DNA from: Tuwongella immobilis
GTDB taxonomy: Bacteria; Planctomycetota; Planctomycetia; Gemmatales; Gemmataceae
NCBI RefSeq assembly: GCF_901538355.1
Contig: NZ_LR593887.1
Coordinates: forward strand, 310,001-374,000
Direction: 5' to 3'
Length of the DNA: 64,000 nucleotides
In this document: positions 1 through 64,000 of the stretch, piece by piece
Position numbering within the stretch: position 1 is the first letter of the stretch
Layout: the number at the start of each line of letters is the position of its first letter
The notes under the pieces: generated by a model
Told to the model about the DNA's origin: nothing
The model's input: only the letters and a program-made list of their open reading frames with translations
Databases searched by the model: none
Made by a program: the position numbers and the translations under genes

Positions 1-17
1 ACCAGGTGAGCTGGTAT

Positions 18-425
18 TCAGCACCCATCCAGCCTGAGTTCTACCGACCAGTGACCGAACGCCAGTCCCTTGCTGAACTCCGGTCGCGCTTCAACTTGTT
101 GGAAAAACTGATCCGGGCCAACAAAGTCTCTGGATAGCAGCTTTGTTGGCTGGACTCCAAGACTGTCAGGCGGTGAGCAAGTAAAATGGATGGTTAATTG
201 CTCATGCCAGATCGCTTCCTTTTCTGTGGAGTGGCTGAACTCCCGCACAAAATCGAAGTAGTCATCCGAAGCTTCCCAAAAAAGGTAGCTTTCATGGCAT
301 TCCACAGGCTCACTCGCAAAGCTCTTGAACACTGCCCATGCCACCGCCGGGTCGGGGCTGTCGAAGTCAAACCCCGAGTCGAGTAACCGTTGTCGCATCG
401 CACTCTCGTACTCATCAACTGTCAT
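18..425 (-). CDS. Putative immunity protein for the AHH-type toxin tip (cassette 7)
   Basis: This is an intact 135-residue acidic, aromatic-rich soluble protein with no membrane segment. I do not recognise its family. It is called an immunity protein from position: it starts about 50 bp after the remains of an AHH nuclease tip on the same strand, as the other small genes follow their toxin tips in this array. The ATG at 425 is chosen because a GGAG stands a suitable distance upstream; a TTG at 443 would add six residues. It would bind and block the cognate nuclease in the cytoplasm. The reading frame is open although its partner toxin is broken. Confidence 0.55.
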   Translation of the reverse strand: MTVDEYESAMRQRLLDSGFDFDSPDPAVAWAVFKSFASEPVECHESYLFWEASDDYFDFVREFSHSTEKEAIWHEQLTIHFTCSPPDSLGVQPTKLLSRDFVGPDQFFQQVEARPEFSKGLAFGHWSVELRLDGC

Positions 426-476
426 GCGTGTTCTCCGATCCAAATCCTGGCAAGTTGTCCCGGTTCACAGGGGTTA

Positions 477-935
477 TCAGGGGAACGCGCCAGCGGCAAT
501 CTCGACCCGCATCTTGTCCAGTTCGTTGAAGAGGGCTTGGTGTTGTGTTGCCCAGTCGGTTCCCGCTCCATCGACAGCATCCTGGAGTCGATTGTCCGTC
601 AGGCGATCGTCTTCGTTTGTGTGAAACTCGCCGCCTTTGTGGATTCGCAGATTCGGATCAGCCCGGAGAAGCACATTGGGCTTCGGAGTGCGCAGTGCCA
701 TTCCGTTCGCCGACGAGTGAATCTCGATCTGGTGTTCCAGAACCAGCTCCCGGCCTTCCGGTTAGCGGGCACTTTGTTGTTCGTGCTTTGGACAATGTGG
801 TGCGTATCCAGCCCGCTTTCCATCGTCGGCTTCAACCCCATGTTCTGGCGAAGAGTCTCTGCGGAGAATCGCCTCCCTTGGAACGAATTGCTCGATCGCC
901 CGTCGGCATTGGCCCAGGTCCATTGGATGCGACGG
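477..935 (-). pseudogene. Degenerate AHH-type nuclease toxin tip joined to a Hint remnant (cassette 7)
   Basis: The upstream part reads through QNMGLKPTMESGLDTHHIVQ, which holds the His-His pair expected of AHH/HNH-type nucleases. The frame is lost near 749-751 and resumes one base off as ELVLEHQIEIHSSANGMAL, the typical continuation of the same fold, ending at the stop at 477. One extra base in the short C run near 749-751 would join the halves. Upstream, at about 850-930, a block related to the first ~25 codons of the Hint leader of cassette 3 lies in another frame, and the Hint core is missing. This is therefore a doubly damaged cassette: core deletion plus frameshift. The AHH assignment rests on motif recognition only. 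Confidence 0.55.
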
Positions 936-943
936 CCTCGGCG

Positions 944-1000
944 GCGAAGCGAACGAACGAACAATGGGTGCCGACGCGGGGCTTTGCTCGTTTGATGCCG
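944..1000. repeat. Inter-cassette inverted-repeat element, diverged copy
   Basis: This stretch is related to the better-conserved hairpins at 2839-2883 and 8399-8442. It has the same left arm type (AGCGAACGAAC), a GC-rich middle and a right arm followed by GATGCCG. The arms no longer pair perfectly. It lies between the immunity-type gene of cassette 6 and the Hint remnant of cassette 7. Confidence 0.45.
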
Positions 1001-1074
1001 ATACTCAGGGCGGCAACACGAACTTCCGCGCCAACGGCCGCGGGATGGAATTTTGTGTAGGACGCTCGGGTTCT

Positions 1075-1653
1075 TCAACTGATGGGCACGACTCTGGCAA
1101 TTGTATCTGTTGCCACAATTTCGCCGTAGTGTGATCTGTTCAACTTGTTATAGGCTGGTAGAGAGGTGGAGATCATCATGATTACAGGAAGGGGTTCGTT
1201 GGCATCGAACCCTTGCATGAGACGGGTATCCCATGGGATATTCGCTGTAGAACCATCCGTGTCCACGATCAAGGCAGCAATATCATTTGTGTAAATATCG
1301 GATGTGATCATCTTCTGAAGAACTACCTGAAGCCTTTCTAAATGGTTCTGAGATACACCGCTCAGGAAAAGATCAATAGCATCGAACGTGCCTGAGGAAT
1401 GAACTGTGCAGAATAAATCCTCGCACTCGCTCCACCACATTTGAAATGCAAGAGTGCCACCTGTGGCACAAGCCTCTTGGATTTTTGAGAGATCTCCAGC
1501 TTTGGCACTCTCACTGGCGCTCCAAGTAAGAAATTCCGAGGTCTTCGGATGAGTGAAAGATAGCTCGCAGTGCGTAGCCAGATCATGAATAAAGCGGAAG
1601 TTGCGTTCCGCTCTAATCTTGTAGAAATAGATTCTGATGTATTTGTCGGACAC
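1075..1653 (-). CDS. Putative immunity protein (cassette 6)
   Basis: An intact 192-residue soluble protein of unrecognised family. It starts at a GTG (1651-1653) with CAGGAG placed well upstream, only about 12 bp after the stop of the cassette 6 toxin tip, which suggests translational coupling. The protein is mixed alpha/beta in appearance, rich in aromatic residues and Asp, with no signal peptide or membrane segment. Its role as immunity protein is inferred from position and size. The frame is fully open, whereas the toxin tip in front of it carries two frameshifts. Confidence 0.6.
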   Translation of the reverse strand: MSDKYIRIYFYKIRAERNFRFIHDLATHCELSFTHPKTSEFLTWSASESAKAGDLSKIQEACATGGTLAFQMWWSECEDLFCTVHSSGTFDAIDLFLSGVSQNHLERLQVVLQKMITSDIYTNDIAALIVDTDGSTANIPWDTRLMQGFDANEPLPVIMMISTSLPAYNKLNRSHYGEIVATDTIARVVPIS

Positions 1654-1665
1654 TTGTGCTCCTGG

Positions 1666-2706
1666 TCAGTTGGGGCTCGGCAATGTTATTCCGTTTCCTG
1701 CTCCAAGGACGTCTTCGGCAATTTGATATGCCTCACGAGGCGTCCCCTCTTCCAAAACTGCCTTGACACCCACTCCTTCTTTTTGAGCTTGTAGTTTGAG
1801 CTTTTCAAGCTCGGCTCTGTATTGTGCTCGCTTGTGCGGATGAGCTTTCGCTTGGCCCGCCCACACTGACGAGTTCATTGTTTGGTACCCGAGCATCTAC
1901 ATCCGTATTCCCTATTGCGTTTGCTACTGGTTCACGACTTCGTGTCCCCCGATGTGCTCTGTTGCTCCTGCTTTTCGCAAGTCCCCTACAAGGTTGGCTT
2001 GTGCTCCTTGTAATTTTTTTGCATCCAAGTTGGTGACCATTCCACCGCCACTTTCAACTGCAACTTTTGCAGCGTCGGAACTTGCGTGAGCGATTCCCTC
2101 AGATTGAGTGCCAGGCTTGTAAACGGATGTTAATGCTCCGTCTGGCCCCTTCGTGGCTAACGCATATTGCCCAGGTTGTGTCGGGGTTGGAATGGTAACG
2201 CAGTTCACATGATGCGCCCAGACGGAGAAGCCCCACTCGTCGCAGCCGACTGCGTCGGTGTGGAACTCCGCAACCCTCAGATTGTAGACCGTTTCCCGCC
2301 GATCGGTTTCGTGGACACCTTCCACCGAAACTGTCTCTCCGTTCATTGTCGTCAGACAATCACCGATCGTCAGATCCCAGACCGGCGTCCAGCCTCGGTC
2401 AACGACCCAGAACGGATGCTCGGCTGTCGGCTCAATCAGTTGACCGGCCACGCGAAGTTCGAAGATAATGGCCGAGGGTTCGAATACTGCTTCTACAACT
2501 TGCACGGTGATAGGGTCGTTGAGGTCGGTTTCGTCTCGGCGGAGAATCGCATCTCCTGGGATGAATTGTTTGATCGGTTTGCTGGTGCCGTCGGCCATGA
2601 GCAGCGGTGTTCGTGCCACAAAGTATCCCGTCGACCACTCACCGCCGCTTCCCGCTACACGCCATACAGCGCTGCTGCTCGCCTTGGCCCGGCTTCGCGT
2701 CAGCAT
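1666..2706 (-). pseudogene. Hint domain plus frameshifted nuclease-like toxin tip (cassette 6)
   Basis: This is the only cassette with a credible start: ATG at 2706 preceded by AGGAGA. It codes for the most complete Hint domain in the array, including the entry block (GYFVARTPLLMADGTSKPI), the TAEHPFWVV block and the exit block ending VWAHH. The entry Cys/Ser expected just before FVAGTP is Tyr here. The tip reads to a TAG near 1924. A one-base shift near the G5 run at 1946-1950 gives NAIGNTDVDARV and VGGPSE, and a second shift near 1852 gives KAHPHKRAQYRAELEK with a GVGVKAVLEEGTP ending. The rebuilt tip resembles nuclease-type tips with a D-x-D and VGGPxK pattern. Broken as read. Confidence 0.55.
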
Positions 2707-2838
2707 TTCTCCTGCGGTCGCTGCGGGCAAAGCGAGCGAACGAACAAAGGCGTCGGCTGGCGGAACGGCGGGCTTTGCTCGATTGCTCGCCGTGCATCGC
2801 TTCCCGCCAATTTACCGCGACGGCCCCGGCGAGCATTG

Positions 2839-2883
2839 CGAGCGAACGAACAAAGGGCGCGGCTGCCGAGCTTCGTTCGCTCG
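2839..2883. repeat. Inter-cassette hairpin, perfect 12-bp stem
   Basis: CGAGCGAACGAA at 2839-2850 is the exact reverse complement of 2872-2883, with a 21-base loop. It sits between the cassette 5 immunity-type gene and the cassette 6 Hint gene. A second, less regular copy of the left arm (CGAGCGAACGAACAAAGG) lies at about 2732-2750. No T-run follows on either strand, so a simple intrinsic terminator is not favoured. The same element recurs in the other spacers of the array. Confidence 0.7.
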
Positions 2884-2961
2884 ATGCCAATCATGGGAGC
2901 CGAAAGCCGAACGCCCGTGCCAACTTCCCGTGGACAAGGTTATTCTACAGGACGACGAAAG

Positions 2962-3519
2962 TCAGCCTGTTGAGTTTGGCAGAGCCAAGTCGCTTTCAGG
3001 TGGCGATTGTACTGCGGCGGTTAGCCGCTTACCTTCTCGGAGCAAAGCGAGAGCCTTTGCTCCGACATGATACGACCTGATCTTTATGGAGCAGACTTTC
3101 TTGATGGCAGTCTGAAATCGCTTCATCAATGCTTGAGATGGATGCGAGTCTGATACCGTTGCGATGCGCCCTTGAATAACAACATTCTCGTTCCAGATGC
3201 CGCCGGGCTTGAACTCCACAGAGTCAGGATTGGCGAGTTGATCGACACAAACACGTTCGCCGTTGATACCCGCCATACGCAGATTCACTGGCGTTTCGAC
3301 ATCGCAAACCACGAAAGAGTCACAAGCTGCTGACGAATCAGCACTGGCACGTCCGAGATTGGGTAACTCAGCACCGAGGAGGAAGACGGGGACGTGGTCA
3401 TCGATTTCACTTCTTAGAAAGTTACCAGTAAGTGCGTACTTGAGCTTGCCTTGACTGGCAACGTTCTCCAGTAAGGCAAGCAAATCCTCTTGAACCGCAT
3501 AGAACAGAATTTGACTCAT
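2962..3519 (-). CDS. Putative immunity protein (cassette 5)
   Basis: An intact 185-residue protein of unrecognised family. Its ATG (3517-3519) overlaps the stop of the cassette 5 toxin tip by four bases (ATGA), a sign of translational coupling. It has no signal peptide or membrane segment, so it should act in the cytoplasm. An immunity role is inferred from coupling and position. This is one of two cassettes in which toxin tip and immunity gene are both open. Confidence 0.6.
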   Translation of the reverse strand: MSQILFYAVQEDLLALLENVASQGKLKYALTGNFLRSEIDDHVPVFLLGAELPNLGRASADSSAACDSFVVCDVETPVNLRMAGINGERVCVDQLANPDSVEFKPGGIWNENVVIQGRIATVSDSHPSQALMKRFQTAIKKVCSIKIRSYHVGAKALALLREGKRLTAAVQSPPESDLALPNSTG

Positions 3520-4349
3520 GGGAATTTCACCGGCAATCCGGTGTCCTTAGAGATGATTATTCGCTCATCGTTAGGGAAAGCCGCCCTGATTTTATTTGCC
3601 TTCACGACTTCCGACGCTTCGAGCTTGCCATTTTCCGTTGTGGCAGTTTGGATGCGGAGTGTCTTGCCATCCTTTGTCAACGTGATGTCCGGATAGGCAA
3701 TTCCCTTTGGAACATCAATGAATTCCTCCGATGCCCGACCAGCACCGCCTGTAACCTTCCACCCCTGATTCTCTCTTTGCTGCGCAATTGCGTGATTGAG
3801 CTTCCGAACCTCTAAACTTCCCCATCGCCCTCCATCTGCGCCCTCCGGTAAGCTCAAATAGCGCTTCAGCAGTGGGAGATCATTCTCGGTCAAGGCACGA
3901 CCGGCTGGGAGATTCTCCAGAGCGACCGTCTCAAGGTCTTTCCACGCCTGCCCCCTGACTCTGGTACTCTTCATGCTGATGAGTTGATGCAGAAGCTTCT
4001 CGCTCTCGGCAGTTAGCGTCCGGGTTTCAGCACTCTTGAAAAGTGCTTCAAGCTCCGAGGTATGCGTCAACTTATGCTTCGTCAGCCAGTCCTGATAGCA
4101 CAGGTTATGCGCCCAGACGCTGAAGCCCCACTCGTCGCAGCCGACGAAGTCGGTGTGGAAGTCGCTGACACGCAGATTATCGACCGTCTCCCTTCGATTG
4201 GTTTCGTGAACGCCCTCGACGGATACCGTTTCGCCAGTGATTGTCGTCAGACAATCGCCGATCGACAGTTCCCAGACTGGTGTCCAGCCACGGCCAACGA
4301 CCCAGAACGGATGCTCGGCTGCCGGCTCAAAGAGTTGACCTGATCCCAC
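3516..4349 (-). CDS. Truncated Hint domain fused to intact nuclease-like toxin tip (cassette 5)
   Basis: The Hint part begins inside the domain, just before PAAEHPFWVVGRGWTPVWEL, and ends with the canonical VWAHN exit signal; the entry block with the nucleophile is absent. The tip of about 190 residues follows and reads without interruption, ending with a segment containing GIAYPDITLTKDGKTLRIQT and IRAAFPNDERIIISK. Asp/Glu-rich strands of this kind suggest a restriction-endonuclease-like fold, but the family is not identified with certainty. The listed start is a GTG inside the Hint homology without an RBS, so this looks like a displaced module with no start of its own. It overlaps its immunity-type gene by four bases. 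Confidence 0.6.
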   Translation of the reverse strand: MGSGQLFEPAAEHPFWVVGRGWTPVWELSIGDCLTTITGETVSVEGVHETNRRETVDNLRVSDFHTDFVGCDEWGFSVWAHNLCYQDWLTKHKLTHTSELEALFKSAETRTLTAESEKLLHQLISMKSTRVRGQAWKDLETVALENLPAGRALTENDLPLLKRYLSLPEGADGGRWGSLEVRKLNHAIAQQRENQGWKVTGGAGRASEEFIDVPKGIAYPDITLTKDGKTLRIQTATTENGKLEASEVVKANKIRAAFPNDERIIISKDTGLPVKFP

Positions 4350-4400
4350 CAGCGTTAGCCGACGGATCTTCGCTTCGCAGCATCAATGCGGGGAACTTCA

Positions 4401-4446
4401 GGCGAGCGAACAAAGGGGCGGGTGCTGGGCTTCGTTCATTAGCTCG
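4401..4446. repeat. Inter-cassette inverted-repeat element, imperfect copy
   Basis: GGCGAGCGAACAAAGG on the left and TTCGTTCATTAGCTCG on the right match the hairpin at 2839-2883, but the right arm carries an insertion. It lies between the cassette 4 immunity-type gene and the cassette 5 Hint module. Confidence 0.5.
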
Positions 4447-4526
4447 ATGCCGATACCGGGAGCGCCAAGCCGAACTCTCCTGCTAACTTTCTTGGAACGA
4501 GATATTTTCACATAGCCCGACGCGAT

Positions 4527-4955
4527 TCATGAATCGAATGGAACAAAATCATCAACATACTCTGAGATGCTATCTTTGAGAATTAATGAAATTGCTTTTT
4601 GCGATTCATCGGAGTCATGAAATCCATACAATTGAATGCCAAGCTCCAAAAAGACGACAAACCCGACCCACAAAATCGGATTCGGGTCGTACTGACGAAG
4701 AAACTGTATTGGATTCTCAATACTCAACAGATCAACACCTTGATAAATAAGTGACGTCCCAACATGGCAATTTATTTCATATACAGTGTTGCCTTCTGTA
4801 TAGCCGATCATAATGTTAGGCCGCGATTCCGCAGTGCCACCCATCGCTCCCGGCAATATGGAGGTAGCAGGACCAGCCACGGCAGCAACTTCCGAAGGAG
4901 TCATGCCAAATCGAATCGGCAGCGCCCCAACATGTGGTTCGACCGTAAAATTCAT
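4527..4955 (-). CDS. Putative immunity protein (cassette 4)
   Basis: An intact protein of about 142 residues with the pattern MNFTVEPHVGALPIRFGMTP, a GYTEGNTVYEINC strand and an FVVFLELGIQLYGFHDSDES core. I have no firm family name for it. The ATG at 4955 has AGGG upstream; a GTG at 4964 would overlap the toxin stop as GTGA. It follows directly on the decayed cassette 4 toxin tip. The role is inferred from position. Confidence 0.55.
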   Translation of the reverse strand: MNFTVEPHVGALPIRFGMTPSEVAAVAGPATSILPGAMGGTAESRPNIMIGYTEGNTVYEINCHVGTSLIYQGVDLLSIENPIQFLRQYDPNPILWVGFVVFLELGIQLYGFHDSDESQKAISLILKDSISEYVDDFVPFDS

Positions 4956-4960
4956 AGATG

Positions 4961-5521
4961 TCACCCTGTTAGACCCACTTTCATCGATGGATCAAGCCCG
5001 TTAATCATCTGCTTGATAGCTTCGACGTATTTATTCCCAAACAATTTTCTAACATCGTGTAGTGGGCCAACAACGTCGAATTGCGGGGGACAGCGAAGTA
5101 ATTTTCAGGCCAGAGCAGAAAAACAACCCTGCAAATCGACATGGTTGATCCAGTAGCCGTCCGCATGATGCGCCGCCGCTACAACCCCACTCGTCGCAGC
5201 CGACTGCGTCGGTGTGGAAGTCGCTGACACGCAGATTATCGACCGTCTCTCGCCGATCGGTTTCATGAACGTCCTCGACGGATACTGTTTCTTTAGTGAT
5301 TGTCGTCAGCGAATCAGCGATCGACAGTTCCCAGACTGGCGTCCAGCTACGGCCAACGACCCAGAATGGATGCTCCGCGGTGGTCTCAATGAATTGACCT
5401 GCCACGCGAAGTTCGAAGATCAGGGGCGATCGTTCGAACACGAATTCCACAATCTGGACTTCGATTGGGCCGTTGAGGTCGGTTTCGTCTCGGCTGAGAA
5501 TCGCATCTCCTGGGGAGAAGC
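4961..5521 (-). pseudogene. Decayed Hint plus toxin tip (cassette 4)
   Basis: The Hint block is readable from about 5521 to 5180 (FVFERSPLIFELRVAGQ, TAEHPFWVVGRSWTPVWEL) but its exit is scrambled, reading GCSGGASCG where the others read GFSVWAHN. The tip that follows is split over frames: one reads HADGYWINHVDLQ, another LWPENYFAVP, and after a one-base slip at the C5 run (5085-5089) PPQFDVVGPLHDVRKLFG, ending in MKVGLTG at the stop 4961-4963. The remnant is only about 70 codons. Toxin activity is unknown. Its leader is fused at about 5515-5521 to the preceding immunity gene. Confidence 0.5.
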
Positions 5522-5911
5522 ACTACCAATCTCTTCTACATCGACGGATGCACATGTCAGCTCAAGTGTTGAGCCATCTGTGAAAACGATTGTGAAACGT
5601 AATGGCGGAATAGATATGCCATTTGCTTTAAATTGCTGACATTCTTCTTCAAAGCCCTTTGAGACTTCAGTTCGGATAGAGTCTATCCAATTGAGTCCGA
5701 CTTGATGGCCGTAACCAACGAGTCGGAAAAGTACCACATCCAGCATCGTAACTGCGAGTGACTGCCCTCTCCAAGGAAGATGTTCGATGTCTTGAACGAC
5801 TGTTACGATCAGTTGCAAGCGACGCTGGCGAGGGTTCGTGTTGTCCCAGACAACAGAAGTGACCTCCGCATCATGCAGGTAATCGAAGAGAGAATGATCT
5901 GTGAGATTCAT
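5420..5911 (-). CDS. Putative immunity protein, 3-prime end replaced by Hint DNA (cassette 3)
   Basis: From ATG 5911 (CAGGAG upstream) the protein reads MNLTDHSLFDYLHDAEVTSV and continues for about 130 residues to FTDGSTLELTCASVDVEEIG. Such a protein resembles small planctomycete proteins of unknown function. At about 5515-5521 the DNA becomes the conserved Hint leader of cassette 4, read here in a shifted frame, giving an unrelated tail of about 32 residues. The natural C-terminus is thus lost or shortened. The start overlaps the end of the toxin tip by about 40 bases. The sharp junction is direct evidence of recombination between cassettes. Confidence 0.5.
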   Translation of the reverse strand: MNLTDHSLFDYLHDAEVTSVVWDNTNPRQRRLQLIVTVVQDIEHLPWRGQSLAVTMLDVVLFRLVGYGHQVGLNWIDSIRTEVSKGFEEECQQFKANGISIPPLRFTIVFTDGSTLELTCASVDVEEIGSASPQEMRFSAETKPTSTAQSKSRLWNSCSNDRP

Positions 5912-6778
5912 GACACGATTCTCCTGGTAAGCGGGTGGTTGGATCGAGATGGTCAGGCCGACCTTCGATGTGTATGTGGGTTTGTCCTCTCCAGCTGGGC
6001 TTGCCTGCCTCCGCAACATCGATCCGGGTTACTTCTTGGAATTTGCCGTCAACTGTTTGTCCCCAACTGCCAGTTCTGTATGGGGTTTCAGGCAATCCCA
6101 AACGCTGAGCACGCTGACCAAATGCAATCAATTCAGAATGCTCCGCGGGAGACAGCATGCGCCCACCCATGCCTTTGGTAGGGATTCCCGCAACAAGTGC
6201 ATTTCACTGATCCGCTAACCCCTGAAGTTTGGTTTGCGTGCCACCTTCCCCACGAAGTACAAGTTCTTTTTCACCCCCGGCAATGAAATTGTTACCAGTA
6301 TCAAGGGAGTATTTGGTTAAATTGCCGTTGTTGTGTTTTTGATCTTATGCCACCCGCCACCCACATGGACAACTTCGTACTCCGCATGATGCGCCCAGAC
6401 GGAGAAGCCCCAGTCGTCGCAGCCGACTGCGTCGGTGTGGAAGTCGCTGACACGCAGATTGTAGACCGTCTCCCTTCGATTGGTTTCATGAACGCCCTCG
6501 ACGGATACCGTTTCACCAGTGATTGTCGTCAGCGAATCGCCGATCGTCAGTTCCCAGACCGGCGTCCAGCTACGGCCAACGACCCAGAACGGATGCTCGG
6601 CGGTGGTCTCAATCAGTTGACCGGCCACGCGAAGTTCGAAGATGATGGCCGAGCGTTCGAACACTGCTTCCACAATCTGGACTTCGATTGGGCCGTTGAG
6701 GTCGTGTTCGTCTCGGCTGAGAATCGCATCCCCTGGGACGAACTGCTCGATCGCCCGTTGGCATTGGCCCAGGTCCAT
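5871..6778 (-). pseudogene. Hint domain plus broken toxin tip with HIHI motif (cassette 3)
   Basis: The Hint module reads cleanly from 6778 to about 6370 (VPGDAILSRDEHDLNGPIEV, TAEHPFWVVGRSWTPVWEL, exit VWAHH, with His in place of the expected Asn). The tip then loses frame near 6322-6335, continues one base off as NLTKYSLDTGNNFIAGGEK, and meets an in-frame TGA at 6204-6206. The same frame goes on through PTKGMGGRMLSPAEHSELI, YRTGSWGQTVDGKFQEV, WRGQTHIHIEGRPDHLDP. The His-rich end could bind metal or catalyse, but the family is not identified. No RBS is evident at the listed start. Confidence 0.5.
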
Positions 6779-6802
6779 TAGATGCGACGGCTTCGGCGGC
6801 GA

Positions 6803-6848
6803 AGCGAGCGAACAAAGGATGCGGGGAGGGGTTCGTTTGTTCGATGTC
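6803..6848. repeat. Inter-cassette inverted-repeat element
   Basis: CGAACAAA at 6809-6816 pairs with TTTGTTCG at 6836-6843. The outer bases match the hairpin at 2839-2883 in part only. The pairing is kept here with different bases than in the other copies, which hints at selection for the stem. It is located between the cassette 2 immunity-type gene and the cassette 3 Hint module. Confidence 0.5.
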
Positions 6849-6924
6849 GATCATGGTAGCCGCAACTCGAACTTCGGGTTAACCCTCGCCGGTCAAGACT
6901 TGCATTCGGGATCGCTCGACAGTG

Positions 6925-7419
6925 CTATGCTTGGCGTTGCGAATATCGAGCAAGAGCTTCCCAGGCCGCAGCAGAAAAATCCTTGTCGGTCCAAACGTGA
7001 TCGACAAATCCTCGAAGGCACTCAACAATCCACCACCCAGAGTCCTCATCGAATGGGTCTGCTGGATCAGAAGCATTGTAGGTGACTTTGGCTACCAACT
7101 CCGCCAGTGACACAACGTGTCCCAAGAGCAGTTTACTATCACCAGACAATCCGAGATCATCGTCACCATCAAGTCGGAGTGTTAAAGATCGGATGCGGTC
7201 GAACAGCCGATGACCTTCAGCCCACAGCGAAGGTGTACGAGCAATTTGAATCGCTTCGTCGATCACTGGTTGCTGAAAACGACTTCGATTGTAGACCAAC
7301 GACAGAATACCCGCTGCCCACAGAGGCCGAACGTTGGCTTCGAGAGATTTGAACAGTTCCTCGCCAGCCTGCATGGGTGTACCGCTTTCCCAGCGAGATA
7401 GCACATTCTGGATGGTCAT
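6925..7419 (-). CDS. Putative immunity protein (cassette 2)
   Basis: An intact 164-residue protein with ATG at 7419 and only a weak RBS. It is alpha-helical in appearance, Trp- and Asp-rich near its C-terminus (DPFDEDSGWWIVECLRGFVD) and has no membrane segment. The family is not recognised. It begins about 27 bp after the restored end of the nucleotidyltransferase-like toxin tip, so an immunity or antitoxin role is inferred from position. Confidence 0.55.
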   Translation of the reverse strand: MTIQNVLSRWESGTPMQAGEELFKSLEANVRPLWAAGILSLVYNRSRFQQPVIDEAIQIARTPSLWAEGHRLFDRIRSLTLRLDGDDDLGLSGDSKLLLGHVVSLAELVAKVTYNASDPADPFDEDSGWWIVECLRGFVDHVWTDKDFSAAAWEALARYSQRQA

Positions 7420-7445
7420 AGTTTCGCTTCAGTTGAAGTAAGTCA

Positions 7446-8260
7446 TTACGGCAAGTGTGAGCACCGGATACCTTCCTCAAGCCATATCGTGCCGAGGAAG
7501 TCATTGGACAGACTTGTTGGCTTGCCACCGCCGGTCGTCACCGGCTTGTAACTTCCGAAGCCGAGAGGCGTGGCTGTTCCAGCGCCCCCTCCAACCGCCT
7601 TAAGCTCACTCGCAATTTTTGCCGCATCAGGGTGAGTGCCGTCGATCTTGAAGTCGATGTCACTCCGAGTGGGCGGCTTGCAAGGAGCATCATGCCCCGA
7701 GGCAAGTTGGTTTCGATCCGCCGCCCGTTTCCTGCGGCACGGCTTCCAACCACGTCAATAGTGGTGTTGTACTTCTTGGCGATAGCCAGCACAGCTTCTG
7801 CTTCGGCAGAGGACATCGAGTTGGGCGGCAGGTTCCTGAAAACAGGATGGGCCTGATTCGCAACATGAATCTCCGCCGCCGCTTTCGTCGGGAACGATGG
7901 AGCCTCGCCGACTGCTGGGACCACCTTCTGGAAACCACCTTCTGGAAGCTTCTCATAAAGATGGAAGCGGCCAGTCGCCGTGTCTTTGATGATGACGTAC
8001 TCCGCATTGTGCGCCCAGACGGAGAAGCCCCACTTGTCGCAGCCGACGAAGTAGGTGTGGAAGTCGCTGACACGCAGATTATAGACCGTTTCCCGACGAT
8101 TGGTTTCGTGAACGCCCTCGACGGATACCGTTTCGCCAGTGATTGTCGTCAGACAATCGCCGATCGACAATTCCCAGACCGGCGTCCAGCCACGGCCAAC
8201 GACCCAGAACGGATGCTCGGCTGCCGGCTCGATCAAACGATCGGACATCACCAGCGTCAG
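7446..8260 (-). pseudogene. Truncated Hint plus frameshifted nucleotidyltransferase-like toxin tip (cassette 2)
   Basis: The Hint part starts inside the domain near LTLVMSDRLIEPAAEHPFW and ends with the canonical VWAHN. The tip reads through NTTIDVVGSRAAGNGRRIE, then loses frame at the G4 run (C4 at 7695-7698 on plus). One added G gives PCKPPTRSDIDFKIDGTHPD and runs to TAA at 7446-7448. The G-S-R and S-D-I-D-F pair is the signature of nucleotidyltransferase-fold enzymes, here with the third acidic residue in the DFK strand. Without the repair the protein stops at 7538 with a nonsense tail. The rebuilt frame includes GSYKPVTTGGGKPTSLSN and an aromatic end. A single-base deletion is the simplest cause. 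Confidence 0.6.
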
Positions 8261-8398
8261 TCGAAGGATCTCCGTGTCGCAGCATCAATGCGGGGAACTT
8301 CAGGCGAACATGCAGTTGCTTTACCTAGCGGAAGGGTGAAATTTGCTCGCTTGCTCGCTATTCCTGACCAACTCCCATGAGGGTTTGAACGAGCATTG

Positions 8399-8442
8399 CG
8401 AGCGAACGAAGAGTGCCGGCGAGGGCTTTGGTCGTTCGCTCG
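8399..8442. repeat. Inter-cassette hairpin, perfect 11-bp stem
   Basis: CGAGCGAACGA at 8399-8409 is the exact reverse complement of 8432-8442. The preceding GAGCATTG is shared with the copy at 2831-2838. It lies between the cassette 1 immunity-type gene and the cassette 2 Hint module. Confidence 0.65.
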
Positions 8443-8490
8443 ATGCCGACGCAGAACTATCAGCTGAAAGCTAGTGCCAATCCTCGAATA

Positions 8491-8988
8491 TCAGATTTTT
8501 GTACTGGTCGGGTCAAGCCGTTTCAACATTGCCAATTGGCACTGACGCTCATCTGCATATGTCTCATCGTGGGTATCGTCATACCGATCATCATCGACTG
8601 CCATTGCCGCCGCAGTTGCCCTTGCTTCCGCTGCCGTCGATGAGGCACTGATTGCAGCGTCGGCAGAAGAATCGGTGAAAGCGGCCTCTCCCACAGCAGT
8701 CAGTGCTAACGCTGCTGCTGATGGGGATCCATAGCCAGGGTAGAGCGTGTCGTACAGGCGAGTAGCCTCGGAACGCAATGCCGTTAGTTGATCCTGTGAT
8801 GGTGAGTTGGACGCTCGCCGCTCAGCAAACTCAAGCAGTTTTAAGTAAATCGGGTCGGTGATAAGGTCTGAAACCCTCCGGCAACATTCCGCAGCGAAAC
8901 GGCGTAACAGATTCGCATTCAACCGTCCACCCTCAACTCCAATGTAGGATTCGGGGTCAGGTACAGTCTCGGATTCATTTTGGTTCAT
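8491..8988 (-). CDS. Putative immunity protein of the CCRRV-type Ala-rich family (cassette 1)
   Basis: An intact 165-residue protein. Its start (8986-8988) overlaps the toxin stop by four bases (ATGA). It contains LLRRFAAECCRRVSDLITDP followed by FAERRA and an Ala-rich helical segment (ADAAISASSTAAEARATAAA). This resembles a family common in Gemmata-like genomes with the pattern FACxCCRRIW, then AVEVAERYADG and Ala-rich repeats; that comparison is from memory. The family's function is unknown to me. The tight coupling to a toxin tip suggests that at least this member is an immunity protein. Confidence 0.6.
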   Translation of the reverse strand: MNQNESETVPDPESYIGVEGGRLNANLLRRFAAECCRRVSDLITDPIYLKLLEFAERRASNSPSQDQLTALRSEATRLYDTLYPGYGSPSAAALALTAVGEAAFTDSSADAAISASSTAAEARATAAAMAVDDDRYDDTHDETYADERQCQLAMLKRLDPTSTKI

Positions 8989-10002
8989 ATTCCGCCTCGA
9001 ATATTATTGAGCCAATGGATCGAGCACAGCCCCGTGTCTGGGTCGCGGACAAGTCGTTTGCCCTTATCTTTAAAGAACTGAGTAACTTCATCTGCGTGAA
9101 GTTTTTCGCCACCGGGTCCATCGAACACCGTCCCGTTTCGCCCCGCACGACCATCATTCGGGTGCCGAGACGGACTGCCGCCAAGATGTCCGTTGCCTTC
9201 AGGGTGGCCGAATCGGGGCAGTTCGTCAAGGACGCCTCCATCTCGAACAGCAATTTGGTGCCGGTGGTGTGGAGTGACCAATGTACCGCCATCGTTGCCT
9301 GCCAAAAGAACAGCACGCTCGGTGTCAGTAAAGCCACGGGGATCGGCCTGTCCCGCTCGCCGGATGATTGGCGGAGCGTTCATCGCAGGGTCGCGTGGAC
9401 TCATCGTGTGGTTGGATGGGATTGTTACATCGCCGCCCTGCGAGTTCTTCAGCGTCGCTCCATCACGGTAGACAGTTCTGCCTTTGGCGTCAATGACCGT
9501 CCGGTCGGGAAGACGGAATTGATCACGGACTTTATTCGATTGTTCAATCAACGTGTCAAGGCTCGGGGATCCACCCTGAGCGCGGTTCAAGGCCAACCTG
9601 ATTCCTGAAGGATCATTGAGCTTGATCGTCGCAATTACCTCCTGAATATCCTGATTGTCCGTGATGCCGATGGATTTTAGATACTCGAAGACGCGTGTAC
9701 AGGCATTATGCGCCCAGACGGAGAAGCCCCAGTCGTCGCAGCGGACTGCGTCGGTGTGGAAGTCGCTGACACGCAGATTATCGACCGTCTCCCGCCGATC
9801 GGTTTCGTGAACGCCCTCGACGGATACCGTTTCTCCGCTCATTGACGTCAGCGAATCGCCGATCGACAATTCCCAGAACGGCGTCCAGCCACGGTCAACG
9901 ACCCAGAACGGATGCTCGGCGGTTGTCTCAATCAGTTGACCGGCCACTCGAAGTTCGAAGATCAGGGGCGAGCGTTCGAATATCGCTTCCACAATCTGGG
10001 TG
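8985..10002 (-). CDS. Truncated Hint domain fused to intact HNH-like toxin tip (cassette 1)
   Basis: The Hint homology begins at about 10,002 (QIVEAIFERSPLIFELRVAG) and ends with VWAHN. The open frame goes on upstream to a GTG at 10,232, but those residues are low-complexity Ser/Asp/Pro and do not match other cassettes, so the real start is unknown. The tip of about 240 residues is uninterrupted and ends with TPHHRHQIAVRDGGVLDELP, GHPEGNGHLGGSPSRHP and FFKDKGKRLVRDPDTG. The conserved His cluster points to a metal-dependent HNH-type nuclease; this is motif-based. The gene is coupled to its immunity-type gene by an ATGA overlap. It is the most upstream cassette of the array. Confidence 0.55.
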
Positions 10003-10309
10003 GCGGCCGAATCTGCTTCAAGCCCTGTACATTTTCCGTGGGAAAGTTCGTGCGGTTGTTTTCGCGGGGGGGGCCGGCTGACTCGACCCTTGCGATGCGA
10101 TTCCGCTGGGGTTTCCGAAATTGTGTTGGAATCCGTGGAATCGCTCGAAGTGGAAAAATCGTTCAATTCGGTCCGGCCGATCTGACGATACTCATAGCAG
10201 ACATAGTGATTTTTCCTTGGTGGTTTCCTCACACTTGTCCCGGTGGTTGGACAGTGGAATTGAGACGCCAGTTTCTTTGGCCAGCAACCTGGCCGGGAGT
10301 CGATCGATC
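10003..10309. other. Boundary between toxin array and core genes
   Basis: About 300 bases without a gene I can support. The minus-strand frame of cassette 1 runs through it as a low-complexity sequence, and it contains a G8 run at about 10,067-10,074. It must hold the promoter of the lipoprotein at 10,310 and perhaps an upstream remnant of the toxin gene. I see no integrase, transposase or tRNA here. Confidence 0.4.
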
Positions 10310-10642
10310 ATGCATCGCGCACGCCGATGGGGCTATCTCTGCATGACCGGGCTGGGCTTGGCGATCGTCAGCCTGTCGGGTTGTCAGACCTGGGAAGGTG
10401 GTCAGACCCTTCCTTCTGGCCGATATTTGGAACATCCGCCGCAATACATCCTGCCCGATCCCCCGTTCCCCTTGACTCGGGAATTGGCCGATCAGGAAGA
10501 AAAAGCGGGTCTGCTCAACGGCTTGCCGCGAGATGGGGCACCGACTCCGGCGGCTGCTCCGGCAGTTCCCACTCCGGTGATGCCTGCTCCGATCCCCGCG
10601 CCAGCGGCTCCGGCGGCTCCGGCGGCTCCTCCGGGCAACTAA
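10310..10642 (+). CDS. Small Pro/Ala-rich lipoprotein
   Basis: A 110-residue protein. A basic start is followed by a hydrophobic stretch (LGLAIVSLSGC) with a lipobox Cys at about residue 24, so it should be exported and lipid-anchored. The mature part is short and Pro-rich (HPPQYILPDPPFPL), and the C-terminus is an APxPAPAAPAAP tail that probably spans the cell envelope. It has no enzymatic motif. The ATG at 10,310 is chosen because the signal peptide starts there; the open frame extends upstream without sense. It ends 43 bp before the uracil-DNA glycosylase gene. Confidence 0.7.
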   Translation: MHRARRWGYLCMTGLGLAIVSLSGCQTWEGGQTLPSGRYLEHPPQYILPDPPFPLTRELADQEEKAGLLNGLPRDGAPTPAAAPAVPTPVMPAPIPAPAAPAAPAAPPGN

Positions 10643-10670
10643 GCTGCGCTAGCCTGGCTGGAATGGCCGT

Positions 10671-10679
10671 GCTACAATT
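10671..10679 (+). promoter_or_regulatory. Possible extended -10 box for the uracil-DNA glycosylase gene
   Basis: TGCTACAAT at 10,670-10,678 fits an extended -10 element. The ATG at 10,686 is only about 7 bases further on, so transcription from here would give a nearly leaderless mRNA. I see no good -35 hexamer. Confidence 0.35.
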
Positions 10680-10685
10680 AGCGGC

Positions 10686-11390
10686 ATGAGCGAAATCAAT
10701 CCCATGCCGCTACCGTTATTGACGCTCCACGAGCAGATGATCGCCTGTCGTGCCTGTGCCCGACTGGTGGAATGGCGGGAAACCGTGGCTCGGGATCGTC
10801 GAGCGGCCTACCGCAACGAAGAATATTGGGGCAAGCCGATTGTCGGATTCGGCGATCCGCTCGCCCGCATTCTCGTGCTGGGATTGGCTCCGGGAGCGCA
10901 CGGTGGAAATCGCACCGGTCGCGTCTTCACGGGGGATCGCTCGGGCGATTGGCTGTATGGCTCGCTGCACCGGGCCGGGCTGGCGAATCAGCCGCACGCG
11001 ACGGGGCGTGATGATGGCCTGCAATTGACGGATGTGTATGTTTCCGTTTGTGTCCGCTGTGTTCCACCGGGAAATCAGCCGACACCGCAGGAACGCCAGA
11101 CCTGTCTGCCGTTTTTGGAACAGGAATTGGCGTTGCTTCCGAATATTCGCGTGATTGTCTGTTTGGGATCATTTGCCTGGGATTCGGCGATTCGCTTGTT
11201 GAAATCGCGTTATCCCGTGGCCAAGAAACCGACATTTGCCCATCTTGCCGAAGCGATTGTGGGACCGTTTCGCTTGGTGGGCAGTTATCACCCCTCTCAA
11301 CAAAACACGTTCACTGGCAAACTCACTGAGGCGATGCAAGACGCGGTCTGGGATCGGGTCAAATTGTTATCGTCGGCGAGTTTCGCTTGA
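10686..11390 (+). CDS. Family 5 (UDGb-type) uracil-DNA glycosylase
   Basis: A 234-residue cytoplasmic DNA repair enzyme that would remove uracil and related deaminated bases from DNA. The first motif GLAPGAHGGNRTGRVFTGD lies at about residues 66-84 and the second, SYHPSQQNTFTGKLT, at about residue 200; both are typical of family 5. Cys residues at 21 and 24 and a later Cys pair (VRCVPPGNQPTPQERQTC) fit the 4Fe-4S cluster of this family. The length matches the usual 210-240 residues. Start at ATG 10,686. It stands alone, 43 bp after a lipoprotein gene. Confidence 0.9.
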   Translation: MSEINPMPLPLLTLHEQMIACRACARLVEWRETVARDRRAAYRNEEYWGKPIVGFGDPLARILVLGLAPGAHGGNRTGRVFTGDRSGDWLYGSLHRAGLANQPHATGRDDGLQLTDVYVSVCVRCVPPGNQPTPQERQTCLPFLEQELALLPNIRVIVCLGSFAWDSAIRLLKSRYPVAKKPTFAHLAEAIVGPFRLVGSYHPSQQNTFTGKLTEAMQDAVWDRVKLLSSASFA

Positions 11391-11501
11391 CAGCCGCCGT
11401 TCGGGTGGCTATTTCCCCGCCTCGGCTCGAAACTCGCATTCCGACCGAAACGGTAGCCATCCGTTTTGTCGTGGACTTGCGCGAGCCAGGGAGGGGACTT
11501 G

Positions 11502-12509
11502 ATGACTCACGCATGGATGCGTCCCTGGCGTCGGCTCACGATTTGGTCGTTGAGCCTCGCCCTGGGAACGGTCACGATGACCGGTTGCAGTTCGTCGAAA
11601 CAACATAAGCAGACTCCAATTGCTCCGCCGTTGGCGAACCGCTCCACGCTGGGCACCTCGCCCAATGCCATCGGGACGGGGGGATCGTCGACGCTGGCGA
11701 AGGCCAGTAGCAAATCGCCGGCTCCGGGGTTTGCTTCGACCAAAATGCTCGAAGGTCAGGCGATGGGCCAAGATCGCTTTGCCAAATCGCCGTCGGCGTC
11801 GCTGGATCCGGTGCCGGGAATGAATTCCAGCATGAGCAGTAGTTCGGCCAACTCCGCGCCGTTGGGAGTGACTGCCACGGGTGGCTTTGCGCCGATGCCG
11901 AATGCGACCAGCGCAAATGCCAACTCCGGGCTGGTGATTCCGAGTGCCAATGCCTCGACGCTGGGGAGTGCGCCCACGCCCCGAGATGCGGCCGCGGCGT
12001 TGACACCGTCGAACACGATGAACAATCCCGCGGCATCGCTGGCGAGCAATGCGACGAAATCGCCGGGCGGTGTGGTGGCGACACCGGCTGTCCGCACGGG
12101 GCCGCCGCTCGATCCGACGCCGATTGGAACGGAGATTCCGAAGAATATCATTCAACCGATTGGAGCCAGTTCGGCGAATGTTGGGGCTTCTGCTCCGCCG
12201 CCGCCCGCGCCGCCGCCATCGCCGATTGGAAATCCGCCGATGGTGAATTTCGATTCGTCGCTGCAACTGCCGCCGCTCGATCCGGCCTCGCCCACTGCGC
12301 CGAATCGTCCGAGTAGCTCGACGGTGAACGCGGCACCGAGTCCGCCGGGATTGGTGATGCCGTCGCTTCCGCCGTTGTCGCAACCCAGCAATCCGGTGTT
12401 GACGCTGCCGGATGACCCGACTCCGGGTGGCCCGTCGCCGACGAATGCCTCGCGGAATGCGCTGCCTCCGCCGCTGATGCCGACGAATCTGCCGCCGCCG
12501 CTGAAATAA
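11502..12509 (+). CDS. Low-complexity lipoprotein
   Basis: A 335-residue protein starting at ATG 11,502 with GGGAGGGGA upstream. The N-terminus (RPWRRLTIWSLSLALGTV) is a signal peptide ending in a lipobox, TMTGC, followed by SSSK. The rest is Ser/Pro/Asn/Ala-rich with no recognisable domain, with a PPPPAPPPSP segment and a Pro-rich end. It is probably an envelope-spanning or surface lipoprotein. No neighbour gives a clue to its role. Confidence 0.65.
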   Translation: MTHAWMRPWRRLTIWSLSLALGTVTMTGCSSSKQHKQTPIAPPLANRSTLGTSPNAIGTGGSSTLAKASSKSPAPGFASTKMLEGQAMGQDRFAKSPSASLDPVPGMNSSMSSSSANSAPLGVTATGGFAPMPNATSANANSGLVIPSANASTLGSAPTPRDAAAALTPSNTMNNPAASLASNATKSPGGVVATPAVRTGPPLDPTPIGTEIPKNIIQPIGASSANVGASAPPPPAPPPSPIGNPPMVNFDSSLQLPPLDPASPTAPNRPSSSTVNAAPSPPGLVMPSLPPLSQPSNPVLTLPDDPTPGGPSPTNASRNALPPPLMPTNLPPPLK

Positions 12510-12521
12510 TCGGATGTCGAA

Positions 12522-12719
12522 TCATCGGGGTTTCTGGGGCATGTCGCTGCCGACGTGGATCCAGTGCCCCGATTGCACGTCTCGCTCTCGCGGTTCGATT
12601 CCGCTGGATTGAATCATTCGCATCACTCGTCCAATATTGGGGCGAGTTGTTTGCATTTGGGAACTCTTTTTCCGGTACAATCCTCCAAACCCGCATTGTC
12701 GGGCGGGAAGCCCCCACAC
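12522..12719 (-). CDS. Small hypothetical protein, doubtful
   Basis: A 65-codon open frame between two plus-strand genes. A shorter form from an internal ATG (MQTTRPNIGRVMRMIQSSGI) has an ordinary composition, with ERDVQSGHWIHVGSDMPQKP at its end. It has no recognised family and no clear RBS. It is listed because the composition looks more protein-like than the usual antisense shadows and because nothing is coded on the plus strand here. Confidence 0.25.
   Translation of the reverse strand: MWGLPARQCGFGGLYRKKSSQMQTTRPNIGRVMRMIQSSGIEPRERDVQSGHWIHVGSDMPQKPR
12651..12681 (+). promoter_or_regulatory. Possible sigma-70-type promoter upstream of the protease gene
   Basis: TTGCAT at 12,651-12,656 and TACAAT at 12,676-12,681 are separated by 19 bases, slightly long. 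It would give an untranslated leader of about 140 bases. Confidence 0.3.
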
Positions 12720-12822
12720 GGCGCGTCGAAACGGCGTGACGATTCAGAACTTTGGCGATGCGAAGCCCCAATCGAGCGACTGCCGCGTGCGGATGCGGCG
12801 GGGATCGGCTCGTGGATTTGGC

Positions 12823-14610
12823 ATGGGAACATCGGATATGCAGAATTCAGTCGGTTGGACGATGGCCTTGGCGATGATGCTGGGGGGATTTGGGATGGCG
12901 TTGGGGCAACCGACGGCGGCGAATCCGTCGGGGGGATCGGACGCGCGAACAGATGGGCGGCCAGTCGTTCGGATCGTTTACTTTGTGCCCACCGATCGCA
13001 AGCCCGAACCCGATTATCAAGCCCGAATCGATCGGATGATGACCCATGTGCAGGCATTCTACCGCAACGGCATGAATCAGAACGGCTACGGGCAACGCAC
13101 CTTTGAACTGGACCGCGACGCGAAGGGGGCATTGCGGATTCATTCCGTGCAGGCCAAAGGACCGATGCGGAATTATGGCCGCAATGATGCATCTAAGGTG
13201 CGTGCGGAAGTGAAGGATGCGCTCGCCAAACAGGGGGTAAATATCGATCAAGAAACCATCGTCATCTTCCAACTGTTGCTCGAATGGAATGGCAAGAAGG
13301 CAACCGAAATCGGGCCGTTTGTCGGTGGCGGTGGTCCGCGGAGTGGAACGGCGTGGGTGTACGACGATGTTCGACTCGATCCCCGATTCCTGAGTTCCAA
13401 GCAACCCGGCGGATATTACCAGGGCTATTGCACGCTGGGGAAATTCAATACCGAATACATCGGCGGATTGGCCCACGAGTTGGGACACGCTCTGGGATTG
13501 CCACACGATCGTCAGCAAGATCGCGATGGCGCACGATTCGGGGCGTCGCTGATGGGCAGCGGCAATCATGCCTATGGCGAGAATCTCCGTGGCGAGGGCA
13601 AAGGCGCGTTCCTCTCCCCGGCGTCTGCGCTGCCGTTGTCGCGGCATCCGCTGTTTACCGGCAAGCCAATGCCCGCCAAGCCGATCACCGGGCGGATTAC
13701 CGATCTGGTTGCGATTTGGGACGGGCTGCAATATGTGCTTTCCGGCAAGATCGAAGGGGGAGCGCCGAGTGTCGGGTTGGTCGCGTTCAACGACCCGATT
13801 CTGCCCAAGGGGGATTACGATGCCGTCGGTTGGATTGGCACGGTGAATGCAGATGGCACGTTCCGCGTGGCGGTGGGCGAACTCAAACCCAATGACTACG
13901 AATTGCGATTGGAATTCTTCAGCGAAAGCGGCGATTCCAAGGCATTCGCATTCCGCTATTCGATTGCCAAATCCGGCAAGCCCGATTTGCGACCGTTTGA
14001 GGATACCATCGCCTTCCAACGAGCGAACGCTGCATTTCTGGCGCGGGATGCCAAACAATTGTCCGAAATGGTGACGGGATTGAAGCAGAAATATCCAGCC
14101 AATGATCCGGTGATCCAAAAGGCGGAGCATCTGCAACGGCTGCTGAAGCCATCCGCACCCGTGCCATTGGATCGGATTCCGAATACGGCCAAACAAACGG
14201 CCGTGGCGGATCTCCAATTCGAATCCGCACGGGTGGGATACGGCAATGCCGCACGAAATCAGGTGATTCGCGCCGGCGATTCGCCCATCACCCTCGAAGT
14301 GGGCGGAAAATTCTTCGATTCCGGATTGTTCGCACATGCTCCGGCACAACATCAATTGCGGCTGAATGGCACGTGGACGCGATTCACTACGCAATACGGC
14401 CTGCAAGATGGGCACGATGGATCGGTGGTCTTTGTGATCAAAGGCGATGGGCGAGAATTGTTCCGCTCCATGGCTGTGCGGGACCATGTCGTCCGGGAAA
14501 TCAGCGTCGATCTTTCCAATGTTAAGCGGTTGGAATTGATTGTCGAAGATGCCGGGGATGGTGCCGGTTCGGATTGGGGCGTGTGGCTGAATCCGCAACT
14601 GCAGCGATGA
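12823..14610 (+). CDS. Secreted metzincin-like metalloprotease with C-terminal NPCBM-like domain
   Basis: About 595 residues. A hydrophobic N-terminus ending near GFGMALGQ is a signal peptide. The zinc motif HELGHALGLPHD starts at about residue 218 and fits the HExxHxxGxxHD signature of metzincins. The last ~140 residues (LQFESARVGYGNAARN, GKFFDSGLFAHAPAQHQLRL, SDWGVWLNPQL) match NPCBM domains, which bind carbohydrate. It would act outside the cytoplasm on protein or glycoprotein. The start may be ATG 12,823 or 12,838; the latter has GGGA at better spacing. A strong hairpin follows the stop. Confidence 0.75.
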   Translation: MGTSDMQNSVGWTMALAMMLGGFGMALGQPTAANPSGGSDARTDGRPVVRIVYFVPTDRKPEPDYQARIDRMMTHVQAFYRNGMNQNGYGQRTFELDRDAKGALRIHSVQAKGPMRNYGRNDASKVRAEVKDALAKQGVNIDQETIVIFQLLLEWNGKKATEIGPFVGGGGPRSGTAWVYDDVRLDPRFLSSKQPGGYYQGYCTLGKFNTEYIGGLAHELGHALGLPHDRQQDRDGARFGASLMGSGNHAYGENLRGEGKGAFLSPASALPLSRHPLFTGKPMPAKPITGRITDLVAIWDGLQYVLSGKIEGGAPSVGLVAFNDPILPKGDYDAVGWIGTVNADGTFRVAVGELKPNDYELRLEFFSESGDSKAFAFRYSIAKSGKPDLRPFEDTIAFQRANAAFLARDAKQLSEMVTGLKQKYPANDPVIQKAEHLQRLLKPSAPVPLDRIPNTAKQTAVADLQFESARVGYGNAARNQVIRAGDSPITLEVGGKFFDSGLFAHAPAQHQLRLNGTWTRFTTQYGLQDGHDGSVVFVIKGDGRELFRSMAVRDHVVREISVDLSNVKRLELIVEDAGDGAGSDWGVWLNPQLQR

Positions 14611-14622
14611 TCGTGTCAACCG

Positions 14623-14665
14623 ACCGCCACGATTCGAGAAATCGCTCGGGAATCGTGGCGGTTTC
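14623..14665 (+). terminator. Intrinsic terminator after the metalloprotease gene
   Basis: ACCGCCACGATTC at 14,623-14,635 pairs perfectly with 14,650-14,662 (13 bp stem, 14-base loop). Only a short T tract follows. The stem starts 13 bases after the stop codon. Confidence 0.6.
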
Positions 14666-14768
14666 CATTCTGCGGAATTTCGCGCTTGACCTGGGGGTGA
14701 GAATCGATCACGATTGCGATATTCTCACCCGCTTGCTGCCTGCCCTGCCGCCAGATTAGGAAGCTGCC

Positions 14769-17264
14769 ATGTTCCGATTTGTGCTGGGATTGTTGCTGAT
14801 TTGCAGCGCCGCTGTGCGTGCGGAAACTCCCGCTGCGGCACCCGTTCCATCGGCTGCGTTGCCGACCACGCCACCTACAAAATTGCAGGTGTTTCCTGCC
14901 GAAATCACACTCGATGGCCCACGAGCCGAGCAACGCTTGATTGTCCTGGGCGAATTCGCCAACGGAGTCAAGCGCGATCTCAGCGAAGTCGTCTCGGTGC
15001 GGCTGGCGAACCCCGCGCTGGCGGAATTCCGCGATGGTACGCTGCTGCCCAAGCAAGACGGCCAGACGACTGTGACGATTCAATTCGGCGGAATCTCGCA
15101 AACGCTGCCGATGACGGTGGTGCGATCGCAGGCGGATCTGCCGGTCGATTTCATCCGCGAGATTGAACCGATTCTCACGAAATCTGGCTGCAATGGCGGT
15201 GGCTGTCACGGGGCCGCGCTGGGGCGTGGCGGCTTTCGGCTGAGTCTGTTCGGGTTCGATCCCGCGTTCGATCATGCCCAGATTGTGCAATCGGCAGAAG
15301 GTCGGCGGATTGTGCTCGAAGATGCGGAACGCAGCATTCTGTTGGCCAAGCCCGCACTGCAAATGGAACATGGCGGCGGCGAGAAACTCAAACTCAACGG
15401 CCGGGACTACGTCCGACTGCGGCAATGGCTGGAAGATGGTGCCCCGGAACCAATCGCACTGCCTGCCAAGGAAAAAGGCAAACCCGCCGAGGAACTCACG
15501 GTCAAAGAACTGCTGCCATTCCCGGCATCGCGGGTGATGGTGCCCGGCGAGACGCAACAGCTTGCCATCACGGCCGTTTGGAACGATGGCCGCCGCGAAG
15601 ATGTCACCGCGGTGGCCCAATTCGATGCCTTGAACGAATCCGTGGCCGCTGTCACCTCCATGGGACGCATCACCGCCAAATCGACGGGCGAATCGGCGGT
15701 GATGGTGCGCTTCGGTGGCCAAGCGGCGATTGTGACTGTGTCGCTGCCGTTCGCCCGACTCCGCGAATATCCGCAATTGCCACGCAATAATTTCGTCGAT
15801 GATCGACTCATCGCCAAATGGCGCGATCTGGGATTAACCCCCTCGCCGTTGGCCAATGATGAGACATTTCTGCGACGGATGTATCTGGATGTCCTGGGCC
15901 GATTGCCGACACCTGAAGAAATCCGCGCGTTCCTGGCCGATTCCTCGCCCGAGAAGCGCGCCAAGGCGATCGATGCCGCACTCGACAAGCCGGAATTTGT
16001 CGATTTCTGGTCGTTGAAATGGGGCGATCTGCTGCGGATCAACCGCGATGCGCTGACCGAAAAGGGGATGTGGAGCTTCCATAATTGGGTGCGTTCGCAA
16101 ATGCGCGACGGCGTGACCGTGGATGCCTTCGTCCGCGACATTATCACCGCCGAGGGAAGCACCTACACCGATGGGCCAGCGAATTTCTACCGCACGGGTC
16201 GCAATCCCGAAGAATGGGCGGAATCGGTGGCCCAAGTGTTCATGGGCGTGCGGATGCAATGTGCCAAGTGCCATCATCATCCGTTCGAGAAATGGAGCCA
16301 GGATGACTATTACGGGCTGACGGCGTTCTTTGCGCGGCTCAGCACGAAAAATAGCACGGAGTTCGGCATTTTTGGCCGGGAATCGGTCATTTTCATTCGG
16401 GATTTCGGCGAAGTCTCGCATCCGCGGAAAAAGGGCTTTGTTGCGCCGCGGCCGCTGGATGGGCCGGCGATGGATGATGACCTCGATCGCCGCCGCAAAC
16501 TCGCCGACTGGCTCACCACGCCGGAGAATCCGTTTTTCGCTCGAAATCTGGTGAATCGCTTCTGGGGCTATTTGATGGGTCGCGGGCTGGTGGAACCGCT
16601 GGACGATATGCGGCAGACGAACCCGGCGTGCAATCCCGAACTGCTCGATGCGCTGGCGGCGGATTTCGCCCGCAGTGGCTACCAACTCAAGCATATTCTG
16701 CGGACGATTCTCAACTCGCGGGCCTATCAGTTGGATTCGCACACCACGCCGGGCAACGCCGCCGATGCGCTCAACACGCATTTCGCGCGGGCGCATGTCA
16801 AGCGGCTCACGGCGGAGCAATTGGCCGATGCGCTCGATTTCGCCACTGGCACGCAGGAAAAATACACCGGATTGCCGCTGGGCACCAAAGCCGTGCAACT
16901 GCCGGATTCCCGCGTGCAATCGTACATCATGGATGTGTTCGGTCGCCCGGCACGGCAAGTGGTTTGCGAATGCGAACGAACCACGCAGCCGAACATCGCC
17001 CAGGCGCTGCATCTGATGAATGGCGACTTTTTGAATAACAAAATCGCGCGTTCCACGGGGCGGGTGGAGTCGCTGGCCAAGGCGCGGATTCCGGCCCCGC
17101 TGGCGATTCAGGAATTGTATCTGGTCACGCTGTCTCGCCTGCCGCGACCGGATGAAGTCGCCAAAGCGCAAGGCTGGATTGCGAATGCGCCCACGCCGCG
17201 CGAAGGGCTGCAAGATTTGCTGTGGGCGTTGCTGAATTCCAAGGAATTTCTGTTCAATCATTGA
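14769..17264 (+). CDS. DUF1549/DUF1553 planctomycete protein with cytochrome-like CxxxxCH motif
   Basis: 831 residues, exported (signal peptide MFRFVLGLLLICSAAVRA). After an Ig-like segment comes CNGGGCH at residues 141-147, a heme-binding type motif with a longer spacing than CxxCH. A second Ig-like segment (residues ~230-330) is followed by DUF1549 (DETFLRRMYLDVLGRLPTP) and DUF1553 (NLVNRFWGYLMGRGLVEP, ...YQLDS). This architecture is very common in planctomycetes, usually beside DUF1501 or cytochrome-type partners; its reaction is not known. The next gene is a cytochrome-WD40 protein 31 bp downstream, so the two are probably one operon. Confidence 0.85.
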   Translation: MFRFVLGLLLICSAAVRAETPAAAPVPSAALPTTPPTKLQVFPAEITLDGPRAEQRLIVLGEFANGVKRDLSEVVSVRLANPALAEFRDGTLLPKQDGQTTVTIQFGGISQTLPMTVVRSQADLPVDFIREIEPILTKSGCNGGGCHGAALGRGGFRLSLFGFDPAFDHAQIVQSAEGRRIVLEDAERSILLAKPALQMEHGGGEKLKLNGRDYVRLRQWLEDGAPEPIALPAKEKGKPAEELTVKELLPFPASRVMVPGETQQLAITAVWNDGRREDVTAVAQFDALNESVAAVTSMGRITAKSTGESAVMVRFGGQAAIVTVSLPFARLREYPQLPRNNFVDDRLIAKWRDLGLTPSPLANDETFLRRMYLDVLGRLPTPEEIRAFLADSSPEKRAKAIDAALDKPEFVDFWSLKWGDLLRINRDALTEKGMWSFHNWVRSQMRDGVTVDAFVRDIITAEGSTYTDGPANFYRTGRNPEEWAESVAQVFMGVRMQCAKCHHHPFEKWSQDDYYGLTAFFARLSTKNSTEFGIFGRESVIFIRDFGEVSHPRKKGFVAPRPLDGPAMDDDLDRRRKLADWLTTPENPFFARNLVNRFWGYLMGRGLVEPLDDMRQTNPACNPELLDALAADFARSGYQLKHILRTILNSRAYQLDSHTTPGNAADALNTHFARAHVKRLTAEQLADALDFATGTQEKYTGLPLGTKAVQLPDSRVQSYIMDVFGRPARQVVCECERTTQPNIAQALHLMNGDFLNNKIARSTGRVESLAKARIPAPLAIQELYLVTLSRLPRPDEVAKAQGWIANAPTPREGLQDLLWALLNSKEFLFNH

Positions 17265-17295
17265 TCGCATTCGGATCATTCGGGAGACAAACACC

Positions 17296-18891
17296 ATGCG
17301 CATCTGGGGAAGCTGGTTGCTGGCGCTGGCGGTGGTCGCTCCGGGATTCGGAGCGGAGCCGACGTATTGGGGCGAGATTCGGCCGTTGCTACGCAAGCAC
17401 TGCACGGTCTGCCATTCGGAACGCCACCGCGACGATTTCGATGTGTCGGCGGGGTTGGTGCTGGATACCCCGGAAGCGATTCGGGCCGGGGGACAATCGG
17501 GCAAGGTGCCGGTGGTCACGCCCGGCAAAGGGGCCAGTAGCCTGCTGGTGACGATTCTGCGAGAGAAGAATCCGAAGCGTCGCATGCCGTTGGATGCGGA
17601 CCCGCTTTCGGATGCGGATGCCGATTTGCTGCGTCGCTGGATTGATGCAGGGCTGCCGTTGGGGACGCCGCCGGCTGTCACCGCAATGGCCACTCCCGGC
17701 ACCACTCCTCGACGACTCCGCAAGCGAGATGTCACCTTCACCACCAAAATGCCGGTGCCGAAGAAACTCGCTCCCACTCCGGCAATGCTGGCGATGAAGC
17801 TGCCGATTGGCCCGCTGGCTCCGGTGACGGCGGTGAATTTCAGCATCGACGGCAAACGGCTCGCGGTCGGAAGTTATGGCCGCGTCGTCATTTGGGATAC
17901 CACCACTGGCCAGCCGATTCAGACGCTCACCAATCTGCTGGGGGCGGTGAATGATCTGCGATTTTCGCCGGATGGAACGCTGCTGGCGATTGCCGGCGGG
18001 CAGCCATCGGCACGCGGCGAGATTCGACTGGTCAGTACCGCCGATTGGAAGCCCAAGGGGACGCTCGGCGGGCATCTGGATACCGTCGCAGCGGTCGCAT
18101 TCCATCCCAAGGGAGCGCAGTTGGCATCGGTGTCGTTCGATCGCACGGTGCGGCTGTGGGATCTCGCTACCATGCAGGTGCAGCGGGTGATGAAGGATCA
18201 TTCCGATTCCGTGCATGCCGTCGCGTATGATCCGCAGGGAACCGTGCTGGTGACGGCGAGCAAAGACCGCACCTTGCGATTGTGGGATCTGACGACTGGC
18301 AAATCGAAGCTGACCCTGAGCGGCATGGAGCAGGATGTGCTGGCGGTGACGGTCAGCGGCGATGGGCAGCGGATCTTCTCCTCGGGCATGGAACCGCAGA
18401 TGCACGTGTGGAATGCCCAAACGGGGGAGCGCATTGGCAAGGTGGCCGGACACAGTATTTCGGTGGATGAAATTGCTCGGTCGGCGACTGCGGAGGTGAT
18501 CGCCTCGGTAGGGGCGGATCAAACCTTGCGGCTGTGGAATCCCAAGACCGGGGCCGCGACCAAATCGATTCCGCTGGAGAGCCGTGCCTATGCGGTCGGG
18601 GTTTCACCTGATGGAACGCTGGCGGCGGTGGGCGGGGTGGATGGCACGGTGCGGCTGGTGAAATTGGCGGAGAGTCGCGTGTTGCTGACGCTGGTGATGG
18701 TTCCGGCGGCCGAAAAGTTGGGCTGGTTGAGCTGGACGCCGGAAGGGTATATCGCCGCTGATGAGCCCGTGTGGGGGCAGGTGACGTGGCTGGCCGGCAG
18801 TACGGCGGTGGCGGGGGAGTCGCTGGGCTATTTGCGCTCGCCCGAGCGGCTTCGCGATGCCTGGCAGGGCAAGCCCGTCAAGGCTCCGTGA
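17296..18891 (+). CDS. Cytochrome-c-like domain plus WD40 repeat protein
   Basis: 531 residues with a signal peptide (residues 1-20). A planctomycete-type cytochrome-like domain has the heme motif CTVCH at residues 36-40 and the Met/Pro-rich end RRMPLDADPLSDADADLLRR. From about residue 175 to 500 there are WD40 repeats with the usual WD ends (LRLWDLTTGK, VRLWDLATMQ, LRLWNPKTGA), probably one beta-propeller. It is placed 31 bp after the DUF1549/DUF1553 gene and likely works with it in the periplasm or paryphoplasm. The substrate is unknown. Confidence 0.85.
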   Translation: MRIWGSWLLALAVVAPGFGAEPTYWGEIRPLLRKHCTVCHSERHRDDFDVSAGLVLDTPEAIRAGGQSGKVPVVTPGKGASSLLVTILREKNPKRRMPLDADPLSDADADLLRRWIDAGLPLGTPPAVTAMATPGTTPRRLRKRDVTFTTKMPVPKKLAPTPAMLAMKLPIGPLAPVTAVNFSIDGKRLAVGSYGRVVIWDTTTGQPIQTLTNLLGAVNDLRFSPDGTLLAIAGGQPSARGEIRLVSTADWKPKGTLGGHLDTVAAVAFHPKGAQLASVSFDRTVRLWDLATMQVQRVMKDHSDSVHAVAYDPQGTVLVTASKDRTLRLWDLTTGKSKLTLSGMEQDVLAVTVSGDGQRIFSSGMEPQMHVWNAQTGERIGKVAGHSISVDEIARSATAEVIASVGADQTLRLWNPKTGAATKSIPLESRAYAVGVSPDGTLAAVGGVDGTVRLVKLAESRVLLTLVMVPAAEKLGWLSWTPEGYIAADEPVWGQVTWLAGSTAVAGESLGYLRSPERLRDAWQGKPVKAP

Positions 18892-19026
18892 TTGGCGACA
18901 AAATCGGCACAAGCCGTTCGGTATTCCCAGATTGCCCGGTTTGTCCTAAGATTGCCCCCGCGCCATGTGTCACGAGTCAGATGGCTCGTGCGATGAACTG
19001 AATTCCGACGACAAAGTGAGCAAGCG

Positions 19027-19620
19027 ATGATGCGATTGATGATGGGGCTGGCCTGCCTGGGGTTGATGACGCTCATCTCCACCACCCACGCGCAAGGCCC
19101 AGCGGAATCTTCGTACTACCCGCTCAAGCCCGGCACCAAGTGGACCTATGTCGTGCAAGGCACCACCATCGTCATGAAGGTGGAAAAGCTGGAAAAGATT
19201 GGCGAAACCATGTGCGCCAAGATTGATACGATCATTAATGAAAAGTCGGTGGCCAACGAGCATGTCGCGGTTGCCGCCGATGGCATCTATCGTCACGCGA
19301 TCAACGGCATGGTGCCCGCATCGCCGGTGAAGTTCTTCGCGCTGCCGGTCAAGGTCGATGGCGGCGATAGCTGGACGGTTGACACCAAGATCAAAGACAA
19401 GGCCGTGAAGGGCAAGTTCGTCACCAAGAAGGAAAAGGTGAAGGTGCCCGCCGGCGAATACGATGCGATCCAAGTCGATGGCGCGGATTTTGAAATCGAC
19501 GGCCAAAAGACCAGCGTCAAATTCTGGTTCGCCGACAAGGTTGGCATCGTCAAGCTGAGCTTTTCGCTGGGCGGAATGGACGCCACGCTGGAACTGGAAA
19601 AGTTCGAAGCCGCCAAGTAA
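19027..19620 (+). CDS. Secreted hypothetical protein
   Basis: 197 residues with a signal peptide (MMRLMMGLACLGLMTLISTTHA). The mature part begins SSYYPLKPGTKWTYVVQG and is a beta-rich single domain with regular Lys/Val strands, like small exported planctomycete proteins that share the YYPLKxGxxWTY start. No catalytic motif is seen. It has its own upstream spacing and a strong downstream hairpin, so it is probably monocistronic. Confidence 0.7.
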   Translation: MMRLMMGLACLGLMTLISTTHAQGPAESSYYPLKPGTKWTYVVQGTTIVMKVEKLEKIGETMCAKIDTIINEKSVANEHVAVAADGIYRHAINGMVPASPVKFFALPVKVDGGDSWTVDTKIKDKAVKGKFVTKKEKVKVPAGEYDAIQVDGADFEIDGQKTSVKFWFADKVGIVKLSFSLGGMDATLELEKFEAAK

Positions 19621-19650
19621 GTCGATCGTCGACCAACTTGCGAATCCTGC

Positions 19651-19698
19651 CACCGCATGGGCCGATCGAGCCATTCGATCGCTTCCCATGCGGTGTTT
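19651..19698 (+). terminator. Intrinsic terminator
   Basis: CACCGCATGGG at 19,651-19,661 pairs perfectly with 19,685-19,695 and is followed by TTT. The loop contains a further small palindrome. Confidence 0.6.
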
Positions 19699-19817
19699 CA
19701 CGTTTCACTCGGGGCCAGTTGCGGATTCCGCCATTGACCGCCGGACACAACGACGCTATGAGCGGCCGCCATTCGATGCGTGGGAATCGGTTCATGGATT
19801 GAACAGGAGAAATCACC

Positions 19818-20825
19818 ATGGCCCTTGCGACTTGGCGTCGGCGTTGGACCGCTCGCATGCTGCTGGCGGGATTGATTGGCTGCACGAGTGTTGGCTGCGG
19901 CGGGGCACCAACCCCACCACCGGCCGAAGGCGGGACTACCCCGGCTTCCACCAGCGGCGGCAGTGCGGCCACCCCGGCCAATCCGTCCACCACCCCGGCT
20001 GTGGCCAATGCCACGCCTGCAGGCACTCCGGCGGCATCTCCGACCGAAGGCACCGAAAACGTCTCCATCACTCGCCGCGAAATCGATCCGCGATTCATGC
20101 AGCCCTTCGCGGAAGCCTGCATCGTCGATGAGATTCCCGATGGCATGCAATTGCCGGTGGATCGCACCTTGGCCGGAAAATCGACCGGCACCCTGCGTGA
20201 TGCCGTCGAAAAGGAATGGGCGAATATCCCGCTCGTTTCGGTGGCCGGAACGCCGCTGCAATATGTCGCCACGGTGCAGACCAGCGCGGGCAGTTTCGAG
20301 ATTGCCCTGAAGCCGGAATGGGCACCGAACCACGTCCGCAACTTTCTGGCGCTCGTGAAGGTGGGTTATTACGATGGTTTGCTCGTTGATCGATTGATTC
20401 GTCAAGAATTCGTCGATACGGCGGGGATGAAATCGCGGCTCGACCTGTTCAAACTCGGTTGCCCCAAGGGGACCGGCGAAGACGGCATCGGTCACATTGG
20501 CTATTTCTTGCAGCCGGAATTCACCAAGAACGCCACGCACGAGGCGGGCACGGTGGGATACTGGCACGAAGATCTGCCCCAGACCGCCGGCACTCGCCTG
20601 TATATCACCGTCAGCACCGCGCCGGCGTTGGATCAAGCGTTTAGCGTGTTCGGGAAGGTGACAGCGGGGATGGAGGTCGTGCAGCGCATCTCGGCATCGC
20701 CGACCAAGAGCCAAACCGATTTCCCCGATCTGGAAACCCCCGCCACGCCGATTACGATCCAAAAGATCACGATTCGACGGGATGACATGGAAAATCCCGC
20801 CCCGTTTGAACAAAATAAACGGTAA
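19818..20825 (+). CDS. Exported cyclophilin-type peptidyl-prolyl isomerase lipoprotein
   Basis: 335 residues; ATG 19,818 has AGGAGA upstream. A Tat-neutral signal peptide ends in a lipobox (TSVGC), followed by a Pro/Thr/Ser-rich linker to residue ~75. The cyclophilin core runs from about residue 150 (VATVQTSAGSFEIALKPEWA, HVRNFLALVKVGYYDG) to 320 (SVFGKVTAGMEVVQRIS). It would speed proline isomerisation in exported proteins. Some catalytic residues differ from classical cyclophilins (FHR appears as VDRLIR), so activity could be weak. Confidence 0.8.
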   Translation: MALATWRRRWTARMLLAGLIGCTSVGCGGAPTPPPAEGGTTPASTSGGSAATPANPSTTPAVANATPAGTPAASPTEGTENVSITRREIDPRFMQPFAEACIVDEIPDGMQLPVDRTLAGKSTGTLRDAVEKEWANIPLVSVAGTPLQYVATVQTSAGSFEIALKPEWAPNHVRNFLALVKVGYYDGLLVDRLIRQEFVDTAGMKSRLDLFKLGCPKGTGEDGIGHIGYFLQPEFTKNATHEAGTVGYWHEDLPQTAGTRLYITVSTAPALDQAFSVFGKVTAGMEVVQRISASPTKSQTDFPDLETPATPITIQKITIRRDDMENPAPFEQNKR

Positions 20826-20841
20826 GCCGGACCCAATTGGG

Positions 20842-20866
20842 CGACGTGGGCAACCTCCACGTCGTT
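20842..20866 (+). terminator. Weak hairpin after the cyclophilin gene
   Basis: CGACGTGG at 20,842-20,849 pairs with 20,857-20,864 across a 7-base loop, followed by TT. A possible terminator just before dnaX. Confidence 0.35.
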
Positions 20867-20909
20867 ACCTCCCGGCGTGATTGGGGCCTCGTCAGGGAAG
20901 GTGGGATGG

Positions 20910-22826
20910 ATGGCCGAGCGTAAAACAGCCGGTGCCAAATCGGGCAGTCAGCCGGGTTCGTACACGGTGGTTGCCCGACGGTATCGCCCCCAGCAATTTG
21001 CCGATCTCGTGGGCCAGGAAGCGGTTGCGCAAGCGCTAACCAACGCGCTCAAAAGCAATCGGGTGGCCCACGCGTATCTGTTTACCGGAGCACGCGGGAC
21101 GGGCAAAACCTCGACTGCGCGAATTCTCGCCAAGGCGCTCAACTGTGTGAATGGGCCCACGCCAACACCCTGCGATCAATGCGAACGATGTCTGAGCATT
21201 GCCGCCGGTGAGGATATCGACGTGCTGGAAATCGACGGTGCCAGCAATCGGGGCATCAACGAAATTCGGGAAATTCGCCAGAATATCCACACGCGCCCAA
21301 GTCGTTCCAACTACAAGATTTACATCGTGGACGAAGTCCACATGTTGACCAAAGAGGCGTTCAACGCGTTGCTCAAAACGCTGGAAGAACCGCCTGCTCA
21401 CGTCAAATTTTTGTTCGCCACCACGGAAGTGGTCAAAATTCCGATCACGATTCTATCCCGGTGTCAACGGTTTGATTTTTCGACAATCGCAGCACCTCGG
21501 ATTTTCGATCGCTTGCGGCAAGTCGTCGATGCCGAGGGAATGCAAGCCGACGATGACGCATTGCACCTGGTCGCACGTCGGGCCAACGGATCGATGCGGG
21601 ATGCGCAATCCCTGTTGGATCAACTGCTTGCGTACGGCAGCGAGAAACTCGATGTTGCCCGAATCCATCAAATGTTGGGGACGGCTTCCGATGAACGCGT
21701 GATCGGACTGGCCGAGAGCATTCTCACCAAGAATGTCAAAGGTGCAATCGAGCAGTTGAACCAATGTGCCGAAGAAGGGTTGCAATGGGGCGAGTTGCTC
21801 GATCAATTGATTGAGCATTGGCGTGGCTTGATGCTGATTCAGGCCGGCGGGCCGGATATCGTCGGCCTGACCGCGACACCGACACAACGGCAAATGTTGG
21901 AGAAACAAGCCCAGCGAATTACCCTGGATACCACGCTTGCGGGGTTAGACGTACTGACGACCGCTCGCAGTCGATTGCGATTGACCAATCATGGGTTGAT
22001 CGTGATGGAAATGGCGGTGGTGCGATTGGCCCGGCTGGACGAAATTCTGGCAGTGCCACAATTGATGGCGATGCTGGGGCAATCCGGTGGCGGTCCACCA
22101 GGGGCCATTCCACGCCCGGCGACTCAGGGGGCAACTCTGGGAACAGCGGCGGGAGGCTCGCGAGAAAATTCGGCAAAAAAATCCATCCCCCCCGCTGAGA
22201 GACAGGCCAACCAGCCTACAATCGGAATGCCGATTGCTCAGTCGGGGGGCACGCCGGGGAGCGTGGCGAGTGCCACGACCATCAGCAGCCCAACCACGGT
22301 TCCAACCGCGTCTGCAGAGTCGGCCAACGGTGGACAACCCCTGCCGACGCCGGACTGGGTTCGCGAAATTTGGCCCAAGGTGATCGAGAAAATCGGTATG
22401 CTCAACGGCATCCGACTGAGTCGCGGCGGATTACCTGCAATTTCTGGGCCAAATTCACTGGTTCTCCGATTTCCCAGTCGATATAATCTTGACGGGGAGT
22501 ACTGGAAGCACCCCGAGCAGACCCAGCGACTGGAAGCGGCCCTCAAAACCGTGACCCACCGCGATTGGGTCATTCGGATTGAAACGTCGGTCGCCGAGTC
22601 GTCCAATCGCTCGGGAACGGAGTCCGAATCGGAACCGGTGCCCATGTCGGCACCAAGCCTGCGCGACACACAACGCGAAACCATGTCGTTGCCGCTGTTG
22701 CAAAAGGCCGTGGATATTTTAGGAGCCTCGCTCCTGCGTGTGGACCCCGGATTTGGCACCGCGGCGGACCCCAACAAGGTGCGTCGCACCATCGATCCGC
22801 TCGATGCAATCGATGGCTCGGATTGA
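20910..22826 (+). CDS. dnaX: DNA polymerase III subunits gamma and tau
   Basis: 638 residues from ATG 20,910 (GGGAAGG upstream; a GTG at 20,877 lies in frame). It is the clamp-loader ATPase of replication. YRPQQFADLVGQ opens the AAA+ domain, the P-loop GARGTGKTS is at residues 60-68, zinc ligands are Cys 79, 88, 91 and 94, the Walker B is VDEVHML, and the sensor region is LSRCQRFDF. After domain III (to ~370) there is a Pro/Ala/Gly-rich linker and a C-terminal domain typical of tau. ybaB follows after 18 bp, the classical dnaX-ybaB arrangement. Confidence 0.95.
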   Translation: MAERKTAGAKSGSQPGSYTVVARRYRPQQFADLVGQEAVAQALTNALKSNRVAHAYLFTGARGTGKTSTARILAKALNCVNGPTPTPCDQCERCLSIAAGEDIDVLEIDGASNRGINEIREIRQNIHTRPSRSNYKIYIVDEVHMLTKEAFNALLKTLEEPPAHVKFLFATTEVVKIPITILSRCQRFDFSTIAAPRIFDRLRQVVDAEGMQADDDALHLVARRANGSMRDAQSLLDQLLAYGSEKLDVARIHQMLGTASDERVIGLAESILTKNVKGAIEQLNQCAEEGLQWGELLDQLIEHWRGLMLIQAGGPDIVGLTATPTQRQMLEKQAQRITLDTTLAGLDVLTTARSRLRLTNHGLIVMEMAVVRLARLDEILAVPQLMAMLGQSGGGPPGAIPRPATQGATLGTAAGGSRENSAKKSIPPAERQANQPTIGMPIAQSGGTPGSVASATTISSPTTVPTASAESANGGQPLPTPDWVREIWPKVIEKIGMLNGIRLSRGGLPAISGPNSLVLRFPSRYNLDGEYWKHPEQTQRLEAALKTVTHRDWVIRIETSVAESSNRSGTESESEPVPMSAPSLRDTQRETMSLPLLQKAVDILGASLLRVDPGFGTAADPNKVRRTIDPLDAIDGSD

Positions 22827-22844
22827 TTGGCTCGGAGTTTTACC

Positions 22845-23168
22845 ATGTTCAAAGAGATGGGCCAAATCATGGGAATGCTCCGCAACCTGCCCAAAATGCA
22901 GGAGCAAATGGAGCAGATGCAGCAATCGCTGGGCAACATCACCGCCGAAGGTCAAGCCGGCGGGGGAATGGTCGCCGCGAAGCTCAACGGACGCATGGAG
23001 TTGGTTAGCTGCACCATCTCCGAAGAGGCCATGAAGCTCAACGACCGCGAAATGCTCGAAGATCTCATCGTGGCCGCCGTCAACGCAGCACTCGTCAAAG
23101 TTCGGGAACAAGTCGCCCAGGAAAGCAGCAAGTTCGTCATGGGAGCGGGTGGATTCCCCATGGGCTAA
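22845..23168 (+). CDS. ybaB: YbaB/EbfC family nucleoid-associated protein
   Basis: 107 residues, the usual length. It starts MFKEMGQIMGMLRNLPKMQE, with the Met-rich amphipathic helix, then the conserved VAAKLNGRMELVSCTISEEA strand region and a C-terminal helix (DLIVAAVNAALVKVREQ). The family forms dimers that bind DNA. The ATG at 22,845 is 18 bp after the dnaX stop; an in-frame TTG further upstream is ignored. Confidence 0.93.
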   Translation: MFKEMGQIMGMLRNLPKMQEQMEQMQQSLGNITAEGQAGGGMVAAKLNGRMELVSCTISEEAMKLNDREMLEDLIVAAVNAALVKVREQVAQESSKFVMGAGGFPMG

Positions 23169-23317
23169 TCCGGGGCTGATGCGAGGCTTCCCCTCGTTTC
23201 CCCGGAATCCCGGAATTCCCCCCAGCGATCGCGGAGCGATTGGGAGACCTCCCAATGCGCTCCAGCTGAGTGCCCCTGCGCGAACGCCTTGAGATTCGTC
23301 GGTTGGGAGAGGCTGGA

Positions 23318-24793
23318 ATGCATCAAAATTTGTCGCTCGGCCAACGCCAAACGCAAAATCTGTCGTTAATCATCGCGCCCCGCATGATTCAATCGATGGA
23401 AATTTTGCAACTCCCCGCCCTGGCGTTGCAAGAACGCATTGAGCAGGAACTCCAAGAAAATCCCGTCTTGGAACTGCGCGACCCTGCCGACGATTTTGAG
23501 GCATCCGACGATTCGCTCCGCGTCGAAAAAGAGCCAGACCCCGATGGGCCGCTGGTGCACGATGCCGATAACGAACTCGACTTTACCCGTCTCGATGCGA
23601 TCAACCAAGATTGGGATCAGCATTTCAACGAAGACCAGCGCCCCTCCCGATCCGCCCTCGACGAAGAAGGCGACCGCAAGCACGACGCGATGCAGAACAT
23701 GCCTTCGCGTCCGCAATCGCTGCAAGACTATCTCACGGAACAACTTGCGTTCCTCGAACTGTCACCGGAACAATTCGATCGCGTGACTTATTTGATCTCA
23801 CATCTGAATGATTCGGGCTATCTCGACGAGTCACTCCCGGCATTGCTCAAAGCCTATGACCGGCCTTCGACTTTGGACGAATTGGAAGATGCGCTCGCGG
23901 AATTGCAAAAACTCGATCCGCTGGGAGTCGGGGCACGCGATACCAAAGAGTGCCTGCTGCTGCAAATCACACCGGAGATGCCGCATCGGGATATTCTGCG
24001 GCGGCTGATTCTCAATCATTTGGAAGATATTCAGCACAATCGCCTGCCGATTATTCAGCGCCGCACGGGTTTCGATTTGAACGCGATTCGGGAAGCGATC
24101 GAGATTCTCAAACGCTTCAACTTGCGTCCCGGTTCGCAGTTCCATTCGGAGCAGACGCACTTTATCATCCCGGATATCATTGTGGAACGCAATGACAAGG
24201 ATGAATACGAGATTCGTCTGGCCGACGATTGGACCCCAACGCTGAACATCAACACGCGCTATTCCCGTTTGGCTCGGGAGCGTGGTGCCGACCCCAAGAC
24301 GAAAGACTACCTCAAGCGCAAGATCTTGGCAGCACAGTGGTTAATCGAGGCGATCGAACAACGCCGCAACACGCTCTTGAAGGTGACCAAGGCGATTATC
24401 GCGCACCAACGAGCGTTCTTGGATCAGGGGCCAGAGGCGATCGAGCCGTTGAAGATGCAGCAAATCGCCGACCAAGTCGGCGTTCACGTCACCACCGTCA
24501 GCCGGGCCGTGGATGACAAATGGGTGCAGACCCCCCGCGGCGTCTTTCCGTTGAAGCGATTCTTCGGCGGCGGCGTGCAATCGGCATCTGGGGAAGAAAT
24601 TGCCTGGGAAAAGATTAAACTGAAGCTGTTGGAACTCATCGGCAACGAGGATAAGAGCAACCCGTTGTCCGATGAAGATTTAGTGACCAAGTTTAACGAA
24701 GCGGGCTACCCCATCGCCCGTCGAACGGTAACCAAATATCGAAAGATGCTCAAAATTCCATCCTCGCGTCAGCGGAAAGATTGGGGGAGTTGA
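23318..24793 (+). CDS. rpoN: RNA polymerase sigma-54 factor
   Basis: 491 residues from ATG 23,318 (GGGAGAGG upstream). Region I is Gln/Leu-rich (LGQRQTQNLSLIIAPRMIQS), the acidic region II is at ~50-110, then the core-binding part and the DNA-binding part with the RpoN box ARRTVTKYRK at about residues 467-476. All expected blocks are present, so it should be functional with enhancer-binding activators. It lies 150 bp after ybaB and is followed by an MFS gene. Confidence 0.95.
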   Translation: MHQNLSLGQRQTQNLSLIIAPRMIQSMEILQLPALALQERIEQELQENPVLELRDPADDFEASDDSLRVEKEPDPDGPLVHDADNELDFTRLDAINQDWDQHFNEDQRPSRSALDEEGDRKHDAMQNMPSRPQSLQDYLTEQLAFLELSPEQFDRVTYLISHLNDSGYLDESLPALLKAYDRPSTLDELEDALAELQKLDPLGVGARDTKECLLLQITPEMPHRDILRRLILNHLEDIQHNRLPIIQRRTGFDLNAIREAIEILKRFNLRPGSQFHSEQTHFIIPDIIVERNDKDEYEIRLADDWTPTLNINTRYSRLARERGADPKTKDYLKRKILAAQWLIEAIEQRRNTLLKVTKAIIAHQRAFLDQGPEAIEPLKMQQIADQVGVHVTTVSRAVDDKWVQTPRGVFPLKRFFGGGVQSASGEEIAWEKIKLKLLELIGNEDKSNPLSDEDLVTKFNEAGYPIARRTVTKYRKMLKIPSSRQRKDWGS

Positions 24794-24839
24794 TCGCGGG
24801 GATGCTCGTTGGGTGATTCCAACAAGGACAGAATCAAGG

Positions 24840-26285
24840 ATGGATCGCTCGATTCGGGTGCGGCTCTCCGGGATGATGTTTTTGCATTATCTCGTGATGG
24901 GGGCGTGGGTTGTGCCGCTCGCCCCGTATCTCATGGCCCTCCCCACCGACGGTGGACTTCTCTTCACCGCCACGCAAACTAGCCAAATCTACTCCACGCT
25001 TGCCATTGCCGGGATTGTCGCTCCGCTGTTCATTGGATTATTGGCCGATCGCTTGTTCGCCGCCCAGCGAATCATGGTCGTCATGAATTTCATCGGCTGC
25101 GGCCTGATGGCGACGATCGCCTGGTGGTGTGCTTCGCAACAGGCGGAACTCGCCGAACTGTACCATCAAAAATTGCAATTGGCTGGAATCAACGGCGACA
25201 CACTCGTAAGCCCGGCCGCCGGAATCGCGTCGCAACTCCAACGCCTGCATCAAGATCCGGAACTGCGAGCGCGAGTCGATGCGATCTTTCGTCCGCTGTT
25301 TGGAATGTTATTCGCTTATGCGATGATTAATCTGACCACCACGACATTAACGAACGTCGTGAGTCTGCGAAATCTCGAACGCCCCCGCGAAATGTTCGGA
25401 AAGGTGCGGCTGGTCGGCACGTTCGGCTGGGTGGTTTCCGGATTGGTCGTGGCAATGCTACTCAATCCGATCTCCAATAGCCCGATGCTGTTCGCATGTG
25501 TGCTATCCATCGCCAGCGGTCTGTATTGCTTGCTGTTACCGCACACGCCCCCCGCCGGAAAGGGCACGAGCATTGGCGAAATGCTGGGCCTGCCCGCGCT
25601 GGGCATGCTCCGCGATCGTTCGTTTGCCGTGTTTCTGATCTGTGCGTGTACGCTGTCGATGGTGCAATCGTTCTGGGTGATTTATACCAACAAGTTTTTG
25701 ACCGACATTCAGGCACCCAAGCCGACCGCCGTGCAGACACTCGCACAATGGTCCGAAATGCTCTGCATGGCGTTGATGCCGTTGGCGTTCATTCGCCTGG
25801 GCGTGAAATGGATGATGGTCCTGGGATTACTCGGCTGGCTGCTGCGAAATGGGCTGTTTGCGACGGGATCGATGCCACTTTCGGTCGTGATCGGCCTGCC
25901 GCTTCACGGATTGAGCTACTGTTTCTTTTACATCACCGCTCAATTGTACATTGATCGCATGGCCCCGTTGCATCTGCGGGCCAGCGCCCAGGCGATTTTC
26001 GTCTTCGTCTCGTCCGGCGTCGGCACGCTCGTGGGCAATGTCATCGCATCGTCAATTGTACAGGCGAATACGGTGGGAAGTGTCGTCAATTGGACGAACG
26101 TCTGGCTGGTGCCATTCCTCGCGTCGGCAGTCATTCTTACGGTGTTTCTGGCATTTTTCCGCGGCGAGGTGCCGGTGTCGGACTCGGGGCATCCGCATCC
26201 GCCGCAGCCGAGTGACGGGCCGAATTCTGCGACAAAATCGAGTCCCGGCATTGAAGTAACGCTGTCTCGTGTCGCTCGAAGATGA
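24840..26285 (+). CDS. MFS transporter of the nucleoside permease (NupG-like) type
   Basis: 481 residues, about 12 membrane segments. The start (RLSGMMFLHYLVMGAWVVPL) and the FIGLLADRLFAAQR loop match the nucleoside:proton symporter branch of MFS proteins. It would import nucleosides or a related solute; the substrate is inferred from the branch only. The ATG at 24,840 is preferred over 24,813. The last ~45 residues are a Pro/Ser-rich hydrophilic tail whose coding DNA overlaps the 3-prime end of the convergent acyl-CoA synthetase gene by 149 bases. Confidence 0.8.
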   Translation: MDRSIRVRLSGMMFLHYLVMGAWVVPLAPYLMALPTDGGLLFTATQTSQIYSTLAIAGIVAPLFIGLLADRLFAAQRIMVVMNFIGCGLMATIAWWCASQQAELAELYHQKLQLAGINGDTLVSPAAGIASQLQRLHQDPELRARVDAIFRPLFGMLFAYAMINLTTTTLTNVVSLRNLERPREMFGKVRLVGTFGWVVSGLVVAMLLNPISNSPMLFACVLSIASGLYCLLLPHTPPAGKGTSIGEMLGLPALGMLRDRSFAVFLICACTLSMVQSFWVIYTNKFLTDIQAPKPTAVQTLAQWSEMLCMALMPLAFIRLGVKWMMVLGLLGWLLRNGLFATGSMPLSVVIGLPLHGLSYCFFYITAQLYIDRMAPLHLRASAQAIFVFVSSGVGTLVGNVIASSIVQANTVGSVVNWTNVWLVPFLASAVILTVFLAFFRGEVPVSDSGHPHPPQPSDGPNSATKSSPGIEVTLSRVARR

Positions 26286-27732
26286 TGCCCCGTCGGGGTT
26301 TATGGCTCACTGTCACTTCACCGGCTTGAATCGACAGCGGCTCGCGGCGGATCACCCACCCTGCGAGCTGCTCCCATGGTGGGAGATCGGCCAATGCTGC
26401 CGTAACCTGTTTGCCAATCTCCACTTCGGACAATTCACCCGGCCAGATGAGCAAGCCGATGAGAAACGGCCACCCTTCGCCAAACACCAACGCCTGATCC
26501 ATGCCGGGAATCGCCCGCAATCGGCTTTCGACGGTTTCGGGCACGACTTTTCGCCCGGTCGAGAACACGATTAAGTCCTTTTTCCGTCCGGAGATGCGCA
26601 AAAAGCCATCGGCATCGAGTTCGCCCAAATCGCCCGTGTGGAGCCACCCATCGCGAATCGCCTCGGCAGTCGCTTGTGGATCATTCCAATAGCCAAGCAT
26701 GACATTCGCACCACGCAGCAGCACTTCACCATCCGAAGCAATCTGGACGTCGTAACCTGGTAGCGGTTGTCCGACTGTCCCAATTCGATTGGCGTGTGGG
26801 CGATTCACGCAATGCGTCGGCGAGGTTTCGGTCAACCCATACCCCTGAAGCAGCGGAAGTCCTGCAGCAGCATAGACTTGCGCCACGGCTGGTGGGAGAC
26901 CTGCACCACCCACGAACAGTGTGCGAATCCGCCCACCCAGCATCCTCGGAAGTTCATTCGGGTGCGAGATGGTGTGCAGGAGCTTTTCGTAAAACCGGGG
27001 GACATTGCGAACCTGCGTTGGCCGGAACTCCTGAAGCAGTCGGGGGATGCGCTCCGGACTTTCGCTGAGTAACAGCGTTGCACCGGCGATGATCGCCTGA
27101 TACCCGTCCGAGACACGAGCGTAGATGTGACTGAATGGCAACGAATTCAACATCGTCGCCGCAACTCCCCATGGTATCTCGGTTTGCGTCGTGATGGCAT
27201 TGTGAAACACGTTGCGATGCGACAGCATCACGCCTTTGGGGACGCCGGTGGTTCCGGAGGTGAACAGGATTGTGGCGAGGTCGGTTTCGGATCGCAATCG
27301 GGGCGGCCAATCGCGGAAGAATGGCGGGGGGAGAGCGTCGAACGATTCCGGGATTTGGAAAATCTGCCATTCGTTCTGGGATGCGGAGCTTGCCTGGAGC
27401 CGGGCGGCGCGCTCATCATCGCCGACAAACACCAGCCGACAGCCCGCGCGACGCAGTTGCTCGGCGACCATGGCATCCGGCAATTCCGCATGCAGGGGCA
27501 CCGAAACCGCCCCCGCCGCCGCGATGCCCAAATCGGTGGGTAACCACCCGAGCTGATTCCGCGCCCACAGCCCGACCCGATCGCCGGGCCGCGCTCCCGC
27601 ATCGAGCAACTGCCAAGCAACTCGACCGACCCAATCGACATGTTGGGCATATGTCAGATGGGATCGGTCGGTACGAATCGCCACAACATCAGGCTGGCGT
27701 TGGGCTTGCGACTGAAGGCAATCAAGCATCAT
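26137..27732 (-). CDS. AMP-forming acyl-CoA synthetase/ligase
   Basis: 531 residues. The adenylate-forming motifs are complete: LFTSGTTGVPKGVMLSHRN (about residue 160), GYGLTETSP (about 300), HTGDLGELDADGFLRISGRKK (about 370) with the hinge and catalytic region following, and a C-terminal Lys candidate in SHKPRRG. It would activate a fatty or aromatic acid to its CoA ester; the substrate is unknown. Its start overlaps the DsbD-like stop by one base (TGATG), so it is the last gene of that operon. The last ~35 residues are a Ser/Pro/Ala tail lying over the MFS gene end. Confidence 0.87.
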   Translation of the reverse strand: MMLDCLQSQAQRQPDVVAIRTDRSHLTYAQHVDWVGRVAWQLLDAGARPGDRVGLWARNQLGWLPTDLGIAAAGAVSVPLHAELPDAMVAEQLRRAGCRLVFVGDDERAARLQASSASQNEWQIFQIPESFDALPPPFFRDWPPRLRSETDLATILFTSGTTGVPKGVMLSHRNVFHNAITTQTEIPWGVAATMLNSLPFSHIYARVSDGYQAIIAGATLLLSESPERIPRLLQEFRPTQVRNVPRFYEKLLHTISHPNELPRMLGGRIRTLFVGGAGLPPAVAQVYAAAGLPLLQGYGLTETSPTHCVNRPHANRIGTVGQPLPGYDVQIASDGEVLLRGANVMLGYWNDPQATAEAIRDGWLHTGDLGELDADGFLRISGRKKDLIVFSTGRKVVPETVESRLRAIPGMDQALVFGEGWPFLIGLLIWPGELSEVEIGKQVTAALADLPPWEQLAGWVIRREPLSIQAGEVTVSHKPRRGIIFERHETALLQCRDSILSQNSARHSAAADADAPSPTPAPRRGKMPETP

Positions 27733-29942
27733 CAGCGAGTCGCCACTCCGGTCGCCTGTTTTTGAAACGGCTGATTCAAGAATTTCAGGAATCCCGGAAT
27801 GTCGTTGATCTTGCCTTCGGAGTATGGGCCGAAGACTTGGATTTTGCCATTGGGCAACGGTTCCAGGATGACGTAAAGCGGTAACTGCTCGCTGCCAAAG
27901 GCTTTGCGTTGGAAATTCAAATTGACCAGTGCTTGTGCCTCGCGCTTTTCGAGGCTTGGATCGGAACCTTCAAACAGATTGACTGGAATCTCATCGGTGT
28001 AGAGTTGCACCATTCGGAACTTCTTGAGTTGTTCCGAAACTTCGGGGCGCGTGAAGATCGCCATTTCGTTGTATTTGCAATTGGTACAAGTGACGCCGGT
28101 GAAATCAACAAACACGTATTGCGGCGTTCCCGTGCTGGCGCGTTGGGCCGCAGCTTCGGTCAGGGCGGTTTTCAGATTCGCGGTAATCGATTCGTCTTTG
28201 CCCGACTTCTTGGTTTCCGGCAGCAAGAACGAATCCACCCAAGCGTAGACTACCCCAGTGGGCCGCGGGCGTTCGCCGGCGGGGGTGGTGAAGGTTGCGG
28301 GCAGCAGGTAGAAGCTCAACCCGACGAACACCACTCCCAGCAACAGCCGCGGAACGGGGATCGATTCGGGGTTATCGTCGTGCGGAAGTCGATACAGATT
28401 CAGCAGATACAACCCGCAGAGCAGCGAAATCGTGATCCACGCCCCGAGTACCACATCGTAGGTGAAGTACGCGGTTTCGGGCAGGAAGCGAAGTTCTGCC
28501 GTGCGGAAAAATTTGAACGCGGCGGCAAATTCGAGGAAGCCCATCACGACTTTCACGGAGTTCATCCACGATCCGGCCCGAGGCAACGACTTCATCATGC
28601 CGGGGAACAACGCCAGAACGAAGAACGGCGAGGCGAACGCCGTGGCGAAGACGAGGCCCGCCATGAGCAGCTCAAATTGGCTGAAATTCCCCTGCGCGAC
28701 CATGCCGCTGAATCCGCCCAAGAACGGAGCGACGCACGTAAAGCTAATGATGGTAAAGGTTAACGCCATGAAGATGGTGCCGATCACGCCGCCTGCACCT
28801 TCGCGGGAACCGGTGAATCGGGTGAGGAAATTCGGCAGCGTGATTTCGTACATTCCGAAGAGGCTGAGTGCGAAAAAGACAAACAAACAGCCGAGGAATA
28901 GATTCATCCACGGATTTACCGACAAGCCGCGGAATACGGACAAGAGCGTGAATGCGGACGTGCCCAACACGATGATGATCGTTAGTGAGTAGATCACGGC
29001 CTGGAGAATCGGTGTGCCCCCCGATTGCTCGCTCTTTTTCAGGAAGATACTAACCGTGATTGGAATCATCGGGAAGACGCACGGCGTGACCAGCGAAATC
29101 CAGCCCCACATGGCGGCGGTGATGAGCAGCGACCAGAAACTGGTCGTCAATCCGGCGTTCGGCCCTTTCTCCGATTCGAATTGCAGACGTTCGCGGATTT
29201 TTTCGAGAACTGTCGCATCATCTTCGGCAGCAAGCGGTTGCGGATTCTTCGGCAATTCGACCTTCGGCAGTTCGGCGGCCGGTTTGCCATTCGGTGTGGT
29301 CGGCGGCGTGACTTCGGGGGGGACCACAGGTGGATTCTTCGGCGGCGTGGTCGGCGGCGTCACCGTACCGTTACCGGCCTTGGAGACAAAGTTGGCCACC
29401 TCTTCCGAGTACGCGGCCTCGATGGGTTGACTGCCCGACTTCACTTCGATGCTGGTTTCAAATTTCATGCGTTCCGGCGGCAGACAGCGGCGGGCATCGC
29501 ATACCAATAATCGCCCAGGAATCTGAATCTTGAGCGTACCTGGCTTCGCCTTGGGGGAGATCACCGCTTTGCGGGTCCACGTCACTTCGGACTTGTACAG
29601 CCGCATTTCTTGCACCATCAAGTCGACATCCGGCTTGGTGATGAAGGTTGCTGGGTCTTCAAATGGTCCGACGAAGATGATGTCGCCATCAGTGGGGAAG
29701 GTGAATCGGTTGGTTTGCGATGAGGCTTTGGGATCGACCTGATGGGTGGGGTAGGTGTGCCACCCGGGGATCAGCTTCAGCCCGAACGTGACCGTAACCG
29801 TTTGCCCTGGAACGGCTTCGGTGGGAGTGACGTTGGTGGTGATGGCGGTCACCACGTCTTTGAATCGTTCGTTTTGCCCGAATGCGGTCCACGGAATCCC
29901 GAGGAGGCAGATCCAACTTGCAAGCAGGTACCAGGGCTTCAT
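27732..29942 (-). CDS. dsbD: DsbD-like thiol:disulfide interchange protein
   Basis: 736 residues from ATG 29,942 (GGAAGG upstream); the frame is open further up without meaning. A signal peptide is followed by a DsbD-N-like domain (GWHTYPTHQVDPKA), a Pro-rich linker (~240-270), a membrane domain of about eight segments (WISLVTPCVFPMIPITVSIF, SFTCVAPFLGG, two Pro-flanked Cys), and a thioredoxin-like end with FVDFTGVTCTNCKYNEM. It carries electrons from cytoplasmic thioredoxin across the membrane to exported thiol proteins. It lies between a DsbD-N-only gene and an acyl-CoA synthetase on the same strand. Confidence 0.85.
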   Translation of the reverse strand: MKPWYLLASWICLLGIPWTAFGQNERFKDVVTAITTNVTPTEAVPGQTVTVTFGLKLIPGWHTYPTHQVDPKASSQTNRFTFPTDGDIIFVGPFEDPATFITKPDVDLMVQEMRLYKSEVTWTRKAVISPKAKPGTLKIQIPGRLLVCDARRCLPPERMKFETSIEVKSGSQPIEAAYSEEVANFVSKAGNGTVTPPTTPPKNPPVVPPEVTPPTTPNGKPAAELPKVELPKNPQPLAAEDDATVLEKIRERLQFESEKGPNAGLTTSFWSLLITAAMWGWISLVTPCVFPMIPITVSIFLKKSEQSGGTPILQAVIYSLTIIIVLGTSAFTLLSVFRGLSVNPWMNLFLGCLFVFFALSLFGMYEITLPNFLTRFTGSREGAGGVIGTIFMALTFTIISFTCVAPFLGGFSGMVAQGNFSQFELLMAGLVFATAFASPFFVLALFPGMMKSLPRAGSWMNSVKVVMGFLEFAAAFKFFRTAELRFLPETAYFTYDVVLGAWITISLLCGLYLLNLYRLPHDDNPESIPVPRLLLGVVFVGLSFYLLPATFTTPAGERPRPTGVVYAWVDSFLLPETKKSGKDESITANLKTALTEAAAQRASTGTPQYVFVDFTGVTCTNCKYNEMAIFTRPEVSEQLKKFRMVQLYTDEIPVNLFEGSDPSLEKREAQALVNLNFQRKAFGSEQLPLYVILEPLPNGKIQVFGPYSEGKINDIPGFLKFLNQPFQKQATGVATR

Positions 29943-30201
29943 ACCAACATTCCTTCCAACAGGAACAATGATCCGGTCAGCGGGGCGGGGTGGTTGCCAG
30001 GGCACGGGCCACTTCCGCGCGATGCGCTGCTTCCTCATTCATCGGTTCGCCGGGAACTCGAAATTTGCAATGCGGACTCTGGTTCATCGGTGTCGATCGT
30101 GATGATTAGACGCCGGAAACGGCCACGGGATTCACCAAGTGGCAAACCCGCGACCGTTTATGGGATACCAGATCGCACGACACCAAGCCTCGCCATTCAC
30201 C

Positions 30202-30771
30202 TTAGCGAGATGGTGCGGCCAAGGCTTTCTCGACTTCCGCGCGATATTCGGGCGCAACTTCCACTGGCGTTCCGGCGATGGTCAGTTTCGCGGGGGCGGC
30301 TACGGGAACGGGCACGCATTTATCGTCGGTGCAGACCGTCAGGCGAGCGGCGATTTTCGCTTCGGCAGCACCCGCTGCCGCATTCGGGGCCACAATCGCT
30401 TTGCGTTCCCACGTCACGGTTCCATGATAAATCAATAGTTTTTCAATTTCCAGAATCGGTTCGGCCTTCACCTCAGCGTTCGCAGGATCTTTGATCGCTC
30501 CAACGAAGACCAGCGAGCCAGTCTTGGGGAAGGTGAGCTTGTTGACCATCGTGCGAGCGTTTTCGTCCACTTGCATCGTCGGGTAGGTGTGCCAGCCGTT
30601 CTTCAGCTTGATCGTGAATTTCACCGTAACCAGTTCACCGGGACGGGCTTGCGCCGGTTCGACCGATGCAGAAACCGATTCAATGGCATCGCTGGCGGTA
30701 TCTTGGGCCGTCGCAATGCTGGAGGTGAGCAGGACAAGGGCCAACGCCCCTACCAACGTGCGGATGATCAT
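30202..30771 (-). CDS. Exported DsbD-N-like protein without membrane domain
   Basis: 189 residues with signal peptide (LVGALALVLLTSSIATA). The mature part aligns by eye with the N-terminal domain of the DsbD-like protein downstream (LKNGWHTYPTMQVDENA, LTFPKTGSLVFVG, TVTWERKAIVAP). The single Cys pair is TVCTDDKC. It lacks the membrane and thioredoxin parts. It probably exchanges electrons with, or is a freely soluble copy of, the alpha domain of DsbD. Start at the second Met (30,771). Confidence 0.75.
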   Translation of the reverse strand: MIIRTLVGALALVLLTSSIATAQDTASDAIESVSASVEPAQARPGELVTVKFTIKLKNGWHTYPTMQVDENARTMVNKLTFPKTGSLVFVGAIKDPANAEVKAEPILEIEKLLIYHGTVTWERKAIVAPNAAAGAAEAKIAARLTVCTDDKCVPVPVAAPAKLTIAGTPVEVAPEYRAEVEKALAAPSR

Positions 30772-30807
30772 ACCGGGCACTCCTTCCCTGGCTGGTGGGC
30801 TTGGGGG

Positions 30808-30837
30808 AAACGGGGGAGTCCCACCGGTCCCCCGTTT
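30808..30837 (-). terminator. Hairpin between the thioredoxin-NHL and DsbD-N genes
   Basis: AAACGGGGGA at 30,808-30,817 pairs perfectly with 30,828-30,837 (10 bp stem, 10-base loop). A T-rich stretch is present on the plus side only, so termination on the minus strand may be partial. Confidence 0.45.
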
Positions 30838-30908
30838 CTATTTTGGCACCGGCCTGCGATTGGACGCAATGGCAATCTGCCAGGCCGGAATCTTCATCGA
30901 ACGCCGAA

Positions 30909-32564
30909 CTATTCGGCTTTCGGCTCAACGGGCAGCGACACTCCCTTGAGTGCGAGCGTGCTGACGGCTTTGGTCTTCAGATCGACGACGCGAATGCGGT
31001 GGGCATTGGTGTCGGCGACGTAAAGCTTTCCTGCCGCGTAGCTTAGGCCAGCCGGTTCGTTGAACGCCGGATCTTTGCCTTCGCTCTTGATAAACGTCGC
31101 CAGCGTCCGCGTCTTCGGGTCGATCGTCTTCAGCTTGCTGTTGTAGGTATCCGCGACGTAAATCAGACCGTCGTGATAGGCAACCGCCAGGGCATGTTGC
31201 AGCCGCGCATCATCTCCGACCCCGTCGATGTCGCCAAATTCAAACAACCCTTGGCCGATGAGGGTTTCGACGCGACCTTTGCCGTCCATCGGGAGCTTCC
31301 GAATCGCGGAAACTTCGCAATCGGCGACATACAGATTCGTCCCATCCGTCGTCAGGCCCGAGGGTTGCGCAAACCGAGAGGCGTAAAGCGGACCGTCTTT
31401 GATATTCTCGCGACCATCCCCGGCATAGTTTTGGACCGTGCCTTTGGCCAAATCCATTGTCCAGATTTGGTGGTGACCCGCCATGGCAATGAACAGGGTA
31501 TCGCCCTTCACGAGCAGATCCCAGGGGCTGTTCAGACCGACGCTCTTGCCTTCGCCACCGAGCAAGCGATCGCGATTTTGCTCGCCGGTGCCTGCGATGC
31601 GCGTGACGGTCCCCTTGACGAGGTCGGCGGCGCGAATGCAGTGGTTGCGGCGATCGGCGATGTAAAGCGTATCCCCTTTCAGGGCCATCCCTTGCGGATC
31701 TTCGAATTGGGCTTCGGCAAAGCTACCATCTTTCAGACCGGGGCCGTTGCCGCCAATGATCGCTTGTTTGTTCCCATCCAAGTCGGTGATGACAATGCGA
31801 TGGTTGGTGCTATCGGCAATGAACAGCCGCTTGCTGGCTTCGTCGGCAAGCACTTTGCCGGGGAAGAACAGCGGCGAATCTTTCTTCTCGCGGAAGCGGA
31901 TCAGGTCGAAGCGCATCGGCTTTTCGTTGAGCGTCTTCTTGGCGCGATGCTTCTTGATTTGGCCATCGATCACCCGTTCCAGCAATTCGAGATTGCCTTC
32001 GCCCGAGGCTTGGCCCAGGTAGTTGCCTTCCGGATCAATCACCGCCAGCGTCGGCCAGGAGCGCACGCCGTAGTTGTTCCAGATCTTCATTTCGGCGTCG
32101 TTGACGACTGGGTGCGAGATTTCGTAGCGCAGAATGGCTTCGCGGATGTTGCCGCTGTCTTTCTCGGTGTCGAACTTCGCGGAGTGGACGCCGATGACGA
32201 CGACCTGATTCGCGTACTTCTTTTCGAGTTTCGCCAAGTCCGGCAACGTGTGGATGCAGTTGATGCAGCAATAAGTCCAGAAGTCGAGGACGACGATTTT
32301 ACCTTTGAGGTCTTTGAGCGTCAGCGGGCCGGAGGTATTCAGCCACGCGATGCCGCCTTCGAGTTCGGGGGCGGGTTTGAGTTGCGGTTCATCGCCATTT
32401 TCTTCTTGTTGAGCCGCGACAGCGAGGGCGTTGCGGGGGAACATCTGTTGGGACGCCACCACGAACAGGGCAAGCAGCCCTGCGAAAATCCCAACGCTAA
32501 ACAGGATCGGCAGAAGCGATCGGCGGGATTTGAGGGGGGTGGCGGGGTTCGGCTCGGGGTTCAT
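30909..32564 (-). CDS. Membrane-anchored thioredoxin-like plus NHL-repeat protein
   Basis: 551 residues from ATG 32,564 (GGAGAG upstream). One N-terminal membrane segment (LLPILFSVGIFAGLLALFVV) is followed by a thioredoxin/TlpA-like domain with WTYCCINCIHTLPDL (active Cys pair with CCINC) and about six NHL repeats forming a propeller (RLFIADSTNHRIVITDLDG, LYIADRRNHCIRAADL, LYVADTNAHRIRVVDL). The order matches NHLRC2-type proteins. It probably acts on exported thiols; neighbours on the same strand are DsbD-type proteins. Confidence 0.85.
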   Translation of the reverse strand: MNPEPNPATPLKSRRSLLPILFSVGIFAGLLALFVVASQQMFPRNALAVAAQQEENGDEPQLKPAPELEGGIAWLNTSGPLTLKDLKGKIVVLDFWTYCCINCIHTLPDLAKLEKKYANQVVVIGVHSAKFDTEKDSGNIREAILRYEISHPVVNDAEMKIWNNYGVRSWPTLAVIDPEGNYLGQASGEGNLELLERVIDGQIKKHRAKKTLNEKPMRFDLIRFREKKDSPLFFPGKVLADEASKRLFIADSTNHRIVITDLDGNKQAIIGGNGPGLKDGSFAEAQFEDPQGMALKGDTLYIADRRNHCIRAADLVKGTVTRIAGTGEQNRDRLLGGEGKSVGLNSPWDLLVKGDTLFIAMAGHHQIWTMDLAKGTVQNYAGDGRENIKDGPLYASRFAQPSGLTTDGTNLYVADCEVSAIRKLPMDGKGRVETLIGQGLFEFGDIDGVGDDARLQHALAVAYHDGLIYVADTYNSKLKTIDPKTRTLATFIKSEGKDPAFNEPAGLSYAAGKLYVADTNAHRIRVVDLKTKAVSTLALKGVSLPVEPKAE

Positions 32565-32679
32565 GAAAACAGCTCTCCTCGTTGCGGGCCGCCAAGGGGA
32601 TAGACCCGGCCAATGCCGGGATATTCCCATGATACCCACCCACGAAGCGGAACTCCAAGACGAACCCAAGATTCATCGA

Positions 32680-35040
32680 TTATCCCACCCGAAATTGGAT
32701 GGGCACCTGACCGATGAGCACATTATCTTGCCCCACGGAAAGCGCACCAGCCACCGATTCCGCCTGCACGCGCGGATCGAGTTGCAGTTGGAAGCGAATT
32801 TCGCCGGGCTGACCGTTCCACACCAGCGGTTGCAGGGCGGAATCGATCATGCTGCCTTGCACTTCGAGATACAGCTGAATCCCTTTTCCGCGAACAATTC
32901 GCCGATTGAAGTAGGTGGCCCCCAACACTTGCGTGTGCATCTGCACCGATTGAGCGTAGCTGCAAATTTTTTGCGTCATCGCGGGGGGATGCACAATCGC
33001 TTGCACGAGAATCGCTTCGCCACGGCGAATGGTCGGCACGGCGAACATGGTCACCTGCACAAAATCTTGAGCCGGTTTCCAGAACATCAAAGCAGCGGAT
33101 AATTTCTCGCCGAATGACAGTTGCGGTGGCGGCGGCAGACTGACCATCAGCGGAGCCGGGACTGCTGCGGCCATTCCTGAAGGATTCGATGGCGAGGGCA
33201 TGGCCGGCGCGGTGGGCGCAGCCGGGCCAGCGGGCGAAGTCCGCGGCGCGGGAGTCGGAATCGCCCCCGAACGATTCGGTGCTGTGGGAATCGCCCCCGA
33301 ACGACCGGGAGCCGCCGTTCCGCTAGGCGGAGTCGAAGCCGTTGGATTGCTGCGACCACGGGCGGCCAGCGGCGTTTGGCTGGGCGTCAACTCCGGCAGC
33401 GGCGCGGAATCGAAATCATCGCTGGCATCGACCAGCCCGGCATTGCGGCGACCAGGCTTCTCCGGCGGATTGAGCGCACTTTCGTCACCGAATCCGACAT
33501 CATCCGGATGCAGCGACGCCGGATGCAGCGGCGAGCCGGGCTTGGTCGGGGCACTGGGCGGAACGGCACCCGATCGCGGAGTCGCGGGCCGAGGGGCGGC
33601 AGGCGTCCCCGGCGCGGCAGGCGACCCCGGTGCGGCGGGCGGTGTTGCGGGATTGGCACGAGCGGCCGGTTGCCCCGGAGCCGCAGTCGGACGCGGCTGA
33701 GTCGGCTGAGTTGGCTGAGCCGGTCGTGCGGCGGCGGGTTGACCGGGGCGAACTGCCGGATTCCCAATCGCGGGAGTGGCGGCACCCGGTTGACCGGGAC
33801 GAACGGCGGGATTTCCCGCGGCAGGTGTCGGGGCATTCGGGGCTGCTGGTCGCAGCGGCGCGGCCGGATTCGCCGGCGCTGCCGGGGCGGCGGGCATGGA
33901 CCCACTCGCGGGATTGGTGCCAACCGGGGGCTTGGCGGCGACGGCTTGCTGACGAACGGCTGCCATGGTCGATGATCGCGGAATCACGCCGCTGGTGTTG
34001 CCACGCGACAGCGGCGTCAGTAAGTCGATCAAATCACTCAACTTCGGATAGCGGGCGTCGGCATTCTTGGACATCAGCCGTTCGATGACCCCGATCAACC
34101 CCGACGGCGTATCCGGACGCACCGACCGCAGCGATGGCGGTGTGAGATTCTGGTGCGCCATCATCTTTTCCACGACGTTGCCATCGGGGAACGGGTAGCG
34201 ACCCGCCGTCGCATAATACAGCGTGCAACCGAGCGAGTATTGATCGCCGGCGGGGGTGCGTTTCGTGGGATCGACGATGCACTCGGGGCTGGAGCAATCC
34301 AGCATGTTCGACGTGGCATTGGCCGTCGAGATGGTATCGATGAGCGATTCTTCCTCGTCGATATTTTCAGCCAGCAGCGCACCGATGCCGAAATCGAGCA
34401 GGCGGACTTGCTGATCGGTGCCGACCATCACATTGGATGGTTTCAAGAGGCCGTGGAACAGGCCGCGTGGGTGGCAGTTTTGCAAGCCTTCGGCGATTTG
34501 CAGACCGATGCGGGCGATTTCCGTGAACGGCAGCGGGCCGCGTTCCTTAACGAGTTTTTCGAGCGTTAGCCCATCCACGCAGGGCCATACGAGGTAGTGA
34601 ACGCCCAGGGCCGTGCCCACGTCGATGAACGGCACCACCACGGGATGAGGGGGGAGTTCCGCGAATGCTCGCACTTGTTTGCGAGCGAGTCGCACGTTCC
34701 ACAGGCTGCGCATCGGCAGCACTTTCACCGCATATGCCAGGCGATCGGCACGCCCAATCGCTTTATAGACCGTCCCCATGTTGCCCGTGCCAATCGAATC
34801 GACGAGCATATACGGGCCAAGCACCAATTTGCGAGCGTCCCCTTGCAGGGCGCGATTGGCTTGGAATGGGGTGAGCAGTTGCTGTTGGGTCAGAAATTCC
34901 GCCAATGCTGTGGCATCGCCGTAGGGATTGGTCTCCCGGAATTCGGCGAGCAGCGGATCGAGTTGGCCGCGTTCCAAGAGTCGGGCGCGGACTAACTCGC
35001 CAACGAGCCATTCGCAGGTGCCAAGATCGTTTGGAGTCAT
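32680..35040 (-). CDS. Ser/Thr protein kinase-like protein, probable pseudokinase, with Pro/Ala-rich linker
   Basis: 786 residues from ATG 35,040. After a ~70-residue leader (LLTPFQANRALQGDARKLVLGPY) comes a kinase domain: glycine loop GTGNMG, Lys in YAVKVLP, DFGIG and SPE are present, but the catalytic loop reads HGLLKPSN, without the Asp of HRD. A long Pro/Ala/Gly linker (~380-640) precedes a C-terminal beta-rich domain (VQVTMFAVPTIRRGEAILVQ...). Phosphoryl transfer is therefore doubtful; a scaffold or sensor role is possible. The same leader type starts the kinase gene at 63,731. Confidence 0.8.
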   Translation of the reverse strand: MTPNDLGTCEWLVGELVRARLLERGQLDPLLAEFRETNPYGDATALAEFLTQQQLLTPFQANRALQGDARKLVLGPYMLVDSIGTGNMGTVYKAIGRADRLAYAVKVLPMRSLWNVRLARKQVRAFAELPPHPVVVPFIDVGTALGVHYLVWPCVDGLTLEKLVKERGPLPFTEIARIGLQIAEGLQNCHPRGLFHGLLKPSNVMVGTDQQVRLLDFGIGALLAENIDEEESLIDTISTANATSNMLDCSSPECIVDPTKRTPAGDQYSLGCTLYYATAGRYPFPDGNVVEKMMAHQNLTPPSLRSVRPDTPSGLIGVIERLMSKNADARYPKLSDLIDLLTPLSRGNTSGVIPRSSTMAAVRQQAVAAKPPVGTNPASGSMPAAPAAPANPAAPLRPAAPNAPTPAAGNPAVRPGQPGAATPAIGNPAVRPGQPAAARPAQPTQPTQPRPTAAPGQPAARANPATPPAAPGSPAAPGTPAAPRPATPRSGAVPPSAPTKPGSPLHPASLHPDDVGFGDESALNPPEKPGRRNAGLVDASDDFDSAPLPELTPSQTPLAARGRSNPTASTPPSGTAAPGRSGAIPTAPNRSGAIPTPAPRTSPAGPAAPTAPAMPSPSNPSGMAAAVPAPLMVSLPPPPQLSFGEKLSAALMFWKPAQDFVQVTMFAVPTIRRGEAILVQAIVHPPAMTQKICSYAQSVQMHTQVLGATYFNRRIVRGKGIQLYLEVQGSMIDSALQPLVWNGQPGEIRFQLQLDPRVQAESVAGALSVGQDNVLIGQVPIQFRVG

Positions 35041-35220
35041 GCTGACAGATTCCCTGGTTCGCAGACCGTTGCGATGGATTGGTTGCGGGTGCAGCCTGGC
35101 GACCCGATCGGCTCGGGATTTCTCATGAATCATACTCCAGGTTCGCGCCGAACCGCAACGCAATTTCCGCGCCTAAATCGTCTCCTGCTCAGGATTTTCA
35201 TCCTGAGATTTCAGTCCCCA

Positions 35221-36474
35221 TCAAACTCGTGGTTCACGCATGCTCCGCACGGGTTGCTGTTGTGCCACTTGGGCGAGTCGTGCCGAATATTCTGCCTGTT
35301 CCGCGGGGGTGGTCACGCGCTCCAAAATCACGCGCAGCCACTTGTTGGCTTGCTCCCAATCGCCTTGCTCGGCATACGCGGCGGCCAAGGTATCGAGCAT
35401 GGGAATGCTCTGCCAGTCGGTCAGTTCGCAGGCCCGAGTCGCACATTCCACCGCCTGAGCGCCGTTGCGAATCGACGCATCCGGTGCCGTCGCCCAGATC
35501 CACGCCAGACCGTTGAACGCATCCGCCTGATGGGGGTGATCGACCAGCACTTCCCGATAATCCCGAATCGCACCGGCGTAATCGCCCAATTGCTGACGAC
35601 AGTTCGCCCGACCCAATTTCGCACGCAGCGATTGCGGCTGACTCCGCAACCACGCGGAATAATCCCCCATGGCTTGCGCGAACTGGCCGGCCCGCTGCCA
35701 GCATTCCGCCCGCAGATCGAGCGCGGCCAAGAGTCCGGGGCGAAGTTCCAAGGCGATATTCAAATCCGCAAATGCACCCGACCAATCTTGCGAATCCATC
35801 CGCACCCGCGCCCGCAGGCAATAGGCATGCACCGCATCCGAGCGCCGTTCAATGGCCGCATCCAAATCTTCCAGCGCCAATTCCCAGCGACCGGTCGAGC
35901 AGTACACCGCCGCCCGGGCAATGCGAGTGGACACCTGATCGGGGTCGATTGTCAGAGCGGTTGAGTAATCCGCAAGGGCGGAATCGAATTGTTCCCGTTG
36001 GGCGTATAATTCGCCGCGTTGATGCAAATGGCTGACCGCCTCATCGGGATCGGCGACAATCGCAATCGACAGATCCGCCTCGGCTCGCTCGGAATCCCCC
36101 AGCGCGGCCCACGCACGCCCCCGCAGCCCGTGAATCGCCCCACGGCCGGGATCCAATTCCAACACCTGCGAACAATCGGCAATCGCTTGCTCGTATGCTT
36201 TTTGCAGAAATAGTTCCATCGCCCGATCGGCCAGCGATTGCACATCGTCCGGTCGCAAGCGAATCGCTTCCGTGAAGTCGGCAATGGCCGCAAGTCGTTT
36301 GCCCAATTCCGAATGCGCGTAGGCCCGATAGCGGTAGCCCGCCGCGACATCCGGCCGCAGACGAATCGCTTGCGTGAAATGCGATAATGCCTCGTCAAAC
36401 GCACCGGCATGAAGACATTCATGGCCGAGATTGAAAAAATCTTCCGCAGTTTGCGGTGCAGGCAACGGATTCAT
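35221..36474 (-). CDS. TPR repeat protein
   Basis: 417 residues of about eleven tetratricopeptide repeats with the usual pattern (ALSHFTQAIRLRPDVAAGYR, AIADFTEAIRLRPDD, ALADYSTALTIDPDQ). There is no signal peptide, so it should be cytoplasmic and act as a protein-binding scaffold. It ends about 180 bp upstream of the kinase-like gene on the same strand, which suggests a common transcript but not proof of interaction. Confidence 0.85.
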   Translation of the reverse strand: MNPLPAPQTAEDFFNLGHECLHAGAFDEALSHFTQAIRLRPDVAAGYRYRAYAHSELGKRLAAIADFTEAIRLRPDDVQSLADRAMELFLQKAYEQAIADCSQVLELDPGRGAIHGLRGRAWAALGDSERAEADLSIAIVADPDEAVSHLHQRGELYAQREQFDSALADYSTALTIDPDQVSTRIARAAVYCSTGRWELALEDLDAAIERRSDAVHAYCLRARVRMDSQDWSGAFADLNIALELRPGLLAALDLRAECWQRAGQFAQAMGDYSAWLRSQPQSLRAKLGRANCRQQLGDYAGAIRDYREVLVDHPHQADAFNGLAWIWATAPDASIRNGAQAVECATRACELTDWQSIPMLDTLAAAYAEQGDWEQANKWLRVILERVTTPAEQAEYSARLAQVAQQQPVRSMREPRV

Positions 36475-36655
36475 GCGGCGATCCTTGGTTCACACTCCGA
36501 AGCGTCGGAGAGCGGAGCGAGTGTTTCCCATGGTTCATTGTAGCGAGTCGCCGTCGAATTCGCCCAATTCTGCGGAGCGGAATTCATCCCGCCAGCCGCT
36601 TGATCCGATGCAACCGGATGCCGCGCATCTGCACAACCCGGCATCTGTGCGGATG

Positions 36656-38602
36656 TTAGGGCGTTGGCGGCAAATCGATCAGCCGAATCTGATGGATGAC
36701 ACAACTACCCACGTCGCCGGGTACCGCCTCGGTCGGGCCGCTGATGCGCAGGCGGTTCGCCTCCGGACGAATCCAGGCCGGGTTGATGGGAATGCGAATG
36801 CGTGTTGGCACCCGAGATCGGCGACCGACAAACGAGTTGAGCGTGCCGACCAGGTTCCCATTCATGCGCACTTCCGTGAGGCCGATTTTTTGACGAATCG
36901 CGTCACGGGCTGCGGGAGAATCCTCCGGACCAGCGAGATTGCCCACGAGAATTTCCAACGTCGGCGGCGCAGGATCATTCCAATCAAACGCCCATTCGCG
37001 GAATGTTCCCACTGGTTCGGGCGGCTCTAATCGCCCATCGAAAACGCGGCCCAGATGGATTGGCGTGCGTTCCAGCCAGCGCTCCGCACGCACCCCCAAC
37101 CAGGTGATGCGCTCGATGCGCGAAATGGGAATCCGCACCACTCCCAAACTGAGATGCGCAATCTCCCAATGCGTGGCCGAGATGGATTGCACAGGTCCAG
37201 TGAGTGTGTCGCGCAAATCGTCATCAGCGCAGATGGTCAGGCGAACTTGCCAGCCACGGGTGATGCCGGGGTTCTCCACGGTTGGTATGGGCAGCGGCAT
37301 GGGCAGCGTCACGGGGCGGCGGCGGGGCAGCCACGCGCGAGCGATCGTCCAATCGAAGGCATCGGTTCCGAGCGGCGATTTCCACCGAACACCCATGGGC
37401 GAAAGATTTTGCGGCAGGCCGAATCGCTCCTCTCCCGTCCAGAGCGTCAGCCGATCCCGTGTTGGCACCTCGCCGGTGGCGGGGCGGAAATCGCGATCGC
37501 GGACGGAGCGCGGCACCGCCAGCGACAGCGCATCCACCAGCAAACGCCCGGAGATGCCATTGGCATCGGGCGGGGCGGTACTCACAGCTTCAAGGCGAAT
37601 TTCCAGCGATTCCAGCGGTTCCCATGCGGGATCGGCCCCAGTATCGGCGGTGGCCCCACGAGTGGCGGTGGGCGCGGCGGGGCGGCGCTGCTGCCAGGGC
37701 ACGCGATCGTCGATCGCCAAGAGTCGCGCCGTTGCGGACCATTCCCAATCGAACCGCTGCCAAGTTTCGCCGATGCGAATCGGGAAATCGACGGTCGCTC
37801 CCGATGCCGCCGGCCCCTTGGGCGCACTTTCGACCCGTGCCGGAGTCGGCGAGAACGGCACCCGAATCGTCTGCTTGCCGAAGCGCGCCACCAGCACCGC
37901 ACGCAAGCCATTCACCGGGCCGCTCATCCGCACCCAGCCACGCAACCGCCCTTCTGGTAACGATTTCGGTAATGGGATGGCCAGTGATTGATCGACAATT
38001 GCGAATGCGAATGCCGCTTTTCCTTCGAGGGGCGAACGAGGGTCGATCGACGGCATTGGCCGGGGCGGTGAGGTGGGTACAGTCGGATTGGTGTTCGTTT
38101 GCGGATTCACGCGAGTGGTCGGGGGCGATTCGGCGTCGGCAAGCCAAATCGGTCGCCACGGTCCATCGACCGCCAGCGCACGTACCTCGGCCAACGGAAT
38201 CGCCAGTGGTGCAGCATTGGCCGCTTGCCAACTCGTCCGCACGGAGAGCGAATCCTTTTGCGGAGCAACCGCGAGCGCATCACCTTGCGGGGCAACGAGA
38301 AGCGAATCACCTTGATCCAGATGCAACCGCAGCGGCCAAAGCGCGGCCATCGGCGCGGGTTGCGATCGAGATTCCTGGATCGAATCCCAGGCATCCCGTG
38401 GAATCGGCTGCCCTTGCGAATCCAGAAACGACGGCCCATCAATCGGGCGAGTATTCGGCGATTGCCAGCGGAGGGTGCCATCAACCCGCCGCCCATCGCG
38501 CAGCACGAGTTCCGCCGCCGTCGCAGTCAGGCCGACGATCAGCCCACTGAGAAGCCAGCCGACGCCAATTCCGAATCGACACCAGACGGGAAACCTTCGC
38601 AT
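36656..38602 (-). CDS. Large secreted hypothetical protein
   Basis: 648 residues with signal peptide or anchor (residues ~8-30). No family is recognised. Visible parts: an N-terminal region with a repeat-like QGDALAVAPQKDSL, a central domain with the strand FAFAIVDQSLAIPLPKSLPE, and a C-terminal domain ending GDVGSCVIHQIRLIDLPP that looks like a jelly-roll carbohydrate-binding or NPCBM-like fold (inference). Trp- and Pro-rich. It stands alone, with about 340 bases of AT-richer DNA upstream. Confidence 0.65.
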   Translation of the reverse strand: MRRFPVWCRFGIGVGWLLSGLIVGLTATAAELVLRDGRRVDGTLRWQSPNTRPIDGPSFLDSQGQPIPRDAWDSIQESRSQPAPMAALWPLRLHLDQGDSLLVAPQGDALAVAPQKDSLSVRTSWQAANAAPLAIPLAEVRALAVDGPWRPIWLADAESPPTTRVNPQTNTNPTVPTSPPRPMPSIDPRSPLEGKAAFAFAIVDQSLAIPLPKSLPEGRLRGWVRMSGPVNGLRAVLVARFGKQTIRVPFSPTPARVESAPKGPAASGATVDFPIRIGETWQRFDWEWSATARLLAIDDRVPWQQRRPAAPTATRGATADTGADPAWEPLESLEIRLEAVSTAPPDANGISGRLLVDALSLAVPRSVRDRDFRPATGEVPTRDRLTLWTGEERFGLPQNLSPMGVRWKSPLGTDAFDWTIARAWLPRRRPVTLPMPLPIPTVENPGITRGWQVRLTICADDDLRDTLTGPVQSISATHWEIAHLSLGVVRIPISRIERITWLGVRAERWLERTPIHLGRVFDGRLEPPEPVGTFREWAFDWNDPAPPTLEILVGNLAGPEDSPAARDAIRQKIGLTEVRMNGNLVGTLNSFVGRRSRVPTRIRIPINPAWIRPEANRLRISGPTEAVPGDVGSCVIHQIRLIDLPPTP

Positions 38603-38941
38603 GCCTCGATTTTAGCCACCCGCTCTCACAATTGCCTCAAGAATTTTCCCGCATCCGCAAATCCGAACCACCCCAACCGCTGTTCGAACAACCAAAGATA
38701 CTCAGTTAGAAGTGGTGGCAAAATGCAGTAATGATTCACTGTAACATATTGAAGCGATGACGGTTGTGGCGAGCGAATGCGTAAGTAAATTCCTGTTTAC
38801 CTTAATTGGGTCCGTTGGAATACCCTTAGCAGTCGAGGGGGGCGGGTGGCAAGTCGAACTCGGGGGCAAACGGTGGAGGGGGGAGGTTCGTCGTATCATA
38901 CGAGTGGCGAGAAGCGGGGGAGTGGCTCGGGAGGGCGAATC
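38603..38941. other. Divergent intergenic region
   Basis: About 340 bases without a supported gene between two divergent genes. The first half is AT-richer than the surroundings and probably holds the promoters of both. No clear -35/-10 pair was found. Confidence 0.4.
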
Positions 38942-39631
38942 ATGCGCGGCAATCGTGGGACGATGGTGCGTCGGTTGGCGGTGATGGTGGGGCTGGTGCT
39001 GATCGCGCTGGTGGGCACCGTCGAGCGAGTGCGGGCGGGGATCATTCAGGACAACACGCCGGCTGGCTTGACCAAGCGGGCGGCGGCGGTGGTGGAAGGG
39101 ACCGTCGAAGCCGTGCAGCACACGGATCGCCCGCTTCCGGGGCAACTGATGCGGATGTTCCAGATTCGCATCCAGGTGACAGCGGTGCCCAAAGGGAGCG
39201 CAATTCCGGTCAATCAGCCGCTCACCATTGTGGCGTCGCGGCCTCGGGTGACGGTGCGGCTGGACAATCTCGCTCCGCGGCCCAATCCGATTGTCGGAAT
39301 CGGCTGCGCGGCGGTGTCGATGAACGATCAACCCGTGAAAATTCCGGTGGTGGGTGACAAGGTCCGCATCTATTTGCAGCCGGATTATGAGGATGCCTCG
39401 ACCATGCGGGCGTTCAGCCTCGAATCGCTGACCGAACATCCTGGCGACGAGGAACAGATGAAACTGTACGAGGTGGGCTACGATGCCAGCGGGCTGGCGT
39501 ATGCCTGGGCGGATGAAGATCAATTGTCGCCGCAACAGGTTGCCATCTTGGGACTTGTGATGGGGTTGGTGCTGCTGCTGGTTGGCATTGTCGTGGGGCG
39601 AAATGTGGAGCGATTTCGGGGACGGGGGTGA
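38942..39631 (+). CDS. Exported membrane-anchored hypothetical protein
   Basis: 229 residues from ATG 38,942 (GGGAGGG upstream). A signal peptide (LAVMVGLVLIALVG), a beta-rich middle of ~150 residues (AAAVVEGTVEAV, IRIQVTAVPKGSAIPVN) and a C-terminal membrane segment (VAILGLVMGLVLLLVGIVVG) with a short basic tail. This resembles membrane-anchored exported proteins of planctomycetes but no family is recognised. It ends 5 bp before the convergent ComEA-like gene. Confidence 0.65.
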   Translation: MRGNRGTMVRRLAVMVGLVLIALVGTVERVRAGIIQDNTPAGLTKRAAAVVEGTVEAVQHTDRPLPGQLMRMFQIRIQVTAVPKGSAIPVNQPLTIVASRPRVTVRLDNLAPRPNPIVGIGCAAVSMNDQPVKIPVVGDKVRIYLQPDYEDASTMRAFSLESLTEHPGDEEQMKLYEVGYDASGLAYAWADEDQLSPQQVAILGLVMGLVLLLVGIVVGRNVERFRGRG

Positions 39632-39636
39632 TCGAT

Positions 39637-40158
39637 TCACGGAGTGAAAACGATCAGCGGGCGAAGTTGCTCGATGCGCTTGGGGCCGATGCCGCTGACC
39701 CGTCGCAAGTCCATCAGTTGCTCAAATGGGCGTTCTTCTCGGCTGGCGATGATGCGGCTGGCGAGCACGGGGCCGATGCCGGGAAGGCGCTGGAGCGTGG
39801 CGAGATCCGCGCGGTTGATGTCGATTGGCCCATCGTCGGGCGTGATTTTTTGCGTGGGGGCATAACCCGCTTGCCATTCTGGGCCATCGGCGACGGGTTT
39901 GCGAGCGAGTCGTTCGACGGCGAAGGTGCCCGATTCGGCGGGGCTGGTGCCGCTCGCGTCGCTCTCCAGCGGCGATTCCTGAAGCGGATCATCCGCCAGC
40001 GGATTGGCGCGTTGGACCAGCGAAACTGGTGTGACGACCGGGGCGGGACGTGGCCAAGGAATCGAGCGACCGATGAGCAGAATCGTCGGCACCAACAGCA
40101 GCAGCAGAATTCCCACGGGAACCCGCGAACTGGTCGTCGGTTCCTCCTGCTCTGCCAT
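39637..40158 (-). CDS. ComEA-like helix-hairpin-helix DNA-binding protein
   Basis: 173 residues from ATG 40,158 (AGGAAG upstream). One membrane segment (ILLLLLVPTILLIGR), a linker of ~80 residues and a C-terminal double helix-hairpin-helix domain: IDINRADLATLQRLPGIGPV and LMDLRRVSGIGPKRIEQL. This fits ComEA, the membrane-bound DNA receptor for natural transformation, or a related DNA-binding protein. No other competence gene is in the window. Confidence 0.8.
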   Translation of the reverse strand: MAEQEEPTTSSRVPVGILLLLLVPTILLIGRSIPWPRPAPVVTPVSLVQRANPLADDPLQESPLESDASGTSPAESGTFAVERLARKPVADGPEWQAGYAPTQKITPDDGPIDINRADLATLQRLPGIGPVLASRIIASREERPFEQLMDLRRVSGIGPKRIEQLRPLIVFTP

Positions 40159-40370
40159 GGTGGGGCTTCCTATCTCGGCCATCAATTGTGGATGCAACTC
40201 GGTGTGACATTATGGTAGATGCGACCGAATGGAGATGCAACCACGAAGCCGCAAAATCGTGATAACCGGCGCAATTCGCCGCATGGAACGATGCGAGCGA
40301 ATGCGGCCGGGCGGCGGTTGGTGGGGATGGTCGGTGCCGTAAGTCGTTTCGGGAAATGAAACGCTGCGGC

Positions 40371-40880
40371 TTATGGGGCAGGTGGTGTTTCCAATCGTCG
40401 GGCCATCACATATTCGCAATAGTTGAATCGAAATGAGCGGTCGGGATCGTAGACTTGCAGCAAGAAGGTCTTATTCAGGCAGAAATCGTCGTCGATGGCG
40501 TTCCAGAATCGCAGATTCAGCACGGGTGTCGGCAGTGCCGGGTTAATGAACGGCGTGAAATCGATGCTGAGCAGTGCTTCGGCGGCCTCGATCAGCAAAT
40601 GATGGAAGACGAGACGCTTGTTGCCGGTTTCGTTGTGCCAAGCGTCGAATTCGGCTTGGATCAGCGAGCCGTCTGAATCGGCGGAATAGTAGTATTTCCA
40701 CCCGCCGATATCGAGCGGATCGTCCTCGCGAGTCATGATGGTGACCGAAGAGGAGCGATGCCAGGGGACGAACTCGTACAGCACGCCCCGCACATCGGGA
40801 TCATCCCATTGTTCCTGGGGCACTTCCGCCAGGAGTTGTTCAATCTCGCGGCGGAATTTTTCGCGGACGGTCTGTGCCAT
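40371..40880 (-). CDS. Conserved hypothetical protein
   Basis: 169 residues from ATG 40,880 (AGGAG upstream). A soluble protein, Trp/Asp-rich, with KFRREIEQLLAEVPQEQWDD and a middle of aromatic-rich strands (GGWKYYYSADSDGSLIQAEF). It has no signal peptide. The open frame continues upstream into unrelated codons and is not used. Function unknown. It lies about 115 bp after homoserine dehydrogenase on the same strand. Confidence 0.55.
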   Translation of the reverse strand: MAQTVREKFRREIEQLLAEVPQEQWDDPDVRGVLYEFVPWHRSSSVTIMTREDDPLDIGGWKYYYSADSDGSLIQAEFDAWHNETGNKRLVFHHLLIEAAEALLSIDFTPFINPALPTPVLNLRFWNAIDDDFCLNKTFLLQVYDPDRSFRFNYCEYVMARRLETPPAP

Positions 40881-40995
40881 CGATGACTCCTGTTCATCGT
40901 TGGATCGCGGACAAGCGGCGACTGGAGTGCCCCCAATGAATGTCCATATCACTGCCCGAGTCGATGCCTGCGCCGATGGCCATGGCGCTGTCGGC

Positions 40996-42297
40996 TTAAT
41001 CGGCGACAGAATACCAGACGCACGGAGCATGCACGCCAGGCAGTTGGTTGATGGTATCCAGTGCGCGGCGGAAGCCACCGGTGGGAGCCGCGTGCGTCAT
41101 AATCACCAACGGCACCGATTGGGCACCGGTCGTATCGCGGGGTTCGTGTTGGATCACGGAAGCGATGCTGATCTGGTGCGAGGCCAACACGCGGGCGACT
41201 TCGGCGAGCATGCCGGGCCGGTCATCCACTTGCAAGCGCAAGTAGAAACGGGAGGTGACGGTGTCGTTGGATCGCAGCGAAAAGCCTTGGGCGCTGGCTT
41301 CCCACAATCGCAATTGTTGGAAGGTGCGTTGGGCGCGGCCAACGGCCAAATCGATGAGATCGGCAACCACACTGCTTGCGGTCGGCATCATCCCCGCGCC
41401 CGGCCCCATGTACAGCGTTTCGCCCACGACATCGCCCATGACTTGGATGGCGTTGTAGGCACCGCGAACTTGGGCGAGCATGCTGTTGCGACGCAGCAGC
41501 ACCGGGGCGACGTGCATGGCCACTTGCCCCTGATTCAGCCAAGCCTCGGCCAGCAGTTTGATGACGTATCCCAATTCTTGGGCGAACTTGAGATCGGTTG
41601 CGTCGATGCGGTCGATGCCGATGCGTTCGATGGATGCCATGGGGACATCGATGCCGAATCCCAAGCGGGCGAGTACGCCCAATTTGTGGGCGGCGTCGCT
41701 GCCATCGACATCGAGTGTGGGGTCCGCCTCGGCGTAACCCAACCGCTGAGCTTCGGCCAGGGCGTCGGCGTAGCTTTGCCCCTTGTCGGCCATGGCGGTG
41801 AGGATGAAATTCGAGGTGCCGTTGAGAATGCCTTGAATCGACGTCACCTGATTGGCGGCGAGACTTTGGCCAATGGCGGCGATGATGGGCACGCCCCCGG
41901 CGACACTCGCTTCGAAGGCGACGGTGCGTTCGTTTTGCCGGGCCGCTTCAAAAACCTCGGTGCCATGCTCGGCGAGCAGTGCTTTGTTGGCGGTGACGAC
42001 GTGCTTGCCCGCGTGGAGCGATTCCAGCACAAATTGGCGGGCTTTTTGCGTGCCACCCACCAGTTCGACCACCACATGGACATTGGGATCGCTGAGGACG
42101 GTCGAAAAATCGGTGGTGATGAGAGTTGTCGGAATCGCCGGGTCACGCGGTCGCACGGGATCGCGCACGACGATGCGGCGCAGCTCCAACGGCCGCCCCG
42201 CTCGGGAGAGCATCCGTTCGCCGCGTTCCAGCAGAATTTTCGCAACCCCGGTGCCAACCGTTCCGCAACCAATCAGGGCAATTCCCAACGCATCCAT
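40996..42297 (-). CDS. hom: Homoserine dehydrogenase
   Basis: 433 residues. The Rossmann motif is LIGCGTVGTGVAKILL, followed by VELVGGTQKARQFV, TANKALLAEHG and the catalytic segment ILNGTSNFILTAM (about residue 180) with the ADPTLDVDGSDAAHKL region. The C-terminal ~90 residues form an ACT domain (RFYLRLQVDDRPGMLAEVAR). It reduces aspartate semialdehyde to homoserine for threonine and methionine synthesis, and the ACT domain suggests feedback by threonine. The length is typical. Confidence 0.95.
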   Translation of the reverse strand: MDALGIALIGCGTVGTGVAKILLERGERMLSRAGRPLELRRIVVRDPVRPRDPAIPTTLITTDFSTVLSDPNVHVVVELVGGTQKARQFVLESLHAGKHVVTANKALLAEHGTEVFEAARQNERTVAFEASVAGGVPIIAAIGQSLAANQVTSIQGILNGTSNFILTAMADKGQSYADALAEAQRLGYAEADPTLDVDGSDAAHKLGVLARLGFGIDVPMASIERIGIDRIDATDLKFAQELGYVIKLLAEAWLNQGQVAMHVAPVLLRRNSMLAQVRGAYNAIQVMGDVVGETLYMGPGAGMMPTASSVVADLIDLAVGRAQRTFQQLRLWEASAQGFSLRSNDTVTSRFYLRLQVDDRPGMLAEVARVLASHQISIASVIQHEPRDTTGAQSVPLVIMTHAAPTGGFRRALDTINQLPGVHAPCVWYSVAD

Positions 42298-42388
42298 CGT
42301 TTGCCTTCCGCTGTATCAAGGAACAAGTGCCCTTAGTGTATCGGATTTTGGGCGGAGTGTCTCGCGGTCGCTGGGATTTCGCAATGGG

Positions 42389-43441
42389 CTAATCGCGGAA
42401 GCATCGCAGCAAAACCGGATCGGTATGGAGCAAGCGTTCGACTTCGGGAAGTTGGTCCCGAATCGAGAGAATCGTGAAGAACGGCTGTTTGATGGTGGGG
42501 GCGATGCTCACCGCATGCAGCCATTCCGCACGAATGAACGGATCGTCGGCAATGGCGTCCCAGAAGCCGGTTTTCGCAAACACTTGGGCGATTCGGTCGC
42601 TTTGATTTTGCTGCAACAGGCTCATCAAATAGGTGGCGACGCCGACTTGCAGTCCGTGCAATCGGGGTCGGGAACTGTGCAAATCGAGTGCGTGCGAGAT
42701 GAGATGCTCGCTGCCGCTGGCGGGGCGTGAGGAGCCGCAGATTTCCATGGCGATGCCGTTGAACATCAACGCGGTGCCGAGTAATTCCAACCCCTCGGCA
42801 TCGAGCGATTCGCGGGCCAAAAATGCGGAGACGGTATTGTCGGAGAGCAAGGCGGCAAAGTCGTTGACCAGTTCGCCGGTATGCTCGAATGCGAGTTTCC
42901 AGTCGAAGACGGCCGTGAGTTTGGCCATCAGATCGCCCACCCCGGAGAGCGTCAGCACGGTGGGGGCGTTGCGGCAAACTTCGGTATCCAGCACCACGCC
43001 ATACGGAATGGCGGCGGCCAGTGATTTGCGGCGACCTTGCAAGGTCAGGCTGGATTGCGGGCTGCAAAAGCCATCGTTGGATAGCGATGTTGGCACGGCG
43101 TAATACGGCAATCGTCCCAAGAATGCGGCATATTTGGCGACATCGAGCGCCTTGCCGCCGCCGAGTCCGACAATCGCTTGCACTTGGCGATCGATTTCGC
43201 CGAATCGCTGGGTGGCGTGCTCGAAACTGGCATCAATGACTTCGTTTTCTTGCACCAATTCGATGCCGTGATCCGCGAAACTCTGCTTCGCCCGCTCCCG
43301 CAATTCCGGCACCAAGCCATGGCTGAACAGCATGGCGATGCGACGATGCCCAGCACGGCTCAGGTACAGGCCGAGTCGATCCAGCGCGCCGGGCTTGAGT
43401 CGAACCAGCGTTGGAATCGCAATCTGCGTGGCGCGGTTCAT
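42389..43441 (-). CDS. Glycerol-1-phosphate dehydrogenase-like enzyme (EgsA/AraM type)
   Basis: 350 residues, the expected length. The NAD(P)-binding part has VGLGGGKALDVAKYAA and AVPTSLSNDGFCSPQSSL, both typical of G1P dehydrogenases. The metal ligands appear as Asp in SGVGDLMAKLTA, His in SEHLISHALD and His in LHGLQVGVAT. Such enzymes make sn-glycerol-1-phosphate from dihydroxyacetone phosphate, the stereoisomer of archaeal lipids, and a bacterial form (AraM) exists. Its start overlaps the HAD phosphatase stop by four bases (ATGA). Confidence 0.75.
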   Translation of the reverse strand: MNRATQIAIPTLVRLKPGALDRLGLYLSRAGHRRIAMLFSHGLVPELRERAKQSFADHGIELVQENEVIDASFEHATQRFGEIDRQVQAIVGLGGGKALDVAKYAAFLGRLPYYAVPTSLSNDGFCSPQSSLTLQGRRKSLAAAIPYGVVLDTEVCRNAPTVLTLSGVGDLMAKLTAVFDWKLAFEHTGELVNDFAALLSDNTVSAFLARESLDAEGLELLGTALMFNGIAMEICGSSRPASGSEHLISHALDLHSSRPRLHGLQVGVATYLMSLLQQNQSDRIAQVFAKTGFWDAIADDPFIRAEWLHAVSIAPTIKQPFFTILSIRDQLPEVERLLHTDPVLLRCFRD

Positions 43442-44097
43442 GATGCGGAATCCTCCGTGAGGGCGGCGGCGACTTCGGACCAGACAGCGAACGGCCGATA
43501 CGCCAGCCCCGCTTCTTGCAGTGCAATCGCCAGATCGCCCCGCGCAAACCGACGATCATCGGGCACCTGACGGGCCGCTTCAAAATCCGGGTAGCCATCC
43601 CCCGCAAAGGCCACGCGATCGCTGGTTTGCAGGGCGTGGCGAACAATCCCGGCCTTGTCCACCCCCAATGTCGGAGACAGAAACGGCGAGCCAACCGGCA
43701 ACTGCATCACCAATCCCTGACCGGGGATGAATTCACCGGGATTGGCGTAAATTTCCAGGCGATCCCGCACATCGGCCAACAGTCGGCGAATGTACCAATC
43801 GCAGCCCGCTGATGCGACAATCACGCGCCAGCCGTGGGCGGACAATCGGTCGAGCGATGCGGACAATTGTGGATCGACCTGCATGCGGCTGACCACTTCC
43901 AGGACGGTCGCTTCATCGACGCGGATTTCCGAGAAATACCCCTGAAGTGCTTCAAAGTGTGTGATTTTGCCGCTGCGGTAATCGGCCCAGAAATTCGGAG
44001 AGTCGGCCGGAATCAGCTCCGCCAACGCCAATTGGTAGAAATCGTGTTGCGTCAGCGTGCCATCGAAATCGGTCACCAATACCGCGGACGGTGTCAT
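43438..44097 (-). CDS. HAD-family phosphatase
   Basis: 219 residues from ATG 44,097. Motif I is VTDFDGTLTQHD (two Asp), motif II has VIVASAG near residue 95, and motif III is VAFAGDGYPDFEAA. The size and layout fit the MtnX/SerB-like branch of HAD phosphatases. Substrate unknown. Its stop overlaps the start of the G1P-dehydrogenase-like gene, so the enzymes are coupled and may act on the same phosphorylated three-carbon or sugar compound. Confidence 0.8.
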   Translation of the reverse strand: MTPSAVLVTDFDGTLTQHDFYQLALAELIPADSPNFWADYRSGKITHFEALQGYFSEIRVDEATVLEVVSRMQVDPQLSASLDRLSAHGWRVIVASAGCDWYIRRLLADVRDRLEIYANPGEFIPGQGLVMQLPVGSPFLSPTLGVDKAGIVRHALQTSDRVAFAGDGYPDFEAARQVPDDRRFARGDLAIALQEAGLAYRPFAVWSEVAAALTEDSAS

Positions 44098-44132
44098 TCG
44101 GGCATCTCCCGGCCAAGCGAAACACGCGCGAC

Positions 44133-44567
44133 TCACTGCGGAGGATTGTACGATTCTCCCGGCGGGTGGCATCCATCTTCGGAATTCGCCGGCGCAGTCG
44201 CGGATTCCGGGCAGTCGGAGGCGGCGGCCGTCGAATCGCTCGCAGTCGGAAGTTCTTTAGTAGTCGAACCTTGCGTTTCGGCTGGCACTTGCGGCAACGG
44301 CAGGGCACCCGGCGGCGGACAACCACCCCCTTGCGCAATGTACATCGCTCGGCGCTGGGCATATTCTTCCGCATTCAGGGCTTCCAATTCGTGGTCCGCC
44401 CGTTGGAACAGATGCCGCAGATACGGAATGCACCACCCGCAACCGGTGCCCGCGCCCCCGCATTGCGAAAGCTGGCTGACCACGCGTGGCTGATTGATGC
44501 GAATGTAATTCGCAATTTTTCGCCGGGAGATGCGAAAACAGTAACAGACGGGGTCATCCAATTGCAT
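44133..44567 (-). CDS. BFD-like [2Fe-2S] ferredoxin with Pro/Ala-rich tail
   Basis: 144 residues from ATG 44,567. The first ~50 residues carry CYCFRISRRKIANYI and later CGGAGTGCGWCIPYL, the CxC plus CxxxxxxCxxC arrangement of bacterioferritin-associated ferredoxin-like [2Fe-2S] domains. The rest is a low-complexity Ser/Pro/Ala tail. It may deliver electrons to iron storage or serve as a [2Fe-2S] adapter. It is divergent from the RCK channel gene, 60 bases away. Confidence 0.75.
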   Translation of the reverse strand: MQLDDPVCYCFRISRRKIANYIRINQPRVVSQLSQCGGAGTGCGWCIPYLRHLFQRADHELEALNAEEYAQRRAMYIAQGGGCPPPGALPLPQVPAETQGSTTKELPTASDSTAAASDCPESATAPANSEDGCHPPGESYNPPQ

Positions 44568-44626
44568 ATGCTGATCTCGGGATTTCGCGCGGCGGCATCT
44601 CGCCACGTGCGGGCCACACCGGAAGG

Positions 44627-46618
44627 ATGCTCACCGTGAATGCACCCATTATTTTATGCGGTTTGGGACTGGTCGGAAGGCGAGTCTACGAGCATTTGCT
44701 GAGTTTGGATCGGCCGCTGGTCATTATCGATTCGCGCATCAACCCGCAAGATCCGCTCTATCATCGCCCGCACGTCCGGGTTGTGGTCGGCGATTGCCGC
44801 GATCCGGTCATTCTGGAACAGGCCGGGGTGCCACACGCGCGCGGAGTACTGATCCTCACCTCCGATGATCTCGTGAATATCGCCACCGGGCTGATGGTGC
44901 GGCGACTGAATCCCGATGTCCGCATTGTGCTGCGGATGTTTAATCAAAATTTGATCAATCGCCTGGGCCGTTCGGTGCGAAATATCGTCGCGCTGTCGGT
45001 CTCTGCGCTGGCTGGGCCTCGCTTGGCGATGCGGGCGTTGGATCGAGACGTGGTGACGGGGTTCGACAATCTGGAATTCGGCCCGCAGCAGATTGTCGAA
45101 ATGGCCATCACGCCGGAATCGCCGTTGGCCAACCGCCGCATTGGCGACATTGTCCACCGCGAACGCCTCGTGACGGTCGGCTACCAACCTGGCGAAGGCG
45201 AATCGCGCATTCTGCTGGAAATCAACCCCGATCAGGTGCTGATGCCCGGCGACCGCATTTGGCTGGCCGGCACCGCGAAACGGCTCGACCGACTGCGGCT
45301 CGAATCGGGGCAACTCTCCGATCGCACCGTCAGCCTGCCGGGGAAACTCCGACACGCTTGGCGAATGGCCCGTCGCGCAGTCGATGAGATTGATTGGACT
45401 GTGAAGCTTGGCACCGGATTGCTCCTGGGCACTGTCTGCTTCTGCACCTTGGTCTATCATTGGGTGTTCCATCGGCCGCTGGCGGATTCGCTCTATCGCA
45501 CCATCAGCGTGATTGCGACCGGTGCCGACATGCGCGGCTACGATTTCGCCAACGAGGAATTCGAAGGCGGGGCCAAAGTCTTCATCAGCATCATGCGGCT
45601 GAGTGGTGTGGCACTGCTGGCCGCGTTTACGGCGATCATCACCAATTTTCTCGTCCGAGCGCGATTGGGCGGCGTGCTCGAAGTCCGCCGCATCCCCGAT
45701 TGGGGCCATGTCGTAGTCTGCGGATTGGGCAATATCGGATTCCGCGTGGTGGAAGAACTTCTGCGTCGCGGTGAGCGAGTCGTGGTGATCGAGCCGTTGC
45801 CGAATAACCCCTTCGTGCCAACCGTGCGCCGCGAAGGCGTGGCGGTGATTCAAGGCGAAGCGACGATTAGCGAAGTGCTTCGCCAAGCCAACATCGCCAC
45901 CGCTCGCGCCGTCATTACCTGCACTCCCAACGAACTCATCAACCTGGAAATTGCCTTGTTGGTGGCGGAAATTCAACCGAACCAGCGTGTGGTGCTGCGG
46001 ATGGCCGATCCGCTCTTGGCCGAGACGGTGCGGGAGTCCGGCTTGGTCCCGCTGGCCGTCTCCGTGCCGACACTCGCCGCCCCGCTCATCGTCGGTGCCA
46101 TGTTCGATGAACACGTGCAATCCGTGTTTCGCATCCACGGCCGCGAATTGGTGCTGGTCGATCTAACCGTTCAACCCAACGATCCCTGCCTGGATCGGCA
46201 ATCCCTTCGCGCGGTCGCCATCGACTACGACCTAATCCCACTCGGCCTGGTGCCGATTGTGCAATCGACAACGCCGTTGCATGCGAGCGTCATCGATAGC
46301 CGCAATTATCGCCTGAAAGCCGGCGACCGCATGACCGTGCTGACCACCCCCGCATCCCTCGCCCGCCTGGTGCAACGCGAACCCGCCCCCGCCGTTTGGC
46401 GCGTCGAAATCACCGGATTCCCTCTCCCCCAGCGAGAAACCCTGGCCTTGTATCTGCGATCGGTGCAAAATCTCACGCAAGCCGACGCCGATGCGAAAAC
46501 CCAACAACTCCCCCTGACCCTCGCCCACTCCCTGACCCGAGGCCAAGCCGAAGACTGGCACGCCCTCCTCCAACGCGAACGCATCGCCGCCACCATCACC
46601 CCCCACGAATCGGAGTGA
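44627..46618 (+). CDS. RCK-pore-RCK ion channel-like protein
   Basis: 663 residues. An N-terminal RCK/TrkA-N domain (IILCGLGLVGRRVYEHLLSL) with a TrkA-C-like part, then two membrane segments around residues 265-285 and 325-345 with a pore-loop sequence YRTISVIATGADMRGYDF, then a second RCK domain (HVVVCGLGNIGFRVVEELLRR) and TrkA-C. Two-segment channels with an RCK on each side occur among bacterial ion channels, but the usual TVGYGD filter is TGADMRG here, so ion selectivity is uncertain. The start may be ATG 44,627 or GTG 44,636. Confidence 0.75.
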   Translation: MLTVNAPIILCGLGLVGRRVYEHLLSLDRPLVIIDSRINPQDPLYHRPHVRVVVGDCRDPVILEQAGVPHARGVLILTSDDLVNIATGLMVRRLNPDVRIVLRMFNQNLINRLGRSVRNIVALSVSALAGPRLAMRALDRDVVTGFDNLEFGPQQIVEMAITPESPLANRRIGDIVHRERLVTVGYQPGEGESRILLEINPDQVLMPGDRIWLAGTAKRLDRLRLESGQLSDRTVSLPGKLRHAWRMARRAVDEIDWTVKLGTGLLLGTVCFCTLVYHWVFHRPLADSLYRTISVIATGADMRGYDFANEEFEGGAKVFISIMRLSGVALLAAFTAIITNFLVRARLGGVLEVRRIPDWGHVVVCGLGNIGFRVVEELLRRGERVVVIEPLPNNPFVPTVRREGVAVIQGEATISEVLRQANIATARAVITCTPNELINLEIALLVAEIQPNQRVVLRMADPLLAETVRESGLVPLAVSVPTLAAPLIVGAMFDEHVQSVFRIHGRELVLVDLTVQPNDPCLDRQSLRAVAIDYDLIPLGLVPIVQSTTPLHASVIDSRNYRLKAGDRMTVLTTPASLARLVQREPAPAVWRVEITGFPLPQRETLALYLRSVQNLTQADADAKTQQLPLTLAHSLTRGQAEDWHALLQRERIAATITPHESE

Positions 46619-46663
46619 GTCTCGGGCAGGATCAAAGTCGGTGAACGCATTGCGGGGGGGGGC

Positions 46664-46886
46664 TGTGGGACGCTGTCCAGGTGCGAGTGTGGGACGCTGT
46701 CCGGATGGTGGAAGGGGCTCTGCCCCTGGCCCCTGGCCAAGGGACTGAGAGCCCCTTGGCGAACCCCGTCTTCGCTCCGGTCATTTTCCGAGACGTGCTT
46801 TGTCTGCGACAAATCCCGCCTCGGAAAATGCTCGTCGCGGGGGCCACTTCGGCTTACCGGCGGGGAGCATTCGCTGGCTGTCGCCC
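46664..46886 (+). repeat. Left arm of a ~730 bp inverted-repeat element
   Basis: This stretch reappears in imperfect reverse complement at about 47,150-47,396. It contains a direct repeat of TGTGGGACGCTGTCC (46,664-46,678 and 46,688-46,702), a G/C-rich palindrome near 46,712-46,740, and an internal hairpin with CATTTTCCGAG and CTCGGAAAATG arms (about 46,782-46,830). No transposase is coded inside. Confidence 0.65.
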
Positions 46887-47149
46887 CTCTTCGATCATTC
46901 CTCAGCCAGATTTGGCGATGACCGGGAATGGGCGATTGGGGTGGGTTCATCCGACTCACACGTGGGCTGTCGATGTTGTTTCGACTTGCGGAATCGAGTC
47001 AGATTGGTTGCGACCAGTGGATTCGAGTCGATCGCCGATGGGCGTGATGTGATTCCGTCGGCAGCCGAATTGCGAAGATGGATCGCAGACTTCAATCGCA
47101 CCATCCGCGACATCGCCAAAGTCGGCTGAAGAATGCCCAGCGCAGGGAA
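46887..47149. other. Centre of the inverted-repeat element
   Basis: About 260 bases between the two repeat arms. Short open frames exist on both strands, but none has an RBS or a recognisable protein. I see no gene. Confidence 0.45.
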
Positions 47150-47396
47150 CGTCAGCCAGCGACAGATCCCCACCAGCAAGCCCCAGAAGTGGCCCCCGCG
47201 ACGAGCATTTTTCGGGGTGAGCGGATTGACGGAGTCAACCGATTGCCCCGGAAAATGATCGGAGCGAGACGGGGATTGCCAAGGGGACGCCGTTCCCTTG
47301 GCCAGGGCCCAGGGGCAGAGCCCCTGACACCATCCGGACAGCGTCCGACACCACTCGCACCCGGACAGCGTCCGACACCACCACTAGCGTCCCACA
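47150..47396 (-). repeat. Right arm of a ~730 bp inverted-repeat element
   Basis: Imperfect reverse complement of 46,664-46,886. It holds two copies of GGACAGCGTCCGACAC (47,335-47,350 and 47,362-47,377) and a hairpin with CATTTTTCGGGG and CCCCGGAAAATG arms. Together the arms could fold into a long cruciform or RNA hairpin. Confidence 0.65.
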
Positions 47397-47413
47397 CATT
47401 GGGTGTGTGGGAT

Positions 47414-48268
47414 TTAGTCAATTCGGCGGAGGTCGATGATGGCGGGGTTGGGGGTGGCGGGTGGCGGGTGGAGGAGCCATTCGGTGAGGCGTTGGAGTTT
47501 GCGTTCGGGGCTGGCTTCGCCGGGGGATTCGGATTCGGGTGGGCTGCCCCAGAGGACGGGTGGGCGATCGTGGGCGAGCAGGAGTCGCCAGCCGTCGCGG
47601 GTGCGTTCGAGGAATTGCACTTCGAAGCGACGTTGGTAGGGCATGAGCCGGTCGGCAATTCGGACGGCGGCTTGGACGTTTTCATCTTGCCAGGGGTTGC
47701 CGGGCGGCGCGGGGGGATTGAGTCCTTCGTTGCGCATGCGGATGATGCGTTCGGTGGGCGCGGTTTTGGGCAGCAGCACACCGAGTCGATCGATGGCGAC
47801 GAGTTCGCCGGTGGCGTTTTCGACGGCGAGTACCGGCGTGCGGAATTGGAGTTCCACACGGGCCGGGCGGGGCCACAGGTGGACGTGTTCCACTTTGTGG
47901 ACCCAGGGATGCCGTTCGAATCCGACGGTGAGAACGGGTGCGAGTTCGTCGTCGGTGCCGGTGAGTTCGTCGGGCCAGCCGGTGAGGAATTGCACTTGTT
48001 GCAGGAAGTCCTCGCGGGTTAATCCGGGCGGCAAGTTGCATTCAATCGATTGCGGGGCGAGGCGATATTTTCCGGAGCGTTGGAGATAATCGCGCGCAAA
48101 GTCCCCCAACCAGAGAAGACCGGCGATTCCGCCGATCATTCCGATGAGGGTAAGCGTAATCCGGATCCACCCCCGATTGGGTGGGGGCGGAGGCGGTGGC
48201 GGTGGTGGTGGCGGTGGTGGCTCGGGGGGGAGTTCCTCGGGCACCGATTTTTTCTTGCGTCGGCTCAC
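47414..48268 (-). CDS. FtsQ-like divisome protein with 14-proline tract
   Basis: 284 residues. A cytoplasmic N-terminus contains a run of 14 prolines (residues ~17-30), then one membrane segment (ITLTLIGMIGGIAGLLWLG) and an extracytoplasmic part of ~220 residues with a POTRA/FtsQ-like layout (VGFERHPWVHKVEHVHLWP, RVELQFRTPVLAVENATGEL, VAIDRLGVLLP). The gene overlaps murB by four bases, as ftsQ often follows murB in cell-wall clusters. Planctomycetes are reported to lack FtsZ, so the retained function is unclear. FtsQ assignment is by layout and context. Confidence 0.65.
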   Translation of the reverse strand: MSRRKKKSVPEELPPEPPPPPPPPPPPPPPNRGWIRITLTLIGMIGGIAGLLWLGDFARDYLQRSGKYRLAPQSIECNLPPGLTREDFLQQVQFLTGWPDELTGTDDELAPVLTVGFERHPWVHKVEHVHLWPRPARVELQFRTPVLAVENATGELVAIDRLGVLLPKTAPTERIIRMRNEGLNPPAPPGNPWQDENVQAAVRIADRLMPYQRRFEVQFLERTRDGWRLLLAHDRPPVLWGSPPESESPGEASPERKLQRLTEWLLHPPPATPNPAIIDLRRID

Positions 48269-49143
48269 CAGATTCGTACTTCCCGTTCGAGAGTGACGCC
48301 GCTTTTCTCGCGGACTTTGCTTTGCACCAGATCGATCAGTCGGGTGAGATCGCGTGCCGAGGTGTTCGGCTGAGCGACGATGTAGTTGGCGTTGCGGTCG
48401 CTGACCACCGCGCCGCCAACGCGCATGCCAACCAGACCGGCTTGTTCAATGAGCGTGGCGGCCGAATGTCCGCGTGGGTTTTTGAATGTGCGGATGGCCG
48501 ATTCAAAGCTGAGCGGTTGGCCGGCTTGTCGGGTGATCCACGCCTTCCGCATGCGCTTGACGACTTGTTCGGCAGAATCGCTTTCCAATTCAAACTCGAT
48601 CGACAGAATGACGGGGTCATCCAAGTCGCTGGTGTGTTCGCTGAAGTGCATTTCGTCGCGTTCGCGGACTTGCACTTGGCCGTTGCGGTCGAGGACTTCA
48701 ACGCGGCGAACGTAATTCCCGATCGCTCCGGTTCGGTCGCCGGCATTGCATTGCAGGGCACCGCCGAGGGTGCCATGGATGCCGACGAGTGTCTCGAAAC
48801 CGGCGAGATTGTGGCGAGCGGCAGCGCTGATTGCGGTGGACAGTTGGGCACCGCCGCCGACGGTCATTCGGCGTTGTTCAACGTGGATCGCGCAGAATGC
48901 AGGCTCGTTGAGCCGCACGACGACTCCCCGCACGCCTTCATCGGCAATGACCAGATTGCAGCCATTGCCCAGGACGCGGAATGGGAGCTTCTGCGTGAAG
49001 ACGGATCGGACCACTGCCGCAAGTTCTTCCCGCGTGCGGGGTTGCACGAGAAAATCCGCTGGTCCCCCGATGCGCAAATAGGTGTAGGGAGCCAACGATT
49101 CGTTGACGCGGGTGATCTCTGGGAACTCATCCTGAAAGGCCAT
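48265..49143 (-). CDS. murB: UDP-N-acetylenolpyruvoylglucosamine reductase
   Basis: 292 residues from ATG 49,143. FAD-binding motif TYLRIGGPADFLVQPRTREE, then LGNGCNLVIADEGVRG, GIHGTLGGALQCNAGD and the C-terminal AATLIEQAGLVGMRVGGAVV and NANYIVA blocks. It reduces the enolpyruvyl group to give UDP-MurNAc, a step of peptidoglycan synthesis, in the cytoplasm. The final Glu is expected in REVRIW region. It overlaps the ftsQ-like gene (ATGA). Its presence supports a peptidoglycan wall in this organism. Confidence 0.93.
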   Translation of the reverse strand: MAFQDEFPEITRVNESLAPYTYLRIGGPADFLVQPRTREELAAVVRSVFTQKLPFRVLGNGCNLVIADEGVRGVVVRLNEPAFCAIHVEQRRMTVGGGAQLSTAISAAARHNLAGFETLVGIHGTLGGALQCNAGDRTGAIGNYVRRVEVLDRNGQVQVRERDEMHFSEHTSDLDDPVILSIEFELESDSAEQVVKRMRKAWITRQAGQPLSFESAIRTFKNPRGHSAATLIEQAGLVGMRVGGAVVSDRNANYIVAQPNTSARDLTRLIDLVQSKVREKSGVTLEREVRIW

Positions 49144-49179
49144 GGCCAAAACTCTCCGCGTGGACCCGGACTGCATGTC

Positions 49180-49188
49180 TGCTATTCT
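49180..49188 (+). promoter_or_regulatory. Possible extended -10 box for the ABC binding protein gene
   Basis: TGCTATTCT at 49,180-49,188 fits an extended -10 element, with TGGACC 16 bases upstream as a weak -35. It lies in the region between divergent genes. Confidence 0.3.
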
Positions 49189-49250
49189 AGGGAGAGTGTC
49201 CAGTCTCCACAACCAGCGTTTCGGAATCCACATCAAACGGAGCAATTGCA

Positions 49251-50312
49251 ATGGCAGCGAATCTGAATCGTCGCCACTGGATGCAGCGCAGTCTGGGCAT
49301 GGTCGCGGGGGCGGGGCTGCTGAACGTAGCCGGGTGCCAGCGGGATGATGTGGTAACGGTGTATTGCGCTCAGGATCGTGAGTTTGCAGCCGATTTATTC
49401 ACCGACTTTACCCGACTTAGCGGTGTGGAAGTCCGTGTGAAATATGACACTGAAGCCAATAAGTCAGTTGGGCTGATTCAGGAATTGATTCAGGAGGGTG
49501 AGCGGCCCCGCTGCGATGTGCATTGGAATAATGAGATTCTGGGCACCCTGCGGTTGCAATCGCAGGGATTGCTGGCCCGGTTGGAATCGCCGCGTGCGAT
49601 GGCGTTTCCCGAATGGACGCATCCGCCGGAGCAGACCTGGCAGGCATTTGCCGCACGGGCGCGGGTGTTGATTGTGCATTCCGGGCGAGTGGCCCAAGCG
49701 GATCGTCCGGCAAGTTTGTGGGATTTGCTCCATCCACGCTGGAAGGGGCAAGTGGCGATGGCGAAGCCGCAATTTGGCACCACGGCGACGCATGCCGCTT
49801 GTCTGTTCCAGAAGTTGGGGACGGAGCGGGCCAGCGAATTCTATCGCGGCTTGGCGGCAAACGGCGTGCAGCTGGTGGCCGGCAACAAACAAGTGGCGGA
49901 GCAGGTTGCGGCGGGGCGGTTCGCCATGGGCATGACCGATACCGATGATGCCTTGATCGAAATTCAAGCAGGCAAACCCGTGGAAATGGTGTTTCTGGAT
50001 CGCACCGGCGGTCCGGCGAATGCACCGGAACTGGGGACATTGTTCATTCCCAATACCTTAGCGGTGATCCGCAATGCGCCGCATTCGGAGGCCGCTCAGC
50101 GGTTGGTGGATTACTTGCTCCAAGCACGAGTCGAACAGCGTTTGGCGGAAGGCGGTGGATACCAAATTCCGTTGGCAACCGATGTGACCGCGACGTTGCC
50201 CGGCGGTTTGGAAACCCCGAAATCCGTGAAGCCGCTGGAAGTCAACTGGACCGAAGCCGCCGCCGGGTGGGATCGGGTGCAAGCCTTCCTGCGCGACCAA
50301 TTCGCCGGGTGA
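49251..50312 (+). CDS. ABC transporter substrate-binding lipoprotein, Fe(III)-type
   Basis: 353 residues. The N-terminus has RRHWMQRSLG, a Tat-like signal, and a lipobox ending NVAGC, so it is probably a Tat-exported lipoprotein. The mature part (VVTVYCAQDREFAADLFTDF, VRVKYDTEANKSVGLIQEL, CDVHWNNEILGTLRLQ, FGMTDTDDALIEIQ) fits the iron(III)-binding FbpA/AfuA-type family. ATG 49,251 has GGAG upstream. The final 60 bases are duplicated downstream of hicBA. A permease gene of the matching family is 8 kb away; no ATPase gene is in the window. Confidence 0.8.
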   Translation: MAANLNRRHWMQRSLGMVAGAGLLNVAGCQRDDVVTVYCAQDREFAADLFTDFTRLSGVEVRVKYDTEANKSVGLIQELIQEGERPRCDVHWNNEILGTLRLQSQGLLARLESPRAMAFPEWTHPPEQTWQAFAARARVLIVHSGRVAQADRPASLWDLLHPRWKGQVAMAKPQFGTTATHAACLFQKLGTERASEFYRGLAANGVQLVAGNKQVAEQVAAGRFAMGMTDTDDALIEIQAGKPVEMVFLDRTGGPANAPELGTLFIPNTLAVIRNAPHSEAAQRLVDYLLQARVEQRLAEGGGYQIPLATDVTATLPGGLETPKSVKPLEVNWTEAAAGWDRVQAFLRDQFAG

Positions 50313-50323
50313 AATCGGCGGTT
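50254..50323 (+). repeat. 70-bp direct repeat, left copy
   Basis: Identical to 50,825-50,894 over all 70 bases. This copy is the 3-prime end of the ABC binding protein gene and its stop codon plus 11 bases. Confidence 0.95.
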
Positions 50324-50410
50324 TCCGTTTGGTGAGGTGGGTTTGGATGCGGCATAATCGAGAGCGTTTTTGAATTTGGATCGTGGCGATCGATGGGAGG
50401 AGATTGGCAA

Positions 50411-50620
50411 ATGGCGATGCTCATCGAAATGGAACAAGAATCGGACGGCCGATGGATTGCGGAAATGCCCGATTTGCCCGGTGTGATCGCCTATGGCGAG
50501 ACATCTGAACAAGCCATTGATGCCGTTCGTCAACTCGCCTTGCGCGTCTTGGCTGATCGATTGGAGCATGGCGAAGCGGTCCCCGCTGCGATCGAGGAGT
50601 TGTTTGAGGTCCGTGCATGA
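50411..50620 (+). CDS. hicB: HicB-like antitoxin
   Basis: 69 residues from ATG 50,411. The fold pattern MAMLIEMEQESDGRWIAEMP, DLPGVIAYGETSEQAIDAVR and a C-terminal helix is typical of the short HicB form with the RNase-H-like partial fold and no separate DNA-binding domain. It would neutralise HicA by binding it. It overlaps hicA by four bases (ATGA). The pair lies between two copies of a 70-bp repeat. Confidence 0.85.
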   Translation: MAMLIEMEQESDGRWIAEMPDLPGVIAYGETSEQAIDAVRQLALRVLADRLEHGEAVPAAIEELFEVRA

Positions 50621-50826
50621 ATTGGCCATCCGCAAAAGCGAAGCGAGTTTTGGCTGCGCTGCTTCGAATTGGCTGGCGACAGAAACGCCAATCTGGATCG
50701 CACCGCGTGTTGGAGCGTGCTGGGTGGGCAGATTATGTTTTCGCTTTTCACGATGAGGAAGAAATTGGTCCTCGAATGCTTGCTCGAATTGGGAAGCGGA
50801 CTGGATTATCGCCAGATGATTTGTAA
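50617..50826 (+). CDS. hicA: HicA-like mRNA interferase toxin
   Basis: 69 residues, a dsRNA-binding-like fold: SAKAKRVLAALLRIGWRQKR, then SGSHRVLERAG with the conserved GSH catalytic His, and a C-terminal helix. It would cleave mRNA when HicB is lost. It is coupled to hicB by an ATGA overlap. Its stop codon (50,824-50,826) runs into the first bases of the right copy of the 70-bp repeat. Confidence 0.85.
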   Translation: MNWPSAKAKRVLAALLRIGWRQKRQSGSHRVLERAGWADYVFAFHDEEEIGPRMLARIGKRTGLSPDDL

Positions 50827-50894
50827 GCCGCCGCCGGGTGGGATCGGGTGCAAGCCTTCCTGCGCGACCAATTCGCCGGGTGAAATCGGCGGTT
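50825..50894 (+). repeat. 70-bp direct repeat, right copy
   Basis: Identical to 50,254-50,323. It follows hicA directly and is not in the reading frame of any gene here. It marks the right border of the hicBA segment. Confidence 0.95.
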
Positions 50895-50973
50895 CTTCGC
50901 AAGATGGGAGCGGTTGCGGCGAAGAATGATTCGATGGGCGATCCATTCGAATAATCTGGGAACGAGGTGGCCG

Positions 50974-51636
50974 ATGGACGATCTGTTGGATGGTGATGAC
51001 CGGTTGCCGTCGGAGTTGGACGAACGCGTGCAGGCGGAATTGCAGTCCGGCGAACGGCTGCTGTGGGTCGGCCAGCCGGATCCGATGCGGATGGCGAAGC
51101 AGGCACTTCCGGCGGTGTTATTCGGCATTCCCTGGACGGCATTTGCGATCTTCTGGGTTGCCGGGGCGGCCACCATGATGGGCGGATTCGGCGGCGAGGA
51201 TCGCCCTCAGATACCGGGCGGATTCGGCGGTCTTTTCAGTTGTTTTCCGCTATTCGGACTCCCGTTTATTCTCATTGGCTTGGCGATGCTCACTTCGCCG
51301 TATTGGTTGTATCGCCAGGCCAAACAGACCTGTTATGCGTTGACGGATCGTCGGGCGATTCTTTGGCAATCGGGGTTTTGGGGAAGTGTGAATGTGCGAT
51401 CGTATCGGCCCGATGCGCTGGGGAAAATGACGCGGACGGATTACGCTGATGGCACGGGGGATCTGATTTTTGAAGAGCTGCTGACGCTGAATTCGCACCG
51501 TTCCAGCCGTGCGACGATGAATACAACGATGACCCGCCACGGATTTATCGCGATTCGCAAGGTGCGCGAGGTGGAAATGCTGCTTCGGCGAGTGCTGTTG
51601 CCGGACGAAAATGAGGGAACCATCGAGAAGGCATAG
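50974..51636 (+). CDS. Membrane protein with PH-like domain
   Basis: 220 residues from ATG 50,974. A soluble start (LQSGERLLWVGQPDPMRMAK), two membrane segments (VLFGIPWTAFAIFWVAGAAT and LFGLPFILIGLAMLTSPYWL), then a C-terminal domain with YALTDRRAILWQSGFWGSVN and FIAIRKVREVEMLLRR, which resembles bacterial PH-domain proteins of the bPH2 type. Function unknown. Confidence 0.65.
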   Translation: MDDLLDGDDRLPSELDERVQAELQSGERLLWVGQPDPMRMAKQALPAVLFGIPWTAFAIFWVAGAATMMGGFGGEDRPQIPGGFGGLFSCFPLFGLPFILIGLAMLTSPYWLYRQAKQTCYALTDRRAILWQSGFWGSVNVRSYRPDALGKMTRTDYADGTGDLIFEELLTLNSHRSSRATMNTTMTRHGFIAIRKVREVEMLLRRVLLPDENEGTIEKA

Positions 51637-51664
51637 CGAATGAACCAAGGCGGACTGGGACGAA

Positions 51665-51712
51665 ATCCCCCAGCGAGAGGCCATCCATGCGAAGGCCGAC
51701 GCGCTGGGGGAT
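51665..51712. terminator. Bidirectional terminator between convergent genes
   Basis: ATCCCCCAGCG at 51,665-51,675 pairs perfectly with 51,702-51,712. It lies between the plus-strand stop at 51,636 and the minus-strand stop at 51,716. Confidence 0.55.
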
Positions 51713-51715
51713 CGT

Positions 51716-52123
51716 TCATTTGCTGGTCAGCGTGAAGTCGAAGGTGGTTTTCTCGGGGACGTTGGCGTTCAACGTGGTGGAAGCATTGTATTTCGCGGGG
51801 ACAAACATCTTGCGAATCGGCGTCTTCTCGCCGTTGCTGGTGTCGAATTTACCAGGCAGGACTTTGTACGCTTCAATTTCGACGCGCATCTTGCCGGCTT
51901 CGCATTCGACTTGATATTTGCCCTGGGAAATGGGACCGGAGTAGCCTTTGCCGTCGGCTTCTGTGTTGCGAAAGAGAATGATCCCATCGTCGAGCGGGGT
52001 TCCATCAAACGTGATGGTGCCGCTGACGGAATATAACTTCGGCCCATCGCCGCCGCCGCAACCAATCAGAGTGGCGAGCATAACTGCGCCCAACAGGACG
52101 CGAAACCGCATCATCATCCGCAT
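51716..52123 (-). CDS. Small lipoprotein with carboxypeptidase-regulatory-like fold
   Basis: 135 residues from ATG 52,123 (GGAAGG upstream). Signal peptide with lipobox LATLIGCGGG. The mature part (YSVSGTITFDGTPLDDGIIL, YQVECEAGKMRVEIEAYK, DFTLTSK) has the pattern of the small beta-sandwich lipoproteins that accompany DUF1559 proteins in planctomycetes. It follows the DUF1559 gene by about 90 bp on the same strand. Confidence 0.75.
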   Translation of the reverse strand: MRMMMRFRVLLGAVMLATLIGCGGGDGPKLYSVSGTITFDGTPLDDGIILFRNTEADGKGYSGPISQGKYQVECEAGKMRVEIEAYKVLPGKFDTSNGEKTPIRKMFVPAKYNASTTLNANVPEKTTFDFTLTSK

Positions 52124-52215
52124 GAATCCTTCCGAAAAGCCGGCTCCCGATCCGAATCGAGTCGGGAGCGAGCGAAATCGTCGTTGAGTGGGTAAAGGCA
52201 TCAACCAGGCGAGGA

Positions 52216-53157
52216 TTAGAATTCGCCGGAAACCAAGCCATCGGCCCGCGTTCCCAGGGTTTGCCAGGCAAAGCGGTTGACGTTGTTGGTGAAGAATCGC
52301 ACGGAGCCATCGGCCATGGCCGCATTCACGCCGCCGGTGTGCTTGCTGCGAGCGAAATTGACGCGAGGAGCCGATCCGGTCAAACTCACGCACGGGGCTT
52401 GCGGCCAAGTGGTGGATTTGCAGGAATAGTGGCGATCGGCAACGCTGGTGTTGGGCACTTCAAAGGTGGAGAACGCGAAGGATCCGTGCGGCGCGCCGCC
52501 CCAATATCCGCCGATTTCGCCCCAGCCGCCGGTGTTGCCGCGAATCACGCCTTCGCTGGCCATCAGCGTGTTGGAGGTGCCATCGCTGACATCGGTCATT
52601 TTGACCGCCGATTGCATCCAGAACATCCCGCCTGGATCCGCCGCCCCGCCCGTGTCGAGCATCGTCGGCGTGGTCCCCGACCAGGAAATCCCACCCGCAT
52701 TCAGTGCGTAATTGCCTTGAAATGCAGTGGTTCCGCCGTTGCCACCCTTGCCAGGAGCCGAGGGATCCGACGGGCAGACCAGCGTGGGCACAATCGTCGT
52801 TTGGATCACGCCGGGAATGTAAAAGACGTAATCGGTGTTATCCGCTTCGTAGGTCTGATAAAGGGCGGTTTGTTCCATGTACGGCAAAATGCGTTGGAAC
52901 CAGCAATCGCGGCGGTGCCGGTTGTTGGCTAGACCTTCATTTTGGTGGCCATACGGGAAGGCCTGAATCGCGTCGTGGTAGTTGTGCAGGGCCAAGGCAA
53001 GCTGCTTGAGGTGATTTTGACACTTCATTCGGGCGGCGGCTTCGCGGACTTTTTGCACCGCGGGCAACAGCAGGCCAATCAAAATCGCGATAATGGCAAT
53101 GACGACCAGCAATTCGATGAGCGTAAAGGCTCGTCGGGTATGGAACAGTCGGTTCAT
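52216..53157 (-). CDS. DUF1559 type II secretion pseudopilin-like protein
   Basis: 313 residues from ATG 53,157. The N-terminus is a prepilin signal [20 protein letters not shown] with the cleavage/methylation site GF-type replaced by AF, followed by the DUF1559 domain ([40 protein letters not shown]). It is a very expanded family in planctomycetes, thought to be a surface or pseudopilus component. A lipoprotein gene follows. Confidence 0.9.
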
Positions 53158-53487
53158 CCAGAAGACCTTCAGAAAATGGATCAATGGAAGGTATCGACAG
53201 GGCGTGGGGATTACCAGAACGTACCTGCGTCCGATTCGTTCGGATAGAAATGCTTCGAAAGCAGATTTGATACCATCTCGCCATTGCATTTCGATTCGAT
53301 TGAGCATAACCACCAACTGGAACGGAAGTTGCGGCAGGATTGAGAAAATCCTTACTCATCGAATTTTCAGGAAATGTCGAATCTGGTATGCATCGGAATG
53401 AACATTTTCTGCGCAAATGATACGCATGCAAAATGATCATGAAAAGAGTATTCGTCCGATGTAGGAAGGGATTTTCCGGCGGCATGG

Positions 53488-53516
53488 TTGCGACCGCGTG
53501 CCAATCGGGCTAGACT
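53488..53516 (+). promoter_or_regulatory. Possible sigma-70-type promoter
   Basis: TTGCGA at 53,488-53,493 and TAGACT at 53,511-53,516 with a 17-base spacer, 33 bases before the ATG at 53,549. The intergenic region upstream is AT-richer than the surroundings and also must hold the promoter of the DUF1559 gene. Confidence 0.4.
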
Positions 53517-53548
53517 CGAACGACCTCTTCCCAGATTGCGAGGATGTC

Positions 53549-54880
53549 ATGAATCGACGCCATTTCCTGCAAGCCACCGCCGGGAGCTTGCTGCTGCCTG
53601 CCACGCTGATTCCCGCCCCGATGCTCGCTGCCGATCCGCCGCGATTGTTCCCGCCCAAGCGAACCAAGCCCGCCACTCGGAAAGTCGCGGTAATTGCATC
53701 GACGTACTATTATTTGTCGCATGCGTATCACATCTGCGGCCGGTTGTTGGATGGCTATTTCAAGGGAAAAGCGTATCATTTTCCCGAAATTGGCATTGCG
53801 TCCATGTGGGTGGAGCAGATTTCGGCCAACAATCTCAGCAAGTCCGTCTGTCACGATTACGGCATCCGCGATTGTGCCAATATCGAAGAGGCTCTGACGC
53901 TGGGCACGGGCAAACTCGCCGTCGATGGTGTGCTGCTGATTTGCGAGCACGGCGATTACCCCACCAATGCCAAAGGACAGAAGCTGTATCCGCGATACGA
54001 AATGTTCCAAAAGATTGTGCAAGTCTTCGAGAAAGTCGGCAAATCAGTGCCGGTCTTCTGCGATAAGCACCTGTCATATGATCGCAAACGCGGCTTCGAG
54101 ATGGTGGCCACCGCCAAGAAGATGGGCTTTGGCCTGTTCGCGGGGTCGAGCCTGCCGGTGACCTGGCGCGAGCCGGAATTGGAACTCCCGGTCGGTGTGC
54201 CGCTCGAAGAAGCCGTGGTGGTGACACGCGGAGATCGGGAGATTTTCGGCATCCACGGCCTGGAAGCGCTGCAATGCATGGTCGAACGCCGCAAGCCTGG
54301 ACAGCAGGGCGTGCGATCGGTGCAGGCCATCGAAGGGGATGCCGTCTGGAAGGCCGGCATGGACGGGCGCTTCTCGCTCGAATTGGTCGAGCACGCCATC
54401 GGCCGCAGTCCGTCGCGCAACGTGGGCGATATCCGCACGAATACCAAGCAATATCGACCGCTAATCCATAATTCCTACGATAAGCAATTGCCCGAGGAAG
54501 GCCCGCTGGCGTTCTGCATCGAGTATCGCGATGGCCTGAAAGCGACGCTCTTATTCGCCAATGGCCATGTGGATGACACGACGTTCGCCGGGCGGGTAAA
54601 GGGGCAAAAGACGATTCCCTCGACGCACTTTTTCCTGCCCCCGCCGCCGGGAGCCGCCTTTTTGGAAGCACTCACCAGCCACGTGGAAACCTTCATTCTC
54701 ACCGGGAAACCGCCGTATCCGGTCGAGCGGACGTTGCTCACCGGCGGAATTCTCGATTGGGCGCTGGAATCGCGGGTGCAGGGGGGCAAAAAACTGGAAA
54801 CCACCGATCTGGACGTGCAATACGATCCCCCCGCCGATTCCGGATTCATGCGGGGTAGCTACGCCAACCCGGTGCAATAA
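53549..54880 (+). CDS. Tat-exported conserved planctomycete protein of unknown function
   Basis: 443 residues from ATG 53,549 (GCGAGGATG upstream). A Tat signal (NRRHFLQATAGSLLLPATLI). The mature part (KVAVIASTYYYLSHAYHICG, DGVLLICEHGDYPTN, PVFCDKHLSYDRKRGFEMV) looks like an exported enzyme, and such proteins are frequent in planctomycetes, but I do not recognise a named family. A Rossmann-like start and an alpha/beta core are suggested. Confidence 0.7.
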   Translation: MNRRHFLQATAGSLLLPATLIPAPMLAADPPRLFPPKRTKPATRKVAVIASTYYYLSHAYHICGRLLDGYFKGKAYHFPEIGIASMWVEQISANNLSKSVCHDYGIRDCANIEEALTLGTGKLAVDGVLLICEHGDYPTNAKGQKLYPRYEMFQKIVQVFEKVGKSVPVFCDKHLSYDRKRGFEMVATAKKMGFGLFAGSSLPVTWREPELELPVGVPLEEAVVVTRGDREIFGIHGLEALQCMVERRKPGQQGVRSVQAIEGDAVWKAGMDGRFSLELVEHAIGRSPSRNVGDIRTNTKQYRPLIHNSYDKQLPEEGPLAFCIEYRDGLKATLLFANGHVDDTTFAGRVKGQKTIPSTHFFLPPPPGAAFLEALTSHVETFILTGKPPYPVERTLLTGGILDWALESRVQGGKKLETTDLDVQYDPPADSGFMRGSYANPVQ

Positions 54881-54900
54881 GCGGGGAATCGGCCCGGCGA

Positions 54901-56754
54901 TCATTTTGCGTCGGTGGAATGATCGCGCAGGGCCGCTTCGTGCAGAGTCGTTTCGCGCAGGGCCGCTTCGTCCAGGGCGGCTTTGGCGAGTGCATCCTGC
55001 CGGAGCGATTGCGGCGGCATGTGATGCGGGCCTGGGCCCCACCGTTGTTCGCAAGTGCGGATCAACTCCGCGCCGGGGCGGGGGGAGGTGGATAACTGCC
55101 GCAATTGGGGCAATCCCGTGCTGACCAGCAATCGCCGGATCAACGGTTCCAGATGCGATAATCCCACGACCATTGATAGGCGGCGCAGGTGCGGAAATGT
55201 GCCGGCGCTTGCGAATTTGGCAATTTCCTGATCGGTCCGCATCGGTCCATCAATGTGCAATTCCCGCAATTGTGGCCAATCGCCCACGCTTGGCATCACT
55301 TCCAAGAATGGGCCCAATTGATTGCCCAACGCGATACGCAGCGATTCCAGTTGTCGCATCCAGGGGATTTTCGCCAATTGCATCGCCAAACTGGCGGAGG
55401 TCACGCGGCCATCGTCGGCGATCAGGGTGAAGTGCCGCAATCGCGGGAACATTTCCGCTTGGATCAAGGCTTGAAGTTCCGGGGCACGCCGCAGCGACAT
55501 GGCCAGCATCAGCCGTTCCACGAATCGAATCGCGGGCGAGTTCAGCACCGCTTGCCAGGTTTCGGTGGATGCGATTGGCGATGAGAGTTGCAATGCGTTG
55601 AGCTGATTCTCCGGAATTCGCATGAGAATCCGCCGGATGGAATCGCCTTCCAACTCCAACCCGTGGCAACTCAGGTCGGTGAGTTGAGCGATGGGTGGCC
55701 AATCGACCAGCGGAGCCAGCGTTTCGTCGGTGCCATAGGCCCGCAGCATCAGCCGCCGCAGGGCGGGCCACGCTCCACTTCGGGCCAGATGCCCCATCAG
55801 CGGCGTCCGCCACGTCGGGTCGCCGATGGTGAGCGTATGCAGCGATTGCCCCAGTGTGCCTTGGCCCAGCGCTTCGATGGTGCGCGGCCCCAACGGATTG
55901 CCGGACAACCGCAGGGTTTGCAGTCGATTCAGCGTCGGCGATTTCCAAATGCTGGCATTTCGGGCATCTTCGATTTGATTCCACGCCAATCCCAACTCGC
56001 GCAGTCCGGCCAATGCCGTGGCGGCTAGCAATTGCACCGCGCCGTTGGTGCCCAATTCGTTGTTGCTCAGATCCAATGCCCGTAATTGTCGGGAAACGGC
56101 GCTGGCGGTCAGCACTTCCAGGCTGCTCATCCGCAATTGACAGTTGCTCAATTGCAGCGACCGCAGCGGCCCATTGCCGATGGCTTGCAGCAACTGCCGA
56201 GTCAATGCCAGCGAATCGAGATGGATCGGATAGGCATGATCCAGATGCAACGCCGTGAGTTGCCGATCCAAACCGGACAGGCACAGATCGTCGAACGATT
56301 CCAGAGATAGTCGGGTCTGAATGGCCAATCGACGCAGGCCGATGAGTTGTTGGGGGTTCCAGCGGGGGAGATTCGATGCGTGGGCGGTGAGAATCCGCAT
56401 GCCGGAAAGCGGATGCCTGGCCGCGAGCATGGGCCAAGCCGCGTGACATTGCGCGAACTCGCCCGCAATCGTGGCGATAAAGCCACGCTCAAAGTGGATT
56501 TCCGGCAGGGAATGGCCCGCCTCGCCCTGCCAATCCTGCTCATGCTCGGCAAGCAGGTCGGCCGCTTGACGTTCCCAATCGACCCGCTGCGGATGTCCCG
56601 CCGGGAGCGCGGAACCCGCCAGGGCACATTGCACGCGGATGAATTGCGCCCGATCGAATTGCCCCTGTTCTTCCAGCCAATCGGCGTAAATCAACCGGGG
56701 GGCGTCGTCATCCGGACGCTGGCGAATCGCGTCCAGAAACTCCGCATCGGTCAT
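54901..56754 (-). CDS. TIGR02996-domain leucine-rich repeat protein
   Basis: 617 residues. The N-terminus (AIRQRPDDDAPRLIYADWLE, FDRAQFIRVQCALA) is the TIGR02996 domain, known mainly from Gemmata-like genomes. It is followed by about ten leucine-rich repeats (LRALDLSNNELGTNGAVQLL, LQTLRLSGNPLGPRTIEALG). The tail has a pentapeptide-like repeat ALxExALxxxALRD. Soluble; likely a protein-binding surface. Overlaps its paralogue upstream by four bases. Confidence 0.85.
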   Translation of the reverse strand: MTDAEFLDAIRQRPDDDAPRLIYADWLEEQGQFDRAQFIRVQCALAGSALPAGHPQRVDWERQAADLLAEHEQDWQGEAGHSLPEIHFERGFIATIAGEFAQCHAAWPMLAARHPLSGMRILTAHASNLPRWNPQQLIGLRRLAIQTRLSLESFDDLCLSGLDRQLTALHLDHAYPIHLDSLALTRQLLQAIGNGPLRSLQLSNCQLRMSSLEVLTASAVSRQLRALDLSNNELGTNGAVQLLAATALAGLRELGLAWNQIEDARNASIWKSPTLNRLQTLRLSGNPLGPRTIEALGQGTLGQSLHTLTIGDPTWRTPLMGHLARSGAWPALRRLMLRAYGTDETLAPLVDWPPIAQLTDLSCHGLELEGDSIRRILMRIPENQLNALQLSSPIASTETWQAVLNSPAIRFVERLMLAMSLRRAPELQALIQAEMFPRLRHFTLIADDGRVTSASLAMQLAKIPWMRQLESLRIALGNQLGPFLEVMPSVGDWPQLRELHIDGPMRTDQEIAKFASAGTFPHLRRLSMVVGLSHLEPLIRRLLVSTGLPQLRQLSTSPRPGAELIRTCEQRWGPGPHHMPPQSLRQDALAKAALDEAALRETTLHEAALRDHSTDAK

Positions 56755-58523
56755 ATCTCCCGCTCCGCATGGCGGCGCAGCTCGGCGGGGATGCGATCGC
56801 CGTAGCCCAGCAGCACATCCGTGCCAAATCGCCCAGACAACGCCACGGCGGCGGGTTGTTCAAACAGCGGATCCACATTCAACAGCCGCAAATGCTCCAG
56901 CCCCGTCTGATGCACCAGTGCCTCGACCATGTCGGCCGTCAGCGCATCGGTCAGCACCCCCACCGAGCGAAGATTGCGGAGCATCGGCGAATGCAGCCAA
57001 TCCAGCACAATCGGCGGCAAAATCCGGTTGAGCACCAGCCGTAGCCGATTCAGACTCGGCAGTGTCTCGCTTCCGCCCCAGACGCGCAACAAGGCATCGC
57101 TTCGACTGGTATCCAGCAATTCCAATTCGGCGAGTCGGGCTGCACCCGGACCTTGCAGCCATTTTTGAATCGCGGACGGATCGGATTCGGATAATCCGCT
57201 AAACTGCAATTCCAAATGACGAAGCCGCTGCGGGCCACCATCGGCATACCGGAATAGCCCCGTCAGATCGATTCCGCTCAGATCCAACGCCAAATGACGC
57301 AGTCCCCGTGTGTGCGGTGAATGCCAGATTTCCTGGCGAATTTCTCGAGAGAGTGTGCAGTTGACCAGCGACAACGATTGCAATTGGCCCGGCTGCCACA
57401 ATTGGGTCCAACTCTGCCAATGGCCACCATCCAACGGCAACCAGTGCAGGTGCAGATGCCGCATGGCCGACGGCAATCGCCGGGGGAAATCGGCGGATGC
57501 GCTCCCGTCGTGGCTCCATTCCAGGGCCGTCAGTTGCGGCATGCGGTCGATCAATCCGAATGGCGATGGCGCGGCATCATCACGGATGCGGTTCGATGCC
57601 CAGGTGAATTGGGTCAGGCCGGAAATCAGCGGCGATTGTTCCAATGCCTGGAGCATGAACGGGGTCAATTCGCAGCGAATCAGCGAAAATCGCCGCAATT
57701 GCCGCGCCGGGAAGGCTCGCCAGGCGCTGCTGTCCCCGTCGGTGTACCGTCCTGCGCTCCAGCGGAGTTCGCGTAATCCGGCGAAATCGGCATGGTCCAA
57801 CAACAAGGGCAACTGATTGCCGTTGGCTTGGATACATCGCAAACTCAGCGACCGCAATTGCGGGGCCAATCCGGATTGCAACAACTGTTCGGCCATGCGT
57901 GGGCATTGGCTGAAATCGTGCAGTTCCAGTCGCTGCAATGGCCCGCCGACGAGTTGCCGCAACAGCGTGTCCACGAACGCCGGTTCTCGCAGCGGTCGGC
58001 GAATCGGTTGATGCAAGGCCAGGGAACGCAAGCGTCGCAGGCCGGGCCAACGGAGCAATTCATTACCCCACTCGGCGGCCATGCTCGGCAAGATGGTGAG
58101 ATGTTGCAGCCCGGCCCAATGTTGCGAATCGCGGAGAATCGCCGGATCGGCGTTTTCCAGCGAGCCAATGCAGGCTCCGCGAACCGGATGCTCACGCCGC
58201 AGGGCTTGCCAGGCCGAATCGATCACGCCGACCGAACCGCCGACCGACTCGACAAAGCCGCGGCTAAATCGCCAATCGAGCAGATCATCACCCGCTTCAC
58301 CCAGCCAAAGCAATTCAAAGTCGGCGAGTAAGTCGGCTTCGCGGTTTTCTAAGTCGGTTCGGTCGGGATGGTGGGCCGGGAGCGATGCCAACGCACACTG
58401 CACGCGGATGAACTGGGCACGGTCCCGCTCGCCGCGTTCTTCCAGCCAATCGGCATAGACCAATCGCGGGGCATCTTCATCTGGCAATTGGCGGATCGAT
58501 TCCAACAGATCGAATTGATTCAT
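56751..58523 (-). CDS. TIGR02996-domain leucine-rich repeat protein, paralogue
   Basis: 590 residues from ATG 58,523. TIGR02996 domain (SIRQLPDEDAPRLVYADWLE, RDRAQFIRVQCALASL) then leucine-rich repeats (LRHLALDLSGIDLTGLF, LRHLELQFSGLSESDP), without the repeat tail of its partner. The two genes are tandem duplicates, coupled by an ATGA overlap. The upstream part of the open frame is without meaning. Confidence 0.85.
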   Translation of the reverse strand: MNQFDLLESIRQLPDEDAPRLVYADWLEERGERDRAQFIRVQCALASLPAHHPDRTDLENREADLLADFELLWLGEAGDDLLDWRFSRGFVESVGGSVGVIDSAWQALRREHPVRGACIGSLENADPAILRDSQHWAGLQHLTILPSMAAEWGNELLRWPGLRRLRSLALHQPIRRPLREPAFVDTLLRQLVGGPLQRLELHDFSQCPRMAEQLLQSGLAPQLRSLSLRCIQANGNQLPLLLDHADFAGLRELRWSAGRYTDGDSSAWRAFPARQLRRFSLIRCELTPFMLQALEQSPLISGLTQFTWASNRIRDDAAPSPFGLIDRMPQLTALEWSHDGSASADFPRRLPSAMRHLHLHWLPLDGGHWQSWTQLWQPGQLQSLSLVNCTLSREIRQEIWHSPHTRGLRHLALDLSGIDLTGLFRYADGGPQRLRHLELQFSGLSESDPSAIQKWLQGPGAARLAELELLDTSRSDALLRVWGGSETLPSLNRLRLVLNRILPPIVLDWLHSPMLRNLRSVGVLTDALTADMVEALVHQTGLEHLRLLNVDPLFEQPAAVALSGRFGTDVLLGYGDRIPAELRRHAEREI

Positions 58524-58661
58524 CGCTGTCGCCCCCTTGCCGATCCACGATAGAGACGGGGCAACGGCATGGCGGATTCCTGGACGTGCCGACGGGCGCG
58601 CATCCAACGATGGAACCCCGGCGCAGCAGGATTCTCGGCCAGGTGCGGGAGAATGGCGGCG

Positions 58662-59567
58662 ATGGCATCGACGGCGATCATGAACGCGACTCAACAGAAG
58701 CAAGCGACAATGCGGTTCCGATGGAGTATACTCGCACGAACCGTCGGATGGAGCGAAACTTTCACGGAATTCCTCATGTTTTGGCTGCGATCCAGTGCGA
58801 TCATCGGACTGCTCGGCATCCTCACACTCCCGCCGATTGTGACGATTCTGCTCGCGCTAACGCCGCAATCGGTTCTGACCACACCGCTGGCGGGGGGCAT
58901 CTCGCTGCGGCACTTCCGCACCGTGCTCACGCAACCGCCCTGGCCGGACAGTCTGGGCGTCACGCTGGGCATCACCACCACCACCGCGATTCTGGCGACG
59001 ATTCTGGGCACCGGATACGCTGTGGGGTTGGGCACGCTGGCACCGCGTGGGCAGCGCATGGGGTTGCTGCTGGTCTTGCTGCCGATGGCCATGCCGATGG
59101 TTGTGCTGGGCATCGGCTTGCTGGCCGTGTTTCAACTCCTCGGCATCTGGGGGCAAGCGATTGGTCTGGCGATTGCGTTGGCCATTCCGATTCTGCCGGT
59201 GGTGGTGCTGCTGGTGCGAGATGGATTGGCGGCGATTCCCCCGGAACTCCCGGCAGCGGCTCGCAGTTTGGGGGCAACTCCGGGGCAGGTCTGGTGGCGG
59301 GTGATGTGGCCACTGCTGCGCCCCACGCTGGTGACGGCGTTGCTCATGGGCTGGGTGCTGACGCTCAACGAGGCGATTCTGACGCAATTCCTGGCGCGTC
59401 CGCCGGAAAGTGAAACGGTGGCGAAACTCATCTGGCCGAAGTTGCGCTACAGTCTGTCGCCGGTGATTGCCGCCGCCTCGACTCTGTTGCTGCTACTTAG
59501 TCTGCCACTGGTGCTGATTCTGCTGCGTGGAATGCGACCACGATCAACTCCGTCGCCGATCCCGTGA
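58662..59567 (+). CDS. ABC transporter permease, iron/thiamine type
   Basis: About 300 residues with six membrane segments. The EAA-type loop reads LPAAARSLGATPGQVWWRVM before WPLLRPTL, typical of the FbpB/CysW-type permeases. It is one half of a usual two-domain FbpB. The start is uncertain: ATGs at 58,653, 58,662, 58,680 and 58,710 are in frame; a GGGAGA precedes the first two. It may work with the binding protein at 49,251, but no ATPase is present. Confidence 0.75.
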   Translation: MASTAIMNATQQKQATMRFRWSILARTVGWSETFTEFLMFWLRSSAIIGLLGILTLPPIVTILLALTPQSVLTTPLAGGISLRHFRTVLTQPPWPDSLGVTLGITTTTAILATILGTGYAVGLGTLAPRGQRMGLLLVLLPMAMPMVVLGIGLLAVFQLLGIWGQAIGLAIALAIPILPVVVLLVRDGLAAIPPELPAAARSLGATPGQVWWRVMWPLLRPTLVTALLMGWVLTLNEAILTQFLARPPESETVAKLIWPKLRYSLSPVIAAASTLLLLLSLPLVLILLRGMRPRSTPSPIP

Positions 59568-59598
59568 TCCCCGCCGAATCGCGGTATCGACCGAAACG

Positions 59599-62500
59599 TC
59601 AACGGGGAGCCGGTGGCGTGGGCGTTGTTGCTGGCGTGGGCGGTGGATCATTCGGTTTCGCCGAAGCGTCTTTGGTGGGTGACATGGGGGCGGGTGACAC
59701 GGGGGCGGGTGACATCGGTTTTGGCGCGGGAGTCGCTGCAGATGGCGCGGCAGGGCTGGCAGGTGCGGCGGGATTCGCGGGGGCATCCGGAGTTGATGCG
59801 CTGGTGCGCAATCGCTTCAGTTGTTCCTGCAAATCGGGATCGCGGGGCGTGATGCGGATCGCTTCTTGGAGCGTGGCCGCGGCTTTGGCGGATTCGCCGG
59901 TCGCTGCATATGCCGACGCCAATGCCGCGAGCATCTTCGGATTCCGCCGCTGGGTGGCCTGCACCGCCGCCGATAAATCGCTGAGCGCATCTGGATGCCC
60001 CAATTCCAAGCGGATTCGCCCTCGGATGTAGCGACAGCGCGGTTCTTCGGGGGTGTCGGTCAACGCCCGCTCGACTTCGGGGAGTGCCCGCCGGAGTTGG
60101 CCCCGTTCCAGGAGTCGTTGGGCAAGGAGTGCCCGCGCCAATCCGCATGCTGGGGCCACTTCCAAGACGGTTTCCACCAGGCGATCGCAGCTGGACCACA
60201 CGCCGCGCTCCGCCCATTCTTCGGCACAGACGGCTGCGCACAAGGTCGCATCGCTGATTTTCGCCGATTGTTGGGGGCGGACTTGGGCCAAGCGGCTGTC
60301 GCAATCGCGCAGAAAGGTGAGCCAGGTGGCCAATCGCGGGTCGCGGGCATCGGTCGCGGAGATAGTCGCCGCGAATTGGCGAGCCGCTGCCAGATCGCCG
60401 CGATGCAGATGGGCCGTGATTCGGGCTGCCATCACGGGAATATCCGGCGTCGCAACCACCAGATGCGTCAGGGCTTGCGCGTAATCTCCCCGACGATGCA
60501 GAACCAATCCCAGCACGCGATGCGCACTTGCCGGCCCATCCGGACTGAGCGCTTGCGCGGCCAAGTCGAACGCTTCGTCAAATTGCTCCAGCCGAAACAG
60601 CCAATTCGCCCCTTCCGCCATGAGCGGCGCTTCGGTGCCCGCGAGATCGACAAACACCCGCACGTAGCGTCGCAGATTGGCCGTATCTCCCGATTCCCAC
60701 GCGAGTTGCATCAATCCGCGAATGGCGTCCCGATTTTCCGGGTCGCGGCGAATCGCCCGCAGATACGCGGCCTTGGCTTGGGCGGATTCGTTGGTGGCCT
60801 GCAAAATTTGCCCCAACAGCGTCTGAGCGAGTGCCGATTTGCCCCAGTTGGGGAGTTTGGCTTCCGCCTGTCGGAATGCGATGAGTGCGGCGGCGGGTTT
60901 GCCTTCGCCCAGATCGCAAGACGCGAGCATTGCCCAAGCGCGGGCCATGGCATTGCTGGGTGTCGGGGATTGGGTGAGCGGTTCCAGCACGGGCCGGGCG
61001 GCGACCCAATCCTTGGCGGCGAGTAATTCCTCTGCCAATCCCAAGCGCAATTGCGGATCGCCGGGTGTTTGCTGCAACAGCGATTGCCAGCCGACAATGC
61101 GGGCGGCCCGTTCCGGAGTGCGGCGGATGCGTTCGATTGCCAGGGTGCGGTTGGTTGGCTCCAGCGTTTGCCAGTGATCCAATACCCGACGCGCCTCGGC
61201 AGGTTGATTCAATAGGTCGTAGCATCGCACCAGCGCGCGGCAGAGATCGACCCGCTTTGGCGATTTCGCCGCCAATTCTTCCAACTGTTTGACTTCCGCT
61301 TTGGCTTCTTCCGCAATAATCGGGCGGAGGATGGTATTGATGCGAAATCGGCGAAGCGTCCGATCGCGAAACTCCTGAAACGCTTCCAAGTCTGCCAAAC
61401 CGACTCGGGGATTGACTAATCGTGTGTGAATCCAGCAGTCCCACTGACTTTCGCGCGACTTGGCCGGTTTGATGCCGACTTCCACGCTCCCGACTGGGAG
61501 TTGCAGTTGCATCGACTCGATGGGTTCCGTCAACCGATATCCCAACGGCGCGTGAATGGTCAGATGGCAGACCGATTCGTAGGGTTCGCCCAATTCCAAC
61601 GGCAACGAGCGATTCGGTTCCAGCACCGGATTGAGCAGCGGTCCCCAGCCGAGCAGATCGCCGATGCTCCCTTCGAAATGTTCGCCATTGCGACGGAGAA
61701 AGCCGGGCACTTTGCCGGTGAGCGTGACTTGTACGGGGCGATCGGTTTGGGAGAGGTCGCCTTCGCGGATGGTGCCGGAGACAAATTCCGCTTGTCGGAA
61801 TGCCTCTTGCAGCAATTCGGCGAGCATGCGTTGCTGTTCGCCTGGTGTCATGCCACGCCAGGCGGCCCGTCGATCGGCGGCGGCCAGGCCATTCCAGGTG
61901 AGCACGGCCTTGGTCTCCAGCGATCCATCCGCATCGATGGTGATGGTCCAATTCTGATCGATGCGGGAATCGCGCTCGGTCAGCGGCGGAGTGCGCAGCA
62001 GCATTGGCGTGGCGCTCCCCTCGGGCACGACCAAGGCGATTCGGTCGCGGCAAACAGCGGGAAGCACATTCCAGGGCAAGAATGGATCGGTGGTATCAAT
62101 CCAGATCCATTCGTTTTGAATCTGAGCGCGAACCAGGGCATGCGTTGCCCAGGGGGAGGGGATTGTCTCGACAATCTGGCCGTGGCTGCGCAATCCCAGG
62201 GTGGCCACCTGCGCGGGGATTCCCGCCTCACGCAGCATCACCGCCAGCAATTGCGCGGAATCTTTGCAGTCTCCCCGGCGATCGAGCAGCACAGAATCGG
62301 GGGCATGCGGTGTGAAATCGTGCGAATCTCCAAGCGAAATAAAGCGAACCGATTGACGAACCCAATCCGTCAGCGCGGCGGCTTTGGCTTGGGGCGTGTC
62401 CAGCTTGGCGGTAATCTGTTTGACTTGCGCTTGAATACGAGCCGAGGAGACTTCGGCTCGTTGGCGATTGTCTCGCGTCCAATTTCCGACCGCGGGCCAA

Positions 62501-63531
62501 TCGGCGAATGTGGAGACAGCAACGGCGACCTTCCAATCTTCTCGCGGTGGTTTTTCGCCATCGCGCGGCGTGGGGCGAAGCGTTTTCGCTTGCACGCGCA
62601 ACTGTTTGATGCCGTCTTTGCTCTCCAGCGATTCTTGCACATCGCCCACGAGTGCGGCGGGTGGTTGAATCACCCGATAATGCAGCGGCTTGGATTCGGG
62701 CACCTGCACGAACAAATCTTGTCGCAAGGTGGGGTACCATTCGTTCCCCAATCGGAATCGGCCAAACCACTCGCCGCCATATTCGGGATGTCGGCCCACG
62801 GTTGTCCATTGCACATCAATGACATCGCCAATGGCCAGATCCGGCAGCGACAGAATCAATTCCTGCGCGGAATCGTCGATGAGCCAGGCTTCGGTGATCG
62901 CGGCCCGGCGTCGCCAGCGGTGCGGTTCCACCGGGGCAATCGCGCCATCCGGCTTGTGGATGATCGCGGTGTGCATGGTCAGCGATTGCCAATGAGCATT
63001 CCATCGGATGCGACGGAATTCGGCTAATTGTTCAATCGCACGACGGCTATTGATGCGGATCACTTCATGCGTGGTCGATTCGACAACGCCATTGGGCAGC
63101 AGGCGGTGTCGTTGTCCGGCATACAGCACACAGGCGGCGGCATCGTTGCGATACGCCAATGGAATGGTCAGCGGCTCGGCGGGGGGATATGTCCAAGGCC
63201 AACTCGCGGGCGGTTCGGCGAGCGACACTTGGGGCAACGGCAGCGATTCGACCATTTCGGCGGGCAGTGGGAGCATCTCGGGCATGCCGGGCACCGGAAT
63301 CATGGGCGGCATTCCGGGGGGGGCAGTCGGCGGTGCAGTGGGCGGTGCAGTCGGCATGGGAATCGGGTCCATGCCCATGCCCATGTTCATGTCCCGAGTG
63401 GAGTCCATCCCCATTTTCGGCATGCCTTTGGGGGTGGGCTCGATCGGTGGCCCCGCGAAACCCGGCAGGGGCATGCCCAGGATCACCAGCCCGATCAGCC
63501 CAGCCAATTGTGTGGTTCCGCGAATCCGCAT
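59599..63531 (-). CDS. Very large exported transglutaminase-like protein with TPR repeats
   Basis: 1310 residues from ATG 63,531 (AGGGG upstream). Signal peptide, a Met/Pro-rich linker (~35-100), then a DUF3857-like beta domain (~110-330) and a transglutaminase core: Cys in RRGDCKDSAQLLAVMLREAG (Cys422), His in WATHALVRAQ (His464) and Asp in WIWIDTTDPF (Asp479), the full triad. From about 750 to 1230 there are TPR repeats, and the end is Pro/Ala-rich. The enzyme could crosslink or cut peptides outside the cytoplasm. It stands alone. Confidence 0.8.
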   Translation of the reverse strand: MRIRGTTQLAGLIGLVILGMPLPGFAGPPIEPTPKGMPKMGMDSTRDMNMGMGMDPIPMPTAPPTAPPTAPPGMPPMIPVPGMPEMLPLPAEMVESLPLPQVSLAEPPASWPWTYPPAEPLTIPLAYRNDAAACVLYAGQRHRLLPNGVVESTTHEVIRINSRRAIEQLAEFRRIRWNAHWQSLTMHTAIIHKPDGAIAPVEPHRWRRRAAITEAWLIDDSAQELILSLPDLAIGDVIDVQWTTVGRHPEYGGEWFGRFRLGNEWYPTLRQDLFVQVPESKPLHYRVIQPPAALVGDVQESLESKDGIKQLRVQAKTLRPTPRDGEKPPREDWKVAVAVSTFADWPAVGNWTRDNRQRAEVSSARIQAQVKQITAKLDTPQAKAAALTDWVRQSVRFISLGDSHDFTPHAPDSVLLDRRGDCKDSAQLLAVMLREAGIPAQVATLGLRSHGQIVETIPSPWATHALVRAQIQNEWIWIDTTDPFLPWNVLPAVCRDRIALVVPEGSATPMLLRTPPLTERDSRIDQNWTITIDADGSLETKAVLTWNGLAAADRRAAWRGMTPGEQQRMLAELLQEAFRQAEFVSGTIREGDLSQTDRPVQVTLTGKVPGFLRRNGEHFEGSIGDLLGWGPLLNPVLEPNRSLPLELGEPYESVCHLTIHAPLGYRLTEPIESMQLQLPVGSVEVGIKPAKSRESQWDCWIHTRLVNPRVGLADLEAFQEFRDRTLRRFRINTILRPIIAEEAKAEVKQLEELAAKSPKRVDLCRALVRCYDLLNQPAEARRVLDHWQTLEPTNRTLAIERIRRTPERAARIVGWQSLLQQTPGDPQLRLGLAEELLAAKDWVAARPVLEPLTQSPTPSNAMARAWAMLASCDLGEGKPAAALIAFRQAEAKLPNWGKSALAQTLLGQILQATNESAQAKAAYLRAIRRDPENRDAIRGLMQLAWESGDTANLRRYVRVFVDLAGTEAPLMAEGANWLFRLEQFDEAFDLAAQALSPDGPASAHRVLGLVLHRRGDYAQALTHLVVATPDIPVMAARITAHLHRGDLAAARQFAATISATDARDPRLATWLTFLRDCDSRLAQVRPQQSAKISDATLCAAVCAEEWAERGVWSSCDRLVETVLEVAPACGLARALLAQRLLERGQLRRALPEVERALTDTPEEPRCRYIRGRIRLELGHPDALSDLSAAVQATQRRNPKMLAALASAYAATGESAKAAATLQEAIRITPRDPDLQEQLKRLRTSASTPDAPANPAAPASPAAPSAATPAPKPMSPAPVSPAPMSPTKDASAKPNDPPPTPATTPTPPAPR

Positions 63532-63730
63532 GCGCTGCCAACCCCTTTTTGATGGAGGTTCCCAGTGGGGCATTGTCGCTTTATTGTGCGGTGGGCAAGC
63601 GTGCGATACAAGCCCCAATCGGGGATGCCGCGGTTTCATCGGATATTCGCTGGGCAAACGGGGGGGGAATGAGTACAATCGTGTCTGCTTGGTGAACCAA
63701 TGCTCGTTCCTCCGCCGCTGAGATCTTTCC

Positions 63731-64000
63731 ATGACATCGGATGTCTCGTCCGAATCGCCGGTTGATCGATTTTTGCGAGCCGTCCTGAAAAGTGGGCTGG
63801 TGGAGCGCTCCGTCCTGCAAAACGTGCTGCGGACCGCCCCGGCCAGCGCTCGCACGGATGCCACCGAACTGAGCCAATTTTTATTGCAAAACGGCTTGCT
63901 CACCGATTATCAACGCACGAAACTGCTACAAGGCGCCTGGCAGGGGCTGATTCTTGGGCCGTATCGGGTGATGCTTCCGCTGGGGCGCGGCGGCATGTCC
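63731..64000 (+). CDS. Ser/Thr protein kinase, start only
   Basis: The first 90 codons of a gene that runs off the window. ATG 63,731. The leader has the same layout as the kinase-like protein at 32,680 (VDRFLRAVLKSGLVERSVLQ, FLLQNGLLTDYQRTKLLQG, LILGPYRVMLPLGRGGMS). The last residues are the start of the glycine-rich loop (LGRGGM). The presence of catalytic residues cannot be judged. Confidence 0.8.
   Translation, partial: MTSDVSSESPVDRFLRAVLKSGLVERSVLQNVLRTAPASARTDATELSQFLLQNGLLTDYQRTKLLQGAWQGLILGPYRVMLPLGRGGMS

Follow-up and report, generated by a model that had tools for sequence, protein, structure and literature searches.

In yeast, glycerol is produced by the Gpd/Gpp enzymes through reduction of dihydroxyacetone phosphate (DHAP) and the action of a HAD-type phosphatase, while in Bacillus sn-glycerol-1-phosphate (G1P) is used by PcrB. 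G1P dehydrogenase (G1PDH) sets archaeal lipid stereochemistry, and discussions of the lipid divide and of LUCA draw on it and count its bacterial relatives (PMC6431249, PMC5059525). The product of the archaeal enzyme, EgsA, feeds geranylgeranylglyceryl phosphate synthase, GGGPS (PMC6431249). A 2026 paper states that G1PDH/AraM is the one known mechanism of G1P synthesis and that E. coli, and possibly other bacteria, must have others (PMC13400652). The araJKLMN cluster of Geobacillus contains araM together with the sugar phosphatase gene araL (PMC4194401), and a fused HAD-G3PDH protein of Dunaliella reportedly produces glycerol from DHAP (PMC10607294, PMC8912411).

The locus described here lies in a 64,000-nucleotide stretch of the genome of Tuwongella immobilis, called the window below. 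The genome is a single contig of 6.69 Mb with an estimated completeness of 96.35%. An earlier sequence-only reading had described a dehydrogenase gene coupled to a HAD phosphatase gene at 42389-44097, and both open reading frames (ORFs) were confirmed there, on the reverse strand (Table 1).

Table 1. Features of the dehydrogenase-phosphatase locus, in window coordinates.
Feature	Position	Strand	Basis
Predicted G1PDH-like dehydrogenase gene, 350 aa, Fe-ADH superfamily, 3ce9 clade	42389-43441	-	ORF, profiles, tree, fold
Predicted MtnX-like HAD-IB phosphatase gene, 219 aa from ATG 44097	43438-44097	-	ORF, profiles, fold
ATGA stop/start overlap of the HAD and dehydrogenase genes	43438-43441	-	

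The ATG of the dehydrogenase gene (43441-43439) and the TGA stop of the HAD gene (43440-43438) have the four nucleotides ATGA in common, which suggests that translation of the two genes may be coupled. The longest ORF of the HAD gene begins at 44172 (244 aa); most of the residues that this adds have low confidence in the AlphaFold model, and this start would overlap a [2Fe-2S] ORF at 44133-44606. The latter ORF, directly upstream of the HAD gene on the reverse strand, carries a BFD-like [2Fe-2S] domain (Fer2_BFD, 38.2 bits) and possibly shares a transcript with the pair; it was found in no related locus examined other than that of the window itself. Divergent from the pair is a forward-strand gene with two TrkA-N domains (44627-46618), whose product, by reading of the sequence, resembles an unusual potassium-channel-like protein with RCK domains on either side of its membrane part. 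Downstream of the pair, after 91 nt, the reverse strand carries a gene for a homoserine dehydrogenase with an ACT domain (40996-42297), and no such gene was conspicuous by eye among the neighbour clusters of related loci. Further away, MurB (UDP-N-acetylmuramate dehydrogenase; 48265-49251, reverse strand, 269 bits) is of interest for peptidoglycan, the relatives of this genome being planctomycetes. Promoter and terminator scans gave about as many matches as in shuffled sequence.

The dehydrogenase matches the Pfam model Fe-ADH_2 with 126.2 bits and the NCBIfam G1PDH model NF002022 with 205.9 bits over residues 3-328, without reaching the equivalog cut-off of 413, and a plasmid-encoded AraM-type protein is likewise under that cut-off (229.9 bits). 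The score against the glycerol dehydrogenase (GldA) model was 63.9 bits and did not reach the cut-off of 336, and the aroB model (TIGR01357) gave no match at E<=0.001; the AroB of this genome is located elsewhere. Compared with archaeal EgsA (4rgq, 5fb3), the dehydrogenase has the fold and the metal ligands in common, together with near-identical S-[NH]-D-G, DW-x-LA and SRPxSGSEHL segments, at 26-29% identity in structural alignments. The residues D170, H246 and H262, metal ligands by homology, are invariant in 40 of 40 alignment rows, and none of the 14 dehydrogenase positions tested varies across the 65 pairs, the window included. It was found that 22 positions are kept in at least 19 of the 20 family rows and are identical to both archaeal EgsA rows, and that none of the three GldA rows agrees with them, GldA showing 18 other letters and four gaps (R239, P240, S242, G243). 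Among these EgsA-like, non-GldA positions are G124, W181, S238, E245 and H250; AraM-type rows share only part of the 22, several being absent.

The AlphaFold model of the dehydrogenase (mean pLDDT 94.3) was aligned with VIA-align to 3ce9 (Z 51.0), to the M. jannaschii G1PDH-NADPH-DHAP complex (Z 40.2) and to B. subtilis AraM (Z 39.6). The best GldA reached a Z of 33.1, compared with 39.3-40.2 for the G1PDHs other than 3ce9. The profile scores, the active-site segments and the predicted fold all mark the dehydrogenase as G1PDH-like, in keeping with the G1PDH motifs and metal ligands recognised earlier, and by homology it is probably NAD(P)-dependent. A haloarchaeal enzyme annotated as G1PDH turned out to be a glycolaldehyde reductase (PMC9700705), and a G1PDH annotation can therefore mislead.

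To place the dehydrogenase, a first tree was built from 19 related family rows and the window (20 family rows), with AraM-like, GldA and AroB sequences included. The family branch was supported at 100/99 and the family with 3ce9 at 99/97, while AraM-like rows stood on their own side (95/90), GldA (100/100) sat on a very long branch and AroB was remote. Within the family, the window's dehydrogenase was nearest to those of Gemmataceae and other Planctomycetota. In a second tree of 25 rows, with AroB omitted and seven related family rows besides the window, the support was 99/99 for the family and 87/94 for the family with 3ce9. The sister of the family, 3ce9, is a C. acetobutylicum protein (NP_348253.1) with 36% identity over nearly the full length; its name, "glycerol dehydrogenase", is the depositors' label. 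A joint clade of the family, 3ce9 and EgsA was not rejected (p-AU 0.20). The earlier reading had named a position with sedoheptulose cyclases or glycerol dehydrogenases as the outcome that would count against it. The family is not placed with AroB-type enzymes, its profile scoring 354 bits against 3ce9 and at most 47 bits against DHQS, and it branches in a clade of its own; the distinction from GldA is less firm, as a joint clade of the family, 3ce9 and GldA was not rejected (p-AU 0.22), though GldA was separate in both trees. On these trees the family and 3ce9 are taken as a clade of their own, apart from AraM and AroB and, less firmly, from GldA, with a provisional deep placement.

The HAD protein scored 78.9 bits against the MtnX-like HAD-IB model, slightly under the cut-off of 81.55, and 47.7 bits against HAD-SF-IB (TIGR01488), over the cut-off of 45. 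All 65 pairs retain the catalytic residues D35, D37, S121 and K173, and 63 of them retain D192. One alignment of HAD sequences had its rows trimmed at their starts and gives no information on start sites. The protein is accordingly classed, at the level of prediction, as an MtnX-like HAD-IB phosphatase with intact catalytic residues. MtnX (2fea) is the best PDB match both of its structural model (pLDDT 91.6) and of its sequence, phosphoserine phosphatases and 5'-nucleotidases being among the next matches of the model; the MtnX equivalog model gave 37.9 bits and its cut-off of 303.2 was not reached. No match to MtnA was found in the window's genome, and the HAD is therefore unlikely to be the MtnX of methionine salvage.

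To see how far the arrangement recurs, genome contigs were scanned and 80 related dehydrogenase loci were retained. By record titles, these belong to Planctomycetota (25), Verrucomicrobiota (12), Thermodesulfobacteriota (11), Omnitrophota (11), Acidobacteriota (4), Kiritimatiellota, Myxococcota and Pseudomonadota (3 each) and five other phyla (1 each), with 3 unclassified. The planctomycete setting proposed earlier fits the nearest relatives of the dehydrogenase, which are from Gemmataceae and other Planctomycetota, but the gene is not confined to planctomycetes. Four loci were dropped because the contig begins too near the dehydrogenase, and in 64 of the 76 with upstream room the gene for the same HAD phosphatase lies upstream on the same strand. 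These 64 span ten named phyla plus 3 unclassified records, and the gap between the two genes is -13 to +13 nt in all but one, where it is 221 nt. The overlap seen in the window is not a chance event, because this tight arrangement recurs in 63 of the 76 relatives, and the close coupling to a phosphatase suspected earlier is borne out to that extent. Pairwise distances of the two proteins correlate with r 0.83 over 65 pairs, a value reached in none of 999 permutations and inflated because shared descent of both proteins contributes. No description of the pair was found in the literature searched, which includes few subscription papers, and absence from print is not claimed.

Among the 12 unpaired genomes, the HAD was found elsewhere in two (50-51% identity) and as a weak match (29%) in one; in the other nine no HAD was found at E<=1e-4. 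One of these nine is the genome of L041 (5225-7050), a Myxococcota MAG in which the place of the HAD-IB gene is taken by one for a HAD-IIA phosphatase, which likewise overlaps the dehydrogenase gene by 4 nt. Neither phosphatase adjoins the dehydrogenase in 11 of the 76 loci, two of Myxococcaceae included, and nine of the 76 have neither an orthologue-level HAD in the genome nor the L041 substitute. At the unpaired planctomycete loci L005 (652-1440), L089 and L096, the gene ahead of the dehydrogenase, in the same orientation, codes for a pteridine-reductase-like SDR, as judged by a domain scan in L005 only.

In a survey of 294 genomes of the phylum, the dehydrogenase was matched at E<=1e-20 in 18. 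Four of these, the window's own included, are members of the family (53-100% identity), and 14 are more distant (32-41%). The HAD was matched at E<=1e-6 in nine of the 294 genomes, strongly (E<1e-40) in four: the window's own, two genomes of the dehydrogenase family (one HAD with an internal TGA) and one without the dehydrogenase (L111). The fourth dehydrogenase-family genome of the survey, the one that holds L005 (G283), gave no HAD match. The L111 genome, from a planctomycete of the same class, has a HAD of 42% identity (1372-2157) and gave no dehydrogenase match at E<=1e-20.

B. subtilis-type AraM (9h4x) has its fold and metal ligands in common with the dehydrogenase and falls in another clade. 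Its cluster partner AraL, presumably a HAD-IIA enzyme, is a HAD of another class than the HAD-IB protein of the window. On a Shinella plasmid (L105, 2692-6378), an AraM-type gene is directly followed by a HAD-IIB phosphatase gene, glpD and a gene annotated as xylulokinase. Together with the araL and araM genes of Geobacillus, this indicates that G1PDH-type genes repeatedly have a phosphatase gene as neighbour, the HAD class of which varies. The planctomycete AraM-type loci L009-L019 showed no adjoining phosphatase by eye. On a Streptomyces plasmid (L101, 4426-8798), a G1PDH-like gene whose product is 35% identical lies between genes for a nucleotidyltransferase and a CDP-alcohol phosphatidyltransferase, an arrangement that suggests a CDP-activated glycerol route. 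On an N. vulgaris plasmid (L100, 9001-10050), the dehydrogenase gene adjoins genes for a SpoIIE phosphatase, a sigma-54 regulator and type III secretion. No HAD lies next to it, none was found among the tblastn matches for that record in the plasmid collection, and nothing on this dehydrogenase was found in the excerpts of D. vulgaris papers examined.

Neighbouring genes were compared by all-against-all clustering of flanking ORFs. Besides the HAD, each same-strand cluster occurs in at most 13 loci. The next commonest, in 13 loci and in varied places, has histidine-kinase/response-regulator domains, all generic in the 8 of 15 members scanned. A polyphosphate kinase 2 (PPK2) cluster, of which one member was scanned, was found in nine loci (8 Planctomycetota, 1 unclassified), not always adjacent, and the remaining same-strand clusters occur in at most six loci each. 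The large clusters found on the strand opposite the pair were interpreted as shadow ORFs and set aside. GlgX adjoins the dehydrogenase in L026, which weakly fits a link to carbohydrate, and it lies near the dehydrogenase in L024 by reading only.

These data bear on an alternative in which the pair acts on another keto-phosphate, such as a ketose-1-phosphate or a tetrulose or pentulose phosphate. In one version, the dehydrogenase would make a polyol phosphate from which the HAD frees the polyol; in the other, the HAD would clear a toxic sugar phosphate. MtnX, the nearest named relative of the HAD, acts on a keto-phosphate, the Rubrobacter and Shinella AraM-type genes are located with sugar-kinase genes, and the araL-araM genes of Geobacillus lie in a pentose locus for which an alternative pentose route was postulated (PMC4194401). 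However, the conserved segments around the metal ligands match those of EgsA, which has been solved with DHAP, and the recurring same-strand neighbours other than the HAD are of the histidine-kinase and PPK2 types and the small clusters listed above. Action on another keto-phosphate is therefore regarded as unlikely.

A true GGGPS/PcrB, the follow-on enzyme of EgsA, was found neither in the window's genome nor in 31 genomes chosen from the 80 loci, many of which are MAGs by title. This argues against an archaeal-type lipid, and the link to archaeal-type or prenyl-glycerol lipids raised in the sequence-only reading was not supported. Run on 14 control genomes, the same search gave matches in seven, including B. 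subtilis, and five of the seven exceeded the cut-off. The match in the window's genome (21.5 bits, cut-off 23.9) is a HisA/HisF-family protein. Of the two matches in the 31 genomes, one slightly exceeded the cut-off with 24.8 bits; the two proteins were identified as TrpA (248.8 bits) and HisA (262.7 bits).

A supply of G1P for lipids or cell-surface polymers, either a prenyl-glycerol lipid or a heterochiral phospholipid made via PlsY/PlsC, with the phosphatase trimming the pool, was weighed against these results. Both stereo-forms are reportedly accepted by the bacterial enzymes PlsY and PlsC (PMC13400652), and the window's genome encodes PlsY along with GlpK and GpsA (the last recognised by its C-terminal domain). 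The Streptomyces relative, placed with CDP-alcohol phosphatidyltransferase genes, points the same way. Against this stand the failure to find a true GGGPS in the genomes searched, a coupled phosphatase that would waste the product, and the lack of any same-strand neighbour besides the HAD in more than 13 loci, so that lipid supply is considered improbable.

Salvage of G1P from phosphatidylglycerol head groups was also considered. In this scheme, one enzyme would oxidise G1P to DHAP and the other would dephosphorylate it to glycerol for GlpK. Such head groups supply sn-glycerol-1-phosphate units in E. coli (PMC8027125). The presence of GlpK in the window's genome agrees with the scheme, but two coupled enzymes competing for one substrate would be odd, and the same scarcity of recurring neighbours applies. 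Furthermore, DHAP reduction is the favoured direction of the G1PDH-type reaction. The probability of salvage is rated as low.

The reading preferred here, by a slight balance of the evidence, is that the pair forms a self-contained two-enzyme module that would convert DHAP to sn-glycerol-1-phosphate and then to glycerol. The dehydrogenase, with its metal held by D170, H246 and H262, would reduce DHAP with NAD(P)H to sn-glycerol-1-phosphate, and the coupled HAD-IB phosphatase would hydrolyse this to glycerol and phosphate, a step that would make the route irreversible. Release of free glycerol had been offered earlier as a second option beside the lipid link, and it is now the likeliest reading. 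The substrate, direction and stereochemistry assigned to the dehydrogenase come from homology, and we infer the metal ligation and the purpose of the module. The module would drain DHAP and reducing power into glycerol and leave the sn-glycerol-3-phosphate pool for phospholipids untouched. The glycerol might serve as a compatible solute (osmolyte), or its formation as a redox or DHAP overflow, and it may be guessed that either would fit a conserved and otherwise context-poor pair. No match to a MIP channel was found in the window's genome, an absence that carries no weight.

A parallel is offered by Dunaliella. There, a single fused protein combines the two activities, in contrast to the overlapping genes found here, and the dehydrogenase part of the fusion is unrelated to that of the window and has G3P stereochemistry. 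The HAD fold of DsGPDH (6iuy) matches the window's HAD model weakly, at rank 48 (E 1.1e-5, TM 0.53/0.25), as one among many phosphoserine-phosphatase-like matches. On the preferred reading, the pair would correspond, as two genes, to the fused HAD-G3PDH of Dunaliella, but with an intermediate of opposite stereochemistry. More tentatively, and with somewhat less than an even chance, the family may be a third clade of bacterial dehydrogenases that truly form G1P, present in at least 10 phyla and equipped with a dedicated phosphatase, and may make glycerol via the "archaeal" enantiomer.

A widespread G1PDH-like enzyme that is linked to a phosphatase and occurs in genomes in which a search for GGGPS found none points to a different and testable role for bacterial G1P. 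The role proposed is a mirror-image route to glycerol that would spare the G3P pool. If this is true, bacterial G1PDH would often be part of a glycerol-producing system, osmotic or overflow, and the presence of a bacterial G1PDH alone would not be evidence for archaeal-type or heterochiral lipids.

Follow-up and report, generated by a model that had tools for sequence, protein, structure and literature searches.

Insertion with long, variable target duplications, on the order of 100 bp, has been described for restriction-modification (RM) systems (PMC3874152, section 7, and PMC3031569, citing Nobusato 2000 and Furuta 2010). In Microcystis, a ParDE-like toxin-antitoxin (TA) pair is fenced by 152-bp direct repeats (PMC7935541); these repeats are intergenic, carry inverted repeats and are reported only within that one species, and the passages of that paper on the pair do not treat them as a target duplication. 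The type II family HicAB consists of two-gene HicA/HicB operons with a patchy, horizontally spread distribution, and the passages on its spread in the 2009 survey (PMC2701414) and in the 2024 review (PMC11594946) refer to horizontal transfer and do not mention flanking target duplications. TA cargo between direct repeats is also found in integron cassettes and pdif modules. TA pairs are called mobile from their patchy distribution, which raises the question of how a bare 0.5-kb pair enters a chromosome without a transposase.

We analyzed a stretch of 64,000 nucleotides from Tuwongella immobilis (contig NZ_LR593887.1, positions 310,001 to 374,000; hereafter the window), in which a hicBA pair lies between two copies of the end of a solute-binding protein (SBP) gene. 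The features of this locus, in window coordinates, are the following:

49251..50312, + strand: ABC transporter solute-binding protein gene (SBP_bac_6 / PhnS-like), intact, the presumed target (Pfam PF13343, E=1e-18; NCBIfam PhnS-like match below cut-off; orthologues in relatives about 50-59% identical)
50254..50323, + strand: left copy of the 70-bp direct repeat, formed by the final 59 bases of the SBP gene with its stop codon and 11 further bases
50324..50824, + strand: presumed inserted segment, 501 bp, G+C 0.535 compared to 0.591 for the window
50411..50620, + strand: hicB antitoxin gene (HicB_lk_antitox), 69 aa (PF15919, E=3e-6)
50617..50826, + strand: hicA toxin gene, 69 aa, with the conserved GSHR motif (PF07927, E=2e-10)
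50825..50894, + strand: right copy of the 70-bp repeat, the SBP gene's 3' end without the rest of the gene, now 3' of hicA

The first-pass annotation had reported a perfect 70-bp repeat around hicBA, with a 501-bp segment in between and the hicA stop codon overlapping the repeat, and we confirmed this structure with exact coordinates. The two copies (50254-50323 and 50825-50894) are 100% identical over 70 bp, with a start-to-start spacing of 571, and they are the sole exact direct repeat of at least 22 bp in the window, a paralogous array at 2.2-9.9 kb aside. In the whole genome (6.69 Mb, a single contig), the 70-bp sequence occurs exactly twice and the next best match is 23 bp long at 91%, while the chance expectation for exact 70-mer pairs in a genome of the same size and composition is ~1e-28. 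The earlier proposal of a recent insertion event with duplication of the end of the target gene was supported. The SBP gene terminates with TGA at 50310-50312, and the stop codon of hicA, TAA, is made up of a T from the segment and AA, the first two bases of the right repeat copy. Since the duplication reaches across the end of the SBP gene, this gene is intact and hicA has gained a stop codon. In the alignment, hicA relatives also end with DL followed by the stop codon; since their ends share the same DL residues, no hicA coding sequence was lost and the toxin is full length. A terminator-like stem is present at 50302-50321 inside the left copy and again at 50873-50892 in the right copy. Through the insertion, hicA may have gained a copy of the terminator of the SBP gene, with a weak T run.

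The inserted genes belong to the HicAB family: the HicA domain (PF07927) adjoins the HicB domain (PF15919), and the conserved HicA histidine of the GSHR motif is present in the window protein according to the alignment. Unlike in the described family, the order is antitoxin first (hicB-hicA). The start of hicB is best set at ATG 50411, which is preceded by GGAGGAG and agrees with homologous N-termini; the mechanical ORF start at 50393 is less likely. The 501-bp segment contains only hicB and hicA, both intact, with no linked recombinase, and the pair should function as an autonomous type II module. The window hicA encodes the only HicA of the genome, and its GC3 is 0.42 compared to 0.67 in neighboring genes. 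HicA relatives at 70-85% identity occur in planctomycetes, acidobacteria, proteobacteria, cyanobacteria, chloroflexi and others, a distribution that points to wide horizontal spread. No HicA relative was present in the phage and plasmid collections; eight viral contigs with a HicA relative were found, one of them with a 66-bp repeat, and a viral scan with a fused HicB+HicA query returned nothing.

To compare the locus with its counterparts in related genomes, we used thirty relatives of the SBP gene, with 29 loci in other genomes of the same family, order and class that are about 46-59% identical. All of them had a single 3' end, with no adjacent hicBA and no repeated gene end within 1.5 kb. 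The case for an insertion at the window locus is built on family-level comparison, on composition and on analogy. These data also bear on an old tandem duplication of the gene end, which later deletions would have trimmed around a native hicBA. Tandem paralog arrays are indeed common in this genome, but the 100% identity over 70 bp, the unrelated DNA outside the copies on both sides, the lack of hicBA at the SBP gene of the family relatives and its differing composition leave this scenario with hardly any credibility. The two observations that the first-pass annotation had named as counter-evidence did not turn up: no relative has hicBA at the SBP gene, with diverged repeats or otherwise, and no wider tandem duplication extends beyond hicBA.

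We then asked how often other hicBA pairs are bracketed, counting a direct repeat of at least 40 bp and at least 85% identity around the pair within 1 kb, in 101 distinct hicBA relatives. Eleven of the 101 were bracketed, by repeats of 48-304 bp: L058 (48 bp), L060 (55 bp), L071 (70 bp), L076 (126 bp), L088 (265 bp), L093 (71 bp), L115 (61 bp), L121 (144 bp), L123 (54 bp), L131 (66 bp) and L142 (304 bp). Among the controls, bracketing was seen at 1/410 shifted positions in the same loci, at 0/27 GNAT genes and at 0/25 SBP genes. With loci taken as independent and two duplicate loci dropped by hand, Fisher tests gave p=1e-7 in comparison with the shifted controls and p=0.016 in comparison with the 52 non-TA genes. 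Some of the eleven are less clear: the repeats of L071 (z -4.2) and L123 (z -6.0) form strong hairpins and are likely cassette or terminator repeats, and L076, L115 and L121 sit in repeat-rich DNA. After setting these five aside, six clear cases remain (L058, L060, L088, L093, L131 and L142), which alone give p=3e-4 against the shifted controls and only 0.10 against the 52 non-TA genes. The hicAB locus of E. coli K-12 has no bracketing repeat.

As at the window locus, the repeat in L060, L088, L131 and L142 is the 3' end of a same-strand gene upstream of hicB; that of L093 is a gene start, and that of L058 a region before a gene. The bracketing repeats thus mostly leave the host gene whole on one side. 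The repeat of L142, which lies in a complete 4.4-Mb planctomycete genome, is 304 bp long (94% identity) and duplicates the last part of a gene together with some 120 bp of the DNA that follows. Two congeners (G247 and G290), which match it at 82-83% across this gene, have a single gene end and no HicA nearby, and both repeat copies of L142 align to one single place in each of them. This empty site shows that a target duplication accompanied the hicBA insertion at L142.

The first-pass annotation had suggested that the copies might correspond to attL and attR. At the window locus, such site-specific integration would mean that a mini element, or the remnant of an integrative element, was placed at the end of the SBP gene by an integrase acting in trans. 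Gene 3' ends are the usual targets of integrases, the host gene is restored intact, and a 70-bp identity block falls in the range of known att duplications. However, no integrase is encoded within the 501 bp, no relative of the SBP gene carries a repeated gene end within 1.5 kb, and the 70-bp sequence is found nowhere else in the genome. Furthermore, the repeat at each hicBA locus consists of different local DNA of different length, without a shared core, and hicBA has no conserved ends: DNA similarity between the window and other hicBA loci spans at most 50412-50837, essentially the coding region, and the comparison revealed no conserved sequence beyond the two genes. The att version of the earlier proposal is therefore strongly disfavored, and we regard an integrase origin as improbable. 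The window contains no tRNA that could have served as a target.

The possibility that hicBA is an integron-type gene cassette, with the repeat as its attC site, was suggested by cassette-like hicBA relatives with hairpin repeats (L071, with a third repeat copy, and possibly L075). The window repeat showed no attC-like fold, since it folds no better than shuffled sequences (z +0.68), and read from the sequence, it lacks the R''/R' motifs (RYYYAAC...GTTRRRY ends); it belongs, moreover, to the coding region of a conserved chromosomal gene, and only two copies of it exist. The Rfam search gave no match. The repeats of integron cassettes and pdif modules are recognizable recombination sites, whereas each hicBA locus has its own local sequence. 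For the window, the attC reading is refuted by fold and end motifs, with next to no probability left to it, and we accept it as likely for L071 and possibly for others. L071 itself (4655-6046), from a Thermoleophilia MAG, has hicBA between folding repeats with a third copy downstream and is a probable integron-type cassette array.

Instead, we consider it probable that a hicBA segment of ~0.5 kb was acquired horizontally and joined illegitimately to the SBP gene at its 3' edge, whereby the 70-bp target was copied to both sides, that is, an insertion with long target duplication. A long direct repeat of the target stands on either side of a small insert at the window locus, insertions of this cargo have duplications that vary in sequence and length (48-304 bp, all different), and no dedicated recombinase is linked to the insert. 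The earlier wording "capture by recombination" came close to this; what changes is the name of the event, which is better put as insertion with long target duplication, as seen at other hicBA loci. The window event is real and belongs to this known but neglected class.

As in the RM insertions described in the sources above, a small addictive gene pair is flanked by long, variable duplications on the order of 100 bp and has no linked transposase or integrase. The window locus resembles the Microcystis pair in having a type II TA module enclosed by two identical long direct repeats immediately downstream of another gene, and differs from it in that the repeat is the end of a coding gene.

Two routes could be envisaged for the joining. 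In the first, a break with nicks 70 bp apart would be joined to a foreign fragment by ligation, and filling-in of the overhangs would create the 70-bp duplication. In the second, a template switch at a replication fork would jump back and re-copy 70 bp after the insert. We infer that break repair with offset nicks and fork template switching are the likeliest joining chemistries. No Ku was found in the genome; because of this absence, classical bacterial non-homologous end joining is ruled out, and illegitimate joining in repair or replication is most likely. Ku-dependent end joining was rejected on the same grounds. The lack of a recombinase, of conserved ends, of a repeat fold and of an Rfam match speaks for host repair or replication as the joining step, and against an element whose ends are defined. 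Since HicA is an RNA-cutting toxin, it cannot make DNA breaks as has been proposed for restriction enzymes.

An insertion of the Campbell type would yield the same structure and perfect identity: a circle carrying hicBA and the end of the SBP gene would integrate by homologous recombination through the 70 bp, and this could spread an existing allele between strains. But such re-entry needs a prior junction of hicBA with the gene end, and so accounts for spread and not for origin, and for RecA to recombine efficiently, a homology of 70 bp is short. We consider Campbell-type re-entry an unlikely source of the window structure and retain insertion with long target duplication.

To find out whether the same scar, i.e., an insert between long direct repeats, occurs elsewhere in the T. 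immobilis genome, we scanned 2.46 Mb of it (37%) for isolated long direct repeats. Most repeats in the scanned DNA were tandem paralogs, whose arrays are common, tRNAs or CRISPR. Four further bracketed inserts were identified (coordinates in the genome, G000:C1):

720445-720536 / 721128-721219 (L171): ParE toxin and PF09720 antitoxin, tightly bracketed; 92-bp repeat, 94.6%
651285-651355 / 653696-653766 (L167 11285-13766): AbiP2-like defence reverse transcriptase, 502 aa; 71-bp repeat, exact
5377715-5378818 (L233; copies at 5377732 / 5378696, 123 bp at 97%): GNAT acetyltransferase gene; repeat of 123-142 bp, 94-97%
1913980-1915851 (L180; copies at 1913980 / 1915758): lipoprotein-like gene, 424 aa, with PD40 repeats and low G+C; 94-bp repeat, 93%

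The reverse transcriptase matched the PADLOC AbiP2 model with E=8e-194. Its 71-bp repeat is the 3' end of a 172-codon gene, and the 2.4-kb insert has a G+C content of 40.7% compared to 58.7% around it. Searches for HicA, ParE, PIN and PF09720 in the scanned DNA yielded two TA modules, and both (2/2) were bracketed, while random positions were bracketed in 17/1500 cases, nearly all of them in paralog arrays. A second PF09720 locus of this genome, at G000:C1:6329744, lies outside the scanned part. Among relatives, 2/25 PF09720 loci (own locus excluded) and 1/21 ParE loci were bracketed, the brackets of L361 and L377 being looser than the rest. The bracketed GNAT gene means that the process leaving these scars is not specific to addictive genes. 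The cargo differs from that of the RM insertions, comprising type II TA modules (hicBA, ParE/PF09720), a defence reverse transcriptase and even a GNAT gene, and the hosts are planctomycetes and members of other phyla, not Helicobacter.

Direct repeats should permit precise loss of hicBA by recombination or slippage, and the earlier suggestion of a site restored by such loss was supported as a possibility. Without the antitoxin, the toxin would be set free, so that cells losing hicBA would be penalized, and addiction may explain why scars persist around TA modules; repeats around hicBA elsewhere persist at 88-98% identity. As the GNAT and lipoprotein genes show, repeats are also kept around inserts that are not addictive. 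It is conceivable, although we lean slightly against it, that insertion with long target duplication provides small TA and defence modules across bacteria with a general entry route that needs no transposase; they would choose or survive at gene ends, with cargo addiction protecting an otherwise unstable repeat-flanked state.

The extension of this class of insertions to TA modules across phyla appears to be new: our literature search, which covered papers available without subscription, found no report of TA modules with such scars across phyla. If a tenth of hicBA loci keep the scar, the entry route becomes visible and countable, and as a recurring signature of TA and defence modules, the scar makes chromosomal entry directly testable. 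Scars provide the exact boundaries of the moved DNA and, from repeat divergence, an estimate of its age. Addiction can be tested directly as well, because the repeats permit clean loss and an active TA pair should accordingly be lost more rarely than an inactive one. The scar around the defence reverse transcriptase suggests that a simple repeat scan could reveal further small mobile defence modules.

Two other repeat structures were noticed in the same genome. A CRISPR-like array with the 37-bp repeat GGCGCAGTCCGCACGAGCGATTAGAGCTCATTGAAAC lies at G000:C1:480156-481357 (L159). On the minus strand of the window, positions 1924-10232 hold an orphan cassette array, in which a common HINT-like module, 'EHPFWVVDRGWTPVWELSIGD', is combined with differing C-terminal parts; this array resembles polymorphic toxin cassettes, and the assignment goes no further than this resemblance.
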